Positions 1 to 64,000 of a DNA stretch of 64,000 nucleotides are shown piece by piece. Made by a program: the position numbers and the translations under genes. Within the stretch, counting starts at the first letter, position 1. The number at the start of each line of letters is the position of its first letter. The notes under the pieces are model-generated. The model was given only the letters and a program-made list of their open reading frames with translations, had not been told where the DNA came from and did not search any database. The stretch covers positions 372,001 to 436,000 of the forward strand of contig NC_013216.1 of the NCBI RefSeq assembly GCF_000024205.1, read 5' to 3'. This DNA comes from Desulfofarcimen acetoxidans DSM 771. Lineage in GTDB: Bacteria > Bacillota > Desulfotomaculia > Desulfotomaculales > Desulfofarciminaceae.

Positions 1-44
1 CAAAATGCTGATTTATTGTTATGATCACCCCACTATGGTACCGG

Positions 45-290
45 CTACTTAGCGCTCATACCATTATGCTCGGTTAACTGGCTGCCTATGTTGTCTACTA
101 CCTGAATTTTTAATTCCAAAGCATTTGTTATTTTTACTAGGTTTTTTAAATTTGGAGAGTGACTTCTGTTTTCTAATCTCGATACTACTTGTTGGGTTAC
201 TCCTGCTCTATCCGCTACCTCTTGTTGGGAAAGGCCTCTTTGTTTTCTAGCCTTAACTATTTGGGCTATTACCTCTAATTCTGTTTCCAT
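45..290 (-). CDS. XRE-family helix-turn-helix regulator, HigA-antitoxin-like
   Basis: Small DNA-binding protein of 81 residues. The HTH covers about residues 10-60 (ARKQRGLSQQEVADRAGVTQ followed by a recognition helix ending VVSRLEN). The same frame stays open upstream of the ATG for about 30 codons (IDKILKEK, DPEFEKDF), the usual N-terminal arm of HigA-like antitoxins, but no ATG/GTG/TTG is found there before a stop. The true start is therefore uncertain, or the 5' end has been mutated. No toxin gene is seen upstream (395-560 is AT-rich with nothing recognisable), so this is an orphan antitoxin or a plain repressor. A strong palindrome lies just upstream. Confidence 0.8.
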   Translation of the reverse strand: METELEVIAQIVKARKQRGLSQQEVADRAGVTQQVVSRLENRSHSPNLKNLVKITNALELKIQVVDNIGSQLTEHNGMSAK

Positions 291-366
291 CTCCCTAAAG
301 TCCTTTTCAAACTCCGGATCACTTTTAGATTTTTCTTTTAGTATTTTATCAATGTTTGACTTAAAT

Positions 367-394
367 AATCATACATCGAATTTGATGTATGATT
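367..394. promoter_or_regulatory. Palindromic operator candidate of the XRE regulator
   Basis: Two perfect 11-bp arms (AATCATACATC and GATGTATGATT) around a 6-base centre lie directly upstream of the XRE gene. HigA-like antitoxins commonly bind such palindromes in their own promoters, so autoregulation is inferred. It has no T-run and does not look like a terminator. Confidence 0.55.
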
Positions 395-586
395 CAAGTG
401 TTTTAAGCCTAAATAATTAGTGTTTTTAAAAAGTTACTATATCAATCAAAAACATATGAAGCTAGAAGGGGAGTAAAATTGAAAAAATAATTATTTTGAA
501 ACTATAAATCATGATAGTGTTTTTTGAATTAAATTTTTACGTGTATGAAATACTATGTCTTGACATAAATGCATATAATGTATTAT

Positions 587-605
587 GATAACGATAATCA
601 TTATC
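587..605. promoter_or_regulatory. Fur box upstream of the DUF3793 gene
   Basis: GATAACGATAATCATTATC matches the classical 19-bp Fur box GATAATGATAATCATTATC at 18 of 19 positions. A TTGACA hexamer (560-565) and TATAAT-like sequences (574-586) lie just before it, so a bound repressor would cover the promoter of the gene at 720. Iron-responsive repression is inferred. Confidence 0.8.
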
Positions 606-719
606 AATAATTGTAAGTTGGCTTAAAATCTTAACTTAAGAATAATTGCTGCCCGGGAGAGGTACCAGGGAACAAATGTTTCTAAAATTATTTTTCTTAG
701 GGAGGAAAAAAATAAACTA

Positions 720-1328
720 ATGAATAATTTACTTGTTAGTAAATTTTTAAAAAAAAGAAAAACATGGGATGACAAAAAATACTTGTTTGCTACAATAGCT
801 TATCATATCGCTCCAACGATATCTAAACAAAAGCCGGCTTCTCTTCTTAATTTCACCAAAGGTATTCGTGATCTTCATGAGTTATGGGAAAAATATAAAC
901 AGGACTTTATGGATAGTACGAGTTTGGAATGCTATGAAATTCGTAGAACAGAAAATAGTACTTTAGTATTGTTCTATGATTACAATAATTTAACTAAAGT
1001 GTTGTTTCAAAAAAATAACATAGATTTCCTTCAACAATTTGGTTATGGAAAGGAAAAAATATTAAATCAATATTTGGAAACATTAAAAAATCGTTTTGAA
1101 AGATCATGTGCCCATGAAGTTGGTATTTTCCTTGGTATGCCGGTAGAAGATGTAGTCAGTTTTATTGAGTGCAAGGGAAAAGATTATCTATTTTGTAGAT
1201 ATTGGAAAGTATATAATAATCCCAATAAAGCTTTAACTACTTTTAGAGTTTATGATAAAGCAAAATTTAGAGTATTGAATCAAATAATAAATAATATGGA
1301 GCCAAATCTATTACTTAATGTAAGATAA
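720..1328 (+). CDS. DUF3793 family protein
   Basis: A 202-residue cytoplasmic protein. The second half carries the family signature: HEVGIFLGMPVEDVVSFIE (about residues 134-152) followed by YLFCRYWKVYNNPNKALTTF (about 158-177), which I recognise from DUF3793. The biochemical function is unknown; relatives usually lie among iron-transport and flavodoxin genes in Clostridia. An AGGGAGG ribosome site lies before the ATG, and the Fur box at 587-605 in its promoter fits an iron-starvation role. It stands alone; the next element downstream is the leader at 1351. Confidence 0.85.
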   Translation: MNNLLVSKFLKKRKTWDDKKYLFATIAYHIAPTISKQKPASLLNFTKGIRDLHELWEKYKQDFMDSTSLECYEIRRTENSTLVLFYDYNNLTKVLFQKNNIDFLQQFGYGKEKILNQYLETLKNRFERSCAHEVGIFLGMPVEDVVSFIECKGKDYLFCRYWKVYNNPNKALTTFRVYDKAKFRVLNQIINNMEPNLLLNVR

Positions 1329-1350
1329 TAATTTAAAAATTATTGTTAAA

Positions 1351-1512
1351 CAGGGAAGGAATTCTATAAATTATAGAGAATATGTTTATAACAACGACGA
1401 GAAGTCGTTTGCCGCGCATTCGAGGGAAATGTATGATGATTTATTAGAGTTTAATAGGGATATTTCTTACCACGAAGGTATGCCTGTAAAAAGGGTACAT
1501 TTCGTGGTTTTT
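1351..1512 (+). ncRNA. Leader RNA candidate, copy 1, ending in a terminator hairpin
   Basis: This stretch is clearly related to 8127-8285. Shared blocks are GGAAGGAATT, ATTATAGAGAATAT (ATTATGGAGAATAT in copy 2), AACAACGAC with AGAAGTCGT (a small hairpin), and a final stem ACCACGAA (1468-1475) with TTCGTGGT (1500-1507) followed by a T-run. The second copy lies directly before a substrate-binding protein gene. This copy points the same way but is separated from the gene at 3721 by an IS. An attenuator or riboswitch is inferred; it matches no class I can name. One frame is open through this copy but not through copy 2, so a coding role is unlikely. Confidence 0.5.
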
Positions 1513-1633
1513 TGTTTTTTGATCAAATAAGCAGAAAGCCGCTTGAAAGGAGTGAAGCAAGATTAGTTCCCCGAATCGCTGTTGTGGATGGTGTTTTATG
1601 TATTTAAAAGTTTTTGTAAGGAGTGATCTTAAA

Positions 1634-1740
1634 GTGCGATATTTTAGAAATTGCTTACCTATCTTGGCGCTAGCGGGAGTTTACGAATTATTAGAAACAG
1701 ATCCCTTCTATGCCAGCAATCACAAGGCATCGGAGGGATA
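1634..1740 (+). CDS. Small hypothetical ORF next to the IS end
   Basis: A 34-codon GTG-started ORF follows a good AAGGAGTG site. The product has a hydrophobic stretch (LPILALAGVYELL) and stops immediately before the terminal repeat of the IS at 1745. It could be a leader peptide or the 5' remnant of a gene interrupted by the IS. There is no homology I recognise. Confidence 0.3.
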
Positions 1741-1744
1741 AAAG

Positions 1745-3616
1745 TGTATTACCCACCAAGTGCATACTTCCCTATATCTAAAACCTCTAATAATCTCTTT
1801 TCTTCAGCAGATATTTTCGTTAATGAAAAACACTCCCTGTCCTTTTTTGAATTACCCTTCTTTGGATAAACGGTAATAACCTGTTTAATATCAGATAATC
1901 TTGACAGCATTTTGTTTATACTCATTTTAAGGCCATTTTCATGCAGAACGCGGTTTAACAAACAACAAAGTCTTAAGGCCAGCACGCAATAGAAAGCATG
2001 AACTTTAATTTTTTGATCAGTCCAATGATGTATTGGACGAAAACCTAAAAATGTAGTGTCTTTCATTTGCCTAAAATCGTCTTCTATATGATATTGTGAT
2101 CTGTATGTGGAGATTATCTTATCATTTGGCCAATCATGATTATCCGTAAATAAGACTGTCTTGCCAAGAAAATGTTCTTTAACATAGTTAAATTGTTTGA
2201 TATTAATAGAAAAATCAAGATGAGCAAGACCATCTTGTTCATATATCTGAACATCGAAAATATCACTCATAAACTCGCCGTGAAGAATAGTGGCAACATT
2301 TTTTTGTACAGATGTAACCGTGGGCTTACGCCCTTTTGTAGTTACACCGGCAACACGATCAAGTAATGATTTCTGCAGTACTCGTAACTTAAGAGTACAT
2401 TTTTCAATATTAATTGCAATGCTCTGCATCTGTCCGGCAAATAACTCAGGATTGCAAACCACTAAAACTGTCATTTCCCGGTTATAAACGGAAAGCGTAG
2501 TCCGGTATGCCTTAACATTTCTAAAATTATCACTGTTAACCGACTCGTATTCTTGAATTGGAATATCAAGCAAGGATTTATTTTGAGAAAGCCTAAGAGA
2601 ACCTACAACATTAAAAGCAAATTCACCGCTCATAACAAGATCCATATTATTTAGAGAATTGTTTCCCTTATCAAAAACAAGGGTTGCATTTCCCGGTTTA
2701 CCGCAAATATTAATATAGCGGTTCTTAAGTTTCTCAATAACTGCCTTAAACTCAACAGAGTCGTTGTCATTGCCCGGATAAACATCATAAAAAAGAGGGA
2801 CATTGAAATCGGGAGTAACCATCATTGCTAAACCGACAATCTTCAAATCAGACCTCTTTTCCTTGCTGTGGCCCCGTTGTGGTAACTTATCGGCTGATAA
2901 CGTATCAATATATGTAAAAAAGTTGGTTGCATCGTAAATAAGCAAATCGGTAGAAAGATTATATTTATCAACGATAAGTTGCGTAAATTCATTTTCAAAA
3001 CTCTCAATAGCTGAGTCAGATAATAAACTCATATTATCCCAGAATCTTTGACTTGTTAATGATTGTTTTGGAGCAGGCAGCATTCTATAAAGCATTGTTT
3101 TATCATACCATTCACCAATTTGGAACTTGCTAACAGGTTTAACGACCCTGTTTATAGCAGCCAGCAGCATATATTCTCCGACACTTAACCCTTGTTCGCG
3201 TTTGGGAGCATACTTATCAATTATTTCAATAACACCGAGCTGCTTGGCAATATCATACAAAGCACACACGGTGCCAAACTCTAAAACAATACTGTACTTG
3301 GGATTTTCCAAATCAGATTTGCCTTCAACAGCCTTGGCAATATCCTCGGCACGTCCAAGATATTTTTGCCGGACAATTCTTGGCTTACCGTTAACTCGGG
3401 CAGACTCTACCAGATAGTAATAAAATTGATTTTTTTTCTTCTTTTTAATGATCGAAGCCATGGAAACCTCCCTTTATTATGGTAGGGTAATACATAACTT
3501 CGACACTTATGCATAAAATTCCTGCATACATCAATAAAGTCTTTGAAATTAAGCATTTCATAACCAAAAAACATGTCTAAAATGTTAAATATGAGTTATG
3601 CGGTAGGGTAATACAC
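1745..3616. mobile_element. IS1634-family insertion sequence
   Basis: One transposase gene lies between matching inverted ends: GTGTATTACCC at 1745 and its complement GGGTAATACAC at 3606-3616 (the match extends outward over four A/T bases). A second copy of GGTAGGGTAATACA lies subterminally at 3481. I could not identify a target duplication. The element separates leader copy 1 from the substrate-binding gene at 3721. Confidence 0.75.
1749..3461 (-). CDS. IS1634-family transposase (DDE)
   Basis: A full-length transposase of 570 residues. The N-terminus (MASIIKKKKKNQFYYYLVES) is typical of IS1634 transposases. DDE-type residues are visible in LLIYDATNFF, TLVFDKGNNS and the late YHIEDDFRQMK motif (the E). 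The start follows GGAGGTTTCC. There is no internal stop or frameshift, so it is probably active or recently so. Confidence 0.9.
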   Translation of the reverse strand: MASIIKKKKKNQFYYYLVESARVNGKPRIVRQKYLGRAEDIAKAVEGKSDLENPKYSIVLEFGTVCALYDIAKQLGVIEIIDKYAPKREQGLSVGEYMLLAAINRVVKPVSKFQIGEWYDKTMLYRMLPAPKQSLTSQRFWDNMSLLSDSAIESFENEFTQLIVDKYNLSTDLLIYDATNFFTYIDTLSADKLPQRGHSKEKRSDLKIVGLAMMVTPDFNVPLFYDVYPGNDNDSVEFKAVIEKLKNRYINICGKPGNATLVFDKGNNSLNNMDLVMSGEFAFNVVGSLRLSQNKSLLDIPIQEYESVNSDNFRNVKAYRTTLSVYNREMTVLVVCNPELFAGQMQSIAINIEKCTLKLRVLQKSLLDRVAGVTTKGRKPTVTSVQKNVATILHGEFMSDIFDVQIYEQDGLAHLDFSINIKQFNYVKEHFLGKTVLFTDNHDWPNDKIISTYRSQYHIEDDFRQMKDTTFLGFRPIHHWTDQKIKVHAFYCVLALRLCCLLNRVLHENGLKMSINKMLSRLSDIKQVITVYPKKGNSKKDRECFSLTKISAEEKRLLEVLDIGKYALGG

Positions 3617-3720
3617 TTTTTCTTCATCAATACCACTTTTTAATTGCAAAAAAGTCCTTTAAAATCAAGGCCTCCACTAGTTTTTTAGATGATAATTTCT
3701 GTTCATTTGTTCATAACGAC

Positions 3721-5241
3721 ATGCTAATTCGTAAACTCCCGCTAGTTTTAATAATTGTTCTGCTGGCGGGATGTAACGGAAAGGAGCAGGCAGAAACGAA
3801 AGCACGGGAAATAGTAATAGGCGTTGGCCGTGATTTTTATAACGGGCCGGACAGCGGCAGTTTTCTGCATGGCAGCACCGGTGTATGGGAAAGCCTTACT
3901 TATTTGGATGAAAACCTGGAGCCTAAGCCGCAATTGGCGGAAAAGTTTGTCCCTGATGATACGGGCAAAGTATGGATAGTTTCCCTGCGACAAGGGATCA
4001 GGTTTCATGACGGTACACCGCTAAATTCTGAAGCAGTGATAAAGAGCGTAAATCGTTTGCAAAGGTCCGTCAAATTAGATGAGTATGGCACATTTCTAAG
4101 TCTGGAAAAAGTGGAGGCCGTCAGTGACAAAGAAGTTAAGTTTACTTTCAAGAAACCTGAACCTGCATTTCCGGCCAAGGCAGCTTATCATGGTTGCCCG
4201 ATTTTTAGCCCGAAAAGTTTTGATGAGAGCGGAAAAATCACCAATCCTTACGGGAGCGGGCCTTTTAAGTTTAGTGAGTATAAAAAGGGAGAGTCACTGG
4301 TACTGATCCGTAACGATGATTACTGGGGCGGTAAAGCTAAATTGACAAAAGTAACTTTTAAAGTTATTCCAGATCCGGCCACACGTCTGGCTGCTTTGCA
4401 GAACGGGGAAATCCAGTCAGTGGTAGATGTAGGCGGTCTATTGCCGGAGCAAGCACCGGCAATAGAAAAAGACACCAATTTGTCTTTGCGGTCCAGACCG
4501 GTAACAACCACTCATTACCTGCTTTTCAACAATAAAAAACAACCCTTTGACGACCGGAAGTTGCGCCAGGCAGTAAGCCTGTCTTTAGATCGTCCGCAAC
4601 TGGTTGAAAAGCTGCTTAACGGATACGGAGAATCTGCGGATACAATGTTTAGCCCGCTGGCCAAAACATGGGTGGTTAAGGGGTTGTGGACTACAGATGA
4701 AAACAAGGCTAAGGAAATGTCCAAGCAGATAACCGTTGGTAGATCACAAAAATTAGTATTTATCGTTAATTCATCTTTGGCAAATCGCTGGCCTTATAAG
4801 TCAATTGCGGAAATAATTCAGGCCAATCTGAAAACTCTCGGTTTTGATACAGAATTAAAAATGATGGAGAATGCTGCATGGAAAGAAGCAGTTAAGAAAG
4901 GCCAATATGATCTTACTTTATCGCCCTATACCTTGATGACAGGTGACCCGGACTTCTTTTTCAGTCAATGGCTCTACTCCAAGGGGCAGATGAACCTGCA
5001 GCGAGGTATCGGTTACAGCAATTTGGCAGCCGACAGGCTGGTGGAGGCAGCCGGTGCTGAGCTGGATATTGCCAAAAGGCAACAGTATTATCGTGAATTG
5101 CAGCAGCTAGCAGCACAGGATGTGCCGCTCAGTCCACTCTACCACGATGTATGTCTGTTCTCTAGCAATAAGAAGGTGGTTGATTTAGAAATTGATCCTT
5201 TCTTTAAGCCGAGCCTGGAAACAGCTATGATTGTTAGATAA
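3721..5241 (+). CDS. ABC transporter substrate-binding lipoprotein (NikA/OppA, SBP_bac_5)
   Basis: 506 residues. A lipoprotein signal peptide ends in the lipobox LLAGC (about residues 15-19), so it is anchored outside the membrane. The SBP_bac_5 fold follows, with the family motifs VWIVSLRQGIRFHDGTP and NPYGSGPFKF and the C-terminal QQLAAQDVPLSPLYHD. This family binds oligopeptides, nickel or metal-chelator complexes. The Fur-type boxes and NikBCDE genes nearby favour a metal or metallophore. No clear ribosome site precedes the ATG; the IS at 1745-3616 may have removed its natural leader. Downstream genes at 5281 and 5971 run in the same direction. Confidence 0.9.
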   Translation: MLIRKLPLVLIIVLLAGCNGKEQAETKAREIVIGVGRDFYNGPDSGSFLHGSTGVWESLTYLDENLEPKPQLAEKFVPDDTGKVWIVSLRQGIRFHDGTPLNSEAVIKSVNRLQRSVKLDEYGTFLSLEKVEAVSDKEVKFTFKKPEPAFPAKAAYHGCPIFSPKSFDESGKITNPYGSGPFKFSEYKKGESLVLIRNDDYWGGKAKLTKVTFKVIPDPATRLAALQNGEIQSVVDVGGLLPEQAPAIEKDTNLSLRSRPVTTTHYLLFNNKKQPFDDRKLRQAVSLSLDRPQLVEKLLNGYGESADTMFSPLAKTWVVKGLWTTDENKAKEMSKQITVGRSQKLVFIVNSSLANRWPYKSIAEIIQANLKTLGFDTELKMMENAAWKEAVKKGQYDLTLSPYTLMTGDPDFFFSQWLYSKGQMNLQRGIGYSNLAADRLVEAAGAELDIAKRQQYYRELQQLAAQDVPLSPLYHDVCLFSSNKKVVDLEIDPFFKPSLETAMIVR

Positions 5242-5280
5242 ATAAAGAGCAAATACAAATCAACAAAGAGGGGGATTAAT

Positions 5281-5883
5281 ATGATTTTAAAGCCGCGCCA
5301 AAGGGAACAGGTTTTACCGCTGCCGGTAGCTCTTATTTCTACCGTGTCACAGGAAGGTATCAGAAATATTGCTCCATGGTCTAACATCACACCGATATTG
5401 CGCCCTTTCGACGAAATTGTTATGGCTTCATGGATTAAGCGCGATACGCTGAATAATATCCGGCAGACAAAAGAATTTGTTATTAATATCCCACATGAGG
5501 AAATGGTAGAGCAAGTAATTCTCTGCTCAAAGAATTACCCCCCGGAGGTTGATGAGTTTGAGGTTGCTAATCTTGCAGCGCGATCTTCTCAGATAATAAA
5601 ACCTCCCGGGATTGAGGGTTGTCTGGCCTGGATGGAGTGTACCCTGGTAGAGGAGATTAGCAGGAAGAATTATTCTCTGGTAATTGGCAAAGTTGTTCAT
5701 TTAGAGGTAGATGACCGTTTCTTTAATGAAAACGGAGATATGGATTTTGAACAGGCGAAGCCACTGTCTATTATACTTGGCGATAAAGGAATGTGGTTTA
5801 CCTCCTCCTTTTATGCCGGCAGATATGCTGATTATGCGGAAATGTTTTTGGGCAAGAAAGACGAAACTCCTGTATTAACCTAA
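5281..5883 (+). CDS. Flavin reductase-like FMN-binding split-barrel protein
   Basis: 200 residues with the split-barrel layout: RQREQVLPLPVALISTVSQ, then a short insert and IAPWSNITPI, and MASWIKRDTLNNIRQTKEFV, as in flavin-reductase-like NAD(P)H:FMN oxidoreductases. It starts after AGAGGGGG, 40 bp downstream of the substrate-binding gene, so the two are probably co-transcribed. A plausible role is reductive release of a metal from an imported chelate; this is inference. The end of a second copy survives at 8332-8400. Confidence 0.82.
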   Translation: MILKPRQREQVLPLPVALISTVSQEGIRNIAPWSNITPILRPFDEIVMASWIKRDTLNNIRQTKEFVINIPHEEMVEQVILCSKNYPPEVDEFEVANLAARSSQIIKPPGIEGCLAWMECTLVEEISRKNYSLVIGKVVHLEVDDRFFNENGDMDFEQAKPLSIILGDKGMWFTSSFYAGRYADYAEMFLGKKDETPVLT

Positions 5884-5970
5884 TCAAACAGGAGCTGCCT
5901 GTCTCTTGAGGTGTGGCTAGTTTGATTAGTGTTGTTATTATACTGATAAAATATTATTTTAAAGGAGCGA

Positions 5971-7047
5971 ATGATAGTGACAAAAATTCCACTTGATATA
6001 GGAGATTATGCTGATATTAAACCAGTATATGATATGTTAAATAATTGTGCTGAGGGCTTCAAAAAGTACTGTATTCTCCTGACGGCAGTAGAAATCGGTA
6101 TATTTGACCGGTTAGTTGTTCCGCAAACAATAAGAGATATTTCCCATGAGTTGAAGACTGATTTGAATATTATTAGTAATGTTTGTGAAGCTCTGAAAAT
6201 AATGGGCTTAGTTTTTGAGAGATCGGGACTTTATGAAAATACTGAAATAAGCAATCTATTTTTGCGTACTGATTCGCCTTTAGCGCAGCATAATGTGTTA
6301 AAGAATTTGCAGTCAGGTCTTAGATTGTGGGAAAACTTACCTAAAATATTAAAGGAAGGTCCGATTACTCTGAGTGAGGAAAAGTTCTTTGCGAACAATC
6401 TTATACATTCACTGGCGGATGAAGCATTATGCGGTGAATTGCAGAGAACAGTCAGTATTATTGCAGAGTTGCCGGAATTTAAGAAAGCTAAGAGACTGCT
6501 TGATCTTGGCGGAGGTCACGGATTATATGCCATAGCATTTACTAAAATAAATCCTGATCTTGTGGCGCACGTATATGATTTTCCCGGTGTTATTGATGAT
6601 ACAAGAAAATATATTGAGAAATATGAAGCAGAGAGAGTGAAAGTAATTTCGGGAAATTTTTTTGCTGATGATATCGGCGAAGAATATGATGTGATCTTTT
6701 TTTCCTCTAATCCTGGCGGGAAAAACCCTCGAATTGTACCCAGAATATATGAGAGCTTGAAAAAGAATGGGCTGTTTATCAATAAGCACTGTTTTTATAG
6801 TAAGGGTGAGGGATCGAAAAACATTTTATTGGATATAGAGTGGAATCTGACGACTTTTGAAGGTGTGCAAAAAGGGAATAAGGTGTATACATTTAATGGC
6901 GATCTTTTTTACGATGAATATATAGAACTATTGGAAAAATATTTTTCAATAATTAATATTGTCGATAGTCCGGATTTTACAGGTTACCCTCTGTCAAAGA
7001 TTGGGGATACACTGGATTCAAAAATTATTATTGCCAGTAGATGTTAA
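5971..7047 (+). CDS. SAM-dependent methyltransferase, O-methyltransferase (Methyltransf_2) type
   Basis: 358 residues in two parts. The N-terminal dimerisation/winged-helix half (about 20-100) reads AVEIGIFDRL, ISHELKTDLNIISNVCEALK, IMGLVFERSGLYENT. The C-terminal Rossmann domain has SAM motif I LDLGGGHG at about residues 177-184 and YDVIFFSSNPGG further on. The layout matches acetylserotonin/hydroxyindole O-methyltransferase relatives. It starts 5 bases after AAGGAG. Position behind a substrate-binding protein and flavin reductase suggests it modifies the small molecule handled by that transporter; the substrate is unknown. Confidence 0.8.
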   Translation: MIVTKIPLDIGDYADIKPVYDMLNNCAEGFKKYCILLTAVEIGIFDRLVVPQTIRDISHELKTDLNIISNVCEALKIMGLVFERSGLYENTEISNLFLRTDSPLAQHNVLKNLQSGLRLWENLPKILKEGPITLSEEKFFANNLIHSLADEALCGELQRTVSIIAELPEFKKAKRLLDLGGGHGLYAIAFTKINPDLVAHVYDFPGVIDDTRKYIEKYEAERVKVISGNFFADDIGEEYDVIFFSSNPGGKNPRIVPRIYESLKKNGLFINKHCFYSKGEGSKNILLDIEWNLTTFEGVQKGNKVYTFNGDLFYDEYIELLEKYFSIINIVDSPDFTGYPLSKIGDTLDSKIIIASRC

Positions 7048-7356
7048 TAATTTTTGGGAATAATAATTTTATTGCTCCAAAATGCCATGCGAAGAAATAT
7101 GCTGACCTCACGAATAGGAAGCCGCTTTCAAAGCGAGAAATAACAATCTCCGCCATTGCGAACAAATGAGGTAGTATAGTGAATTTCAGAAGAATAAAGT
7201 TGCCGTTATCAATTTGTAAAAAGTATAGCTAAAAATTTATTAGTATGGTAATATAAAAAGTATCCAATATTTAGTGATTATGAGATAACTAGGCTTACAT
7301 GCGGGTTAACCATTTATAGCTCTAAAATATAGTTGTAATTGTCGAATTGTAGTCGA
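7048..7356. other. Intergenic region without recognised genes
   Basis: Moderately AT-rich sequence between the methyltransferase gene and the decayed toxin-antitoxin pair. I see no ORF with protein-like content and no clear terminator. Confidence 0.4.
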
Positions 7357-7393
7357 AATTACCCTACTGTAAAAATATTACAATAGGGTAATT
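7357..7393. promoter_or_regulatory. Long palindrome upstream of the MNT/HEPN pair
   Basis: Arms of 16 bp (AATTACCCTACTGTAA and TTACAATAGGGTAATT, one mismatch) enclose 5 bases, 25 bp before the MNT start. It is an operator candidate for autoregulation. The core TTACCCTA also resembles the ends of the IS at 1745-3616, so it may instead be a small IS-derived remnant. Confidence 0.45.
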
Positions 7394-7417
7394 GTTATTT
7401 GAAAGGGGCATTTAGAT

Positions 7418-7719
7418 ATGGCAGAACATATTTATACAATTGAAGAAATACAAATATTGTCATAGATATAGCTCAACAGTATGGGGTTAAGCGGGTTTCT
7501 CTTTTTGGGTCCTATGCAAGGGGAGATGCAAGGTCGGACAGTGATATTGATCTGCATATTGACAAGGGGCTTATAAAGGGACTTTTTCAGCTTTCCGGCT
7601 TTAACTTAGATCTTGAAGAAAAGCTTAATACTCATGTCGATGTGCTGATAACCGAAAGCCTTAATGAAAAATTATTGAAACGGATTAGTGAGGAGGAAAT
7701 TGTACTCTATGGACAGTAA
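7418..7719 (+). pseudogene. mntA: MNT-type nucleotidyltransferase antitoxin, frameshifted
   Basis: Minimal nucleotidyltransferase, antitoxin partner of HEPN toxins. The signature GSYARGDARSDSDIDLHI (G-S-x10-D-x-D) is intact. The ATG at 7418 after GAAAGGGG reads into a stop after 15 codons, while the conserved protein continues in another frame from about 7455, so one base has been lost in the run ATACAAATATTG. The conserved frame has no ATG/GTG/TTG start of its own. Its stop overlaps the HEPN start by 11 bp, the normal arrangement for this pair. Confidence 0.75.
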
Positions 7720-8098
7720 TGAAAGAAATATTGATATACTGGAGCATATTATCAAATATTGTAACGAGATATATGAAACACATTCATACTTTGGCAATTC
7801 ATCTGAAGCCTTCAAAGTTAATTCTATTTACAGAAATGCGGTAGCCATGTGCATCCTGCAAATTGGTGAGCTATCAGCCCACTTGTCCGAAGATTTCAAA
7901 GAAACCTATAGTGGAGTACCATGGAGAAATATTAAAGGTATGAGGAATATAATGGCATATAAATATGGAGATATGAGTATTACGACGTTATAGGAAACTA
8001 TTACTGATGATATACCGATATTGTTTGATTACTGTAACAGCGTTTTGAAACAGTTCCTCGTTCTTGAAAAACCGGTGATTGAAGTTAAGGATGAGTGA
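7709..8098 (+). pseudogene. hepT: HEPN-domain toxin, catalytic His lost and nonsense-truncated
   Basis: HEPN ribonuclease-type toxin (HepT). The usual active-site region RNxxAHxYG reads RNIMAYKYGDM here, so the catalytic histidine is replaced by tyrosine. A TAG then interrupts at 7991-7993 where the family has Trp (TGG in ...LWETI); the same frame continues as ETITDDIPILFDYC to a TGA at 8098. Residues before this (IYRNAVAMCILQIGELSAHL) are well conserved. With the frameshifted mntA beside it, both halves of the module look dead. Confidence 0.78.
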
Positions 8099-8126
8099 GA
8101 AATTAAATGAAATACTGTTGAAGACA

Positions 8127-8285
8127 AGGAAGGAATTTCGCAAATTATGGAGAATATATTTTTTAACAACGACAAGAAGTCGTGAGCAAGGTATTTGAAG
8201 GAAAATATGATTTGTCAAAGCTTAATAAGTATATTTTTTACCACGAAGGTATGACCTGTAAAAAGGGTTTCTTTCGTGGTTTTTA
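8127..8285 (+). ncRNA. Leader RNA candidate, copy 2, before a substrate-binding gene
   Basis: Second copy of the 1351-1512 leader: GGAAGGAATTT, AAATTATGGAGAATAT, AACAACGACAAGAAGTCGT, and the closing stem ACCACGAA (8240-8247) with TTCGTGGT (8273-8280) followed by TTTTT. The loop GGTATGACCTGTAAAAAGGG is also almost identical to copy 1. A terminator ahead of the substrate-binding gene at 8445 implies transcription attenuation. The ligand or factor is unknown. Confidence 0.5.
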
Positions 8286-8331
8286 ATTTCTGTGCTTAAC
8301 TAATATAAAGGCTACCGTTACGAAAGGAGAG

Positions 8332-8400
8332 GTGAAATCAGAGCAGTTCACTTTCATTATGCTCGGCGACAAAGAAATGTGGCTAACTTTATTTTTTTAG
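8332..8400 (+). pseudogene. C-terminal scrap of a second flavin reductase
   Basis: A short GTG-started frame after AAAGGAGAG reads EQFTFIMLGDKEMWL and then stops. It matches the C-terminal part of the flavin reductase at 5281-5883 (EQAKPLSIILGDKGMWF). This indicates that the substrate-binding/reductase unit was once duplicated and the second reductase mostly deleted. Confidence 0.5.
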
Positions 8401-8444
8401 AAGATGATTGCCGGTAATAAGTTGCTTAAGAAGGAGTGAGGTAA

Positions 8445-9998
8445 GTGTTAGGAAAAAAAGTTATGTGTGTCATACTAAGTTGTATTACTATGCTATTTGT
8501 TTTAGCCGGCTGTGGGCAGACTGAAAGTCAAAAAGTCAGTAAAACCGGTTCTGCGAATCAGGAATTGGTGGTGGCTGTCTCCAGTGATGTAATGAATTGG
8601 GATTTGGAAAAGTTTCCCGACGGTGATGCCAGGTTTGTCTGGTCTCAAATTTATGAGACTTTAGTGCGTCTGAGCACTGATTTAAAAGAACAGCCTGGTT
8701 TGGCTGTATCTTGGGAGCCTGCTGCAGGTGGTTCGGAATGGATATTTCACCTGCGAAAAAATGTGAAGTTCAGCGATGGGTCTCCGTTTAATGCTCAGGC
8801 TGTAGTATATTCCTACAGCCAGCGGGCGGACGTTATGAAGCGCAAGTTGCTTCCGCTAAAAAGTATTGAAGTCATTGATGATTATACCGTTAAATTTATT
8901 TGCACAAAACCTACTCCGTTACCGTCATATTTGACACATGTGGCCTGGCCTGTTATGAGTCCCAGTAGTTTGGATGATAAAGGAACTTTTAAAGGTCCGG
9001 TAGGAAGCGGTCCATATAAGTTGGATAAGCACGTAAAGGATCAGGAAATTGTTATGGTGCGCAACGCAAATTATTGGGGTACACCTGGTACATTGGACAG
9101 GGTGGTGTTCAAAGTTATACCTGATGTCGCCACACGGTTAATGGCACTGCAGTCAGGGCAGGTTGATATGGCTCTTAAATTAAATGAAATAGATGCAAAA
9201 CGCTTATCCGCTGAGCCGGGAGTGAAAATTCACAAAAGGCTGTCAACTTTTACTGATTTTATGCAGTTCAATACCATCAAAGGTCCTTTTGAAGATGTTA
9301 ATGTTCGCCGTGCTGTTGCACTATCTGTGAACAGTGAAAAAATCGTTCAGGAATTGCTCGGCGGTATTGGCGTAGCAGCTAAAGGCAGACCTCTCTCTCC
9401 GGTAATGCAGTACAGTAATTCTGATCTGAAAATAGTTCCCGATCTTGAAAAAGCCAAGAAGTTATTGGCTGAAGCAGGCTGGAAAGACGGTAACGGAGAC
9501 GGGGTTGTTGAGAAAAACGGGAAACCCTTGCAGGTTAGTATGCTGCTGGCTCCCTGGAGTCCCAGGCAAAAAATAGAAGCAGAGGCAGTTCAGGGGCAAT
9601 TGAAAGAGGCAGGGATTGATTTGAAAATACAAATCATGGAATCAGGTGCCATTACTGCAGCAGAAAAGGCCGGTAATTTTGATATATTATTGCGTAGCGG
9701 TTACTATACTTGGGGCGATTACCCGCATCATTTGAGATTGCACACTTCTAAAGATTTGTCGAGTCACTATAATAATCAAGAATATGACCAACTGGTAGCA
9801 CAGGCTGAAGCGGAACAGGATGAAAACCTCAAGAAAGATTTGTATAATAAGCTGCAGAAAATGATTGTGGAACAAGTCCCGGCTGTATACACTATTCATG
9901 AGGAGAAAGTAGTAGCTACTCGTGACTGGGTGAAAAATTATCAGATTACCGCTGAAGATCCTTGGCTTAACTTGGCCGGAATTAAGGTGGAAAAATAG
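8445..9998 (+). CDS. ABC transporter substrate-binding lipoprotein (NikA/OppA, SBP_bac_5), second copy
   Basis: 517 residues, GTG start 8 bases after AAGGAG. The lipobox is LAGCG at about residues 21-25. Family motifs include EWIFHLRKNVKFSDGSPFNA, GPVGSGPYKL and VPAVYTIHEEKVVA. It is a paralogue of the protein at 3721 and shares its topology (FKVIPDVATRLMALQSGQ versus FKVIPDPATRLAALQNGE). Two binding proteins for one NikBCDE transporter (11889-15726) would widen its ligand range. No permease lies immediately downstream, so it is expressed separately behind the leader at 8127. Confidence 0.9.
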   Translation: MLGKKVMCVILSCITMLFVLAGCGQTESQKVSKTGSANQELVVAVSSDVMNWDLEKFPDGDARFVWSQIYETLVRLSTDLKEQPGLAVSWEPAAGGSEWIFHLRKNVKFSDGSPFNAQAVVYSYSQRADVMKRKLLPLKSIEVIDDYTVKFICTKPTPLPSYLTHVAWPVMSPSSLDDKGTFKGPVGSGPYKLDKHVKDQEIVMVRNANYWGTPGTLDRVVFKVIPDVATRLMALQSGQVDMALKLNEIDAKRLSAEPGVKIHKRLSTFTDFMQFNTIKGPFEDVNVRRAVALSVNSEKIVQELLGGIGVAAKGRPLSPVMQYSNSDLKIVPDLEKAKKLLAEAGWKDGNGDGVVEKNGKPLQVSMLLAPWSPRQKIEAEAVQGQLKEAGIDLKIQIMESGAITAAEKAGNFDILLRSGYYTWGDYPHHLRLHTSKDLSSHYNNQEYDQLVAQAEAEQDENLKKDLYNKLQKMIVEQVPAVYTIHEEKVVATRDWVKNYQITAEDPWLNLAGIKVEK

Positions 9999-10097
9999 AG
10001 CCTAAATATCAGCTTGAAATGTTCAGTAATAATGCATTTATGTGGATTAAGATATTGTCTTGTAACTTGGTAAACTGGTTTAGACTAGCTATTGCCT

Positions 10098-10235
10098 GAT
10101 GGGGTGTACAAATACGAAATACCCAATACCGGAAGGTGTATTCTTAACGTACCTGGCTGTGGTCGGCAATTAAGGTTATCGGTACACATAAAACTAGCTG
10201 CCAACGCGTGGTTAGAGAATATTATGGTGCAGTAA
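10098..10235 (+). other. Unassigned coding-like remnant in the 9999-10403 gap
   Basis: A 45-codon open frame (includes EIPNTGRCILNVPG and HIKLAANAWLEN) looks like the tail of a protein, perhaps a transposase, but has no start and no recognised family. The rest of the 405-bp gap holds only the hairpin at 10301-10339. Confidence 0.25.
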
Positions 10236-10300
10236 AAGCTAATTTACGGAGTTTCTTCAGAAGCGAGGTTGGTTGCTTACAAATTCTGCTTAAACAGACC

Positions 10301-10339
10301 TGACCGGAAAGCAACAAAAAGAAGATTACTTTCCGGTCA
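10301..10339. terminator. Hairpin between convergent genes
   Basis: Perfect 11-bp arms TGACCGGAAAG and CTTTCCGGTCA around a 17-base loop lie between the substrate-binding gene and the convergent NifX-like gene. There is no T-run on either side, so it may be a transcription-end structure or a processed element. Confidence 0.4.
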
Positions 10340-10403
10340 TATAATTGACATGATAAATTAAAAACAGATCGGTACTACTCCGCACTAATTAACCAAAGAT
10401 CCG

Positions 10404-10877
10404 CTATCCTTGTTCGGATTCTTTTACTTCTTCTTTGATATTTTCAGTTATCTGAGCGGATGTGGATGCAGCCTCGCTGCATTTGCTGCAATTTTTAGAA
10501 TTACATTCTCCTCCGGAATGCGACTCTTCGGTTGGACCACTCAAAGGCGGACTTAAGCGCTCTTCTTGGACTGCCCTTGTAATGTCTTCTACCATTAGTC
10601 GCAACCCAGGGTAAATGTTTACGCCATTTTCCTGAAAAGTTCTAAAGGGTCTTGGGCCAATGAGCTGGGTTACTACCGCCTTGATGCCATGTTCCAGAAG
10701 CAGTCTGGCCGCCATTTCCCCACGACCGGCAGAAAGATTGTGAGCAACATTTTCGACCACCTCAGTCTCTCCTGTAGAAAGATTATAAATTACGAAATGA
10801 CTTGCGGCACCGAAATGAGGAGAATACATGGCTTCAGCATCGTTTCCAAATGCCGAAATAGCTACTTTACCTTCCAC
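10404..10877 (-). CDS. NifX/NifB-type (Nitro_FeMo-Co domain) protein with Cys-rich tail
   Basis: 157 residues from a GTG start after AAAGGAGG. Residues 1-110 form the dinitrogenase iron-molybdenum cofactor domain (KVAISAFGNDAEAMYSPHFG, then NLSAGRGEMAARLLLEHGIK and AVVTQLIGPRPF). The tail carries GGECNSKNCSKC, which could bind a metal or Fe-S cluster. Such stand-alone proteins occur in many anaerobes and are not evidence of nitrogen fixation. The promoter side faces the Fur-type boxes at 11072 and 11162, which may control it, the divergent transporter operon, or both. Confidence 0.85.
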   Translation of the reverse strand: MEGKVAISAFGNDAEAMYSPHFGAASHFVIYNLSTGETEVVENVAHNLSAGRGEMAARLLLEHGIKAVVTQLIGPRPFRTFQENGVNIYPGLRLMVEDITRAVQEERLSPPLSGPTEESHSGGECNSKNCSKCSEAASTSAQITENIKEEVKESEQG

Positions 10878-11066
10878 AATAAAACCTCCTTTTAAATAAT
10901 AAATTTACGATTTAAATTGGTTTAGCAAGTTGGTTTCTCTTCACCTCCTGTATTAGCAAATATAACTACAACACATAATATCTCGACTGCCCACAACAAT
11001 TTTAATTACAGCAAGCCTTATCACTTAGATTTTGGATATCCTGACAACGTAAATAATGAAAGATTA

Positions 11067-11095
11067 CATATGATAATGATATTCATTATCATATG
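11067..11095. promoter_or_regulatory. Fur box in the divergent NifX/transporter region
   Basis: GATAATGATATTCATTATC (11072-11090) differs from the consensus Fur box at one position. The dyad extends to 13-bp perfect arms (11067-11079 and 11083-11095). It is about 190 bp upstream of the NifX-like gene. Confidence 0.8.
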
Positions 11096-11161
11096 TATGG
11101 CAAAAAAAATTGTTGGGATGGTCAGGTACAATGGTAATATTGTCAATAAGTTTTCAAGAAA

Positions 11162-11180
11162 TAGAATGATTTTCATTATC
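11162..11180. promoter_or_regulatory. Second Fur-type box
   Basis: TAGAATGATTTTCATTATC matches the Fur consensus at 15 of 19 positions, 90 bp from the first box. Paired boxes suggest cooperative or two-promoter control; with the box at 587 they frame the whole import locus as iron-regulated. Confidence 0.6.
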
Positions 11181-11294
11181 ATTTTAATTTATCCAACTCA
11201 ATCTGTCAACTAATTTGTTATAAAATATTTGAGTCTTTGACACTTTGAAAACAAACAGTCACATGAGTAGTTCAGTGTCTATTTTCATCGGTAA

Positions 11295-11477
11295 TATATA
11301 AAAGAAAATACCTTAGTCGGCCCACAAGTAGAAGAAAAAATTAGTTTGGAAGTGTTACGTTATTATTATGAGGAAGATGTTAAAGTAGCTGGTATATCTG
11401 AGCCAAGCCCTTGGATAAGTATCGTTACATTTAATGATTATTGGAGAAATTTATGTACCGTTCATGGCTATTACTAA
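11295..11477 (+). pseudogene. Unrecognised 3' gene remnant
   Basis: A 60-codon open stretch with protein-like content (VLRYYYEEDVKVAGISEPSP, then WISIVTFNDYWRNLC) ends in TAA but has no start codon at its 5' end. It is probably the tail of a deleted gene. I cannot assign a family. Confidence 0.35.
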
Positions 11478-11529
11478 TTATTCTTGTGTGGAATTTTTTG
11501 AAATCCCATAGATTTAAAGGTAGGTTATA

Positions 11530-11820
11530 ATGTGGAAATTAATTAATAAAAAAATTATCTTTTTGTTTATCATCATAGTAATCATTCTATTACAGTTTTC
11601 TGTTATACAAAAAGCGGTAGCGAGATTATCTACAACACTTTACGTATGTATCAAGTATAGTGATAGAGATATTCAATATCAATATATTGAATATGTACCT
11701 CAATTTGGAGATTATTTTGTTGCATATGAAGATAAAAACGGAGAGAGCATTAGTTTTATGGTTACACCAAAAATCTTTCCAATTCTTATATTATACGATC
11801 CTCTTAATCGACCAATGTAG
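11530..11820 (+). CDS. Small membrane-anchored or secreted hypothetical protein
   Basis: 96 residues. The N-terminus is a strong hydrophobic helix (IIFLFIIIVIILLQF), either an uncleaved anchor or a signal peptide. The rest is a short soluble tail with YIEYVPQFGDYFVAYEDKNG. It begins after TAAAGGTAGG, 69 bp before the permease gene at 11889 in the same direction. No family is recognised; an accessory role in the transporter operon is only positional inference. Confidence 0.5.
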   Translation: MWKLINKKIIFLFIIIVIILLQFSVIQKAVARLSTTLYVCIKYSDRDIQYQYIEYVPQFGDYFVAYEDKNGESISFMVTPKIFPILILYDPLNRPM

Positions 11821-11888
11821 AGGAATATCTGAAATAAATGGGAAAGTAGAGGTTGAAAATTTGCTGTGGTTCTTGCTAGAGGTTTGAA

Positions 11889-12839
11889 ATGATACTATAT
11901 TTATTAAAACGTTTATTTTACCTTATACCGGTAATGTTTGGTGTCTCTATTATAACTTTTGCTTTGATTAATCTTGCACCGGGAGATCCTGCAGAAATCC
12001 TTTTGCGGAGCAGCGGAGTGGAACCGACACTCGAAGCGGTTGAGGCAATGAGAGAAGAATTTGGCCTGAATAATAGTGTTTATATGCAGTATTTTCATTG
12101 GTTGGTTAAAGTGCTGCAGCTTGATTTGGGCAATTCCTTTCGTACGGGTCAACCTGTGGCGCTGGAAGTGTTAAGCCGTTTTCCGGCAACTCTTGAGTTA
12201 ACTCTGGCCGCTTTGTTTTTCATGCTTTTATTGGCGGTACCTAGCGGGATCTGTGCTGCTTTATATAAAAACGCCTGGATAGATCATTTTAGTCGCTTGG
12301 TAGCCTTATTCGGTGCATCTATGCCTGCGTTTTGGCTGGGTTTGTTGTTGATCTATATTCTGGCGGTTAAACTGCACCTTTTTCCTGTAATGGGGCGGGG
12401 TGGGTGGAGTCATCTGGTGCTGCCGTCTGCAACTCTTGGGTTTGGTCTGGCGGCCACTTATACCCGTCTGTTGAGGAGCAGTATGTTGGATGTTCTGGGG
12501 CAGGATTTTATTAAGGTGGCTCGAGCCAAGGGGCTGCAAGAGAAGCTGATCATTTCACGGCATGCCATGAGAAATGCCCTCTTACCTGTGGTAACTGTTT
12601 TTGGCATGAGTTTTGGGCATCTGTTGGGAGGCACGGCCATTGTGGAAACAATTTTCGCCTGGCCGGGAGTCGGAAGATTATGTGTAGACTCTATTTTTAA
12701 TCGTGACTATCCGGTGATTCAGGCCTATGTGCTGTTGATGGCCTTAGTGTTTGTTTTGGTTAACCTAATAGTAGATATATCTTATGTTTTTCTGGATCCA
12801 CGGATTCGTTTGGGAAAGGGAGACCGGTATGAGCGGTAA
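11889..12839 (+). CDS. nikB: ABC transporter permease, NikB/OppB/DppB type
   Basis: 316 residues with about six membrane segments. The N-terminus (LKRLFYLIPVMFGVSIITFA, then LINLAPGDPAE) is the family hallmark, and the EAA-like loop reads RAKGLQEKLIISRHAMRNAL. It pairs with the next permease to form the membrane channel of a nickel/peptide/metallophore importer. It overlaps the following gene by 11 bp. The substrate cannot be told from sequence; the gene symbol is by family only. Confidence 0.9.
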   Translation: MILYLLKRLFYLIPVMFGVSIITFALINLAPGDPAEILLRSSGVEPTLEAVEAMREEFGLNNSVYMQYFHWLVKVLQLDLGNSFRTGQPVALEVLSRFPATLELTLAALFFMLLLAVPSGICAALYKNAWIDHFSRLVALFGASMPAFWLGLLLIYILAVKLHLFPVMGRGGWSHLVLPSATLGFGLAATYTRLLRSSMLDVLGQDFIKVARAKGLQEKLIISRHAMRNALLPVVTVFGMSFGHLLGGTAIVETIFAWPGVGRLCVDSIFNRDYPVIQAYVLLMALVFVLVNLIVDISYVFLDPRIRLGKGDRYER

Positions 12840-13683
12840 AGGTTTGTTGGGAGCGACTCTGGCAAGGCTTCTTAAAGATAGGCTTGCTTTAATTGGGTTA
12901 GGCATAATCATGCTCGTTTTTTTTACAGGGGTATTTGCGCCTTTTATAACGCCACATGATCCGGATGAAGTTAAACTCGAACAAATATTATTGCCTGTTA
13001 CTGCCGATTATCCTTTAGGTACCGATCATTTGGGCCGCTGCGTACTTTCCCGCTTAATATTTGGAACCAGAGTGTCAGTCAGCACGTCACTGCTGGTTTT
13101 AATAACAATTATGCTAATCGGTATTCCTATAGGAACGCTTTCAGGATACTACGGGGGAAGAATAGATAATTTTATCATGCGTATTATTGATGTGCTGCTG
13201 GCTTTTCCCGGCCTTATTTTGACTCTGGTTATTGCCGGTATGTTGGGGCCAAACCTTATCAATGTGATGATTGCTTTATCTGCGGTATGGTGGGTAGGTT
13301 ATGCACGGGTTGTCAGAGGTATGGTTTTGTCGATAAAAGAAAAAGAATATGTTTTGGGTGCCAGAGCAGCCGGTACATCAAATATAAATATTTTAGTCCG
13401 TCACATTATACCCAATGTATTATCTCCTGTGATAGTAATGGCCACTTTGGATATGGGGAAGCTGATTTTAGCCATTTCCAGTCTGTCTTTTCTGGGTTTA
13501 GGGGCTCAACCGCCCACGCCTGAGTGGGGGGCTATGCTTAATGACGGAAAGAATTATATGCAGGTGGCACCGAATTTAATGCTTTTTCCCGGGATAGCAA
13601 TAATGGTGTTGGTACTGGCTTTCAATCTCTTGGGAGATGGTCTGCGAGACGCTTTTGATCCCAGAAGTTCGACTGAAAGGTAG
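12829..13683 (+). CDS. nikC: ABC transporter permease, NikC/OppC/DppC type
   Basis: 284 residues from the ATG at 12829 (site GGAAAGGGAG upstream), reading MSGKGLLGATLARLLKDRLA. A longer in-frame start at 12784 lies inside the previous gene and is less likely. Motifs are YPLGTDHLGRCVLSRLIFGT near the N-terminus and GARAAGTSNINILVRHIIPN in the cytoplasmic coupling loop. The end of this gene is duplicated in the remnant at 19262. Confidence 0.9.
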   Translation: MSGKGLLGATLARLLKDRLALIGLGIIMLVFFTGVFAPFITPHDPDEVKLEQILLPVTADYPLGTDHLGRCVLSRLIFGTRVSVSTSLLVLITIMLIGIPIGTLSGYYGGRIDNFIMRIIDVLLAFPGLILTLVIAGMLGPNLINVMIALSAVWWVGYARVVRGMVLSIKEKEYVLGARAAGTSNINILVRHIIPNVLSPVIVMATLDMGKLILAISSLSFLGLGAQPPTPEWGAMLNDGKNYMQVAPNLMLFPGIAIMVLVLAFNLLGDGLRDAFDPRSSTER

Positions 13684-13762
13684 AAATCTGCTTAATTATT
13701 TTAGTCCAGCATTTTATGCAGTTTATTTTTTAGTTTATTATACTGTATTGGGGAGTAAATTT

Positions 13763-14758
13763 ATGTTAAACAATGCTGTTTTTCAAGTTAATGATTTGAA
13801 AACATATTTTTATACCGGCTCAGGAGTGGTAAAGGCTGTTAACGGGGTCAGTTTTCAGGTTCAGGCAGGTAAAACACTCTGTATTGTTGGGGAAAGCGGT
13901 TGCGGAAAAAGCATCACTTTATTATCTCTGTTGGGTTTGATTGAAGTTCCGGGAAAGATTATCAGCGGGGAAGTCTATTTAAATGATCGGGACATATTAA
14001 AACTTTCTTCGCAAGAACTGCGTAAAATCAGGGGCAAAGAGATTTCTTTAATTTTTCAGGATCCCATGACTTCATTGAACCCGGTGCTAAAAATAGGTTG
14101 TCAGCTTACTGAAACAATTCTTGCCCATGAGAACTGTTCTAAAAAGGAAGCCAGAGACAGATCAGTAAGTATGCTTAAAAAGGTTGGGCTGCCTGACCCG
14201 GAAAAAATCATGAAAAGATTCTCTTTTCAACTGAGCGGGGGAATGAGGCAGAGAGTTATGATTGCACAAGCACTGTCTTTGTTTCCTGAAGTTTTGATTG
14301 CCGATGAACCCACCACCGCTTTAGATGTAACGGTACAGGCGCAAATCTTATGGGAGCTTAAAAAAATACAGAAAGAATTTAATACGGCTTTGATTCTTGT
14401 AACCCATAATTTGGGGGTTGTAGCGGAACTGGCTGATGAAGTGGCGGTAATGTATGCCGGTTCAATTGTAGAATACGGGCCTGTACTGAATATATTTGAA
14501 ACCCCGCTGCATCCCTATACACAAGCTTTGCTGAATTCAATGCCTAAATTTGGTTATTATCATGATTTGCCGGTGCCGATTCAGGGACAACCGCCAAATT
14601 TGCTTAATCTGCCGGAACAATGTGCCTTTGCACCGCGCTGCTCGTATGTTGATAATGTTTGTCTGGGTCATAAACCCGGCTTAACGACAATTAATCCGGG
14701 ACACAAAGCGGCTTGTCATAAGCTGAAAAAACCTTTCAAGGAAGGTTCTGTAGCATGA
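13763..14758 (+). CDS. nikD: ABC transporter ATPase, OppD/NikD type
   Basis: 331 residues from the ATG at 13763. Walker A is GESGCGKS, the signature LSGGMRQR, Walker B VLIADEPTTALD, and the H-loop VTHN. The C-terminal oligopeptide/dipeptide extension (CAFAPRCSYVDNVCLGH) with clustered Cys is present and, in OppD-type proteins, can carry an Fe-S cluster. It couples ATP hydrolysis to import together with the next gene, which it overlaps by 4 bp (ATGA). A longer upstream frame from 13637 is not needed. Confidence 0.9.
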   Translation: MLNNAVFQVNDLKTYFYTGSGVVKAVNGVSFQVQAGKTLCIVGESGCGKSITLLSLLGLIEVPGKIISGEVYLNDRDILKLSSQELRKIRGKEISLIFQDPMTSLNPVLKIGCQLTETILAHENCSKKEARDRSVSMLKKVGLPDPEKIMKRFSFQLSGGMRQRVMIAQALSLFPEVLIADEPTTALDVTVQAQILWELKKIQKEFNTALILVTHNLGVVAELADEVAVMYAGSIVEYGPVLNIFETPLHPYTQALLNSMPKFGYYHDLPVPIQGQPPNLLNLPEQCAFAPRCSYVDNVCLGHKPGLTTINPGHKAACHKLKKPFKEGSVA

Positions 14759-15726
14759 TTCTTTTGAAAGTTGCTAATTTGAAAAAGAAATACAATACAA
14801 GTTTCGGACATTTTTCCGCGGCAAAGGAAATTGTGTATGCTGTAGAGGATATATCGTTTTCCCTGCGGCAGGGGGAAACTCTGGCTTTAGCCGGGGAGAG
14901 CGGGTGTGGGAAAAGTACCCTGGCCCGGTTGATTTTGAGACTGGAGGAACCGACCGGGGGGAAAATAATATTTGCAGGTGAGGATATTACAAATCTTTCA
15001 GGGAAAAAGCTGCGGCATATAAGAAAAAATATGCAGATTGTTTTCCAAGATTCCAGTTCATCTCTGAATCAGTTGCAAACTGTTGGGGCAAGTATTGAAG
15101 AACCTCTGAATAATTTCCAAATCAGGACCCCCAAAGATCGTAAACAAAGAGTAGAAGAGTTAATGGAAATGGTAGGTATTGATCGTGGGTATATCAACAA
15201 GTACCCACATCAACTAAGCGGCGGACAACGCCAGAGAGTCAGCCTGGCCAGGGCCCTGGCTATTACGCCACGGTTATTGGTGCTTGATGAACCTGTTTCC
15301 AGTCTGGATGTTTCTATTCAGGCTCAAATATTAAATTTATTAGAAAACTTAAAAAAAGAATATAATTTGACTTATTTGTTTATCTCTCATGATTTGGCAG
15401 TGATCAGTCAAATTAGTGATCGGATAGCTATAATGTATTTGGGCAGTATTATAGAGATAATCCGTTGTGAGGATTTGTTAGCAGAAGCCGTTCATCCCTA
15501 TACGACAGATCTTCTGGCTTCTGTTCCTGTGCCGGACCCCCGGCAAAGGAAAGACAGGCGGAAAACTCTAATGGGCGAACCTCCAAATCCTCTTAACCCG
15601 CCCGCCGGTTGTCGTTTTCATCCCCGGTGCAGGTTGGCCTGGCAAGTATGCCGGCAGGAGAAACCTACCTTGCGGCTAATTGAAAATGAACACATGGTTG
15701 CCTGTCATTTATACGGGAACAGGTAG
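14755..15726 (+). CDS. nikE: ABC transporter ATPase, OppF/NikE type
   Basis: 323 residues. Walker A is GESGCGKST, the signature LSGGQRQRVS, Walker B LLVLDEPVSSLD, the H-loop ISHD, and the C-terminal extension contains CRFHPRCRLAWQVCRQE. It is the last gene of the nikBCDE-type operon. The substrate-binding proteins at 3721 and 8445 are the likely partners. Confidence 0.9.
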   Translation: MILLKVANLKKKYNTSFGHFSAAKEIVYAVEDISFSLRQGETLALAGESGCGKSTLARLILRLEEPTGGKIIFAGEDITNLSGKKLRHIRKNMQIVFQDSSSSLNQLQTVGASIEEPLNNFQIRTPKDRKQRVEELMEMVGIDRGYINKYPHQLSGGQRQRVSLARALAITPRLLVLDEPVSSLDVSIQAQILNLLENLKKEYNLTYLFISHDLAVISQISDRIAIMYLGSIIEIIRCEDLLAEAVHPYTTDLLASVPVPDPRQRKDRRKTLMGEPPNPLNPPAGCRFHPRCRLAWQVCRQEKPTLRLIENEHMVACHLYGNR

Positions 15727-15842
15727 AAAAATTATATTAAATTATTGAAGGGGTGATTATGTGGCACGGTAATTGTTTTTAGATCCTCCAATGTTCTTCT
15801 TAATCTTTATTAATCTAATGACAAATTCTGGAGAGTGATGGA

Positions 15843-16829
15843 ATGAAAGACAGTATCGATCTTGGACGTGATGAATTCGCTACCTTTGCAGGAGGGTGCT
15901 TCTGGTGCATGGTGCGAGCGTTTCAAGAGACAGCAGGTGTTGCTGATGTGATATCCGGTTATACCGGTGGTTGTAAGGAAAATCCCACCTATGAAGAGGT
16001 TTGTACCCATACTACCGGTCACTACGAGGCGGTGCAGGTTCGTTTCAATCCGGTTGTCGTGAGCTATGAGAAACTGCTTGAGGTATTCTGGAGACAAATT
16101 GATCCAACTGATCCAGGCGGTCAGTTTTTTGACCGTGGGTCTCCATATCAAACGGCGATTTTTTATCATAACGAAGAGCAAAAACAACAAGCAGAATCAT
16201 CTAAAAAGGCTCTTATTGAAAGTAATCGGTTCGACAAACCTGTAGTAACGCTTATACTTCCGGCGGCAACCTTTTTCCCGGCTGAGGAATACCACCAGGA
16301 TTACCATCAGAAGAACCCTCTTCACTACAACCAGTATCGCCGGAGTTCGGGCCGTGATGCGTTTATTGAGAAATACTGGGAGGATAAAAGGAGTAAGGAT
16401 AAAGAGCCGCTTAAGCAGAGGCTCACTAAGCTACAGTATGAAGTCACCCAAAATAATGCCACGGAGCCTCCATTTAGAAATGAATATTGGGATAATCAAC
16501 GCGAAGGCATTTATGTGGATATTGTATCAGGCGAGCCGCTTTTCAGTTCCATTGACAAATTTAATTCCGGTTGCGGCTGGCCAAGCTTTGCCAAACCGCT
16601 TAACGCTAAAAATATTAAGGAGGAAATAGACCTAAGTCATGGCATGAAGCGCACGGAGGTTCGCAGCCAGGCGGTAGACTCACATCTAGGCCATGTTTTC
16701 CAGGACGGACCAACTCCAACCGGTTTACGTTATTGCATCAATTCCGCCGCCTTGCGGTTTATTCCGAAGGAAAATCTGCTAAAGGAGGGATATGACGAGT
16801 ACCTTAGCCTATTTAATTTTGAACGTTGA
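15843..16829 (+). CDS. msrAB: Bifunctional peptide methionine sulfoxide reductase MsrA/MsrB
   Basis: 328 residues. The N-terminal MsrA domain (about 10-170) has the catalytic GGCFWC motif and reduces the S-epimer of oxidised methionine. The C-terminal MsrB domain (about 190-320) has [27 protein letters not shown] and the catalytic RYCINSAAL, and reduces the R-epimer. Neither domain has the CxxC zinc pairs found in many MsrB proteins. It is separated by 116 bp from the transporter operon and has its own site GGAGAG. It serves oxidative damage repair in an otherwise anaerobic-looking genome. Confidence 0.95.
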
Positions 16830-16948
16830 GGCTAATTATTGAGATAGACAACCCTAGCCATTTCTTGGATTACTTTTAACAGGATATTGACATTTGCAGC
16901 TAAACAATACACTGCCGATAAGGCTGCTATTCAGAATTTTCAGGTAAT

Positions 16949-16983
16949 GCAGTAAGCCCCTCCTGTGTGGTTGGGCTTACTGC
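16949..16983. terminator. Bidirectional terminator between msrAB and the jacalin gene
   Basis: Perfect 11-bp arms GCAGTAAGCCC and GGGCTTACTGC around 13 bases, located between two convergent genes. The T-run is weak on both sides. Confidence 0.6.
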
Positions 16984-16988
16984 ATAAT

Positions 16989-19061
16989 TTAATTTCTAAT
17001 GTGTGTATTATAATTTTTTTCAAAGAAAAATGGGTTTATAAGATAATATCTTTCCCCGGAAGGATAGCCAAACAAAGCTTCATAATCTTTCGGACTTAAA
17101 ATTTTTTCTATCTTATCCTGAAGTGCAAGAGCAAAAGAGTTTATTTGTGATAATGCTTTTACTCCGTTCGAGATATATTCGTTACTTGAAACTAAATCGC
17201 CAATACTTTGCAAATCATTGGTGTTAGCTGCATGAGAAAGAGCAGCTGAAAATGCCATTTCCTCATCAGTTGGTCGTAAAAGCTGATCTATAACATCTCT
17301 AATATCACGAATAACAGATTCACTTACGGGTTTTAACATTTTGGAATTGCGATAATTCAACATTATTTCTACTTCTTCTAAATGAAAACTATGATGCATA
17401 ATTACTGAATCTCTGGCGGAAGTTGGCGGAGAATATTTATCATTAAGTTGAAATAACTGACTTAACAATTTATTTTCCGCAAAAATTGGTGGTGTTATTC
17501 CGCTATCCTTACAGCGCTGGATGAATTCCCCTCTCGGATCTTTCGTAACATTATCTGCTATCAAAATAATTTGTGCAATTATTAGGAATAAATTTTCGTT
17601 AGGGTACTTGTCTTTAACCATTTTATATAAAACTCCGATGAATGCATAATAATTGGCATATCTCCAATACGTCCCATAAACATCAAAAAACCACCAACTT
17701 AAATTATAACCAGCTGCACCATCCACTGTTATTCCTGAAGGCAGTAAGACACGGTTGGCTATTTGGTGACATACTCCAATTAATCCGTAGGTGATACCGG
17801 CATGAAACATAGTTATACCAGTATTGGTTGGTTTACCGTTAATAATAAGAACTAAGTTATGCTCTCGACCAGCCATAAGTGCTGCTTTAGACATATCCCC
17901 TTTACCTTTTTCAAGAAGTTTGCCTTTACAACCCGGCGGCGGTAGATAATCATAGTCATTTGTATTTGGATTGTATGTCCAACGATTTGGATTACAATAA
18001 TAATTAGGATCATTGCCACCTAAACCGCGCCAGCAACTCTTGTCAGACCCTGTTACCCAGGTATGGTCTCCTTTGATAGGAATTGGTCCGGGAATGGTCG
18101 TAGGCGCGATCCAAACCGACATCCTGTAATACTCAAGCTTCACGGGTACACCCGAGAGAACGCCTATTTTGTCTATCGAACACCCAGCACGGCCAAAGAA
18201 ACCGACTGTGTTAGCCTTTATTTCAAAAGGGTCAATTCCGTCATTACTACCAATTATATCGCTGACCCTATTTTTATTTGTTTGTAATTGGAGGCTGCGT
18301 ACACCCTTTTTATCTTTAGATAATGATCCTTTGACAGTTGTAACTACCTCATCATTATCCAGGAGAAATATATAGTAATTATCGCCCCACCGACCGGAAT
18401 GTTCTTCACCAACATACATCTTACCATTTTGATTTCTGCATTTACATCTGATATCATTTAAATCATTTCCATATTTAAATTCTATTTCTTTAAGGTGTGT
18501 AGGAACATCAGTGGGGGGGTTATCTGTAAACGGATTACCTCCATCTCCACCATATTCATGACTTTTTACAAAATCAGTAAAATACAAATATTCACTTTTG
18601 TCAACCCGAGAGTAGAAACCTATATTATCAATTCCATAACCACATCTTCCATAAAAGCCAGCTAGTCTTAGCCCATCAATTGTAAAATTATTGCCATCCG
18701 TGGCCCCTCCATAATATTTCTTTTTTTTCGGGAATAAATTTCCTTTATTTGTTGTAAATCTTATTCTATTAAGAAGTGGCCGCCACCCTGTACCAATCGT
18801 GCCTTCGATTTTACAAATGTATTCATCAGGATCTAATATTACTATCTCTTCATTTAAGCCTCCCCATTGCCCTCCACGCCTTGGTTCACTATGCTGCTTA
18901 CCTTGGATATCTTTCCATGTACACTCTATTCCATGAACATTATTATCATCATCCGTGATCTTAATTTCCCTGAGTATATAATTATTCATAATATCAGTAG
19001 GGTCGGAAAATTCACCCCCGCCTGAGGTACCGAAGCTTTTTATCTTCTCGACTGTAAACAT
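16989..19061 (-). CDS. Two jacalin-like lectin domains plus a large unassigned C-terminal domain
   Basis: 690 residues, no signal peptide, start after CGGAGGG. Residues about 5-165 and 185-325 are two jacalin-type beta-prism repeats, each ending with the characteristic LAGFYGRCGYGIDNIGFYS or TVGFFGRAGCSIDKIGVLSG. These are predicted to bind sugars. The remaining roughly 360 residues are not a lectin: TMFHAGITYGLIGVCHQIAN contains His and Cys residues in a context reminiscent of cysteine hydrolases, followed by a helical C-terminus. I do not recognise this domain. It stands alone between a terminator and decayed transporter DNA. Confidence 0.7.
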   Translation of the reverse strand: MFTVEKIKSFGTSGGGEFSDPTDIMNNYILREIKITDDDNNVHGIECTWKDIQGKQHSEPRRGGQWGGLNEEIVILDPDEYICKIEGTIGTGWRPLLNRIRFTTNKGNLFPKKKKYYGGATDGNNFTIDGLRLAGFYGRCGYGIDNIGFYSRVDKSEYLYFTDFVKSHEYGGDGGNPFTDNPPTDVPTHLKEIEFKYGNDLNDIRCKCRNQNGKMYVGEEHSGRWGDNYYIFLLDNDEVVTTVKGSLSKDKKGVRSLQLQTNKNRVSDIIGSNDGIDPFEIKANTVGFFGRAGCSIDKIGVLSGVPVKLEYYRMSVWIAPTTIPGPIPIKGDHTWVTGSDKSCWRGLGGNDPNYYCNPNRWTYNPNTNDYDYLPPPGCKGKLLEKGKGDMSKAALMAGREHNLVLIINGKPTNTGITMFHAGITYGLIGVCHQIANRVLLPSGITVDGAAGYNLSWWFFDVYGTYWRYANYYAFIGVLYKMVKDKYPNENLFLIIAQIILIADNVTKDPRGEFIQRCKDSGITPPIFAENKLLSQLFQLNDKYSPPTSARDSVIMHHSFHLEEVEIMLNYRNSKMLKPVSESVIRDIRDVIDQLLRPTDEEMAFSAALSHAANTNDLQSIGDLVSSNEYISNGVKALSQINSFALALQDKIEKILSPKDYEALFGYPSGERYYLINPFFFEKNYNTHIRN

Positions 19062-19261
19062 AAGAACCCTCCGTTTCTTTTAAATATAAAGGATACAACA
19101 CTCCCTTGCGGTGCTGTATTAATTTAGTAATTCTATAATACTTCACAATGTTTTAATATCCTCTGTGTATTTCTAAATCTGTAAAATAAATTTTAACGCT
19201 AGTCCACTTTGCCGAGGGGACTGATTGGAAATTTAACCGTGAAGCCCCGATGCTAGGCTAA

Positions 19262-19775
19262 GATTTAATGTTGTTTCCCGGTATAGTGATAATGTTGCCG
19301 TTACTTGCCGTTAATCTCTTAGGAAATGGTTTGCGAAAAAAGCGTCACTTCATTATCCCTGTTGGGTTTGATTGAAGCTCCGATAAAGATAGTCAGCGGG
19401 GAAGTCTATGTAAATGGTCGGGATGTATTAAAATTGCCATCCCAAGAACTGCGCAAAATCAGAGGCAAGGAAATTTCTTTGATCTTTCAGGATCCCATGA
19501 CCTCATTGAATCCGGTGCTAAAAATAGGTTGTCAGCTTATTGAGACAATTCTTGCCCATGAAGATTGCTCTAAAAAGGAAGCCGGAGACAACTCAATCAG
19601 TTTGTTTGGGAGGGTGGCCCTGCCCAACCTGGAAAAAATAATGAAAAGGTACTCTTTTCAACTGAGTGGAGGGATGAAGTAAAGAGTAATGATTGCGCAA
19701 GCGCTGTCTTTGTCTCCTGGAGTTTTGATTGCCGACGAACCCAGCACTGATTCAACCCACGGCCAGAGTAAATAG
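19262..19775 (+). pseudogene. Deletion-fused remnant of a second nikC-nikD
   Basis: 19262-19335 matches the end of nikC (about 13572-13646, the LMLFPG...NLLG region). It jumps directly into nikD at the Walker A lysine (AAAAAAGCGTCAC versus GGAAAAAGCATCAC at about 13903). The rest follows nikD up to about 14315. A stop replaces the Arg in LSGGMRQR (ATGAAGTAAAG), and the tail is lost. About 260 bp were deleted at a short TGCG repeat. The Walker A loop is gone, so no function is possible. Confidence 0.85.
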
Positions 19776-19848
19776 TATGTGATAAGAGGCAGGAAAAACT
19801 GTTAGCAGGCTTGCTGATTTATTCAGGAAAGAAGTGTAGGATGAATTC

Positions 19849-20170
19849 TTTCGGAGCAGACCCCAGCAAAAGATCTAAGAAAGAAATCTAGCCATAACAT
19901 TTTGTATCATGCTGGTTCTACCTCTTTGCCTAATCAACTGTCAGTATTTAATAAGTGTCTTGCTCTCATGAATGAGAGTGAGTAATTGGAATTATTTTAC
20001 CAGGGACAGACACCGGTAAGAATTTAGAAAAAACGTTTTTTCTCTTTCCAAACTTTTTCAAGCAAAGCCAGGAAAAACAAGCGGAAGCGCCGGCGACTAA
20101 TTTTCCTGCGGATGAGGACGGGGAAGTTTATGATTTAGAGCCTTAACAGGTGCAGCAGAACAATGATGGG
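19849..20170. repeat. Conjugative-element-derived repeat, copy 1
   Basis: This stretch is nearly identical to 41371-41712, and its end matches 46340-46446. It contains the hairpin repeat (19988-20067) and then the tail of an ORF (QEKQAEAPATNF, ending in a stop) followed by GGTGCAGCAGAACAATGATG. It marks sites where the same mobile DNA landed or recombined. Confidence 0.8.
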
Positions 20171-20173
20171 AAA

Positions 20174-20361
20174 GGAGGCGTCCTGATTTGGAAGAATCGG
20201 CAAGATTGCAGATTATCCACGAAGCCGTCGTGTCCATGGTAACAAGGACGCCGGATGCATGGGCGGAATGCCTGCGCTTTGCGTCGCGGCTTTACAAATA
20301 CCCTTTTGACAACGCGCTGCTCCGATCAGCAAGAACAAATATTGAAAGCGCTTGGATGTGA
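20174..20361 (+). pseudogene. N-terminal fragment of a conjugative-element protein
   Basis: Reads RRPDLEESARLQIIHEAVVS, then TRTPDAWAECLRFASRLYKY and PFDNALL before an abrupt change of sequence and a stop. This resembles the N-terminus of large helicase/methylase-like proteins of Firmicutes integrative conjugative elements (the AWAxFLxxAxxxYKYxFxxxLLIYAQRP region). Further copies are at 46448 and 59589. 20362-20755 beyond it matches 59780-60170 and holds no gene I can see. Confidence 0.6.
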
Positions 20362-20770
20362 ATCTATTGTAGACGTAAAGTATGTTAAAAACATTTTACA
20401 AAAGGCCGAGAATTGGCTGTAGTAGCGAATGCATTTTCTTAAGAGTACCTCAGCTCCCTTGCTACGCCTGCATTTGGAAAATTCTTGCGTCAAACTAAAG
20501 ATTAAATGAAAATAATCCGTCCTGGCACCGTACCCGGCTTTCCAAGGAAACAACGCTGCTGCTTATTGGATATTCAAAAGTCTTTCCATAATCATCATCG
20601 GCAGAAGGCTTGCAGCCAGTTCATTAGATCAATTCTCATTCCAGACCGGCACATTCTGACTTAGAAATTCCGTATAAACCGATTCTAATGCTTTTCTCTG
20701 AAAAAAAATAAATTCAATCCTACGATTTCTTCATTTCTAACGTCTATACTTATAGAAAGGAGTGAATCAG

Positions 20771-21328
20771 GTGGATATACCGGAGGAAATTATTGAACGT
20801 GTATACCTTAAAGATGAGCGAGCGTACGAGGAATTATTCCGGCTTAGCTGGGATCAAGCTGTTCGAATCTGCTGGCTGATTCTAAGGCACCAACAAGATG
20901 CTGAGGAGGTCGCTCAAGATGCGTTTCTTAAACTCTATGTACACCGACAACACCTACAAGATGTGCGTGCATTCCGTAGTTGGTTCTACCGAATTTTAGT
21001 AAACACAGCATTGGACAAAGTGCGCAAGCGGAAGGCTGTTATAAACATTGACGAAATTCACCTTTCTAGCCCAAGTAACGATATCCTGCAGGCTGAACGC
21101 CGCATGCTCATCGACGGGGCTATGAGACATCTATCATATGGTGAGAGAACCGCCGTCGTCCTCGTACATTTCATTGGTTGCACGGAGGCCGAGGCTGCCG
21201 AGGCCGCCGGATGGAAACTGGGCAAGCTCAAATATCGCCTGAATCGTGCACGACGTGTTCTCGCTCAGGAGATTAATGAGGAAGTAAAAGATATGGTTAA
21301 CACCAAAGGAGGCGTTCAGTATGTCTGA
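20771..21328 (+). CDS. ECF-type RNA polymerase sigma factor
   Basis: 185 residues starting at the GTG at 20771, 8 bases after AAAGGAG (a GTG at 20762 overlaps the ribosome site and is unlikely). Region 2 contains QDAEEVAQDAFLKLYVHRQ and FRSWFYRILVNTALDKVRKR; region 4 contains SYGERTAVVLVHFIGCTEAE. It directs transcription of a small regulon, normally including its own operon. It overlaps the anti-sigma gene by 8 bp. A broken copy is at 60183. Confidence 0.92.
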   Translation: MDIPEEIIERVYLKDERAYEELFRLSWDQAVRICWLILRHQQDAEEVAQDAFLKLYVHRQHLQDVRAFRSWFYRILVNTALDKVRKRKAVINIDEIHLSSPSNDILQAERRMLIDGAMRHLSYGERTAVVLVHFIGCTEAEAAEAAGWKLGKLKYRLNRARRVLAQEINEEVKDMVNTKGGVQYV

Positions 21329-22364
21329 CATATTTCACAAGGCATTAATGGAAGATGCTGCACGCATTAACGTATCCAAAATGACATGGGCACAAGTAAA
21401 ACGAGGCCATAGTCGCGCACACGGAAAGGCTGACTGGAAACGTTGGCTGCCCGTCTACGCAGTCAGTGCCGCAATATTAGTAATCGTGGCGATTGGCGTT
21501 TCAGGATTCGTTTCACCTGTAATGGCCAAGGCATTGCAAAAAATACCAATCATTGGTGAGTTATACTCGTTTACTTATATTTCGAAACTCAACCAGTATG
21601 CGTCGGATGCAAATCCGTCGGCAACTGACCAGGGAATTACCGTGTCTGCGCCAAAAGCCTATTATGATGGCAAGCAGGTGAAATTAATCTATGCTATTCA
21701 GGTACCGGAAGGGTACGAACCGATTGATGTTACACAAATTAACCTTACTGTGACAAAGATTCTATTGAACGGTAAACCGCTTCCTATTGATAGTGCCGAG
21801 GGGGGGGATTCTTTGGTATCACCAAATATGTATCGTGGTGATGTTGGTTGGTACCTGTCATCTGATCAGGTGTCGCGAAGCGGCATGCTGACGATTCCTA
21901 TTCGTCAGGTGGGTACAATAAAAGGAAATTGGACACTATATGTTCCAGTTTCTAGTGTAGCGATAGATAATGCCATTGAAACAGTGTTTCCAAAGGATGC
22001 AAGCAGTACCTATGAGGGAATCACAATCACTGTCAACAAGGTATCTAAAGGACCGGTATACACAACTATCTCAATGCAAGTACGCCAGCCACTACAGATG
22101 AATAGCAGACTTCCGTTTTATATGCCTTTAAACGGCATGGTTCTGATCGTTTTAACACCAAGCCGCCAGGATCTTGCCGGAGAGTACATTGGCGCGCTAC
22201 AACCTTCCAAAAAATTTGGAAATGAAGAAGTTTGGGACGACGTAACAATGCAATGTATTACCCCGTCAGATGATGTAAAGTCCATTATTGTTGAACCTGT
22301 TTTGCTTGGCTTAGAAAGATCTCAAAATATACCACAACTTGACGTTATTGTTCCACTTAATTGA
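21321..22364 (+). CDS. Anti-sigma-type membrane protein (DUF4179/DUF5643)
   Basis: 347 residues, site AAAGGAGG. A short cytoplasmic part (1-50) precedes one membrane helix (VYAVSAAILVIVAIGVSGFV, about 50-70); then comes an extracellular beta-rich region with the DUF4179 pattern (LYSFTYISKLNQYASDANPS) and a DUF5643-like half (YEGITITVNKVSKGPVYT). Such proteins hold the ECF sigma factor encoded next door until an envelope signal releases it. The signal is unknown. The last third is duplicated at 60478-60820. Confidence 0.85.
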   Translation: MSDIFHKALMEDAARINVSKMTWAQVKRGHSRAHGKADWKRWLPVYAVSAAILVIVAIGVSGFVSPVMAKALQKIPIIGELYSFTYISKLNQYASDANPSATDQGITVSAPKAYYDGKQVKLIYAIQVPEGYEPIDVTQINLTVTKILLNGKPLPIDSAEGGDSLVSPNMYRGDVGWYLSSDQVSRSGMLTIPIRQVGTIKGNWTLYVPVSSVAIDNAIETVFPKDASSTYEGITITVNKVSKGPVYTTISMQVRQPLQMNSRLPFYMPLNGMVLIVLTPSRQDLAGEYIGALQPSKKFGNEEVWDDVTMQCITPSDDVKSIIVEPVLLGLERSQNIPQLDVIVPLN

Positions 22365-22540
22365 ATATCCCTAAAATAACGCGTCCAACAATATCTAGAT
22401 TAATTGGTGACCACAAGGACTGTCTCGATATAATGTATGTTTAATGTATGTGATCAATGCTCTCGAATGTTTTTTGAGTGACGGAAACGGCCCGTCCACT
22501 GTAGGTGAGCAGGCCGCTTCTTGTGTTATATCACACCAAT

Positions 22541-22817
22541 TTAACCATGATATGTATACAACATGTAGATAGTGCCGGACCAAGATGTTCCAGACTGAGT
22601 ATTAACAACGTATATTCTAAAGTTTCCATCAATCAAATCCGTAAGAGTAGTAGACGGGTTGCTCGAAGTCACAATATGAACGGCAGTATAGTTGCCAGTA
22701 TTCACGTTATACAATTGTACAGCAAATGACCATCCGGAGCCACTCATGCTTTCAAATTGTACCACAGCTGAGGTGCCTCCAGTCACAGCAAGCGAACCAC
22801 TAGTAGAACGATTCCTA
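22541..22817 (-). pseudogene. C-terminal part of a small exported-type protein, cut by a MITE
   Basis: About 85 codons survive (GSLAVTGGTSAVVQFESM, NFRIYVVNTQSGTSWSGTIY). The composition is Ser/Thr/Gly/Tyr-rich, as in an extracellular beta-sandwich. The 5' end runs into the inverted repeat of the MITE at 22800-22900 and no signal peptide remains. A GTG at 22786 gives an 81-residue ORF but has no convincing ribosome site. The terminal part is also found, degraded, at 60995-61062. Confidence 0.5.
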
Positions 22818-22900
22818 AGTATTATGTAATAATTTAATCTCTCACAAACCCCATTGTTTAAAGAACATTTATATATGCTAATTAGGAATCGTTCTACTAG
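22800..22900. mobile_element. 101-bp MITE
   Basis: Perfect 19-bp inverted ends CTAGTAGAACGATTCCTAA and TTAGGAATCGTTCTACTAG enclose 63 non-coding AT-rich bases. A solo copy of one end is at 24034-24052. No transposase with such ends is seen in the window. Confidence 0.75.
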
Positions 22901-22936
22901 GTAAGCCGGTGATCCATTGTTGAAGTTGACTTTTTA

Positions 22937-23302
22937 TTAAGTTTGTGACTTTCCTATTGGTATTTTTATAACATCATTTGTCAACTTTAATAATTGCTGG
23001 AGAGCAATAACCCAATCCAGATCCTTAATTTTGTCGCAGAGCTTATAGAAAAGCCCCCCAAAAATTCGATCGTCAGTACTACACCGCTGTTGCCATGAAA
23101 GCATAATGTACCGAGTGAATACAATTGTTGTATGACTGATCATTAAATCATAAGAAATGGATTGGAATTCTTTTTGAAGTCGTAAGAGGCTCTTGGTACA
23201 TTTAAAAAAGACTTGTCGGGTAAAGGACTGGCGCGGTATCAGTTCTGACCCGTTTCCAGCCCCTCCCCATAAGAACTGCTCATGAGCTTTTCCCTCAAGC
23301 AT
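22937..23302 (-). pseudogene. C-terminal fragment of an IS4-type transposase
   Basis: 121 codons read FFKCTKSLLRLQKEFQSISY, then DLMISHTTIVFTRYIMLSWQ and a helical end, which looks like the C-terminal third of an IS4-like DDE transposase. The catalytic core and start are missing; the 5' side ends in a C-run next to the repeat at 23320. Confidence 0.6.
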
Positions 23303-23319
23303 TTACCCCCCCCGTAATT

Positions 23320-23399
23320 GGAATTATTTTACTAGGGACAGACCTCGGTAAGAATTTGGAGAGAATGTTTTTTCTCTTTCCAAATTCTTACGAGCAAAG
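23320..23399. repeat. Palindromic repeat (about 80 bp), best copy
   Basis: The consensus begins GGAATTATTTTAC, continues with GGGACAGACC, then a long hairpin GTAAGAATTTGGAGAGAA / TTCTCTTTCCAAATTCTTAC. Other copies: 19988-20067, 23945-24021, 41510-41587, a half copy near 46597-46622 and a reversed partial copy at 48958-48995. It behaves like a REP/MITE-type repeat. Confidence 0.8.
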
Positions 23400-23944
23400 T
23401 TCAAGTATTTGTAAAAGCTAAAATATACACTTATACAAAAAAAATAATGCAGAAACCCCACCAAGAATAATAAGAATTAAAATCTTTTCTCTTTTAGGAA
23501 TTGGAGTAATTGCAAAGTACAGATCAGCGGAAACTAAAATAATCGCTATTGTTATAGCAAGTGTTTTTGTCAAAGTTCTCCCCCCATACTTAAACGTACC
23601 ATTTTCATGAATGTTTCTGCTCGTTTTTTACTTACAGTCCATATTTTATCTTGCCTTCAACAGACATTAATTTATCTGCTCCCATTTCAAGTATCTTCGC
23701 TGGAAAGGTAAATTTCTTCAGCACTATCAGTAACGCTTTGCCTTCCTACCCAATCGCCGAATACTTTGTAAATTCGAGAAAATATATACTAATCCACAGC
23801 TGTATACGGCTCCGGATTGTATTAAGCTGTTTTACAATTTATCATCGTATTTCCATGGTTGTTTTTAAGTATATACGAGTCCATATACCTGCCGTCTTTT
23901 ACCAACATTGTATTGGTCTTCGGATCCCTACGGTCATATTCTGT
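23400..23944. other. Region between two hairpin repeats, no secure gene
   Basis: The minus strand from 23573 begins a short hydrophobic frame after GGGGGGAG (LAITIAIILVSADLYFAITP), which could be a small membrane protein. Its end is unclear across a homopolymer. The rest shows no coding signal. Confidence 0.25.
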
Positions 23945-24052
23945 GGAATTATTTTACTAAGGACAGGCTCCGGTAAGAATTTGGAGAGAATGTTTTTTCT
24001 CTTTCCAAATTTTTTCGAGCATTGACATGTTAATTAGGAATCGTTCTACTAG
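23945..24052. repeat. Hairpin repeat copy 3 joined to a solo MITE end
   Basis: 23945-24021 is another copy of the palindromic repeat. It is followed by TTAGGAATCGTTCTACTAG (24034-24052), identical to one end of the MITE at 22800. The solo end lies inside the reading frame of the next gene and supplies its last codons. Confidence 0.75.
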
Positions 24053-24563
24053 TTAAAGCTATTAGAATCACCACAGCTAATAATATTAATGTTAATTCTA
24101 GCCATATTGTTGAATCCCCACTTAACTTTCTTTTTATTATTATTAAATCATTTTTATAATTAAGATTATTAATTAATGCTACCGTTATTATCAGCGTTGG
24201 CAGAGGGAAATAATTGCCTAGTAAAAACTGTTCTAACTCATTTTTGAAAAGAGGAACATTAAAATATCCTAATATTATAGAAATAATTCCTACAAATATT
24301 CCTTTGAATGCTTTTGTATGGAGAATATATTTTTTGATAATATCTATTTTCTCATTTGAGTTTTTTAGCTTGTTAGGCAATGAATCACATACTCTTCTAA
24401 AGCTTTTTTCGTTAACATAATTTTTTGAAAGATAGTATATTGTTCTAATAAATAATATTAAGCCAGTGGTTATTAGAACTACGCGCGGTGTTAAATAAAA
24501 AATAACTACTGTATAAGACAATAAAATAATTACATCCCTTAAAAAAATTAAATTAATAACCAT
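24030..24563 (-). CDS. Hypothetical multi-spanning membrane protein, C-terminus replaced by MITE sequence
   Basis: 177 residues from the ATG at 24563 (site GAGGGAGGGG). Several hydrophobic segments are evident (VIILLSYTVVIFYL, VVLITTGLILFI, GIFVGIISIILGYF, LTLILLAVVILIAL) with a charged loop between the second and third. No family is recognised. The final residues SRTIPN and the stop are encoded by the MITE end at 24034-24052, so the native C-terminus is lost. It overlaps the decayed agrB upstream, occupying the place where agrD would be. Confidence 0.5.
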   Translation of the reverse strand: MVINLIFLRDVIILLSYTVVIFYLTPRVVLITTGLILFIRTIYYLSKNYVNEKSFRRVCDSLPNKLKNSNEKIDIIKKYILHTKAFKGIFVGIISIILGYFNVPLFKNELEQFLLGNYFPLPTLIITVALINNLNYKNDLIIIKRKLSGDSTIWLELTLILLAVVILIALTSRTIPN

Positions 24564-25040
24564 TGTCCCCTCCCTCAACTATACAATCTAAACAGTGAAA
24601 TAACTTATTACCAACCGGTGTCACAGTTATTGATTGCCACAACAAGCCATAGGCTGATGCTTGAATTAAAGATAATTCATTTTCTAATATTTGAACAACT
24701 ATGTACCAAATAATCGGAAAAAAGATGGAGCTCACACGTAATATATAAAAGCGGGTGGAGCTCCCATTGAATCCAATAATTGTGTTATTAGGAGCAAACT
24801 GGTACATCGCAATCACTGAAAATATCCCGGCTAATTGCAACCAAATGCCATTACTCATCGTCCATAATGAAAAATATTTAGCCATGAAACTAAATATAAA
24901 TGTTATATCATACTAACGGAATAGCATCGCCAATACGTCTTGCTATGTTAGCAAGAAAGCTATCGCTTCGGGAAAGATGCCTAATATCCAAGAGCCAAGG
25001 AGCAAGCTAAGAATTTTAACTAATGAACATATAATATACT
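24553..25040 (-). pseudogene. agrB: agr locus A: decayed agrB
   Basis: The C-terminal half is open (24553-24885, with WLQLAGIFSVIAMYQFAP and SITVTPVGNKLFHCLDC, typical of AgrB ends). The N-terminal half matches locus B but has a 35-bp deletion near 24950 that removes the RLLSGGAHS motif containing the catalytic His, plus a one-base loss near 24905. The protein cannot be made or active. It complements locus B, which has the front of AgrB but not the back. Confidence 0.8.
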
Positions 25041-25065
25041 CCAGTCCATAGACTAAAACATTTTT

Positions 25066-25246
25066 CTTCTCTAACAACAAGGCTTTGAGGAATAGAAATG
25101 AGTATCAATGTTATGATTAATTCATTTATTGACATAAAATACTGGTTCGCCTCCTCCATTCCTGCATAATTTCCCAAAAGGATAGTTTTGAACCCTAAAA
25201 GGATAGGTAGTTGAATAGCTACGATATCCTGTACTGATAACTGTAC
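25066..25246 (-). pseudogene. agrC: agr locus A: 5' fragment of agrC
   Basis: Matches the first roughly 55 codons of the locus B agrC (40240-40409). At SIPQSLVV the sequence jumps directly into agrB (about 1.3 kb deleted relative to locus B), and the join is out of frame. The GTG used in locus B is GTA here. Confidence 0.8.
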
Positions 25247-25363
25247 TTTTATTCTACGGTTTTCCGCAGTCTAAATTATTAGACAATAACTACTTTCCTG
25301 ATGTTTTCAGTATCATTATAATTTAAACTTTGCTGTTTTTTGTTGATTAACCCGTAAATTGTA

Positions 25364-25391
25364 AAAGTGCTACCAGTAAGGTAGTAGTTTA
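25364..25391 (-). promoter_or_regulatory. agr leader hairpin, locus A
   Basis: On the minus strand AACTACTACC, a TTAC loop, then GGTAG and a T-rich end. The same structure precedes agr loci B (40528-40555) and C (27755-27783). Confidence 0.5.
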
Positions 25392-25469
25392 ACATATAGT
25401 TCTTTATTTTCGCTATGTATCCCAGATTTCGCATTTAGAGATTTTTAAATTAGAAATTGCTACCAAACG

Positions 25470-27284
25470 TTATTTTTTTAAATTATCATTAAACCATTTC
25501 TCAATATAATACGAAAAATTTATTGACGAATTAATGATCTCTATTAACTCAAGTGGATGGGGTAAATTAAACAGATTAACCAATACATCAATGCTATTAG
25601 GAATATTCGTCCCATTCCAATGACGTACACCAATAGGTTGCAACCTTTGCTCTGATATAGTTAGGTCACCAAGTTCTTTCTGTAATTTTTGGGTAGACAT
25701 TTTTTTGTAATTTCTAGCCAATAACCAGGCGGCTAAATTAATCACGAGCATAGCCAATACTTTTAAAAAGCAATAGGCATCAACCCTTTCCGGATTACGA
25801 AGGAAAACCTGTTGTAAATCAAGGGAACCCTTCAAAAATCTAAAACTGATTTCAATATCGTTCCTACTCCGGTAGCGGGTGAGAAGTTCGTTAGCATCAA
25901 CTTTCTCTTTATCGTGGTTGGTTAAAAGCACAAAAATACCGTCAGTTTTCTCTAGTTCAGGAATTATTGCTTCATCTTTTGACCAGGACATAACAAGAGC
26001 ATCGTGCTGATTTAGCCCAATTTCTACATTGAACAGCCTACGCATTTCAGGTTGCCCTTTGAAAATATTATCTACCGCCTTTTCACAGGCTTCCTTGGTA
26101 ATTAAGTTGCGTTTGTTGAGCTTGCTATTGAGTTCTACTAAGGCATCTTCAGTGCTGGTTATACGTTTTTGACGACGTTCTTCTTCCTTAGGTTTTTTAT
26201 TCAAATCACAATAAATAATTGCCCTAATAGTATGGATTACAAATTTTCGCTCACCTTTTTTACGACGCTTTTTATCCTTTTTATCTTTTGAGAGAGGATC
26301 GATTTCTACTTTAAATGTATATTCTGTCTCAAATGCCACGTAGTGTTTGGTTAGATTTCTTTCTATTTCTTTTTTTGAGCGATATTCAATAGAAACAAAA
26401 TCATCTTTCTCAGTGTTATCTAATTGCTCTAAAACCCAATTTTTCGATAGTTCGTCCTTAAGTGGGCCAATAAATAACGCCTTTTTGTTGCTATTGGTGA
26501 GCATCAAATGCATGTTATCTTGGGTCAGAATACCACGATCAATAATCATCTCAAATTCTTGGCCGTCGGTAATTTCCTTGACCTTCTCAAATGAACGCTC
26601 AAAAGTATTGCCACCTTGAACATTACCGGGGTCAATTGTGGATGTTACCGGCAAAGATGCACCAGCGGATATAGTAAGATTGAGGATTAATTGTTTTAAA
26701 CCCGGCATGCCCCCGTATCCATATTGAACCTTATCGTTATTTTCCATATCACCATAGACCGGAACGGAAGATGTATCGTTGTAAAAAGTGTTAAGTGGAA
26801 TATCAAATCTCTTGGATGCCGATAAAACAACATCTTGCAATACATTAGCCATATATTTTGCATTTGAGTTTAAAGTATCAAGGGCTCTGCCCATTTTGTC
26901 ATCATTAAATTTTTTGGCCGGTATACCGAGTATTGTTTCAACTTGCCAATTTTCACAAGCTTCTTCAAATTTATATAAACGGGTAAGGTCTTTATTTCTG
27001 CCAAGCATATCGCCTATCATTATTTCACATGCTAGACCAGTGCTTACCCGACAATTAGAACCATTGGATCTTTCTTCACGTAAATGTTCATAAGTAACAT
27101 ATTCTTCATCAATAAAATCGTCAATTATTTTACCGATGCCAAGGCTTCTAGCTAAAAAAACACCGATGAGTACTGCACCTGAGGGATTTGCCTTCGGAAC
27201 TTCTACTTTTAATTCGGGCATTATCTTCATCAACGCTTCAGGCGGTAATTTGGCCAGTTGTTCTAAAATAGGTTGTAAGTCCAT
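25470..27284 (-). CDS. IS1634-type transposase
   Basis: A 604-residue DDE transposase. The N-terminus has AVLIGVFLARSLGIGKIIDD and the core FYNDTSSVPVYGD, FEMIIDRGILTQDN and the late YRSRNDIEISFRFLKGSLDL motif. It is intact and distinct from the element at 1749. It is inserted in the leader of agr locus A: the copy of the locus B leader breaks off at TTTTCGCTATGTA near 25420. I could not define its terminal repeats. The insertion now separates the divergent loci A and C. Confidence 0.88.
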   Translation of the reverse strand: MDLQPILEQLAKLPPEALMKIMPELKVEVPKANPSGAVLIGVFLARSLGIGKIIDDFIDEEYVTYEHLREERSNGSNCRVSTGLACEIMIGDMLGRNKDLTRLYKFEEACENWQVETILGIPAKKFNDDKMGRALDTLNSNAKYMANVLQDVVLSASKRFDIPLNTFYNDTSSVPVYGDMENNDKVQYGYGGMPGLKQLILNLTISAGASLPVTSTIDPGNVQGGNTFERSFEKVKEITDGQEFEMIIDRGILTQDNMHLMLTNSNKKALFIGPLKDELSKNWVLEQLDNTEKDDFVSIEYRSKKEIERNLTKHYVAFETEYTFKVEIDPLSKDKKDKKRRKKGERKFVIHTIRAIIYCDLNKKPKEEERRQKRITSTEDALVELNSKLNKRNLITKEACEKAVDNIFKGQPEMRRLFNVEIGLNQHDALVMSWSKDEAIIPELEKTDGIFVLLTNHDKEKVDANELLTRYRSRNDIEISFRFLKGSLDLQQVFLRNPERVDAYCFLKVLAMLVINLAAWLLARNYKKMSTQKLQKELGDLTISEQRLQPIGVRHWNGTNIPNSIDVLVNLFNLPHPLELIEIINSSINFSYYIEKWFNDNLKK

Positions 27285-27540
27285 AACGATCCCTCACTAA
27301 TAGTTTTTTACTAGTAGTAAGGATTCGACACAAAAGGGGAATATCCTCCCATTTTATGGATCACTTATTTTTATGGTTGTAATTAACATTGCTTATGCAC
27401 CATTATCTGGCAGTCTTAAATTTTATAATGCGGAAGTTGGGAATAATATTTATAACTATCAGAAGTACATTTAGAATATGTTGGATACAGAAAAATTTGT
27501 CAGTTATTAAGCCTATCCTAACTTCACAGCAAGGATAGGT

Positions 27541-27577
27541 CATAAACCGCTTCATTGTGGCGGTTTATGATTTTTTT
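27541..27577 (+). terminator. Strong intrinsic terminator
   Basis: Stem CATAAACCGC / GCGGTTTATG with a 9-base loop and a run of seven T. A second stem, CCTATCC / GGATAGG, lies just before it (about 27513-27539), so the pair could be a leader structure upstream of agr locus C. Sequence from 27285 to 28085 otherwise holds no gene I recognise. Confidence 0.7.
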
Positions 27578-27754
27578 CGCCTGTGTTAGTCGAGTCGATA
27601 GGTTTGAAAGAAACCTTATCAATTAACCAGCAGGAAGATAACACGTGCTAATGGAAATAATGGGGTCTTATATCTAACTTGTCAAAACTTATAAATATTT
27701 ATTTAGTATGCAGGAAAATATTATATATATAGCGAAAATAACTTACAAATACTA

Positions 27755-27783
27755 AACTACTACTTAGAGTGGTAGTTTTTGTA
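27755..27783 (+). promoter_or_regulatory. agr leader hairpin with T-run, locus C
   Basis: AACTACTAC, loop TTAGA, GTGGTAGTT followed by TTT. It corresponds to the hairpins before loci A and B, lies about 340 bp upstream of the split agrC, and has the form of a transcription attenuator. Confidence 0.5.
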
Positions 27784-28085
27784 ATTTAATGAAATATCGA
27801 CAAAAGGTAGTAAAATAAAAAGAAAAACGACATTGGAAAAACATTGAATTATTTAGAGACAGCTAAAAAACCATACTTTTCTGTTTAGTTCATAAATATA
27901 ACATATTGGGAATTCTACTACATATATAGTTGTTGTCGGTCATAATACCGACTTTCATAAATATTCCTAATTAGCTAATTGTAAACATTTATTTTTTTAT
28001 GTTTAATGCAATTCTATTGATAGTAAATAAAAAGTGCATTTTAGGTTCAAAAAAGGGCATGATGGGGATTTGAAGGAGGATATTG

Positions 28086-28100
28086 ATGTTAAAGAGATAA
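28086..28100 (+). other. Four-codon mini-ORF after a perfect ribosome site
   Basis: AAGGAGGATATTG is followed by ATG TTA AAG AGA TAA, 25 bp before the first agrC gene. It is either a leader peptide or a chance remnant. Confidence 0.25.
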
Positions 28101-28125
28101 TACATTAAAGAAAAGAGGTACATAT

Positions 28126-28602
28126 ATGGATAAAATGCCGTTAATTAGCATAATATTTTACTCATTGCCGGAAGCCTACCTCATTTTTTCTTTCGGATTG
28201 ATAGCTTTGGGGCAAAAAATTAACGTAATAAGAGTTATATTGGCAACCGTTTTTTTTGTTTTGTCCTCATACATTATAAGGATGTTGCCTTTCCCATTTG
28301 GAATGCATACTGCTATTGGTATAGCAATTATTTTTCTGTTCTTTATGATTATTTTAAGGTTAAAAGCAAAACATGCCCTGATAGCGACGTTGATAAGTTC
28401 TGGTACATTAATAGCCTTGGAGAATTCAATTTTATATCTATTCCAGATTGAGTTAAACCTTACCCCCAAACAAATCTGGCAAGACCCTTTGATGAGAACC
28501 TTAATTGGTTGGCCGCATTTATTAGTTTGGTCTTTAATAACTCTAATTATATATAAAAGAAAGATACATATAGTCCGTTGTAGAGGGAATTTGGAGTTGT
28601 GA
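28126..28602 (+). CDS. Membrane sensor half of a split AgrC (agr locus C)
   Basis: 158 residues, start after AAGAGG. About five membrane helices (IIFYSLPEAYLIFSFGLIAL, VIRVILATVFFVLSSYI, and others) and a C-terminal basic tail. It corresponds to the N-terminal half of the single-chain AgrC of locus B and has no kinase domain. It ends next to the start of the kinase gene, so the two products probably form one receptor for the autoinducing peptide. No frameshift joins the frames directly, which suggests a genuine split rather than a sequencing error. Confidence 0.7.
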   Translation: MDKMPLISIIFYSLPEAYLIFSFGLIALGQKINVIRVILATVFFVLSSYIIRMLPFPFGMHTAIGIAIIFLFFMIILRLKAKHALIATLISSGTLIALENSILYLFQIELNLTPKQIWQDPLMRTLIGWPHLLVWSLITLIIYKRKIHIVRCRGNLEL

Positions 28603-28604
28603 TT

Positions 28605-29447
28605 ATGCAAATGACAGCCAAAAAAACCATGGAACAACTTGCAGTCTTATTATTAATTGAAACTTGTTTAGCCTTATTGGCGGCTAGGGTAATAAACTTC
28701 TATGAAAATCAAATGACCGCATCTGATGTGTTAATATCAATAATGGCTGTATTAAACTTCGGGATATGTCTTTTCATAGCTAAATGGATCTACAAAGTGG
28801 AAATTATACATGAGAAAGTAAGTACACAGAATGAATGTCTAAAATCAACGGAAGAAGCATTAAAGATAATGCGTAGTGAACGACATGACTTTATTAATCA
28901 TCTACAGACCATTTATGGATTGATTGTTACCGGTGAACACAATGAGGCCGTTGGTTACATTAAGGATATCGGCGTTGATTGTAAATTCAACAGCCAAATT
29001 TTGAATATCCAAAACCCATACATTAGGATACTCCTGCAAAATAAGAAAAACCTCACAAGTGCTAAAAACATTACCTTTAAGTTAAAAGTTGAGAGTAATT
29101 TAATGTATCTCAATATCATCCCTACCGCTGTAACAACAGTATTTGGAAATCTTTTAGACAATGCCATAGATGCGGTAATGGAGTGTGGCACAGAGTACCG
29201 AAAAATAATAAGCTTTGAAATAAGTGAAACGAATACCGGCTATCATTTCTTAATACAAAATACCGGTCCGCCAATTAACGAAGAAATTGAACAGGATATA
29301 TTTAAAGAGGGGTTTTCTACGAAAGGTACCGGGAGAGGTTACGGTCTGGTGCTGGTTAAGAAAACAGTTAATGAATACGACGGCAGGGTATTTTACGACC
29401 GGGAAGCAAAAGGTTTTTCCGTTATTCTTCCTAAGCGGGAGGATTAA
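28605..29447 (+). CDS. agrC: AgrC-like sensor histidine kinase half (agr locus C)
   Basis: 280 residues from the ATG at 28605 (GGAG 8 bases upstream). Two membrane helices at the N-terminus, then a Spo0B-type dimerisation helix with the phospho-acceptor His in RSERHDFINHLQTI, and an ATPase domain with N-box VFGNLLDNAIDAV and G-box GTGRGYGL. It phosphorylates the LytTR regulator at 30266 in response to the locus peptide. It lies 2 bp before agrB. Confidence 0.85.
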   Translation: MQMTAKKTMEQLAVLLLIETCLALLAARVINFYENQMTASDVLISIMAVLNFGICLFIAKWIYKVEIIHEKVSTQNECLKSTEEALKIMRSERHDFINHLQTIYGLIVTGEHNEAVGYIKDIGVDCKFNSQILNIQNPYIRILLQNKKNLTSAKNITFKLKVESNLMYLNIIPTAVTTVFGNLLDNAIDAVMECGTEYRKIISFEISETNTGYHFLIQNTGPPINEEIEQDIFKEGFSTKGTGRGYGLVLVKKTVNEYDGRVFYDREAKGFSVILPKRED

Positions 29448-29449
29448 TT

Positions 29450-30046
29450 ATGATTCATACTTGGTCGGTATGCTTGGCCCGGTATTTGGGCAGTGAGCTG
29501 AATCTGGATAAAAGTAGGGTGTCTATAATCTCATATGGTTTGGAAGTATTAATCGGTGGGTTTTTCAAATTAATAATTTATATTGTAGTACCCTTATTCC
29601 TGGGGGTTTTTAACCAGTTTGCAGCCGCTTTTCTCTGTTCCGCACTTCTAAGGCTGCCCTCGGGAGGCCCACACTGCTCAGCATATTATAAATGCCTGAT
29701 TAATACTCTGGTCATTTATTTAACTATTGCTGTAACTGCCACGTATCTTTCTTTATCCCCCCTGCCGGTACAAGCAGTGCTGTGGTTTGGCCTGGGACTT
29801 GCATTTATGGTTTTCTATAAACTGGCGCCGGTAGATGTAAAAGAAAAACCCATCAAAAGTGAGAAGCGTAGAAGATGTTTAAAAATTATCTCCTGTATTA
29901 TAGTTGTTGTATATTTCATTTTTTTTAGTTACTGGAGGTTTTCTCAAGATATAATGTGGGCCTGCAGTATGGCGGTTATATTTCACACATTCACACTGAC
30001 CTGGTCCGGACAAAGATTTATTGGAAAATTGGACAAGTTGTTATAA
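29450..30046 (+). CDS. agrB: AgrB peptide-processing protease (agr locus C)
   Basis: 198 residues, site GGGAGG. Catalytic His and Cys are present in PSGGPHCSAYYKCL (about 72-85), the SGGxHxxxxxxC motif of AgrB. Several membrane helices and the KLAPVDVKEKPI loop complete the family pattern. It cuts and cyclises AgrD at the membrane. This is the only complete AgrB in the window. Confidence 0.92.
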   Translation: MIHTWSVCLARYLGSELNLDKSRVSIISYGLEVLIGGFFKLIIYIVVPLFLGVFNQFAAAFLCSALLRLPSGGPHCSAYYKCLINTLVIYLTIAVTATYLSLSPLPVQAVLWFGLGLAFMVFYKLAPVDVKEKPIKSEKRRRCLKIISCIIVVVYFIFFSYWRFSQDIMWACSMAVIFHTFTLTWSGQRFIGKLDKLL

Positions 30047-30072
30047 AAATATCCAGGGAAAGGAGGGTTATT

Positions 30073-30195
30073 ATGAAAAGATATATTCTTAGCATGATTG
30101 TTTGCCTGGCTAGTTTGACAGCATTTATCGGAATTCATCCCACCAGTTTATGCACCTTATATCAGCCGGAAGTTCCTGAAGAACTGCTGAAATAA
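30073..30195 (+). CDS. agrD: AgrD autoinducing-peptide precursor (agr locus C)
   Basis: 40 residues after AGGAGGG, 26 bp behind agrB. Three parts: an amphipathic/hydrophobic leader (RYILSMIVCLASLTAFIG), the signal core HPTSLCTLY, and the charged recognition tail QPEVPEELLK, which matches the (D/Y/H)xPxxPEEL tails of AgrD. The ring cysteine is Cys27. The number of residues between Cys and the tail is smaller than in well-studied AgrD peptides, implying a small or shifted ring. Confidence 0.88.
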   Translation: MKRYILSMIVCLASLTAFIGIHPTSLCTLYQPEVPEELLK

Positions 30196-30211
30196 ATTGG
30201 TAATTATTAGT

Positions 30212-30252
30212 AAGGGGACAGTAACTTTCACAATCACTGTCCCCTTATTTTT
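30212..30252 (+). terminator. Terminator between agrD and the response regulator
   Basis: Perfect 11-bp arms AAGGGGACAGT / ACTGTCCCCTT followed by ATTTTT, only 14 bp before the regulator ATG. It should limit read-through so that the regulator is made at a lower level than agrBD, or it insulates a separate regulator transcript. Confidence 0.8.
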
Positions 30253-30265
30253 CGGAGGGACATTC

Positions 30266-30967
30266 ATGAGAGTAATTATTGCCGAAGACAATCCGGTAGA
30301 GATGAGATATTTAAAGAATCTGTTAAGCCGGGAAAGTGACATAGAAATAATCGGAGAGGTTTCAGATGGTTGGGAAGCCACGAAAATGATATCAAAACTG
30401 CAACCTGAAGTAGCCTTTCTGGATATATCTATGCCGGGAATTTCAGGGATGGACTTAGTGAGGAAATTTGACGGTAGAGTTATTATTGTCTTAGTAACAG
30501 CTCATCATGAATATGCACTGGATGCTTTCGAAGCCGGTTCCATGGATTACCTGCTAAAACCAGTTGAGCCGGAAAGAGTAAGCCTTACTATAAGGCGACT
30601 TAGGAAAATATTATCTCGCAAAACAAGATATTCGGGAAGAATAAATATCAATACTAAGGACTCAATAATTGCCGTTGAGATAGACAGTATTATTTTTATT
30701 GAAAAGGTTCCACTTGCAAAAAAGATAAAAATTCAAACAGTAAATAATGAATACATCGTGTCCGGAACATTAAACGAGTTTGAAGATAAACTGAAAAGCC
30801 TAGGTTTTATCAGAACTCATAAAAGTTTTATTATAAACCCAGATAAATTAGAGAAAATGATTCCCTGGGGTGATAAATCATATCTGGCCAAAATGCATGG
30901 TGTAAAGAAGGAAGCTCTTGTTAGCCGAAAATATGCGGGGATGGTTAAGTCAGCAATTAAATGGTAG
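30266..30967 (+). CDS. agrA: LytTR-family response regulator (AgrA-like, locus C)
   Basis: 233 residues from the ATG at 30266 (site GGAGGG); a longer frame from 30197 runs through the terminator and is rejected. The receiver domain has the acidic pair AEDN, the phospho-acceptor in VAFLDISMPGISG and the Lys in YLLKPVEP. The LytTR DNA-binding domain follows (IIFIEKVPLAKKI, FIRTHKSFIINPDKLEKM). The likely targets are its own locus and the exported-protein genes at 31.5-37.2 kb; I could not confirm a LytTR binding site by eye. Confidence 0.9.
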   Translation: MRVIIAEDNPVEMRYLKNLLSRESDIEIIGEVSDGWEATKMISKLQPEVAFLDISMPGISGMDLVRKFDGRVIIVLVTAHHEYALDAFEAGSMDYLLKPVEPERVSLTIRRLRKILSRKTRYSGRININTKDSIIAVEIDSIIFIEKVPLAKKIKIQTVNNEYIVSGTLNEFEDKLKSLGFIRTHKSFIINPDKLEKMIPWGDKSYLAKMHGVKKEALVSRKYAGMVKSAIKW

Positions 30968-30973
30968 GAGAAA

Positions 30974-31006
30974 TAAAAGCGGAAATGTTGCCTTTTATTT
31001 TTGTCA
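30974..31006 (+). terminator. Terminator after agr locus C
   Basis: AATAAAAG / CTTTTATT stem around 12 bases followed by a T-run, directly after the regulator stop. Confidence 0.65.
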
Positions 31007-31105
31007 TACTAACTTTTTAATGTAAAAATTTATAATATTTAGCCATAACTTATGTCACAACATGTCCATAATTAGACCTAAAACGCCGATAGAATTAGTG
31101 TATAA

Positions 31106-31420
31106 TTATTGGTAACAAGGGGGTACCGGTACTTGTAACGTGCGATTCCTATCGTGACGACTTAGCCCTTGGGTCTGACCGACACGTAACCAATTCGCAG
31201 CTCGATAACAAATACCTTGGAAACGGTCTTGTTCGACGAACGTTTCGAGCATTAAGATGGGATGTCCATACTTGCATATCCAGTTGTTGCTAATACGTTT
31301 GGCAATCCTGGCGAGCAAATGGCTTGCTAAATGAGGGACCTTGACCCAAGGCAGGATTAAAAACTCATGTTATTGGTGATAAAATGCAACCAGGCTTGCC
31401 GGGTTAGGGGGCCGATGGTA
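31106..31420 (-). pseudogene. DUF4338 (DruA-like) IS-type gene remnant
   Basis: The minus strand reads NNMSFLILPWVKVPHLASHL, LLARIAKRISNNW, YGHPILMLETFVEQDRF and CYRAANWLRVGQTQG, the core of DUF4338 proteins (transposon-associated; also known as DruA in Druantia defence). Both ends are missing and no start codon is in place. It is an isolated fragment, not a defence system. Confidence 0.7.
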
Positions 31421-31561
31421 CTTGAATAGTTACATGACGTTGAGATTATTGTAGCGGACGGAAAGTCAGACCTCTAATATTTGTATAGAGGTGGTACTTA
31501 TTGAAGCATATTGAGTAGTTGAAGTAGTTTATATTGTTTAAAAAAAGGAGGGCGAATTGCT

Positions 31562-32020
31562 TTGAAAAAAAAGAAAATGTTTATCATCTTAGGGATAATG
31601 GTTCTGTTGTTGGCGGGAATTTCCAACTATAGTTTTGGAGGTAGTAAATATTCACCAAAAGAACACGAAGTCCAACAGCAAGTTATTGATACATTTGATT
31701 TGGCTAATGATTTAAAATCTAATGCTTTAAGACCTCAATTTATGAGGGATATTTACGATGATGAGATAGCAACAGAAAGTAAGGAAATACGAAGTAAAGT
31801 AGCTTTGGCTATTTTAAGTTTGCAGAAAGAAAAGGAGTTTTCAGAAGGAGATTTTAAACCAATGATTTTCCTTAACAAGGGAAATGACAAAGCATTAATT
31901 GCGGTTAAACATTCTGATAACACCATTATTCTTTACAAGTTTGATATATCAAAGGGAGATAAACCATTAAAACTTGATGAACAAGTTAAAGATGTAAAAG
32001 TTGATAGGGGGGATAAATAG
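31562..32020 (+). CDS. Exported protein, member 1 of a paralogous pair (copy 1)
   Basis: 152 residues, TTG start after AAAGGAGGG. A signal peptide covers residues 1-26 (MFIILGIMVLLLAGISNYSF). The mature part is charged and shares a long core with 36715-37194: YSxxExxVQxQVIDTF, then PxFMRDIYDDEIAxESxE and EGDFKPMIFL. I do not recognise the family. It lies 3 bp before the next exported-protein gene and about 0.6 kb downstream of a complete agr locus, with a C-terminal tail rich in Lys and Asp. Confidence 0.75.
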   Translation: MKKKKMFIILGIMVLLLAGISNYSFGGSKYSPKEHEVQQQVIDTFDLANDLKSNALRPQFMRDIYDDEIATESKEIRSKVALAILSLQKEKEFSEGDFKPMIFLNKGNDKALIAVKHSDNTIILYKFDISKGDKPLKLDEQVKDVKVDRGDK

Positions 32021-32022
32021 GG

Positions 32023-32388
32023 ATGAATAGAAAGAAATTTATAATTTTAAATATAACCTTAGTTATGCTTTTAAGTATAACCAGTGTTGCATATGCTCTG
32101 ACATGTGGGGGCACTAGTTGGTTTAGTACAGGTGTTCTTACGGTAACAGTGTCTTCAAAAACTACTTGCGATGTATCCGCCGATTACATTGGTGCGGCTA
32201 CTATCCTTTGGCGAGATGGAGAATGGGTGAATGATGCAGTAAGTGAAGGAAGTGGAAGGCAAATAACATCATCGTGTGGAGCTTCAAATAAAGCTGGGAG
32301 CCAACTTTGGGAAATATCGGGACTTCATGAAGTTAAACATAACGGGGAGACAGACACGGATGGTTCCTACGCATCTACGAATTATTAA
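32023..32388 (+). CDS. Small exported Cys-containing beta-rich protein, member 2 of the pair (copy 1)
   Basis: 121 residues. The signal peptide ends near SVAYA (residues 21-25). The mature chain has Cys in LTCGG, TTCDVS and SSCGAS, is rich in Ser/Thr/Gly and ends in Tyr (YASTNY). The layout (SxxLTVxVxSxxxxVxxxxxxA) resembles the product at 36248. It is secreted and probably extracellular; a bacteriocin, adhesin or signal role is possible but not shown. It is followed by a strong terminator at 32441. Confidence 0.7.
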   Translation: MNRKKFIILNITLVMLLSITSVAYALTCGGTSWFSTGVLTVTVSSKTTCDVSADYIGAATILWRDGEWVNDAVSEGSGRQITSSCGASNKAGSQLWEISGLHEVKHNGETDTDGSYASTNY

Positions 32389-32440
32389 GAAAACTTTTTT
32401 ATTAAATTTAAATAATCTACATCATAATTAAAACTATAAT

Positions 32441-32476
32441 AAATGTACCCCGGACAAAACACTCCGGGGTACATTT
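32441..32476 (+). terminator. Strong terminator of the exported pair, copy 1
   Basis: 14-bp perfect arms AAATGTACCCCGGA / TCCGGGGTACATTT. Confidence 0.8.
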
Positions 32477-32511
32477 ATATGCAACAGCAATTGACGACGG
32501 TCAAGCGGTGA

Positions 32512-32545
32512 AAAGAAAGGAGTCACAAATATGACTCCTTTCTTT
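32512..32545. terminator. Second hairpin, A/T-flanked
   Basis: 14-bp arms AAAGAAAGGAGTCA / TGACTCCTTTCTTT around 6 bases. It would work in either direction. From here to 32961 I see no convincing gene; a short minus frame at 32714-32932 is not recognised. Confidence 0.6.
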
Positions 32546-32961
32546 CTGAAACTCACATTCCGACCCCTTGACTTACTGAGTTTAATAATGAAATCTATAA
32601 TTCAATAATTATGGACAATAATAAATATCAATACAAATTATCAATATATTTACATCAATATCGATACCTAAATTAACTTTTAGACTATATAAATTGAAAG
32701 AATATGTATATAGCTACAAATCTATCCCAAGTAGATTAAGAATAGTCTCTACGCTTAAAACATCATGATCGCTATAACAGTTGCAGACATATCCTCCTGG
32801 ATGAAAGTTATGATCCTGTGAAGCAAAAGCAGGAACTGTTTGAATATTACGTGGTGGCGGAGCCACCAAATCTTCAGAATTAGAGCCACCTAATCCGTAA
32901 CATAGAGCCATTGAGTTGATGGTGGGAGCCACCCTTTGGATGGCTCCTTAATTGGGTCATA

Positions 32962-33708
32962 TTATTCGGGTATCCGTCGCTTTCTCTGACGCATGGAAAC
33001 ATCCCCATCAATTATCATGGTATACGCTGATGGTATAATCCGATCCAGAATGGAGTCGGCCAGGGCGCTATCTCCCAGTCTTTCGTGCCAACCTTCAGGA
33101 ATAAACTGATAACAGATGATAGTAAACGATTGTCCGCATCGGGACTCCATCAGTTCAAGCAAGTCCCTCTGTTCTGTATCAGATGCAGGAATCAGGAGAA
33201 ATTCATCCAAAATCATCAGGGAATATTTCTGATACTGCTTCATGAGCTGCTGATATTTCCCCTGAACCCGTGCAGCTTCAAATTCGCTGAACAGTTCGGG
33301 GAGGCGGATGTATCTCGTTTTATAACCTGCGTGGCAGGCATTGACACCAAGTGTATTAGAAATATATGTTTTGCCACATCCAGTGGCTCCTATAAGGATG
33401 ACATTCAGGCGCTGACGGATATATTCATTATCGGCCAGGCTTTCCAAAAGATCACGGTTCAGATGCCTGTCTGGGAGATACTCAATATTTCCAAGAAAAG
33501 CGGATGAATTTGTGAATTTAGCATTCTTAATCAGACACCTGATATTATTGTTATGTCTGGAATCGAATTCTGCATCTGCTAAAAGCGCCAGCCTTTCATG
33601 GAAAGATAATGACTGATATTCCGTCTCGTTCTCAACCTGCTTTTGATAAGCTTCCGCAAATGCCGGAAGACGCATGTTTTTCAGCTTCCTTGTTGTCTCA
33701 TTCTTCAT
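32962..33708 (-). CDS. istB: IS21-family helper ATPase IstB
   Basis: 248 residues from the ATG at 33708 (GAGGTGG upstream; the longer frame overlaps istA). Walker A is GATGCGKTYIS, Walker B LMILDEFLL, and the C-terminus has DSALADSILDRI followed by the basic RQRKRRIPE. It is a AAA+ partner of IstA in transposition. The gene is intact although its IstA is broken. Confidence 0.9.
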   Translation of the reverse strand: MKNETTRKLKNMRLPAFAEAYQKQVENETEYQSLSFHERLALLADAEFDSRHNNNIRCLIKNAKFTNSSAFLGNIEYLPDRHLNRDLLESLADNEYIRQRLNVILIGATGCGKTYISNTLGVNACHAGYKTRYIRLPELFSEFEAARVQGKYQQLMKQYQKYSLMILDEFLLIPASDTEQRDLLELMESRCGQSFTIICYQFIPEGWHERLGDSALADSILDRIIPSAYTMIIDGDVSMRQRKRRIPE

Positions 33709-35276
33709 GGCTTCCACCTCCATAATAAGATGCACCTCTTACGCAGGCATACTTATTGGATGATGAGGAATAAGATTGGAGAGTTCCATCCCCCTTTTTA
33801 TCTTGACCGGATTCGAGTATCAGTCTAATATTTTTATACCGGGGGTTGGGAATTCGGATAAGTGCTATTCTGCATGCGTTTTCCAGGCGTTCAGGCGAGT
33901 ATTTGTCTGCCAGTTTTAACAGGGACAGGCAACCCTTGTAAGCCTGTTCCTCTACCCGGTATGAATCAAACAGTTTTTGCACAACTTCTTTTGTGGAATC
34001 CCCAATACCTGCAGCCCATTTCAGGAAACGTGCAGAATCCCACTCACTGTAACGCTGGTGGTTTGCCGGCATATGGTCAATTACCGTGGAATACTGCCCA
34101 CGTCTCCCGTAAAGGTGCTTATGGCTGCAAATACGGGAACCTCTTTGTAGAAGACTTCAATCATGTTTTTGGTGTATCTTACATCTACTTTTTTCTTAAT
34201 GTACTCATAGGGGATGGAATAATTCTGGTAATCTATCGCTATATGGTAGTTTAGTTGCACGGTAGCAGTTTTCCATTGCGCGAATTCATAAGGATATTGG
34301 GGTAAAGGCTACATGACTGGGAACTCTTCTTCCATAAATATAGAATAACGGCTTCCGTCTCTCTTCTGAAATTTATTGTGGTTAAAACGATCCAGTTCCT
34401 TCCTGATGACCGCATTCATCTCATTGAGATCAAAGAACTGACGGTTGCGCAGTTTGGCGATGATGTGGGATGTTACCTGCCCCGCTGTCCCTTCTACAGC
34501 AGCTTTATCCTGATTATCTTGAATTCAAGATAATCCTGAGGGGCTTTTACCCGGGCAGGGATAACAGCTGTTCCGTAGTGTTCCGCTAATTCCTGATAGG
34601 TCTTGTTGATCGTAATCTCGCTTCGTGAGTGCTTTGTAATGCCGGTCTTTAAATTGTCCGGGGTGAGAATGCGTGTAACACCACCGAAGTAGTTGTAGGC
34701 ATTAACATGGGCGGTAATCCAGCACTCTTGGTTCTGTGACAGAAACCCCTCCACGTAGGCGTAGCCGCTGTATGAAAGGGCAGCAACAAAGACAGAAACA
34801 TCTATTAACTCACTTGTATCAGTATTTACAATGTGCGCATATTGACCGGCCCAATCTACCTCCATGATTTCTCCAGGCTTGCGGTTAATATGCATGGTTG
34901 CTTTTGTACTTCTGACGAAATCGCTGTAGTATTTGTTAAACTGAGTAGATTTGTACGGGATTTCACCCGCTTCGCGGCATTGGTCACAATATTCAACCCA
35001 CAGTAGACTAAGCGTAACACTGTTCTTGGCCATCTCACGATGGATATACTCGTAATCCGGCATTTTGTACGTTGGCTTTGCTTCCCCAGATGGAAACAGC
35101 TTCATGGCAAGCTCTTTGTTGGTCATTTCGTCAGGCAACGGCCAACTTAGCCGACACGCTGTAGCCCGCTGCAAGACGTTTGTGACGGTGTTTCTTGAAC
35201 ACCCACAGCTGGCCGCTATGTCCTTTTTTGTTATCCCAAGGCTAAATAACCTCAAGATTTCTCTGTAATTGGTCAT
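33698..35276 (-). pseudogene. istA: IS21-family transposase IstA, broken by a 26-bp insertion, a stop and a frameshift
   Basis: The N-terminal part (34540-35276) has the HTH (LGITKKDIAASCGCSRNTV) and DDE core pieces (EVDWAGQYAH). A 26-bp palindromic insertion at 34507-34539 shifts the frame. Past it the protein continues in another frame (KAAVEGTAGQVTSHIIAKLR), meets a TAG near 34310 and shifts again near 34085 before the C-terminal part 33698-34072 (HQRYSEWDSARFLKWAAGIG). The transposase is dead. Confidence 0.88.
34507..34539. repeat. Joined-ends palindrome with 7-bp direct repeats
   Basis: ATCCTGA, then TTATCTTGAATTCAAGATA, then ATCCTGA again. The core is part of a perfect 24-bp palindrome (34512-34535). 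This has the form of two 10-bp inverted ends of a mobile element fused head to head, with a target duplication on both sides, inside istA. Confidence 0.6.
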
Positions 35277-35362
35277 TCATATGACCTCCTATGGATTATT
35301 TGCGCTAGATTCTCAGCACATAAATCCATTATACAGAGCGTTTTTTACTTGCGGATCATGAG

Positions 35363-35437
35363 TGCACAATCGGTGCGGAAACTATGCCCAATTCCAACGG
35401 TCTGCGTGCACAATCTCAGCGGTCAAAATGCACAATC
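35363..35437. repeat. IS21 right-end repeats
   Basis: TGCACAATC occurs three times in direct orientation at 35363, 35407 and 35429, upstream of istA. Multiple terminal repeats are typical IstA binding sites. I did not find matching repeats on the istB side, so the left end may be lost. Confidence 0.5.
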
Positions 35438-35508
35438 TGGCTCGGCGTATTCAGGGTGCGGAATATGAGTCATATGTTCTAAATTTTATAATTTTTTGGG
35501 CAAAAAAT

Positions 35509-35540
35509 ATTAAACCTGGTTCTGCGAAACCAGGTTTAAT
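35509..35540. terminator. Hairpin, terminator candidate
   Basis: 13-bp perfect arms ATTAAACCTGGTT / AACCAGGTTTAAT with a 6-base loop, between the IS21 end and the convergent exported-protein gene at 35618. Confidence 0.6.
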
Positions 35541-35617
35541 ATAAATACCTTTCCAGCTGAAACCTTACACCATTTGGACAACTGGTGATTAAATATTACA
35601 ATAATGTCTTTGTTTCA

Positions 35618-36088
35618 TTATTCATCTTTTATTGTATTAATGTCTAAAATCGGAGCACCTTTTATTCTTTTTTCTCCCTCCGCCCATTTATTACCATTCA
35701 CTCTTTTTGCATACTTCATAACATTTGTTCCATCTCCTTCTTTATATAAAACCATAATCTCTGATAAATCATTTTTTAATAAAAATATTGGCATAGTAGA
35801 ACCAATTGGAGACTGATCTAAAGCATCAAATTCTTGTGCAATATCTAAGTCTTTATTGAAGTCAATTCCATTAGGGAAATCGATCTGTTTATAGTCATTT
35901 AAAATATTATCCAGTTTTAAAGTGCTTTTAATATCGTTATTAGCAGCTTCTAGTCTTTTTTCTGTTTTTTTGACAATACTATTCTTACTGTCATTATTGG
36001 ATGCATAAACAGTAGCACTAGATACAATTCCTAGTACTAAAGCTAGAACTAATACGAACGTAAAACGCAATTTAAGTCTTTTTAACAT
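35618..36088 (-). CDS. Exported hypothetical protein
   Basis: 156 residues, signal peptide 1-29 ending near TVYAS. The mature part has an N-terminal helical stretch (IVKKTEKRLEAANNDIKS) and a C-terminal strand-rich stretch SPIGSTMPIFLLKNDLSEIM that resembles in layout the KPMIFL...LIAVKH core of the proteins at 31562 and 36715. It is the third gene of a minus-strand set with 36248 and 36715. Function is unknown. Confidence 0.65.
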   Translation of the reverse strand: MLKRLKLRFTFVLVLALVLGIVSSATVYASNNDSKNSIVKKTEKRLEAANNDIKSTLKLDNILNDYKQIDFPNGIDFNKDLDIAQEFDALDQSPIGSTMPIFLLKNDLSEIMVLYKEGDGTNVMKYAKRVNGNKWAEGEKRIKGAPILDINTIKDE

Positions 36089-36247
36089 AATTTCAACCTC
36101 CAGCTATAATTTTTAATTATCTTAATATGACTCCCTAAATTTCATTATTTGCCACCACTAGCATGATACCTTGAAACAAAAGTACTCCTAGCCGTCTTTG
36201 ATCAACATTGCAATGATATTAATACCTATTATAATGTATTTTGTATT

Positions 36248-36589
36248 TTAAGAAGAATCTTTATAACTCCAACTATTTGAGTAAGAGCTACTTGATTCAG
36301 AACCACTTAAGGAAACTGAATATGGACTCGTATCATCAGATTTCGAAGTATCCACTACTTTTATCCCATTTTTATATACCTGAGCTCTTGATTTTACTCC
36401 AGTGACATTGGCAATTCCCGAAGATGCTACTACCGCAGTTAATTTAGACGACCAATCAGCACCATATCCATAAGCCTCAAGTTCTTGGGGACTGCTAAGG
36501 TAGTAATAAGTTGTTGCATAAGCTGCGTTGGTTGATAGTAAAAAAACCAGACTTAAGATAAGTAAAATTCCCACTTTTTTAAATTTCAT
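36248..36589 (-). CDS. Small exported beta-rich protein, member 2 of the pair (copy 2)
   Basis: 113 residues. The signal peptide ends near AAYA (about residue 25). The mature chain is rich in Ser/Tyr (YYYLSSPQELEAYGYGADWS, LSGSESSSSYSNSW), without the Cys residues of its counterpart at 32023. It lies behind 36715 in the same order as copy 1. The secreted product is of unknown role. Confidence 0.65.
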   Translation of the reverse strand: MKFKKVGILLILSLVFLLSTNAAYATTYYYLSSPQELEAYGYGADWSSKLTAVVASSGIANVTGVKSRAQVYKNGIKVVDTSKSDDTSPYSVSLSGSESSSSYSNSWSYKDSS

Positions 36590-36714
36590 AGTACTCTACT
36601 CTCCCTTCATTTTTTAAAATACCACTTACATGACAATTATACCCAAAATCATCAAATTGGTGTGCAAGATAACTTGAGTTCATTAATCCCCTTTATATGG
36701 AATATACTCACCTC

Positions 36715-37194
36715 TTAGTCTAGTTGTTGTTTATTGTCTTTCATTTCTTTAACTTGCTTATCAACTTCAACCGGCTCTTTGTTAGAAATGTCGAAGTCAG
36801 TAAGACTGATAGTGTTATTAGGATGTTTAACTGCAATTAGAACATTAGTGTTACCTTTAAGGAATATCATTGGTTTAAAATCTCCTTCTCTTATTTCTTT
36901 TTCTTTATATAAAATATTAATAGCTTTGGCTATTTTTACTCTTGTCTCATGACTTTCTTGCGCTATCTCATCATCATAAATATCCCTCATAAAAAGAGGT
37001 TTTAATTTACTGTCTTTTGATTCATTATCTCTTGAATCATTAACGTCTAAAACAAATGTATCAATAACTTGCTTTTGAACTTTGTATTCTCTTTCCGAAT
37101 ACTTGTCTCCTCCAAAACTAATTTTAGTGAATCCTAAAAACAGTATCATTAACCCAAAAATTAAAAATACAACTTTTTTTATCAATATATTCAC
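36715..37194 (-). CDS. Exported protein, member 1 of the pair (copy 2)
   Basis: 159 residues from a GTG at 37194; a TTG nine bases further in has better spacing to AAGGAAGG. The signal peptide is IKKVVFLIFGLMILFLGF. It shares FMRDIYDDEIAQES and EGDFKPMIFLKGN with 31562-32020. Its upstream side is occupied by a transposase fragment (37222-37694), which may have changed its promoter. Confidence 0.72.
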   Translation of the reverse strand: MNILIKKVVFLIFGLMILFLGFTKISFGGDKYSEREYKVQKQVIDTFVLDVNDSRDNESKDSKLKPLFMRDIYDDEIAQESHETRVKIAKAINILYKEKEIREGDFKPMIFLKGNTNVLIAVKHPNNTISLTDFDISNKEPVEVDKQVKEMKDNKQQLD

Positions 37195-37221
37195 CTTCCT
37201 TATATATTTTAGACTATTATA

Positions 37222-37694
37222 TTGTTCACTATCGATTGCGGCTCTTGTTCCTGGTTGTCTTCCGGCTATACGGTGAACATTCGCGAAGAGGCCGTGGCGA
37301 AAGAACTGGAAACAGTAGGGTGTGGCTTGTTGTTCTTAGCAATGACGTTTCCGATGCGAAGGAAGCCCTCTCCATTTATCGCCGGAAAGATGTGGTGGAG
37401 AAAGGATTTCTCCGTTTGAAAACCCAACTGGATTTGGGACGCCCCCGCGTACATCGGGATGACAGTATGCAAAATAAAGTGTTCATCGGTTTTATTGCAC
37501 TCATCCTCATGTGTCATTTGCACAAAGTGATGTTAAACAAGGATTTATATAAGAATATGACGATGAAAAAGCTACTGCTCATCTTGTCTAAACTTCGGGT
37601 TCAACACATCAACGGCCAGTGCATCTTATTCCTTCTAACCAAACAAAAAGCGATTTATAAAGCTTTTGCCGTCAAGGAGCCCGTGCAGGTATAA
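37222..37694 (+). pseudogene. IS1634/IS4-type transposase C-terminal remnant
   Basis: Two overlapping frames (EEAVAKELETVGCGLLFL, then SDAKEALSIYRRKDVVEKGF and LRLKTQLDLGRPRVH) give a transposase C-terminus with a frameshift. The Y-R-x-K-D-x-V-E-K-x-F motif is the DDE glutamate region. No N-terminus and no start remain. Confidence 0.7.
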
Positions 37695-37885
37695 TTTGGG
37701 CGGGATTTTAGGTTATATATCACCTCCAGAACACAAATTTCATTTTACATAACCTTTTCTACTTAGCTTTACTCTGCTTATATCCTACCATAAAATACTG
37801 TCATTGAATCATTCTCCCAGTATCAAAAATCATCCTTTTAGGATACAAATACAATATGTTGCATTCTTGGCAGTCAATTGGACTA

Positions 37886-38614
37886 TTAGCTATTCAACTT
37901 TTTTATCAATTCATCGTAATGATATTTGCTAACAGAAACTTTTTGTTTACTATTATTCAATAAAACATGAAAGGTGTTCAGCCCATCCCGTACCAAAGCT
38001 TTCACCCGTTCCAGGTTAATAATAAATGATTTATGACACCGGTAAAATTGTTCAGGAAGCTTGGCCTCTATATCATTCAAAGTCTCAGTGATGTTGTAGT
38101 AACCATGGTCAGTATAAATGCTAATATACTTTATACCTTTAACTTTTTCTATGTAAGAAATAGATTTGGCTTCAATAAAAATGATAGTTCCCCCTCTTGT
38201 CTTTATAGAAATACGAGACATATTAACGAAAGCCGGATTCAAACAATTTAAGAATGATTTAGCCCTCAGTAGAGAAGAAATAACCCGCTCCTCTGTAAAT
38301 GGTTTTAGTATATAATCAAGTGATTTTATTTCGAATGCTGTCAGACAAAATTCAGAATGCCCCGTAATAAAAATTAAGAATATACCGGGTTTTAATTCGG
38401 CTAGATCTTTCGCTACATCTATTCCAGTCCTGCTCGGTATTTCTATATCTAAAAGAACGATATTAGGGTGATATTTTTCTACCAAGTCTAAAACTTCATT
38501 GCCATTACCACACTCTCCAACCACGGTAAAATCTGCTTGTGTATTGATAATGGTTTTAATATGCTCACGAACATCTTCATTGTCTTCAACAATTAGTACT
38601 CTTGCTTCCAACAT
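37886..38614 (-). CDS. LytTR-family response regulator (agr locus B)
   Basis: 242 residues from the ATG at 38614. The receiver has the acidic VEDNEDV, the phospho-acceptor in NIVLLDIEIPSRTG and the Lys in YILKPFTE. The LytTR domain contains IIFIEAKSISYIEKVKG and FYRCHKSFIINLERVKAL. It is the last gene of locus B, behind truncated agrB. It could respond to AgrC of this locus and may cross-talk with locus C. Confidence 0.9.
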   Translation of the reverse strand: MLEARVLIVEDNEDVREHIKTIINTQADFTVVGECGNGNEVLDLVEKYHPNIVLLDIEIPSRTGIDVAKDLAELKPGIFLIFITGHSEFCLTAFEIKSLDYILKPFTEERVISSLLRAKSFLNCLNPAFVNMSRISIKTRGGTIIFIEAKSISYIEKVKGIKYISIYTDHGYYNITETLNDIEAKLPEQFYRCHKSFIINLERVKALVRDGLNTFHVLLNNSKQKVSVSKYHYDELIKKLNS

Positions 38615-38664
38615 CGTCACCTTCTAAAATATCACATTATATACAATAGGGGGTAGATATAGCT

Positions 38665-38973
38665 CTACCATAATGAAAAATATTTAGCCATGAAACTAAA
38701 TACAAATGTTGATATCATACTAACGGAATAGCATCGCCAATACGTCTTGCTATGAGCTCCTCCCGAAAGCAGACGAAGTGGTATTGCTGTTAGCAGGAAA
38801 GCTATCGCTTCGGGAAAGATGCCTAATATCCAAGAGCCAAGAAGCAGGCTAAGAATTTTAACTAATGAACCTATAATATACTCCAGTCCATAAACTAAAA
38901 CATTTTTCTTCTCTATTTCCCCGCTTTCTTGGGCCAACCATATGCCTAATGCAGAAGCTGCTTTTTTGATCAT
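38665..38973 (-). CDS. agrB: Truncated AgrB (agr locus B)
   Basis: 102 residues. Contains the catalytic motif LLSGGAHSKTYWRC with His and Cys, but the frame ends at AKYFSLW where locus A continues for about 80 more residues. The C-terminal membrane helices and the whole of agrD are deleted; sequence after the stop leads straight to the regulator. It probably cannot process a peptide. It overlaps agrC by 4 bp. Confidence 0.82.
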   Translation of the reverse strand: MIKKAASALGIWLAQESGEIEKKNVLVYGLEYIIGSLVKILSLLLGSWILGIFPEAIAFLLTAIPLRLLSGGAHSKTYWRCYSVSMISTFVFSFMAKYFSLW

Positions 38974-40409
38974 GACTTCTTCACTGTACTCGCTACTGTT
39001 ACTTCAACCATTGTACCCTCCTCCACATTGTAAACTTCTATATTTCCCCTATACTTTTCAACAAGTGATCGACAAATGGATAGCCCAATTCCCGAATGTC
39101 CATCTTTTGTCGAAAAACCGGGTTCAAATATTTTTTCCATTATGTCTGGGTCTATATAAATTCCATAATTACGAATGCAAATAACTTTTAGTCTATTGTA
39201 GTTCTTGGTCTCAAAACTTACCTTTTTTTGTTTAATTGTTGAATTTTCGGCTGCTTCCAAGGCATTGTCCAGCAAGTTACCTACTAATTTAACTAGTTCA
39301 AATGATTGAAGGGCAATATGCGTAAGTTCATCTCCAATGAATAGGTCTAAGAGAATACTCTTTTGTTCTGCTTTAGCAATTTTTACCTGAAGCAGCGCGA
39401 CCAGAACCGGATTGCCAAATTTTAACACCATATTGGTGGCTACGGTTTCTTTATTTAAGTCCTTTAGATAATCTAAAGCCTTTTCAATTTTGTTTGCTTT
39501 CAGTAAGGAATTCAGAGTTTGAAAATGATTGGAAAGGTCATGACGTTGAGATCGATAATTCAAAAAAAGCTCTTCAATATTCTTCATATAAGCCTCATTG
39601 GCTAAAAGAATTGTTTCTCTTTGAACAGCAGCCGTAAGTGAAAGAATTAACCAAATATTAAGAATTAAAAATAACCCTCCTGCGATTCCCCAAAACACCT
39701 CTGCTTTAATTAAATTAAAATAAGATGGAGATTGAAGGCGAGAATATATAAACACAACTCCTAATAAAGCAATTTGAATAAAAGCTATAAATATGCTATG
39801 ACCATAGCTTTTAGTAAAATCAGCTACTTTTTCAATACCAGCTATGCGTATATTTCTACTAATCAGCCAGTAGACAGCCCCTCCTGCCAACATAATTCCT
39901 GTACAGGTAAATGTCAGCCGCAAATTAAAATTATCTATCAATTCATCCAGTGATAGACCCGTAATGAAAAGCATCACAGCTACGACACCACTTTCAAAGA
40001 TTAGAGCAGCCGCATAAGCTGTAATCGTTAAATAAACAGCTTGATTCATATGAATTCCAAGCAACAATTGAGCAACAAAAATAAATAGGAATAAATTAAC
40101 TACCATGTGTAGGCCATAGGGAAGTCTGAGCATGTAAACCGTAAATGAGATTAAACCGTCGATCAACCCAACTAGAATGAGTTGTTTAATGATCTCCTTT
40201 TTATATATACCTAAGAGTTGAGCTGCCAAAATGTTAACAACAAGGCTTTGAGGAATAGAAATGAGTATCAATGTTATGATTAATTCATTTATTGACATAA
40301 AATACTGGTTCGCCTCCTCCATTCCTGCATAATTTCCCAAAAGGATAATTTTGAACCCTAAAAGGATAGGTAGTTGAATAGGTACGATATCCTGCACTGA
40401 TAACTGCAC
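38970..40409 (-). CDS. agrC: AgrC-like sensor histidine kinase (agr locus B)
   Basis: 479 residues. The N-terminal half has about six to seven membrane helices (ELIITLILISIPQSLVV and others). The cytoplasmic half has the phospho-acceptor His in RSQRHDLSNHFQTL and an ATPase domain with GNLLDNALEAAE and HSGIGLSI. The GTG start at 40409 lacks a ribosome site; the ATG at 40298 (GGAGGAGG upstream, wide spacing) is an alternative. Unlike locus C, sensor and kinase are one chain. There is no cognate AgrD in this locus. Confidence 0.85.
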   Translation of the reverse strand: MQLSVQDIVPIQLPILLGFKIILLGNYAGMEEANQYFMSINELIITLILISIPQSLVVNILAAQLLGIYKKEIIKQLILVGLIDGLISFTVYMLRLPYGLHMVVNLFLFIFVAQLLLGIHMNQAVYLTITAYAAALIFESGVVAVMLFITGLSLDELIDNFNLRLTFTCTGIMLAGGAVYWLISRNIRIAGIEKVADFTKSYGHSIFIAFIQIALLGVVFIYSRLQSPSYFNLIKAEVFWGIAGGLFLILNIWLILSLTAAVQRETILLANEAYMKNIEELFLNYRSQRHDLSNHFQTLNSLLKANKIEKALDYLKDLNKETVATNMVLKFGNPVLVALLQVKIAKAEQKSILLDLFIGDELTHIALQSFELVKLVGNLLDNALEAAENSTIKQKKVSFETKNYNRLKVICIRNYGIYIDPDIMEKIFEPGFSTKDGHSGIGLSICRSLVEKYRGNIEVYNVEEGTMVEVTVASTVKKS

Positions 40410-40527
40410 TTTTATTCTACTGTTTTCCGCAGTCTAAATTATTAGACAATAACTACTTTCCTGATGTTTTCAGTATCATTATAATTTAAACTTTGCTGTT
40501 TTTTTGTTGATTAACCCGTAAATTGTA

Positions 40528-40555
40528 AAAGTGCTACCCGTAAGGTAGTAGTTTA
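40528..40555 (-). promoter_or_regulatory. agr leader hairpin, locus B
   Basis: On the minus strand AACTACTACC, loop TTAC, GGGTAG and a T-rich end, as in loci A and C. Confidence 0.5.
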
Positions 40556-40827
40556 ACATATAGCTCTTTATTTTCGCTATGTATATAATAATTACCTGCA
40601 AGATATGGTAAATGGTCACGAAATTGTATAAGTTGTACAATAAATGACTAGACATCTGGACATGGAAATCAGCAACAAAACAGCCCCCCGGAACACTGTG
40701 AGTGGTAAACTAAAAAGGATGAATTTCGGCAAATAAAAAGGGACCTTATTCCCCACAACCTTCCAGAAAAATAACCTACTAAGAACCTATATAATAGTGT
40801 GGTTATTAGAAGGGGGGAGTGGATAAA

Positions 40828-40970
40828 ATGCTGAGGTGGAAAATGTATTCCGAAATTCATAAACTAAAGAATGATGGGCTGAAGAAACACTACAACTATT
40901 AAACAGTAAGGAGCGAACATTAAGAAATTATGTAAGTAATTTAAGAAAAGAATGTAGTGATGCATGATAA
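40828..40970 (+). pseudogene. N-terminal scrap of an IS21-type IstA
   Basis: After GGGGGGAGTG the frame reads MLRWKMYSEIHKLKNDGLKK and stops. A second frame continues with LLNSKERTLRNYVSNLRKE. This is the start of an IstA-like HTH with a frameshift. Confidence 0.5.
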
Positions 40971-41370
40971 ATGGCGGACAATAATTCGACACCAAAGGCA
41001 GCGATTTTTTGCCAACAGGACGGGAATCTTGGCGGTAAAAGCAGAAAAGCCATCCCTTGGAATAAAAACAAGGAGATGGCTTCTTTCATCATTAGCAGCA
41101 TAGGGAGTTACGAGTTTGCCAAACCTCTCCCTATGCTTCTCAGATGGTGACCGAAGTCCCACTACAAGATGAGAATACCAATTCCCTGCCCAGAGGATTC
41201 TACCACTGACCGTCACTGCGGCCAGGGAAGCAGCCAGTCTTCTTCTTGCCTTTACCCACTGATTCAATCGGTGAACCGCATCATACCCATGCTTTGAGGT
41301 CGTGATGGCGCAGTCATTTTTTTCACGTGGGGCTTTTCATCCCCCACTCTATACCGGCTTATCCCGGCAC
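40971..41370. other. Unassigned region
   Basis: The minus strand carries a long open frame without a good start (about 40941-41330, with KHGYDAVHRLNQWVKARRRL), moderately GC-rich, of no recognised family. It lies between IS scraps and a mobile-element repeat and may be degraded mobile DNA. Confidence 0.25.
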
Positions 41371-41712
41371 TTTCGGAACAGATCCCAGCAAAAGATCTAA
41401 GAAAGAAACCTAGCCACAACATTTTGTATCATGCTGGTTCTACCTCTTTGCCTAATCAGCTGTCAGTATTTAATAAGTATCTGACCCTCATGAATGAGAG
41501 CGATTAATTGGAATTATTTTACCGGAGCAGACCCTGGTAAAAATTTGGAAGGAACGTTTTTTCTCTTTACAAATTTTTTCGAGCAAAGCCAGGAAAAACA
41601 AGCGGAAGCGCCGGCGACTGATTTTTCGGCGGATGAGGACTGTCACATACCGGATGAGGACGAGGAAGGTTATGATTTAGAACATTAACAGGTGCAGTAG
41701 AATAATGATGGG
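41371..41712. repeat. Conjugative-element-derived repeat, copy 2 (left flank of the nitrogenase-like island)
   Basis: Nearly identical to 19849-20170, including a hairpin repeat (41510-41587) and the ORF tail QEKQAEAPATDFSADED. The same tail recurs at 46340-46446 on the far side of the island in the same orientation. Confidence 0.8.
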
Positions 41713-41854
41713 GAAGACCTGCTAACAAAAGTCAAATAGGAGTTTCAAAAAAACTGATCAGCATAAAAAGGCATAACAAAACCAGCCGCTCAGCACTTTG
41801 AAAAAATGGCGGTTGGCCAGAACAGGGTGTGAATTTTGTACATCAGCTTTCATC

Positions 41855-43147
41855 CTAATACATTAATCCGTTCAATATCAGCTCTGTCACGTGCAATGCA
41901 CCGCCGGTGCCTAGCTGGGTTTTGGGTACCACGTCGAGATAACCAAGGGTGGGCAGAGCCGTTTCAATGCCGGTGAAGACGTGCTTTTTCAGCCTGAGCT
42001 TAGAAATTGTGTTGCCGCTTGCGAAAACAAGCTCTGCGTTTGTGTTCAGAATGTCACGTTCCATAGCGTTGGTCAGTCCGAAGTCCGATAGAAGTTCTGT
42101 CAGGCGTTCTTTGAATACGCTGCTTTGCGGATTCAGAATTGAGACACACTCGGGGATCATGCCAAAGTAACGCACCAGAAAATCAACATACACATACAGC
42201 TCCGAGCAGTTTCCTTCCACCGCAAAGGAAACCCCCTTCGGCAAGCCGGTCAGTGAATTGACCCGGGAGATAAAGGCGTAGGCGCGTGCGCGGGCCTGTT
42301 CACTCTCCCGAATGGCATCCGATGCGTCCGCACCTGTCAGGTCGCAAACCTCACGCAGCAGCTTTTCTGTCGCCGCAAAGCCGATTGGCGGCCCGTCGCA
42401 TACATAAAAAGGTGTGCCGTAATGCGTCTTAAGGTATTCCGCTGTTTTCAGCCCATATTCCGGGTGAATGACAATATTGAGCGCCGCTTCCGGCATTACT
42501 GCCATGTCCGCAAGGCTTCCGCCGCCGCAAAGAACACAGCCGAGATGCAGGCCACAGAGGGAAAAGATACGCCGCAGCTCCGCCACGTCCCCGGTGTGGT
42601 TTCTGTGAAAGAGGGAAAGTCCCAGGAGATTGACACGCCGGCTGACTGTCCTGTCCGCTTTTGGCGGCGGCAGCTGCTTTAAAAGCGCCAGAGCCGCCGC
42701 CTCGTGCCCCGCGCACACGTCGCTCGAAAAGCCGGGCGTTTCCAGTACAACCACGGGCCTGTACGGTATGACGGTTTTCGCAATTCCGCAGAGGTCGTCC
42801 CCGATCAGCGCGGCACCAGGGGAGTTCACGATGCACAGCAGTTCAAAGGTGACATTGTCCCGTAAAAATGTAAGCGCCTCAATCAGCTTGTCCGCACCGC
42901 CGTAGATGTAATCGCCGTTGTCAAGATAGGTACAGGGTACGCGCGGCTGGCCGAAATACCACTTTTCCGGGTAGTTAAGCGGATCAAACTCAAATTGCCG
43001 GATTAATTGGTTGTCCGATGTCGCCGAGTGGTAGAATTTGCAGCCGGTGGGGCCGTTAAGCAGTACGACCGATCGTGCAACACCCTCCAGCGCAAACAGT
43101 GCGCCTGAAAAGCTATCAGGCGTAATATTGTTTAAATAATTGCTCAT
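41855..43147 (-). CDS. Nitrogenase component 1-like (NifK/BchB-like) subunit
   Basis: 430 residues. The N-terminus follows the component 1 plan: [20 protein letters not shown], then [20 protein letters not shown] and [12 protein letters not shown]. Of the usual three cluster cysteines only Cys36 (GPTGC) is kept: the first position is in PDSFSGAL and the third is Ser110 (VNSPG). It should therefore donate one ligand to a cluster shared with the partner encoded upstream, like the single-ligand subunits of protochlorophyllide/chlorophyllide reductases. It overlaps the fusion gene by 32 bp. The substrate is unknown. The GC content is far above the flanks. Confidence 0.82.
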
Positions 43148-45311
43148 CCTGCCGCCACGCTCCTTTCACATTGAGCTGTAAGAGCCGCGCCCAGCGCCGC
43201 GCCAGCGTAAGTCCCGATTCAAAGCCTACATTCGGGCACATGGGAATAGTGTCCGCCACCGGCACATCCTCCGCCACGGAGGAGGCATAGTTGGTCAGCA
43301 GCACATCGGGGCGGTACGCGGCGATGTCGTCCGCCCGCCTTTCGCGGTCATAGTTTTCCTCCACAGGGAGGCTGACGGAAAGCCGGGTGCGGAAGCCCTC
43401 GTCCTGTGAATAGTTGAGAACGCCGATTTTGGCAATTTCCATGCCCGCGTCCAGCGCCGTTTTCAGAATCCAGTCCAGTTCATGGTTGTATGTAATGATC
43501 ATCAGCTTTTTCCCCGACAGCTGTGGGCGCAGCGCCGCAATTTCCCGCATATACCGCTCTGTATGCTCCGCAATAATTTTTGCCGCGGCATCCGGGCGTC
43601 CAAAGAAGGCAGCTACGCCGCGCAGCCAGTCGGCTGTTTCTTCCAGGCCCACGGGAAAGGCCAGAGGGAAAAATCGGGCCCCATATTCCTTTTCAAAAAA
43701 GCCCCGCAGCGTATTTGCCGTATAGTCGCCGTATGCCGGAAGGTTCAGTGGCGCGGCGCAGAAGTTCTCCAGCGCGTTCGCCGTTGTGTTATAGAGAAAG
43801 CGGCAGTTTACACGCACGCCCATTTGGCTTAAATAGCCGTTGATCACACTGAAATTATCCTCCGTATTCGTCACAACGATTTTCTCCGCCACAATATTGA
43901 CCGTATCCGGCACAGGAGGAACATTCCGCTTAATTATGCTGCGCGCCAGCGCGATATAGCTCATGAACATACCTTGAAGATAGTCACCCGCCATATTGCC
44001 GTCGGCACGCACGGGGATGACGGGCAGTCCCGGCTCGGATAAATTCTTTACGCGGTCGATATCATCCCCGATAATACCGGCAGGGCATGAGCTGACTACG
44101 ACAATGGCGCGGGGCTTTTGCTTTTTAAGTGCCAAAAGCCTTTCCTCCAGCTTTTCTGTCCCGCCGAATACGATTTCCGGTTCACCCATTTCGGTGCATT
44201 CCAAATTTGGCATCAGGGAGGCGGGCAAAAGCGCGCCGCGCTCAAACAGCTTGCGCCGTCCGCTGGAGATGATGGTTTGGTAGGAGATGTGGGCACAGCT
44301 TTTCGGCGCGTGGGCCAGTACCAAGGCATCGCGCAGATGCACCGCCGTGGAAACCGCGCCGTTGAAGGCACAGCCATGCAGGGGCTCACCGCGAATCAGA
44401 TTTTTTGACAGATACCGGTTTTGGTCTGTCAGACCAATTTCAGCAGGCGGCGGCAGTTTCTCTACGGGCTCTGCGCCGGAATTGGCCGCTTCGGTGGGCG
44501 TTTGTTCAAGCGAAATGCCGAGTACGGTTTCCTCAAGCGCCTCATCTGTAAGCGGCTTGGCCTCATACAATGTACACCCGTCAAGCGCTGCGGCAAGCCT
44601 GTGAAAGATGGCGCAGACCTCCGCATCGGCTTCCATCTCTATAACCGTCCGGTTGGCACGTTCGGCGTGGGAAAACGCATCGCTGCGCGGAACCGTGGCA
44701 CAGATAGGTAAACCGACGGCGGCGGCAAATCGCGCGACGTGTTCGTCCTCGCCCTCCACATTGCGGCGGTTGTAGACAAGCCCGGCGACGCGCCGTTCCG
44801 TCCCATCATAATTGCGGATGCCCCGCAGAATATTGTTGGCCGCGTACAGAGCCATGAACTCCCCTGAGGTGACAATCAGGATAGTATCGGCATATTCGCG
44901 ACGGATCGGGACGGCAAAGCCGCCGCAGACCACGTCGCCCAGGACATCATACACCGTCACACCATAGCGGTCATGCAGCTTAAACTTCTCTAGTAACTCA
45001 AACGTACTGATAATGCCGCGCCCGGCGCATCCCACACCGGGCTTCGGCCCACCGGCTTCCACGCAGCCGATGCCCGCAAAGCCTTCCTCCAGAATGTCCT
45101 CCAGCCGGTATTCCAGTGGGTTAGTGATGCGCAAATAATCCAGCACGGTCGTCAGCCGCTTCCCCTGCAGAAGAAGCCGCGTGGAATCGTGTTTCGGGTC
45201 ACATCCAATCTGAAGTACCCGATGCCCCGCAAGCGCAAACGCCGCCGAGAGGTTTGCACTGATGGTCGATTTCCCGATACCGCCCTTGCCGTAAACAGCG
45301 ATTCGTTTCAT
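43116..45311 (-). CDS. NifH-NifD-like fusion: reductase plus nitrogenase-like catalytic subunit
   Basis: 731 residues from the ATG at 45311 ([16 protein letters not shown]); the frame is open for 50 more codons but that part is not NifH-like. Residues 1-265 are NifH: P-loop GKGGIGKST (8-16), CDPKHDSTR, cluster ligands Cys95 ([13 protein letters not shown]) and Cys129 ([11 protein letters not shown]). Residues about 290-731 are component 1-like with Cys314 (HGCAFNGA), Cys339 (HAPKSCAHI) and Cys409 ([13 protein letters not shown]). It would use ATP to drive electrons from its own Fe-S domain into the catalytic pair. Fusion of reductase to catalytic subunit is unusual, since these normally dissociate each cycle. 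Confidence 0.88.
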
Positions 45312-45457
45312 AAATGCGATTCCTGCCTTTCTGCGCTGCCGGATGCGCTTTTGTGCGGAGACAATTTCGTTTTCCGACACAATAATATGTATGCGCATTA
45401 AAATGGGGCTGTGGCATATCAAAGCACCGTTGCCCCGCTGTTTTAAGCATACAGCCG

Positions 45458-46192
45458 TCAAGCCTTCTTTTTTTGATAAACCGGTTCCGATACGGCTAGA
45501 GCCCTTTGCAGAAGGCCAAAGTCCGCCTTCATCAGCTCAAAGGATTCACCCGGCTTCATATAGGGCTGTACGGCTTTTGCCACAAGGGGAAAAAGCAGCC
45601 GCCGGTCGCCGTCGAAGTCAATGAGAAACAGCTTATGGTACCTTGTCTCTTTTTCCTCACGGGCCAGTAATATCCATGCGCGGTAAACCTCGGGCCGGGT
45701 TGCAAGCAGCTGCGCCAGGGCCTTTGGCAGGCCGACCGGGAAATCCGTTGTTGCGCGGATATCCAGCTTACCCTGGTGGTCGGTTCGGGCCAGTGTCATC
45801 CCCTCGGTGCCGGAATCAATTTCAGCCAGCTGGGGGTGCCGCAGTAACAGGGCCTTACCGAAAGGATTTATAACGACACCGGCAAGCTGAGCCGGATTAT
45901 CAATGACTATATGTTTCAGTGCGTCCAGCGGCAGGACGGACACCTTTTCCAACGGGAAAGTCCATTTTTGCAGCTCGTCCGCCGAGCAGAACGCGGGCAG
46001 GAACACTTCCTTTTCCGGTGTGTTCAGTGCTGCGATGCTGCCGTTTTCTCCGTGGCAGGGCACCAAAAGACGCGCGGCCTTCAGCTCCGCGAAAAAGCGC
46101 AGCTTTCCCTCCACGCTTGGATTGTCCCGCAGGCGTTCCATGCTTGTTGTCAGGTCCAGCCCGGAATCATGTTTTTGTATCCATTCCTCCAT
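45458..46192 (-). CDS. SseB-like protein (enhanced serine sensitivity family)
   Basis: 244 residues. The N-terminal SseB domain (about 10-120: [55 protein letters not shown]) and C-terminal SseB_C domain (about 150-240: [32 protein letters not shown]) are both present. The family's biochemical role is unclear. It is first in a minus-strand cluster with the nitrogenase-like genes and shares their high GC content, so it probably travelled with them. Confidence 0.8.
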
Positions 46193-46339
46193 CTAGGTCA
46201 CCTCCATGCCACCATCATATCACGGCACGCGCCCGTTAACAATGCGCTTTATCAAAGAGCATGGCCGATGCCGGAGCAATCGGCTAAAGGGTGCAGGATG
46301 TGGTGGAGGAAGCACCCGGCTACTATTTCTCCCACCTGC

Positions 46340-46645
46340 AAAGCCAGGAAAAACAAGCGGAAGCGCCGGCGACGGATTTTTCGGCGGATGAGGACGGGGA
46401 AGTTATGATTTAGATCCTTAACAGGTGCAGCAGAACAATGATGGGAAATGAGGCGTCCTGATTTGGAAGAATCGGCAAGATTGCAGATTATCTACGAAAC
46501 CGCCGTGTCCAGGGTGACAAGGACGCCGGAGGCATGGGCGGAATACCTGCGCTTTACGTTGCGGCTTTACAAATACCCTTTTGAAAACGCGCTGCTCGTA
46601 AGAATTTGGAAAGAGAAAAAAGCTATTACCAACCCAATTTGCTAA
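46340..46645 (+). pseudogene. Conjugative-element fragments, right flank of the island
   Basis: 46340-46446 repeats the ORF tail found at 19849-20170 and 41371-41712. 46448-46600 then encodes the N-terminal fragment RRPDLEESARLQIIYETAVS ... AWAEYLRFTLRLYKYPFENA. At about 46597 it changes abruptly into half of the hairpin repeat and unrelated DNA. The minus strand of 46610-46735 looks like a small piece of another gene (YKKILELLANYDSDKVKNKE). Confidence 0.65.
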
Positions 46646-46716
46646 TCCTTCTTTGTTTTTAACTTTATCTGAATCATAATTAGCCAATAGCTCTAAAATT
46701 TTTTTATATTTTATAG

Positions 46717-48632
46717 CAATCTGAGAGGTATGCAAAGTTAGATCAATTTGTCAGAAGTTACAATGGTGAAATTATATCCGGTATGATTGAAGGTGCATCT
46801 GACACATCCACCCGCTTGCCTGATAGTTTTAGCTGTAGAATTTGCATTTCAGGTAAGGGCTTGCGTGACTTGGTATTAAATTTTCAGTTTCTTTTTGATG
46901 TGTCGGAGGTTGAAACAATTGAATCCGGTGTACCTGATGATGAATTGACCGGTGCAGAAGAGAGAAGCGGATTATTAATAAATGAGCCTGCTGAAAATGC
47001 TCCCAGGGTGTGTGTTATTGATAGCGGAATACAAGAGAGGCACCCGTTGTTAAGACCTGCCTTGGAGCAATCCATATCTAAGAGTTGGATAAACTCTCCT
47101 ACTGATGTTTCCGATTACGTAAGAAGAGGAGGTCACGGAACTAAGGTTGCCGGTGCAGTATTGTATCCCCGTGATATTCCCTCGACTGGTGCAGTGTTCT
47201 CCATTTGCTGGATACAGAACGCGCGGGTTTTGGATCAAAACAACATTATGCCGGTAAATTTGTTTCCCCCGAAATTCTTGCAGGAAATAGTAAAGCACTT
47301 TCATGGTGAACCAGGACGGACCAGAATTTTTAATCACTCCATAAATGCCAGTGCCCCGTCTAGGACAAGGCATATGAGTATTTGGGCTGCCGCCCTTGAT
47401 AATCTGGTATGGGATAATGATTTGCTTTTTATATTATCAGCTGGAAATGTTAAAAGGCGTGGCTTGTCAACCATGCCTGGAATAAGAGATTATATATATC
47501 CATTGGACGTGGTTACCCGGGTTATTTGCGGGAACCTTCTTGTCGCATAGCTAATCCTGCCCAGAGTCTACAGGCTATAACTGTAGGGTCAATTGGGTTG
47601 GATGCTTTGGTAGGTTTATGGACTTCATTTGCTCAAAAAGATGAACCGTCTGCCTTTTCTCGCACAGGTCCGGGGCTATGGGGAGTAGTAAAACCGGAGG
47701 TTGTGGAATATGGTGGTGATTTTGCTTATGATACAGGGAATCCCCCGGATTTAACTATAAAGCCGGAAATATCCCCCCAACTGGTTAGCTCAACAATGCA
47801 TGGGGGCCCTTCAGTTGGGCGAGATGATGTGGGGACTTCCTTTGCAGCACCAAAGGTGGCCCATATAGCAGCACAAATTCAAGCCGCTTTCCCTGATGCA
47901 TCGACTTTGTTGTACCGGGCGCTAATCATACAGTCAGCAAGATGGCCAAGTTGGACAAGCTACGAAATGAATAAATCAAAATTAATTAAGCATTTGGGTT
48001 ACGGGATACCCGATGTCAACAGGGCCATTCAAAATACCGAGTATTATATTACCTTAATCACTAATGGCGACGTTTACATACGGGGCAAGCAGGTCCATAT
48101 TTACGAGGTGAAAATACCGGAGGAATTACGGTGGCCAGGTGATTCGTATGATATAAGGATTGATATTACTTTATCTTACAAAGCACAGCCTCGGCGAACA
48201 CGAAGGACCAGGCGGCGGTATTTGTCAACATGGCTGGAATGGCAGACAAGTAAGTTAAATGAAGCGACAGATTCTTTTATGCAAAGAATAATTGAGCTGG
48301 TGGGTGCGGATATTCTTGATGAAGCAGGCTCAGAGGTGGAACCGGGAGTTATTAAGTGGGCTATACGTGAAAGGTCTGATTGGGGTGAGATTCGGGATGT
48401 TCACAGGAACAGCGGTACCGTACAAAAGGATTGGGCTATTGTAAAATCCCATGAATTTATGGAAGGCTTTTGTATAGCCGTTATCGGTCATACCGAATGG
48501 GATGTTAATCCCGAGGCAAGTGTGCCATATGCTATGGCTGTAACATTTGAAGCGATTAATCAAGATGTGGAGATATATTCGAAAATTGCAATTGAGAATG
48601 TTATTGAGGTTGAGGAGAGGGAATTATGGTGA
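46717..48632 (+). pseudogene. IetS-like subtilisin-family protease, 5' truncated and frameshifted
   Basis: S8 serine protease. Catalytic Asp in CVIDSGIQERHP, His in GGHGTKVAGAVL, oxyanion Asn region in NHSINASAP and catalytic Ser in DDVGTSFAAPKVAHIAA are all present. The frame is open from 46717 (ERYAKLDQFVRSYNGEIISG) without a start, so the N-terminus is cut off at the mobile-element junction. A one-base shift near 47500 separates 46783-47550 from 47526-48632. The internal layout matches the protease of the IetAS ATPase/protease pair described as phage defence and plasmid stability; no ATPase gene remains upstream. As read it is a pseudogene. Confidence 0.75.
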
Positions 48633-49508
48633 TGTTATACGTATTATCACGCTAAGTACCTTATACAAACATCAGTTTTAGCTTTATTCTTATTTTTTGA
48701 AGGGGAATTTTTATTTGGGTAGAAATAACTATATATAATATTTGAGGAAAAAGGAACTTCGATGTAGTTTGAAAGAAAGAGAGAATAAATTCTACTTGGT
48801 TTTAAGCGTATTAATTATTACTGCTACAAAAGTAGTTTCAATCTGGGCCTATTTGTGCCGTTCGTCGTGACTTCATACTCACTGACCTTTTGATGTATGA
48901 TACCATAGCAGAAATTTGGGGCGGGGAAAGGGCCTGATAGGTTGTGATGCTTTGCTTTAAATTCTTACCAGTCTGTCCCCGGTAAATTTGCAAGAAATTA
49001 GTGACACGGCCAACCAGACAGTGGTTTTTACCTATGATGACTATGCCGAAAAAAATACTATGCCGAACGACATTGCTAGCAGTGACTAAATAAACCCTTT
49101 CTAATAAGTTTTTCGGTATAGTCCGCACTATGACGAATTCGTCATAGCATGGATAATGGTAACTGAGTTGTATATTAAAAGACGGTGAATTTTCCTATTA
49201 TGCCCAGGCAAAACCATAGTGGTAAAATATAAAGTTTTTGTTATGAACGTGCAACAAAAATCATATCTTCTACGTCTATATTATATGAGTATTTATGCCC
49301 ACACACGGAACGGAGGTGTATGATTAAACAGGAAACAATAGCCATGGTTGAACCAATTAAGACTCAATTAGGAAATTGCTTTGTGAATTTGTATTGAAGC
49401 AGGGTATCTATCCATGCTAAGAAGGTGTGTCCTAATATCTTAAAAAGGAGGAAATAAACTGTAATTTATAATATAGATAAATATATTTAAATGTACTAAA
49501 ATATATTT
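48633..49508. other. Non-coding region with inverted structures
   Basis: Contains a reversed partial copy of the palindromic repeat (48958-48995), a 15-bp inverted pair GACTATGCCGAAAAA (49038) / TTTTTCGGTATAGTC (49109), and an 18-bp perfect palindrome TATGACGAATTCGTCATA (49129-49146). A 25-codon ORF with a good GGAGG site lies at 49320-49397 (MIKQETIAMVEPIKTQLGN), of unknown meaning. No larger gene is seen. Confidence 0.45.
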
Positions 49509-49841
49509 ATGGATAAAAAATATAAACCTAACGAATTTGCTGAACTTATCAACATGTCCGTAAAGACACTTCAAAGATGGGATTACGAAGGGATATTAAA
49601 AGCCTACCGAACACCGACAGATAGGAGATATTATACACATGAGCAATATCTTTCTTATATTGGTGAATCTTCAAAGGAAGGAAATAGAGGTAAGGTAATA
49701 ATGATTGTTGTAAACAATGAGTCATTATCTCCACAAGAAGAAATGATACAAGATCTAATCTCTATCATAAATGTGTTCTCTTGTCGTATCTATGGACTTA
49801 GGAAGTACAAGTCTAAGATAAGGGATGAATTGAAACAATGA
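49509..49841 (+). pseudogene. tnpA: IS607 serine recombinase TnpA, catalytic core deleted
   Basis: 110 codons. The MerR-like HTH is intact (YKPNEFAELINMSVKTLQRW, TPTDRRYYTHEQYL). The sequence then skips from GNRGKVI to MIVVNNESLSPQEEMIQDLI, the last part of the recombinase domain. About 100 residues, including the catalytic serine region normally near YxRVSxxxQ, are missing. The deletion keeps the frame, so a short DNA-binding protein could be made, but it cannot recombine. It overlaps tnpB by 4 bp. Confidence 0.85.
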
Positions 49842-50903
49842 TTAAAGCTTTCAAGACTGAAATAAAACCAACACCGGAACAAGCGAACAAAATTAATCAA
49901 ACGGTGGGTGTATGCAGGTACTTGTGTAACCTCTATATTCAAATTAATCAAGAAAGGTATAAGCAAGGCTTACCTTTTATGTCTGCAAATGATTTTGACA
50001 AATGGATTAACAATGTCCATTCTAAACAGCAAGGATTTGAGTGGATTAAGAGTGTATCATCTAAAGCACGTAAGAAGTCTATTGTCAATGCGGAGAGGGC
50101 TTTTAAAAGATTCTTTAAAAAACTGGGTAAATTCGATACCTACAATTGGTTGGATGCGATTAAAAGAATTTGGCTATATACCATACGGAGTGACCGTAAA
50201 GAGTGGTACAGTATCTTATAAAGCCGGCAGATATTATGTTAGTGTTATAGTTGATATTCAGTTAGTTGGTGTAGAAAAGAAATGTTCTGAAGGTATTGGG
50301 GTAGACCTTGGAGTTAAGGTTCTTGCAACAGTTAGCAGCGGAATAAAATTTAAAAATATAAATAAGACTTCAAAGGTTAAAAAGTTGGAAAGACGATTAA
50401 AAAGGGAGCAAAGGAAATTAAGTAGAAAATATCACATGCGAAAGCAGAGAGGAGGTACTGCTACAGCGCTGAGATGTGCGAATATAGACAAACAACGGTT
50501 AAAAGTACAAAAGCTTCATCAGCGACTAACCAATATTCAGACTGACTATGTTAATAAAACAGTGAATGAACTGGTGAAAACCAAGCCGGAATATATCACT
50601 GTTGAAAACTTGAATGTTAGTGGAATGATGAAGAATAGGCATTTATCCAAAGCGATTGCACAGCAAAAGTTTTATGAATTTAATATTAAGTTAAAGTCAA
50701 AAACACAATGGCATAATATTGAACTTAGAGTTGTGGATAGATTTTATCCTTCTTCTAAAATATGTTCTTGTTGTGGCCATATTAAGTGGGACTTAAAACT
50801 TAGTGATAGAATTTATATTTGTGACAATTGTGGATTTGTTGAAGATAGAGATGTTAATGCTTCAATAAATTTAAGAAATGCTAAACAATACAAGATTTCT
50901 TAA
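49838..50903 (+). pseudogene. tnpB: IS607-type TnpB, internally deleted and frameshifted
   Basis: The N-terminal part (49838-50150: KPTPEQANKINQTVGVCRYL) and the C-terminal part are in different frames, joined near 50140 with some residues lost. The C-terminal RuvC parts are well kept: GIGVDLGVKVLATV (Asp), YITVENLNVSGM (Glu), zinc finger CSCCGH ... CDNCGF, and DRDVNASINL (Asp). An RNA-guided nuclease when intact; this copy should be dead. The region after the stop is treated at 50904. Confidence 0.85.
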
Positions 50904-51056
50904 TTAACAAAGTTCTTGTATATGTACCGATGGCTAGTCGGGAATTTAAGACTGTGGAGTGTTACATCAAATGCGAGTAGCTTTGTGGCAAAAGCAGACA
51001 TTATGAAGCAGTAAAACTCTCTTGATATAGATTTTTGTCTATATTTAAAGTAGCAG
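50904..51056 (+). other. IS607 3' end region, repeated in inverse orientation at 59469-59589
   Basis: From about 50935 the sequence is almost identical to the reverse complement of 59469-59589. Lying directly behind tnpB, it is probably the transposon end and the scaffold part of the TnpB guide RNA. It abuts the start of the SLH protein gene. Confidence 0.5.
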
Positions 51057-51062
51057 AGGAAG

Positions 51063-53318
51063 ATGATGAGGAGAAAAGCATTCTGTTTCTCAGCGGTCTT
51101 ATTATTCGGTTCTTTATTAATGTCCACCGCAGCATCGGCGGAACAGACAGCTTCACAAATTGTAATCAAACAGGTAACTGTTACAGAAGCGAAAAAACTG
51201 CCGCCCGCTTCAGAGGAAAAAAAGGATTCACCAAGAATTTCTGAAGACGAAGCATTAAAGATTATCAAAAGCGCCTTCCCGGAAATAATCGGGGAAAGCA
51301 AGCCCGATATGCAGCTGGATTTCGAAGACTATCATGGCAGAAATGTATGGCGGATAAATAATTATGAAAGAATGTACCACGGGCCGGGCATGCCGGCGGG
51401 ATATGATGCCTCTCTGGATGCCGATACCGGCGAAATATTGAGTATGAACCGGCGCAACAACACGCCCACGGAAACAAGGGGGATCATCCAAAAGCAGGAG
51501 GCCCAAAAAATTGCTGAACAATTTATTCAAAAGCTGCAGCCCGAACGTTTTAAAAACCTGCAACTGCAGAAAAGCCCCACCGAAAACTATTACCCCCTCC
51601 CCAGCTTGAATATGGTATACCGCTTCCATTGGGCACGGGTGGAAAACGGACTTAAAATCGACTACGATGGCATAAATGTTTCCGTGGACGCCCTTTCCGG
51701 CGAGGTTGCCAGCTTCGATATGAACTGGCGGCCCGAGGTTAAGCTGCCCGCTGCAGGAACACCGGTTCCGGCTAAGGCGCTTATTGAAAAGGCCACTAAC
51801 GAACTGGGCATGGCATTGATATATCAGGTGCCCTACCGCAATTACACCGGTAAGCCTCCGGAAGCCAATCTTATATATCAGCTCAATACCCGGGAACTGA
51901 TGTTTAATGCCGCTAACGGTAAGGCCGTGGATAATCAAGGCAGGGAAAAGGACATAAAAGATATCGGGATGTTTGAAGACATTCCGAAGATTAGCGGCGT
52001 TAACAACCCCCCGGATTCCCCCGGGCAAAGGATCACGGTGGAAAAAGCCAGGAGTACCGCAGAAAGATTTTTCCGTTCTCTGGGCATCGAAGGAGAAGTG
52101 GAGATGGGGGGAGGCGGCTCCAGTATGGGCGGTCCTTTTGGGAATCAGGAGTTTTGGAGTTTCGAGATTGTTCAAAAAGACAGCAGCAGATACTATCCCG
52201 GTTCGCAAGTAGGTATTGACCGAGCCACCGGCCGGGTGGTGAATTATTACGAACGCGGTCCGGAAACGCAAGCTGAGACAGGCTCTCCAAAAATCTCCCA
52301 GGAAGAAGCGCTGGCCAAGGCTGACTCATTTATTAAAAATGTAGCCCCGGAATACAGCCCATACCTGGCTCCGGAGAAAAATCAGGTGGACATGTACGGA
52401 ATAGGTAACGAGCAGGGTTATGGTTTTCATTTCTACAGAGTCGTTAACGGCATTCCCTTTCCCCTGGATGGTATACATATAGGGATAAGCAGTGACGGCA
52501 AAATCAGAGACTATCACTGTGAATGGCATAAGGTTTCCTTCCCGGCAGTTCAGAATACACTCGCCCCGGGGGAGGCGGCCGGCAAATGGCTGGAACTTTC
52601 ACCCCTGCAACTGACCTATTTCATCCCCAGGGAGGGAGAAAAACCGGGTAGACAGGCCATACTGGTCTACCGCCCTGATAACGACGGATTCAGCGCTATT
52701 GACGCGCTGACCGGAAAACCTGTTGCCTACGACGGCCAGCCGGTCAACAAAACCTCCGGAAGCGGTTATGACTATAAACAAAGTTGGGCTGCCCAGTATC
52801 TTGAAATACTGGCGGGCAGCGGCATTCTGCCGTCTCCGGAGCAATTCAGTCCCACAGGCGCCGTTAAAAAGAGGGATGCGGCCAGGCTGATAATAGCCGC
52901 AATGGGCAATTATTACGACTATGACGAAAAAAGAGAGCAACAATTCCTGGACATAAACCCGGAAGATCCCGATTTTAAAGCGATCCAGGCCGGAGCTATA
53001 CTGGGTGTATATGACGAGGGCGGGAATTTCAATCCTGAGCAGCCGTTCACCAGGCTGACACTGGCCCGCTGGATGGTGAACGCCATGGGCTACGCCGAAA
53101 TTGCGAAAATAAACAACAACATCGCTTCTTCATACAAGGACATCGCTTCACTTTCCGCAACCGACCGGAACTATATAGGTCTGGCCCAGGGACTGGGCAT
53201 TATGCGGGGTGATGAAACAGGGCTCTTTAAGCCCTCGGACAGCGTCACCTGGGAGGAACTGGCGGCAGTGGCAATAAACTCGGCACCCAAAATGAGAAAC
53301 AAAAGTGGCATGTGGTAA
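51063..53318 (+). CDS. YcdB/YcdC-domain surface protein with SLH repeats
   Basis: 751 residues, ATG after AGAGGAAG. Signal peptide 1-26 (FSAVLLFGSLLMSTAASA). YcdB/YcdC (DUF4901, PepSY-like) repeats follow, marked by recurring I-S-x-x-E-A-L and DGINVSVDALSGEV / DGIHIGISSDGKIRDYHCEW motifs (about 55-560). The C-terminal 170 residues hold SLH modules (FTRLTLARWMVNAMGYAE, LGIMRGDETGLFKPSDSVTW) that attach it to the cell wall. It may modulate envelope proteases, by analogy with PepSY domains. It is richer in GC than its neighbours and ends at a strong terminator. Confidence 0.88.
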   Translation: MMRRKAFCFSAVLLFGSLLMSTAASAEQTASQIVIKQVTVTEAKKLPPASEEKKDSPRISEDEALKIIKSAFPEIIGESKPDMQLDFEDYHGRNVWRINNYERMYHGPGMPAGYDASLDADTGEILSMNRRNNTPTETRGIIQKQEAQKIAEQFIQKLQPERFKNLQLQKSPTENYYPLPSLNMVYRFHWARVENGLKIDYDGINVSVDALSGEVASFDMNWRPEVKLPAAGTPVPAKALIEKATNELGMALIYQVPYRNYTGKPPEANLIYQLNTRELMFNAANGKAVDNQGREKDIKDIGMFEDIPKISGVNNPPDSPGQRITVEKARSTAERFFRSLGIEGEVEMGGGGSSMGGPFGNQEFWSFEIVQKDSSRYYPGSQVGIDRATGRVVNYYERGPETQAETGSPKISQEEALAKADSFIKNVAPEYSPYLAPEKNQVDMYGIGNEQGYGFHFYRVVNGIPFPLDGIHIGISSDGKIRDYHCEWHKVSFPAVQNTLAPGEAAGKWLELSPLQLTYFIPREGEKPGRQAILVYRPDNDGFSAIDALTGKPVAYDGQPVNKTSGSGYDYKQSWAAQYLEILAGSGILPSPEQFSPTGAVKKRDAARLIIAAMGNYYDYDEKREQQFLDINPEDPDFKAIQAGAILGVYDEGGNFNPEQPFTRLTLARWMVNAMGYAEIAKINNNIASSYKDIASLSATDRNYIGLAQGLGIMRGDETGLFKPSDSVTWEELAAVAINSAPKMRNKSGMW

Positions 53319-53327
53319 ATGAAAAGT

Positions 53328-53370
53328 AAAGAAGCGCCGCAACCTCCTATGGGGCTTGCGGCGCTTCTTT
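53328..53370 (+). terminator. Strong terminator after the YcdB-SLH gene
   Basis: 15-bp perfect arms AAAGAAGCGCCGCAA / TTGCGGCGCTTCTTT with a 13-base loop, 10 bp after the stop. Confidence 0.85.
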
Positions 53371-53398
53371 ACGACAGGGGACGGCTTTTTCGCCGGTA

Positions 53399-53603
53399 AG
53401 TATTTATTTACAAAAAATTTGATGCAGCTCTCGAAATTCAATTAAGACAGTTGCAGAATATTGGATGCTTCTCCAGAACTGTTGTATGCATTGGGCCAAT
53501 ACTAAAGCCTACGGCTTCAAAATTTTTGTCAGGTCGTTCAGTGAGAGAAGATATCTTTAAAATCCGGGCAGCCTCTTATTCTTTACAAGATGAGAAAAAG
53601 TAA
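53399..53603 (+). other. Unassigned 3' gene remnant
   Basis: Open frame without a start (KFDAALEIQLRQLQNIGCF, PTASKFLSGRSVREDIFKIR) ending TAA, followed by a terminator-like hairpin (CCCTG / CAGGG, 53603-53632). It looks like the tail of a lost gene of unknown family. Confidence 0.35.
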
Positions 53604-53694
53604 AAAATACCCTGATTTACCAGGGCATTTTTGTAAGGGGGATTTGAAAGGCCACTAACCAAATAAGAAACACCATTAAAAATTTGGTAAATAA

Positions 53695-53750
53695 TTGACA
53701 TGCCTAGTTAGCGGTGGTACGATTAACAATAATATAGATAACGGTGGTGT
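53695..53750 (+). promoter_or_regulatory. vapBC promoter with repeated operator half-sites
   Basis: TTGACA (53695-53700), 17-bp spacer, TACGAT (53718-53723). Direct repeats AGCGGTGGT and AACGGTGGT lie over and downstream of the -10 region, about 29 bp apart, and are good candidates for VapB/VapC autorepression. Confidence 0.65.
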
Positions 53751-53755
53751 GAATA

Positions 53756-54055
53756 ATGGTGATGTTCAATATAACAGAAGTAAGGCAAAACGCAAGCAAA
53801 ATAATCAGCCATGCGCTTGAAACTAAGGAACCTATAGTATTGCTGCAAAGATCAAAACCTGTAGCCTACATAATTGAGGCAAAGGCCTTCGAGGAAATTC
53901 AGAAAAAGGCTAAAAAGGTTGAGCAATACGAAAAGATAGAAATGGCAAAAGATACTCTCAAACGCTTGGCCAAATTAAGGGGAGAAATGAAGCCTCAACC
54001 TGATTCAACTCCTTTAATCAGGCAATTGCGGGAAGGAGAGGGACGGAATGAGTAG
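53756..54055 (+). CDS. vapB: VapB/Phd-YefM-type antitoxin
   Basis: 99 residues. The N-terminal Phd/YefM fold reads MFNITEVRQNASKIISHALE, then KEPIVLLQRSKPVAYIIEAK; the C-terminal half is a charged helix (IQKKAKKVEQYEKIEMAKDT) that wraps the toxin. The start is 53756 or the ATG six bases later. It overlaps vapC by 8 bp, the standard arrangement. It neutralises the PIN toxin and represses the operon. Confidence 0.88.
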   Translation: MVMFNITEVRQNASKIISHALETKEPIVLLQRSKPVAYIIEAKAFEEIQKKAKKVEQYEKIEMAKDTLKRLAKLRGEMKPQPDSTPLIRQLREGEGRNE

Positions 54056-54494
54056 CTTTATATGCCTTGACAGCAGCGTTCTCATAAAGCTTCTTGTGAA
54101 CGAAGAAGACAGTAACAAGGCGGTAGTTCTAATGGATAGGGTGATTAATGAGAGGCTGACAGTGGTTTTACCTGACTTCGCTTGGACTGAAGTCGGAACG
54201 GTATTAAGGAAAAAGGTTTTCAGGAAACTAATAAGTTCAGAACAGGCTGAAAATGCTTGGGAGGCTTTTACTAACCTTGGGGTTCTATCTTTTATCAGCG
54301 ATATGGCTATTATGCGGTCTGCTTGGCGAATTGCCGAAGAAGAGGAACTGCCTACCCTGTATGATGCGGCTTATCTTGCAGTTGCGGAGATAGTATCAAG
54401 ACAGTATAACAAAACATGCGAGTTCTGGACGGCAGACGAGAGGCTGGTAAACTCTGTGAGGGATAAGGATTACGTAAGATTTTTAAGTGATTAA
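54048..54494 (+). CDS. vapC: VapC-type PIN-domain toxin
   Basis: 148 residues. The four acidic PIN residues are visible in FICLDSSVLIKLL, FAWTEVGTVLRK, LYDAAYLAVAE and FWTADERLVN. It is an endoribonuclease of tRNA/rRNA in known relatives. Unlike the other two toxin-antitoxin modules in this window, both genes are intact. Confidence 0.9.
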   Translation: MSSFICLDSSVLIKLLVNEEDSNKAVVLMDRVINERLTVVLPDFAWTEVGTVLRKKVFRKLISSEQAENAWEAFTNLGVLSFISDMAIMRSAWRIAEEEELPTLYDAAYLAVAEIVSRQYNKTCEFWTADERLVNSVRDKDYVRFLSD

Positions 54495-54712
54495 ACAATA
54501 CATAAAAGAATGCCTGTATTAATTTTTTTGCTATTAACAGAGGATATTACACATTGAAGCGGAGGAAGCTGTAAAATTTGCAGCTTCATATTTTCCGGAA
54601 ATTCCTTGCTATCCTCTTCTACGTTTAATGATGTTGTACCCATCTATTCGGCATGACACTGATTCTTGTTGGGGAATCTGTAAAAAGACGAGTTAAATGA
54701 CCTTACCCCTCC

Positions 54713-54861
54713 CCCGAGTATTGTAGGTTCTATCCTGGGGCTACTGCTGCTCGGCCCATTGGGAATTATCATGAGACCTTTCCTGGGTGCAGCAGCAGGT
54801 GAGTTTTTGACTGGCCAATCTCTAGAACAGTCACTAGGAGTGTGTTTTAATTATAATTAGT
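54713..54861 (+). pseudogene. DUF456 family C-terminal remnant
   Basis: The frame PSIVGSILGLLLLGPLGIIM then PFLGAAAGEFLTGQSLEQSL matches the glycine-rich membrane hairpin of DUF456 proteins. No start or N-terminal half remains. 54495-54712 shows nothing else I recognise. Confidence 0.6.
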
Positions 54862-54876
54862 TTATATCATTGTTTT

Positions 54877-56235
54877 TTATATTTTACTCTTTTTAAGTTC
54901 ATCAATAAATGCCGGTCTATTTTTAAACTCTAATTTTAAATTATTAAACGTTTGTGTCCATTTATCAGCATCTTTCAATTGTTTTAAACATATCTCTTTA
55001 ACTTTTCCAAGGTACCTTACAGCTTCTTTATAAGTTTTTCTATTACCATTTAGAATTCTACTGTATGCTCTTTTATTGAAATAATCAAGAATTTCTTTCG
55101 GATAATCCTTTTCCAATCTTTCTGCAAATGAATCAAAATCGGAAGAAACAAGATATCCCCATTGATTCTTTGGTGGAGAAATTAAAATATTTATAACAGT
55201 TTCCTTCATTCCCTTATCAAGACAAATATTCATATAGTCGTAAATATTCTTATTTTTGGACTCCTTTATAATCATAGGTTCAATCTTTTCCCAATCTGAC
55301 TCAGTTAAAAAACTTTTCATTCTTTTGTATTCTTCAAAATATTTTTTGTATCCGGTATCCTCATAAGATAGGAGCAGCTTTTCTTTAGCCTTTTCATAGT
55401 CGCGATTCTTATAATACGCGAATAACTTGTCCAAAACGTATTTAGCTTCATTCTTTCTTTGCATTGACGTTTTGGCAATCATTTCAAGAGCACTGTCATC
55501 CTGTATATTCGAATAATATTCAATAAGATAATCATAAAGCTCAGTAAGCCTTCCTTCTCCTTTTTCAATACCATTTTGAGCCGTTTCAAGGGCCAGATCC
55601 TTTTTTTGTTTGCCGATATAATATTGAGCCAAGTCCCAATAATCCATTCCAAAGTGAAGATTTTTAAGTCTCTCATCTAGATATTTGGAATCATCGTTAA
55701 GATGGTTCCTGTAAATACTCATAACAAGCTTTTTTCTCCAGTCAGACGACTTGTGATTAAGTTTTTTTACAAGATACTCCCATTCCTCTTTTTCTTTGCA
55801 TATCTCGAAAAACAAGTCCATCAGACCATCGTCAAAACCGGAATTCCCAGCATCATATTCAACAAACGCTTCATCTATAAATTTTTGTTTTGCTCCAGAA
55901 GTAATTTTATCTTCACTTATCAAATTCGATATCTTTTCAAGCCACTCATAGGCCTCTTCCTCCTCTTCTTCAGGCCCCCCACCGTAACTGTTAAAATCTG
56001 AAATAATACATTGTGCATTGTTCCAATATTCAAATAACAATTCATCATGAATACTTTGAGATTTAATGTTTTTCCCCGAGCTTACGGGTTTCTGAGGTAT
56101 ATTACTATTTTGCTCAAGCCATTCCAGCACATGTAAACGCGATTGCTGTTCTCTTTGTATAAGGTATATGACTAATTTTATTAATTCATCTGAATTCAAA
56201 CTTTCTAACTGTCCTTTAATGGAAAAGTTACTCAT
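54877..56235 (-). CDS. Alpha-solenoid (TPR-like) protein related to the C-terminal part of SWIM zinc-finger proteins
   Basis: 452 residues, no signal peptide, almost entirely helical. Helical repeats run from about 100 to 450, and the C-terminus reads ERLEKDYPKEILDYFNKRAY, KEAVRYLGKVKEICLKQL and FKNRPAFIDELKKSKI, which resembles the tail of SWIM-domain proteins. The Cys/His SWIM finger itself is absent. A run of Glu (GGGPEEEEEEAYEWLEKISN) lies near residue 90. It is probably a protein-protein interaction scaffold; partner unknown. Confidence 0.6.
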   Translation of the reverse strand: MSNFSIKGQLESLNSDELIKLVIYLIQREQQSRLHVLEWLEQNSNIPQKPVSSGKNIKSQSIHDELLFEYWNNAQCIISDFNSYGGGPEEEEEEAYEWLEKISNLISEDKITSGAKQKFIDEAFVEYDAGNSGFDDGLMDLFFEICKEKEEWEYLVKKLNHKSSDWRKKLVMSIYRNHLNDDSKYLDERLKNLHFGMDYWDLAQYYIGKQKKDLALETAQNGIEKGEGRLTELYDYLIEYYSNIQDDSALEMIAKTSMQRKNEAKYVLDKLFAYYKNRDYEKAKEKLLLSYEDTGYKKYFEEYKRMKSFLTESDWEKIEPMIIKESKNKNIYDYMNICLDKGMKETVINILISPPKNQWGYLVSSDFDSFAERLEKDYPKEILDYFNKRAYSRILNGNRKTYKEAVRYLGKVKEICLKQLKDADKWTQTFNNLKLEFKNRPAFIDELKKSKI

Positions 56236-56316
56236 ATTATCCCCCTGTCATTACCTATAATAAACAACTCAGTATAACAATACACCAGTAACTAACCAAG
56301 CAACTGCTACACTTTA

Positions 56317-56427
56317 TCATAATATTACTTCCTTTTCAATGAAATCAAAGAACAACTTATCCACTTCTGTAAATTCAGTGCCATGCCTTTTATTTAGCAC
56401 TTTGATGAAACTATTTCCAACACCGGG
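56317..56427 (-). pseudogene. C-terminal scrap of a type I restriction subunit (HsdR-like)
   Basis: Reads FIKVLNKRHGTEFTEVDKLF then FDFIEKEVIL and stop, resembling the C-terminal INxRFGTxFTEADKLFFDQI region of HsdR. A second open minus fragment, 56493-56720 (NYTKEGQNLFTLLCRLQFRK), is of unknown family. The rest of 56236-56834 shows no gene. Confidence 0.45.
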
Positions 56428-56834
56428 ATTCCCTGGAGAGGAATATTGCTGACAACCTCTGCACTGTTAAAAATATAAACCACATGATAAAATCAACATG
56501 AGATCTTATGACAGTATTCGACAAAAAATTGTAATGTTAGGTCGATGCTGAACCGAAATGTTTCACTATAAGTCATTACCGGCTTATCTTTTATAAACAG
56601 CAGCTGACTTAAGAAATTCACCTTTATGATACTTTTAACAACATCTTTCCTGAATTGTAATCGGCAAAGCAAAGTGAAGAGATTTTGCCCTTCTTTGGTG
56701 TAATTAAATTGAAATATGAAGCATATTATATATTAAATGCAAATTCAATGTCAATTGCATTGCAAAAGCGTTTTATTTGCTTAACGCGACTATTTAATTG
56801 TAGTATAATAAGCACAAGGAAGGAGTGATTCTAT

Positions 56835-57113
56835 ATGGCAAACACAACATCCAATGTAAGCTTTCGTATTGACAGCGATTTGAAAGCACAAGCCGATATC
56901 TTGTTTTCTCAGCTTGGTCTTAATATGACGACAGCGTTTAATATATTTCTTCGTCAAGCTGTTCGTGAAGGTTGTATTCCTTTTGACATTACAATTAACA
57001 CACCCAACGCAGAAACAATTACGGCTTTGTTGGAAGCAGAACGTATTGCCCGCGACCCTTCTGTTAAACGTTATGATGATGTTGAAGAAGCTCTTAAGGA
57101 GCTTAAGTCATGA
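56835..57113 (+). CDS. RelB/DinJ-type antitoxin
   Basis: 92 residues after AAGGAAGGAG. A ribbon-helix-helix N-terminus (NVSFRIDSDLKAQADILFSQ, LGLNMTTAFNIFLRQAVREG) and a C-terminal toxin-binding helix (DDVEEALKELKS). It overlaps the toxin start by 4 bp (ATGA). The antitoxin is intact while the toxin is destroyed. Confidence 0.9.
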   Translation: MANTTSNVSFRIDSDLKAQADILFSQLGLNMTTAFNIFLRQAVREGCIPFDITINTPNAETITALLEAERIARDPSVKRYDDVEEALKELKS

Positions 57114-57284
57114 GACGCAGTATTGTTTAGACAAACCAATTTAACCAAACCCCGCCAGAATTCCCCCACCTCTAAGGTGGTGGGATGAATGGCGGCCTTG
57201 TTTTGTGTACTAATAAAATGTTTGCCAAAGCCTCTATGATGTGGCAAAATATAATCAGACGCAATAACGAAAGGCTGATTATTA

Positions 57285-57689
57285 TTGAGCAAACTTGATA
57301 CAAATAGCCACTCGGTCTTCTTACTCACATATCATCTGATTTTGGTAGTAAAATATCGCAGAAAAGTTATAAACGACACAATAGCAAACCGTATCAAAGA
57401 AATTGGTGAGTATATTGCACCAAAATATAATATTAGTTTTCTTGAATACAACCATGACAAAGATCACACACGCATATTGTTCAAGGCTCACCCTAATACG
57501 GAAATTTCTAAGTACATCAATGCATTCAAAAGTGCATCATCCAGACTTATCAAAAAGGAGTTTCCGGAAGTTAGAAAGCAGCTGTGGAAAGAATATTTTT
57601 GGTCGCAAAGTTTTTGTCTTCTAACTACAGGTGGTGCACCCATTGAAGTAATTAAGAAGTACATTGAAACCCAGGGTGAAAAGAGGTGA
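57285..57689 (+). CDS. tnpA: IS200-type Y1 transposase TnpA with altered HUH motif
   Basis: 134 residues (TTG start), normal family length. The N-terminus SVFLLTYHLILVVKYRRKV and the catalytic Tyr in IEVIKKYIETQG are conserved. The HUH motif, usually H-V-H in DHVHIL, reads DHTRILF: the second metal-binding His is Arg. This should abolish or cripple strand cleavage. The gene overlaps tnpB by 4 bp. Confidence 0.88.
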   Translation: MSKLDTNSHSVFLLTYHLILVVKYRRKVINDTIANRIKEIGEYIAPKYNISFLEYNHDKDHTRILFKAHPNTEISKYINAFKSASSRLIKKEFPEVRKQLWKEYFWSQSFCLLTTGGAPIEVIKKYIETQGEKR

Positions 57690-58786
57690 ATCATTTGCAA
57701 ATTGTCTACCGGTTTGAAATGCGTCCGACCAAAGAGCAACAGAAAAAAATGTTTCACACACTAAAACTTTGCCGGAAACTCTATAACTGGTCTTTATCTG
57801 AGCGTCAGCGTGTGTATAAAGAAACCGGCCAAGGGTTGACATATAATAAACAGCAGAATATGCTGCCGGGCTATACAAAAGAACATCTGGAATACAAGCA
57901 AGTTCACAGTCAGGTAATGCAGGATACTTTGCGCCGGGTAGACTTTGCCTATCAGCGGTTTTTTGCCAAAGAAGCCGGATACCCCCGGTTCAAAAACCGT
58001 GACCATTACACATCATTTACCTATCCCCAGATGGATGCTGTAAAGAAAACTTTCTCTAAGCCGGGTAAAATCTATCTTTCTAAAATAGGTTTCGTAAAAA
58101 TGACAACTCACCGGGAATTTGATGCCAGTCAAATATCCAGGGTTAACATAAAGTATCACGGTGGTAAGTGGTACGCTAATTTGACTGCCGAAGTGGAAGT
58201 ACTCGAAAATCTTATCGACAGTACCAAATCCATTGGAATAGACGTGGGCCTTGAACATTTTGCTGTATTGTCTGATAGTACAGAAATAGGAACCCCAAAA
58301 TACTATCGTAAATCAGAAAGGAAGTTAGCCAAACAACAGCGAAGACTTTCTCGCAAAAAGAAAGGTTCTAACAACCGAGGGAAAGCTAAAACTAAAGTGG
58401 CTAGACTTCATGCTAAGATAACTAATCAACGGAAAGACTTTCTACACAAGGCCAGTCTAGACGTGGTTCAGAGCCATGATATTGTCTTCATGGAAGATCT
58501 AAAGATCAAGAACATGGTCAAAAACCACTACCTAGCTAAAAGCATACATGATGCTTCATGGGGTACATTCAGAAACTTTGTTGAGTATAAATGTCACAGA
58601 TATGGTAAAATATTTCTTCCTGTCCCTCCTCATGGCACTTCCCAGACATGTCTTTGTGGTGCCAATGTGCCAAAGGATTTGAGTGTCAGAGTGCACCGGT
58701 GTCCTGCTTGTGGAATGGTTATGCCCAGGGATTTGGTGTCAGCCATATTGATAGAACGTCGTGGCTTAGAAATGCTAGCGGCTTAG
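57686..58786 (+). CDS. tnpB: TnpB RNA-guided nuclease (OrfB of IS200/IS605)
   Basis: 366 residues, uninterrupted. The RuvC residues are present in SIGIDVGLEHFAVL (Asp), IVFMEDLKIKNM (Glu) and MPRDLVSAIL (Asp). The zinc finger is C-L-C-G ... C-P-A-C. The N-terminus YRFEMRPTKEQQKKMFHTL is typical. TnpB cuts DNA complementary to the RNA made from the element's right end, favouring retention of the element. Here the natural guide would match the toxin sequence right of the element. Confidence 0.92.
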   Translation: MNHLQIVYRFEMRPTKEQQKKMFHTLKLCRKLYNWSLSERQRVYKETGQGLTYNKQQNMLPGYTKEHLEYKQVHSQVMQDTLRRVDFAYQRFFAKEAGYPRFKNRDHYTSFTYPQMDAVKKTFSKPGKIYLSKIGFVKMTTHREFDASQISRVNIKYHGGKWYANLTAEVEVLENLIDSTKSIGIDVGLEHFAVLSDSTEIGTPKYYRKSERKLAKQQRRLSRKKKGSNNRGKAKTKVARLHAKITNQRKDFLHKASLDVVQSHDIVFMEDLKIKNMVKNHYLAKSIHDASWGTFRNFVEYKCHRYGKIFLPVPPHGTSQTCLCGANVPKDLSVRVHRCPACGMVMPRDLVSAILIERRGLEMLAA

Positions 58787-58953
58787 ATATATAGTTGTAG
58801 GGCGGGGACCGCCCGAAGTCATGCCTGCTGGAGGCCGTGTAAGACCTATTGCTCTTTGTAACGGTAGGCCGTGGCTGATGAATCAGGAAACGCTCGTTGA
58901 TGTTCCTTTGGAAGCCCCCGCTTCTTAGTGGAACGTAAGCGGGGGTAGTTCAC
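58787..58953 (+). ncRNA. Probable TnpB omega-RNA (reRNA) scaffold
   Basis: Non-coding, GC-rich and structured (GGGCGGGGACCGCCC and the terminal CCCCCGCTT/AAGCGGGGG hairpin) between the tnpB stop and the element end. In this family the omega-RNA spans the tnpB 3' end to the right end and takes its guide from the flank beginning GAAAGATTATAAGCTG at 58954. Confidence 0.7.
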
Positions 58954-59197
58954 GAAAGATTATAAGCTGTCAATCAAACGCGGTTTAGATATTGAGCTTC
59001 TTGATAATGCAATCCGTACACTTGCAGATGGAAATCCGCTTCCTGTTGAATATAAAGACCATCAACTGTCAGGTAACTGGAAAGGATATCGTGAATGTCG
59101 TATTCAGCCCGATTGGTTGTTGGTTTACCGCATGGAAGAAGACATTCTCATACTAACATTGTCAAGGACAGGAACTCATAGCGATTTGTTCGGATAA

Positions 59198-59468
59198 TAG
59201 TCTTTGCTTTTGCAAAGGTTATTTTTTTTATACTTATCGGTGTCAAAGCCTGCTCTGCTGTGACCTTCCATAATGATATTCAGATAATGGTCTGAAGGAG
59301 CGCCTTCATAAATTCTAATCTTCTTTTTAATAGTTAAAAAGACAACTGCAACAACAATCGACTTCTTTCGATAAAATTATGAAAAGTTAGGTAATAAAAG
59401 ATGCCGACCAAACTGTACAAAATCTTATTGATAAATTTGGATTTGACGCGTATGAGACAATGATCACT
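59198..59468. other. Intergenic region after the toxin
   Basis: Begins with an intrinsic terminator (GTCTTTGC, TTTT, GCAAAGGT, then eight T). The remainder shows no gene. Confidence 0.5.
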
Positions 59469-59589
59469 GCTACTTTAAATATAGACAAAAATCTATATCA
59501 AGAGAGTTTTACTGCTTAATAATGTCTGCTTTTGCCACAAAGCTACTCGCATTTGATGTAACATTCCACAGTCTTAAATTCCCGACTAG
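59469..59589 (-). repeat. Inverted copy of the IS607 3' end region
   Basis: Reverse complement of about 50931-51056. It joins directly to the conjugative-element fragment at 59589 and is a solo transposon end or a recombination scar. Confidence 0.75.
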
Positions 59590-59778
59590 GAGGCGTCCTG
59601 ATTTGGAAGAATCGGTAAGATTGCAGATTATCTACGAAACCGCCGTGTCCATGGTAACAAGGACGCCGGAGGCATGGGCGGAATACCTGCGCTTTGCGTC
59701 GCGGTTTTACAAATACCCTTTTGACAACGCGTTGCTCCGATCAGTAAGAACAAATATTGAAAGCGCTTGGATGTGAAT
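59589..59778 (+). pseudogene. Conjugative-element N-terminal fragment, third copy
   Basis: RRPDLEESVRLQIIYETAVS, then TRTPEAWAEYLRFASRFYKY and a divergent tail IESAWM as in 20174-20361. 59779-60175 corresponds to 20362-20763 and is non-coding. Confidence 0.6.
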
Positions 59779-60182
59779 TTATTGTAGACGTAAAGTATGT
59801 TAAAAACATTTTACAAAAGGCCGAGAATTTGTTGTAGTAGCGAACGCATTTTCTTAAGAGTACCTCAGCCCTTGCTACGCCTGCGTTTGGAAAATTCTTG
59901 CGCCAAACTAAGGATTAAATGAAAATAATCCGTCTTGGCACCGTACCCGGCTTTCCAAGGAAACAACGCTGCTGCTTATTAGATATTCAAAAGTCTTTCC
60001 ATATCATCATCGGCAGAAGGCTTGCAGCCAGCTCATTAGATCAATTCTCATTCCAGACCGGCACATCCTGAGTTAGAAATTCCGTATAAACCGATTCTAA
60101 TGCTTTTCTCTGAAAAAAAATAAATTCAATTCTACGATTTCTTCATTTCTAACGTCTATACTTATAGAAAGGAGTGAATCAG

Positions 60183-60820
60183 GTGGATATACCGGAGGAA
60201 ATTATTGAACGTGTCTTAAAGATGAGCGAGCGTACGAGGAATTATTCCGGCTTAGCTGGGATCAAGCTGTTCGAATCTGCTGGCTGATTCTAAGGCACCA
60301 ACACGATGCTGAGGAGGTTGCTCAAGATGCGTTTCTTAAACTCTATATACACCGACAACACCTACAAGATGTGCGTACATTCCGTAGTTGGTTCTACCGA
60401 ATTTTAGTAAACACAGCATTGGATAAAGTGCGCAAGCGGAAGACTGTTATAAACATTGACGAAATTCACCTTTATATCACAATCACTGTCAACAAGGTAT
60501 CTAAAGGACCGGTATACACAACTATCTCAATGCAAGTACGCCAGCCACTACGGATGAATAGCAGACTTCCGTTTTATATGCCTTTAAACGGCATGGTTCT
60601 GATCGTTTTAACACCAAGCCGCCAGGATCTTGCCGGAGAGTACATTGGCGCGCTACAACCTTCCAAAAAAGTTGGAAATGAAGAAGTTTGGGACGACGTA
60701 ACAATGCAATGTATTACCCCGTCAGATGATGTAAAGTCCATTATTGTTGAACCTGTTTTGCTTGGCTTAGAAAAATCTCAAAATATACCACAACTTGACG
60801 TTATTGTTCCACTTAATTGA
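60183..60820 (+). pseudogene. Second ECF sigma/anti-sigma copy, deletion-fused
   Basis: Near-identical duplicate of 20771-22364 with a 5-bp deletion near codon 11 that shifts the sigma frame, and a 955-bp deletion that joins sigma region 2 (NIDEIHL) in frame to the DUF5643 end of the anti-sigma (YITITVNKVSKGP). The open 149-codon stretch 60371-60820 is this chimera without a proper start. 60821-61062 continues the duplicate of 22365-22610. Confidence 0.88.
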
Positions 60821-61133
60821 ATATCCCTAAAATAACGCGTCCAACAATATTTAGATTAATTGGTGCCCACAAGGACTGTCTCGATATAATGTATGTTTAA
60901 TGTATGTGATCAATGCTCTTGAATGTTTTTTGAGTGACGGAAACGGCCCGTCCACTGTAGGTGAGCAGGCCGCTTCTTGTGTTATATCACATCAATTTAA
61001 CCGAGATACGTATACAACATGTAGATAATGCCGGACCAAGATGTTCCAGACTGAGTATTAACCCAAGTTTCGGCTAAACCAAGGTTTAGCCCTTGATTCT
61101 CCTGATATCTTATTTTTATCTGGTCACTACAAC

Positions 61134-61640
61134 CTAATTCCCGTACATGTTTTGCGTTTTGGATGTCATATGCACAGCCTGTGCGGATGCCATCGCCGGC
61201 ATCTGGATTCGGATTGGATTGATGTTCTTCAAAGTATTTGTCAATGGGGAAACCGGGGGAAGCTCCACCTCGTTCCGCTTAATCGTGTACCGGAGTTCTT
61301 CACCGGGTGGAGCATCAAGCGCTCCCATACATGCCAGTGTCATCTCGTCCTCCGAGGTATCCCGCATGTTTTTCCCTTCGCCGTAGGAATACCATGTGAC
61401 GCCGATATCTACTTCAGCCAGGGAGAACTTCCGCGAAAACTGATCGCTTGTAAAAAAGTGATCCGCCTTTATGTCCTCCAGCGTGAAGTGGCCCGCCCGA
61501 AAGCCTCCGCCCACAGGTTCGCCATCTCTATAAATCCTGCAAACTGAATAGCGAAGGACAGTTCCGTCTGCGGGGACATACCGCCCGATGTCCTCATCAC
61601 TTAAAGGGTCGAATTTATCCAGATATTCTTCTAAAGACTC
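61134..61640 (-). pseudogene. Conjugative-element protein fragment
   Basis: The open minus frame reads ESLEEYLDKFDPLSDEDIGR, GTVLRYSVCRIYRDGEPVGG, GHFTLEDIKADHFFTSDQFS and DEMTLACMGALDAPPGEELR. It appears to be an internal or C-terminal part of a large conjugative-element protein. There is no good start; a stop lies just upstream. It shares its GC-rich composition with the island at 42-46 kb. Confidence 0.45.
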
Positions 61641-61674
61641 ATTTTGTCAAGGTAGCAAAAGAAGAAAACCAAAA

Positions 61675-61722
61675 AAAGATTTACGCCACCGACCAAAGAT
61701 ATGGCAGGTGGCGTAAATCTTT
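61675..61722. terminator. Strong bidirectional terminator
   Basis: 16-bp perfect arms AAAGATTTACGCCACC / GGTGGCGTAAATCTTT around 16 bases, downstream of the minus-strand SLH gene. Confidence 0.85.
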
Positions 61723-61749
61723 AAGATAATTTGCTATTTATTGTTCAGG

Positions 61750-64000
61750 TTACTTCCCCAACAGGTTATACAGCACCTGCGCCATCTGCGCGCGGGTCGA
61801 ACCGCCTATCGGATCGAGCTTACCGCCGCTGCCGGAAACTGTGCCAGATTTAATTAACATAATCATGGCATCACGCGCCCAAGTTGCCACATCGCCGCTA
61901 TCGGTGAAGTCGGCAAGGGTCTTGCCATTATCTGTGGTGGGCAGCTTGTTCAGAAACTTGATGACGTTGTACAATAGCGTAAACATCTCCTGCCGGGTAA
62001 TTGCTTTTCCCGGAGCGAATTTGTTATCGCCTACGCCATTGGAAATACCCCTATCCTTGGCCGCTGCGAGATAGCCGGTGTAGTAGGTGCTGCCAGCATC
62101 GCTAAAGTTGTCGGAGGGGTTTACAATTGGCTCGATGCCGTAGGCTCTCAGCAGCATAGTGATAAACTGTTCGCGTGTCAGTGTTGCGTTGGGGCTGAAT
62201 GTCGTTGCCGATGTGCCGTTGGTGATACCTTTCTCTGCACAGAAGCTGACCGCCGCATAGAACCAATCGGCTTCCTTCGCATCGGTAAAGGGATTGACCC
62301 ACGTAGGCTTCGCTGTGTCTTGCCCCACCACATAGAGAGAGAGATGGTCAAGGTTAAAGCTGACCACGCCGTTTTTGAAAGTGCAGTCAAGTTTCTCCAA
62401 CTCGCCCCCGTCGTTCAAATACCATACGGCTACAGGCTGCGGGCCGGTATAGGGCATAGAAACGGCGAGCGTCCCATCAAAGGTACTAATCTTCTTCGTG
62501 CCGGAGGTGATGTTGATGTCCAGCACAATATCGCCGCTCTTGACCGATTTCTTTTGTTCGTCGGTGAGAGAGCTGGTTGCCGCCTGTTTCAATTCAATGG
62601 CCAGATTGCTGCCGGAAGCCTGCTGCGCAACCGAGACTGTTGCATCCTCGTCAAGGGTGATGGTGCCGACAGGCAGCTTGACAGTCGTGTCAAGACCCGC
62701 TTTTGCAAAGGTTGCCAGCACATCCTTGGGAATGGACGCCGCCGTGATGCCGCTTACCTTGGAGAGGTCGAGTACCGCTTCGTTGCTCTTGCTCTTTTCG
62801 ATGATTTCGTTGACCTTGACCATGGGCAGCGAGAGGGAGGCCGTGCCATTTGAGGCGGTGTAGTTCACAGAAACCGTGCCACCTGCCGCAGGGATGGTCG
62901 GTGTGGTCGGAATACTGCTGCCGCCACCGCCGGAGCCACCGCCTGATTTATATTCAAAAATCACCTTTACCGTCACATTTGAGGCGGGCATATTGAATTT
63001 GTTGCCGGTAATTGTAACACCGCCGTCGATGACCTGCCATTCCTTGAACCGATAGCCGTTATTCGCATTGGCAGTCAGAGTAATTTGTGTTCCCTGTGAT
63101 GCAGAGCTAATATTAGCGTTTGCCGTACCGTTGCCGTCAGTCTGGACGGTGATGGTATAGGTAGTAGGTGCTTGTTCCAGCGTGAAGTTGACGGTATAAG
63201 TCTTAGTAGTTGTTTTATCCTCAGCGGTTACCTTCACGGCTGCACTGCCGGGCAGGGATATCGCTTGTGTTATACTTGCGACAGCCTTTGTATTATAAAC
63301 GTCTGCGCTTACTGTCGCAGCTTGGCTGCCGGGCAGGGTGTCATATGGCAGTTCCACACTATATGCGAAAACATTCGGATCAAAACCGCTTACTGTGCTA
63401 CCTCCTACTTTCAAATCGCTCAAACCGGCATCATCGGAAAGTATATAATTGTTTACGATGTTAACAGTAAGCTTGGCAGAATCGCCTTTGTCAAAGTCTA
63501 TCATAAATTCTGCCGTATTTCCTTCGGAAAAACCCTGTTCCTCAAGATAGCTGCTCTTGATGGTTAGCGCACTTTCGGTAACGATATATGCAGCAGGTGT
63601 TGTCAAAGACGTTGTCCCATATACCACATCCGTAATCGTAGAAGCGCTGTTCCATATGATGGCGGTACTTACATCGCCGGGGCTGTTCAGGTCATAACTC
63701 GCACTTGCCGGGCTGATGGCTGCATTTACTACGCTGTACTCCCATTGTGCATACACAGTAATCGGCCCGGTGACATCGGTATTCGCCGTAAATGCAGTTC
63801 CGCTTCCGTTGACCTGCGTGTTCCAGCCGTTGAAGGTATATCCGCTCCTCCCAGGTGCGGTTGGCAGGATACCCGCCTTGCCGCCTGTGATGACTGCTTT
63901 TGTATTGGGGCTTGCCTCGGTGTCGCCGCCGTTTTTGTCAAAGGTGACAAGAGAGGTGGCCTTTACCTCAAATGCGCCGGGCATTGCCTTGACAGCACTT
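61750..64000 (-). CDS. SLH-anchored multidomain surface protein with InlB-type repeats (N-terminus outside the window)
   Basis: At least 750 residues; the frame continues past position 64000, so the start is not seen. Visible order: a Listeria-Bacteroides (Flg_new) repeat (LVTFDKNGGDT, GYTFNGWNTQVNGSGTAFT); an X2-like module (AISPASASYDLNSPGDVSTA); a cadherin-like beta domain (LSDLKVGGSTVSGFDPNVFA); a divergent InlB repeat (ITVQTDGNGTANANISSASQ, GYRFKEW); a GGGSGGGGSS linker; an unassigned domain; and three SLH modules (NPFTDAKEADWFYAAVSFCA, ATFSPNATLTREQFITMLLR, RGISNGVGDNKFAPGKAITR). A cell-wall-bound adhesin or glycan-binding protein is inferred. Confidence 0.88.
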   Translation of the reverse strand, partial: SAVKAMPGAFEVKATSLVTFDKNGGDTEASPNTKAVITGGKAGILPTAPGRSGYTFNGWNTQVNGSGTAFTANTDVTGPITVYAQWEYSVVNAAISPASASYDLNSPGDVSTAIIWNSASTITDVVYGTTSLTTPAAYIVTESALTIKSSYLEEQGFSEGNTAEFMIDFDKGDSAKLTVNIVNNYILSDDAGLSDLKVGGSTVSGFDPNVFAYSVELPYDTLPGSQAATVSADVYNTKAVASITQAISLPGSAAVKVTAEDKTTTKTYTVNFTLEQAPTTYTITVQTDGNGTANANISSASQGTQITLTANANNGYRFKEWQVIDGGVTITGNKFNMPASNVTVKVIFEYKSGGGSGGGGSSIPTTPTIPAAGGTVSVNYTASNGTASLSLPMVKVNEIIEKSKSNEAVLDLSKVSGITAASIPKDVLATFAKAGLDTTVKLPVGTITLDEDATVSVAQQASGSNLAIELKQAATSSLTDEQKKSVKSGDIVLDINITSGTKKISTFDGTLAVSMPYTGPQPVAVWYLNDGGELEKLDCTFKNGVVSFNLDHLSLYVVGQDTAKPTWVNPFTDAKEADWFYAAVSFCAEKGITNGTSATTFSPNATLTREQFITMLLRAYGIEPIVNPSDNFSDAGSTYYTGYLAAAKDRGISNGVGDNKFAPGKAITRQEMFTLLYNVIKFLNKLPTTDNGKTLADFTDSGDVATWARDAMIMLIKSGTVSGSGGKLDPIGGSTRAQMAQVLYNLLGK

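Follow-up and report, generated by a model that had tools for sequence, protein, structure and literature searches.

A NifH-NifD fusion gene overlaps the gene of its partner subunit

Two overlapping genes of the nitrogenase superfamily, here called HD and K, were found on the minus strand of the window, the 64,000-nucleotide stretch of Desulfofarcimen acetoxidans DSM 771 DNA analysed here (Table 1). HD matches Fer4_NifH at residues 3-263 (E 1.8e-92) and Oxidored_nitro at residues 314-711 (E 4.7e-77) within a single frame, and K matches Oxidored_nitro (E 6e-50). The first-pass annotation had described HD as a complete NifH joined to a component 1-like subunit, and the open reading frame, the Pfam matches, the P-loop and the five cysteines all agree with that description. 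The HD frame stays open upstream up to a TTG at 45461, and the ATG at 45311 fits the N-terminus of the family. The start codon of K lies inside the 3' end of HD, resulting in a 32-nt overlap that suggests translational coupling. An assembly or frameshift artefact was considered as the origin of the fusion and rejected because the identical uninterrupted frame is seen again in dozens of genomes. The same 4.5-Mb genome carries a separate NifH together with four NifDKEN-type genes (1045116-1052709).

Table 1. Features of the HD-K locus (window coordinates; residue numbers for protein domains)
Feature	Position	Strand	Description
HD	43116-45311	-	NifH-NifD-like fusion, 731 aa (ORF and Pfam)
HD, NifH half	residues 1-265		NifH/Fe-protein domain; P-loop 8-16, C95, C129
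HD, linker	residues 270-298		predicted disordered
HD, D half	residues 312-731		component-1 alpha-like domain; C314, C339, C409
K	41855-43147	-	component-1 beta-like partner, 430 aa; lone cluster cysteine C36
SseB-like gene	45458-46192	-	carries SseB N- and C-terminal domains; shares the high-GC segment with HD and lies upstream of it
Left flanking direct repeat	41583-41715	+	blocks of 58 nt and 52 nt
Right flanking direct repeat	46338-46448	+	98% and 87% identical to the left blocks

Structures were modelled for HD and K as single chains. The K model (pLDDT 92.6) has BchB of dark-operative protochlorophyllide reductase (DPOR) as its best structural match (Z 38.8, rmsd 3.0 over 395 residues), followed by methylthio-alkane reductase (Z 35.9) and then by NifEN and nitrogenases (Z about 32-35). 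The HD model consists of two well-predicted halves joined by the linker, which is of low confidence. Its NifH half matches Fe proteins (Z 34.9), and its D half matches several component-1 proteins about equally (Z 25-26), with DPOR, methylthio-alkane reductase (Mar) and Nif not separated.

From K through the SseB-like gene the GC content is 56%, compared with 40% for the window; it changes sharply at either edge, and the step from about 0.40 to 0.56 falls between the two direct repeats. Genes of the IS21 and IS605 types are present within the window. These features are consistent with a recent horizontal gain of the window's HD-K. An SseB-like gene is also found beyond K in another HD-K locus (L027, 12748-13467). 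Elsewhere in the window, a 690-aa protein with jacalin-like lectin domains is encoded at 16992-19061.

HD-K is a sporadic family in which fusion is the rule

Species genomes were scanned, and the fusion, followed by K, was found in Clostridia, Lachnospiraceae, Treponema, Coriobacteriales, a Chloroflexaceae and a Myxococcota MAG, as well as in methanogenic and Bathyarchaeal archaea. In the window's class the K profile scored members at 575 bits or more and other paralogues at 157.5 bits or less, and two of 113 genomes were carriers. Carriers numbered 13 of 295 genomes in the phylum of Methanococcoides (matches above 270 bits), 21 of 214 in that of Methanoplasma, 3 of 221 in Chloroflexota (one of them split), and 1 of 295 and 3 of 226 in two Clostridia orders; a search of plasmids gave no K match. 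The fusion is the rule in this sporadic family, which spans Firmicutes, Spirochaetota, Chloroflexota, Myxococcota and methanogens. Calling it unusual, as had been done from the window alone, therefore does not hold within the family, and archaeal cases had already been reported (PMC11237513). There, a NifH-NifD/E fusion termed cluster 443 is fused in Methanomassiliicoccales and both fused and split in Methanosarcinales/Methanomicrobiales; the sections of that report dealing with the cluster record the fusion without function, ligands, bacterial members or gene context. Cluster 443 is apparently the archaeal part of the HD-K family. Our literature search found no functional study of this fusion.

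Several Thermoplasmatota genomes (G629, G584 and G538) carry two to four K genes of the HD-K type each, which suggests substrate diversification. A Peptococcaceae MAG (L010, 7492-10828) has an extra NifH-like gene near HD-K, 45% identical to the HD H domain and preceded by two genes that gave no NCBIfam match at E 1e-8.

Cluster ligands follow a three-plus-one cysteine pattern

The P-loop and the Fe-protein cluster cysteines C95 and C129, together with C314, C339 and C409, are invariant in 61 of 61 HD fusions, and C36 is the sole invariant cysteine of K among 63 partners. Three ligand columns per subunit were then compared in a joint D/K alignment that included Nif, NifEN, Bch, Mar and Nfl references. 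HD has cysteine in all three columns and K has Asp11, C36 and Pro110; the corresponding residues are Cys, Cys, Cys in BchY, Gly, Cys, Ser in BchZ and Pro, Asp, Cys in BchB. By contrast, NifD/NifK, NifE/NifN, MarD/MarK and NflD/NflK have three cysteines on both subunits, and three are also found in the K subunit of a sister system from Methanomicrobiales (MmK). The 3+1 pattern first read from the window is thus real and family-wide, and equal to that of BchY/BchZ, as opposed to the 3+3 pattern of Nif and Mar. That K keeps only Cys36 and has lost its other two ligand positions was also borne out; the serine that had been placed at residue 110 was not, as this residue is a proline and the serine is its neighbour, Ser109.

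The column of the FeMoco ligand Cys275 of NifD holds cysteine in NifD, NifE, MarD and NflD, Tyr, Asn, Lys, Thr, Phe, Ser or Gln in nine HD members, and a residue other than cysteine in BchN, BchY and CfbD. The His442 column of NifD holds Asp in the two HD sequences inspected. In this alignment, then, neither FeMoco ligand has a counterpart in HD. With Asp11, C36 and Pro110 in K, HD-K lacks the nitrogenase P-cluster set of six cysteines, three per subunit, as well as the combination of P-cluster and NifB-type cofactor ligands found in Mar and NflDK. A P-cluster or NifB-type cofactor in HD-K is therefore unlikely. On the other hand, HD-K has the 3+1 cysteine set of chlorophyllide reductase (COR) in the same columns as BchY/BchZ, and EPR shows a [4Fe-4S] cluster in BchY-BchZ (PMC7242693). 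From the ligand pattern we infer that HD-K would hold a single [4Fe-4S] cluster between three cysteines of the HD D half and one of K.

HD-K lies outside the characterised families

Both subunits were placed in a joint D/K tree built with FastTree only, in which one BchY and one BchZ were included and the deeper backbone is weakly supported; H domains were placed in an IQ-TREE tree. The D domains of HD are monophyletic (0.979), and their sister group (0.999) is made up of split systems found in Methanomicrobiales and in one Chloroflexota genome. The K subunits show the same arrangement, those of HD-K grouping at 0.939 and then, at 0.897, with the K of the sister system. The H domains form one group except for that of L032 (support 73). 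In the joint tree, HD-D and K fall outside NifDK/EN, BchNB/YZ, Mar/NflDK and CfbD, and BchN/BchY and BchB/BchZ cluster apart from them (with one BchY and one BchZ). The first-pass annotation had named a position inside a characterised family as one result that would overturn its reading, and both proteins lie outside all those tested.

The split Methanomicrobiales systems (L046-L059) encode H, D and K separately; H is CfbC-like, and D (about 347 aa) and K (about 370 aa) are short. These systems resembled CfbCD, but this assignment was rejected because D and K score far below CfbD; they form a separate sister group with 3+3 cysteines, and no corrinoid cassette was found near them, apart from one weak CobD-like match. 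Because this sister has 3+3 cysteines, our single tree suggests that the 3+1 state of HD-K arose independently of BchYZ. Likewise, since the sister clade retains the P-cluster set, the P-cluster and cofactor ligands appear to have been lost in HD-K independently of DPOR/COR, which would bear on how nitrogenase-like enzymes switch substrates.

Corrinoid genes accompany HD-K in archaea and some bacteria

No informative neighbour and no corrinoid or tetrapyrrole gene lies beside HD-K at the window locus; horizontal gain would account for a locus without a cassette. At homologous loci the situation is different. In Methanococcoides vulcani (L025), one strand carries genes for a CbiZ-like protein (PF01955, E 1e-58), ChlI, ChlD, a TIM-barrel protein, BtuF, BtuC, BtuD, HD, K, CbiK and CobN (E 6e-255), with ChlD and CbiK identified by NCBIfam. 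CbiZ and BtuFCD accompany HD and K again in L151, L152, L160, L161 and L028, and a locus from another phylum (L168) has the order BtuFCD-CbiZ-ChlI-ChlD-HD-K with two CobN genes. CbiK immediately follows K in L025, L026 and L151. CobN lies near HD in L039, L184, L186 and L172; CbiA, CobD and CbiB in L030; CobD and CbiB in L180; CobS in L021; and hem genes in L009 and L026. A Eubacteriaceae MAG carries a second HD-K copy within BtuD-CobN-CobN-ChlID-HD-K, in which ChlI and ChlD are fused (L212, 3187-15920). In C. tetanomorphum and Treponema a BtuFCD-CbiZ-CobN-ChlI/D set occupies another place in the genome, and in Treponema the TIM-barrel gene is the last of this set. Sporobacter (L009), L024, L025, L153, L160 and L166 also have the TIM-barrel gene next to HD or in its vicinity. 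NCBIfam gave it no family name, but the His, Asp and Glu residues of AP endonuclease 2 superfamily proteins are retained; the cobamide hydrolase CbiR is a member of this superfamily (PMC7733943), so that the gene is tied to CbiR at the superfamily level.

In 13 of 30 archaeal genomes CbiZ lay no more than 10 kb from HD-K, whereas copy number and genome size predict 0.89 such genomes (p about 7e-14, a value that ignores kinship, so that the true significance is lower). Forty archaeal HD loci had 8 kb or more of flanking sequence; 25 of them contained at least one gene on our list of such genes, and 17 contained one other than an ABC transporter or TIM-barrel gene. By contrast, none of 11 loci of the related NflDK had any (p 0.00026), and bacterial HD loci had one in 2 of 17 cases. 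CobN is absent from the window genome, G011, Sporobacter (G113) and G1281; therefore, either the core does not need the chelatase or it is used in some other way by these organisms, and CobN is not an obligatory partner of HD-K.

Several further observations concern the same loci. The CobN frame in L025 (13677-17435) is broken by one in-frame TAG, possibly read as pyrrolysine, and TAG also breaks CobN matches in other methanogens. In Methanosarcina-like genomes, genes resembling DUF1638 proteins (L156, L157) and a corrinoid methylamine methyltransferase gene pair (L154) were seen by eye near HD.

A proposed tetrapyrrole reductase and its alternatives

The genes around relatives of HD-K indicate that its substrate is probably B12-like or a related tetrapyrrole rather than N2, and the substrate, previously called unknown, is to that extent less open, even though the window locus itself offers no such genes. 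Beyond the demonstrated architecture, invariant ligands, lack of P-cluster and FeMoco ligands, separate clade and gene linkage, we propose that HD-K is an ATP-driven reductase of the nitrogenase superfamily acting on a metallo-tetrapyrrole, with a corrinoid as leading substrate, a reading whose cluster type, substrate, reaction and product we infer and to which we give a probability of roughly 0.55. In this scheme the NifH half, presumably dimeric, would bind ATP and carry a [4Fe-4S] cluster, and would pass low-potential electrons to the single [4Fe-4S] cluster held by the three D-half cysteines and the one of K. From there they would reach a substrate in the D-K cavity, the place of FeMoco in nitrogenase, in the manner of DPOR, COR and CfbCD. 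In those relatives whose cassette is complete, the corrinoid would be taken up by BtuFCD and trimmed by CbiZ and the TIM-barrel hydrolase, HD-K would reduce the ring or the bound metal, and CobN-ChlI-ChlD or CbiK would insert or extract metal. A more specific and tentative version, which we regard as possible but hold with less conviction, is that HD-K is the founding nitrogenase-like corrinoid reductase, reducing ring or cobalt after cobamide import and trimming so that CobN-ChlID can remove or exchange the metal. If true, this would be an undescribed pathway of B12 dismantling or metal swapping in archaea and anaerobic bacteria.

The gene linkage can be read in other ways. FecCD/BtuC-type transporters also carry heme and siderophores, which counts against the corrinoid reading. 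Because BtuFCD-type transporters carry heme too, HD-K could instead reduce an imported porphyrin such as heme for removal of iron by a CobN-type de-chelatase, with the corrinoid-type genes handling porphyrin. The CobN homologue HmuS of Bacteroides does extract heme iron anaerobically and needs a reductant, according to the part of the report that describes it (PMC12583661), and one C. tetanomorphum binding protein weakly matches the heme protein IsdE, in addition to the hem genes of L009 and L026. However, the neighbouring CbiZ, CbiB, CobD, CobS, CbiK and CbiA are of corrinoid or sirohydrochlorin type, and HmuS is described there as ATP-independent, yet several cassettes contain the ATPase subunits ChlI/ChlD; we consider a porphyrin substrate unlikely. 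Importers and the cobamide-trimming CbiZ, which indicate salvage and not synthesis, speak likewise against HD-K making a new Ni or Co tetrapyrrole cofactor by reducing the ring once CbiK or CobN-ChlID has inserted the metal, in parallel to CfbCD and F430, and several carriers lack CobN. Such a role has a precedent in CfbCD (PMC7242693), would fit CbiK directly behind K in three loci, and recalls a CobN and NifD-like route once suggested for F430 (PMC3087415), but we rate it as improbable. F430 synthesis itself was rejected as the function since HD-K also occurs in bacteria, and a separate CfbD is present in four of the six methanogens tested.

The corrinoid linkage, and the methyltransferase gene pair seen by eye in L154, would also suit an ATP-driven electron donor that takes the cobalt of Co(II) corrinoid proteins or of free corrinoid to Co(I), allowing adenosylation or reactivation with the ring unchanged. 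Simpler reductases suffice for this step, and the D-K cavity fold would be expected to hold a small substrate, making this role quite unlikely. A C-S bond reductase resembling methylthio-alkane or isethionate reductase is suggested by the best PDB sequence match of both subunits, methylthio-alkane reductase, but its P-cluster and active-site cysteine ligands are absent, HD-K forms a separate clade and no NifB/MarB-like radical SAM gene was recognised next to it, so that we see very little chance of such an activity. Although the NifH domain has every catalytic motif, an alternative nitrogenase is scarcely credible, as HD-K lacks the FeMoco Cys and His and the P-cluster ligands and a separate nifHDKEN cluster exists in the same genome.

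Few nitrogenase relatives have an assigned substrate, namely N2, protochlorophyllide, chlorophyllide, Ni-sirohydrochlorin, thioethers and isethionate. HD-K adds a distinct and widely scattered lineage with a covalently fused reductase, a component that normally cycles, and the gene context narrows the choice of substrate to corrinoids and related tetrapyrroles. The lineage also bears on the role of the many CobN/ChlID homologues of methanogens, and on whether anaerobes rework or demetallate B12.

Comparison with known systems

MarHDK, IsrHDK and NflDK resemble HD-K in having H, D and K components and are its top PDB sequence matches, but Mar and Nfl retain the P-cluster and cofactor cysteines and belong to other clades. 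Class I (de)chelatases of the HmuS and CobN-ChlID kind are connected to HD-K through the CobN, ChlI and ChlD homologues encoded beside it in several lineages; HmuS acts on heme without ATP, and the portion of the report describing it mentions no nitrogenase-like partner (PMC12583661). CfbCD is a tetrapyrrole reductase of methanogens, and CfbC is the best NCBIfam match of the HD H domain; however, the curated cut-offs are not reached by HD-K (311 versus 402 bits for CfbC, about 30 versus 268 for CfbD), CfbD has no K partner, and a separate CfbD occurs in four of the six HD-bearing methanogens tested. DPOR (BchLNB) has a single shared [4Fe-4S] cluster with an Asp of BchB as the fourth ligand. 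Its BchB is the closest structure to the K model (Z 38.8), but K has a cysteine instead of that Asp, and L, N and B are separate genes in separate clades. In COR (BchXYZ), BchX is a separate protein, the subunits fall in other clades and, unlike COR, HD-K has no chlorophyll genes beside it; nevertheless, the two systems share three cysteines plus one in the same columns, the absence of the FeMoco cysteine and a NifH-type reductase.
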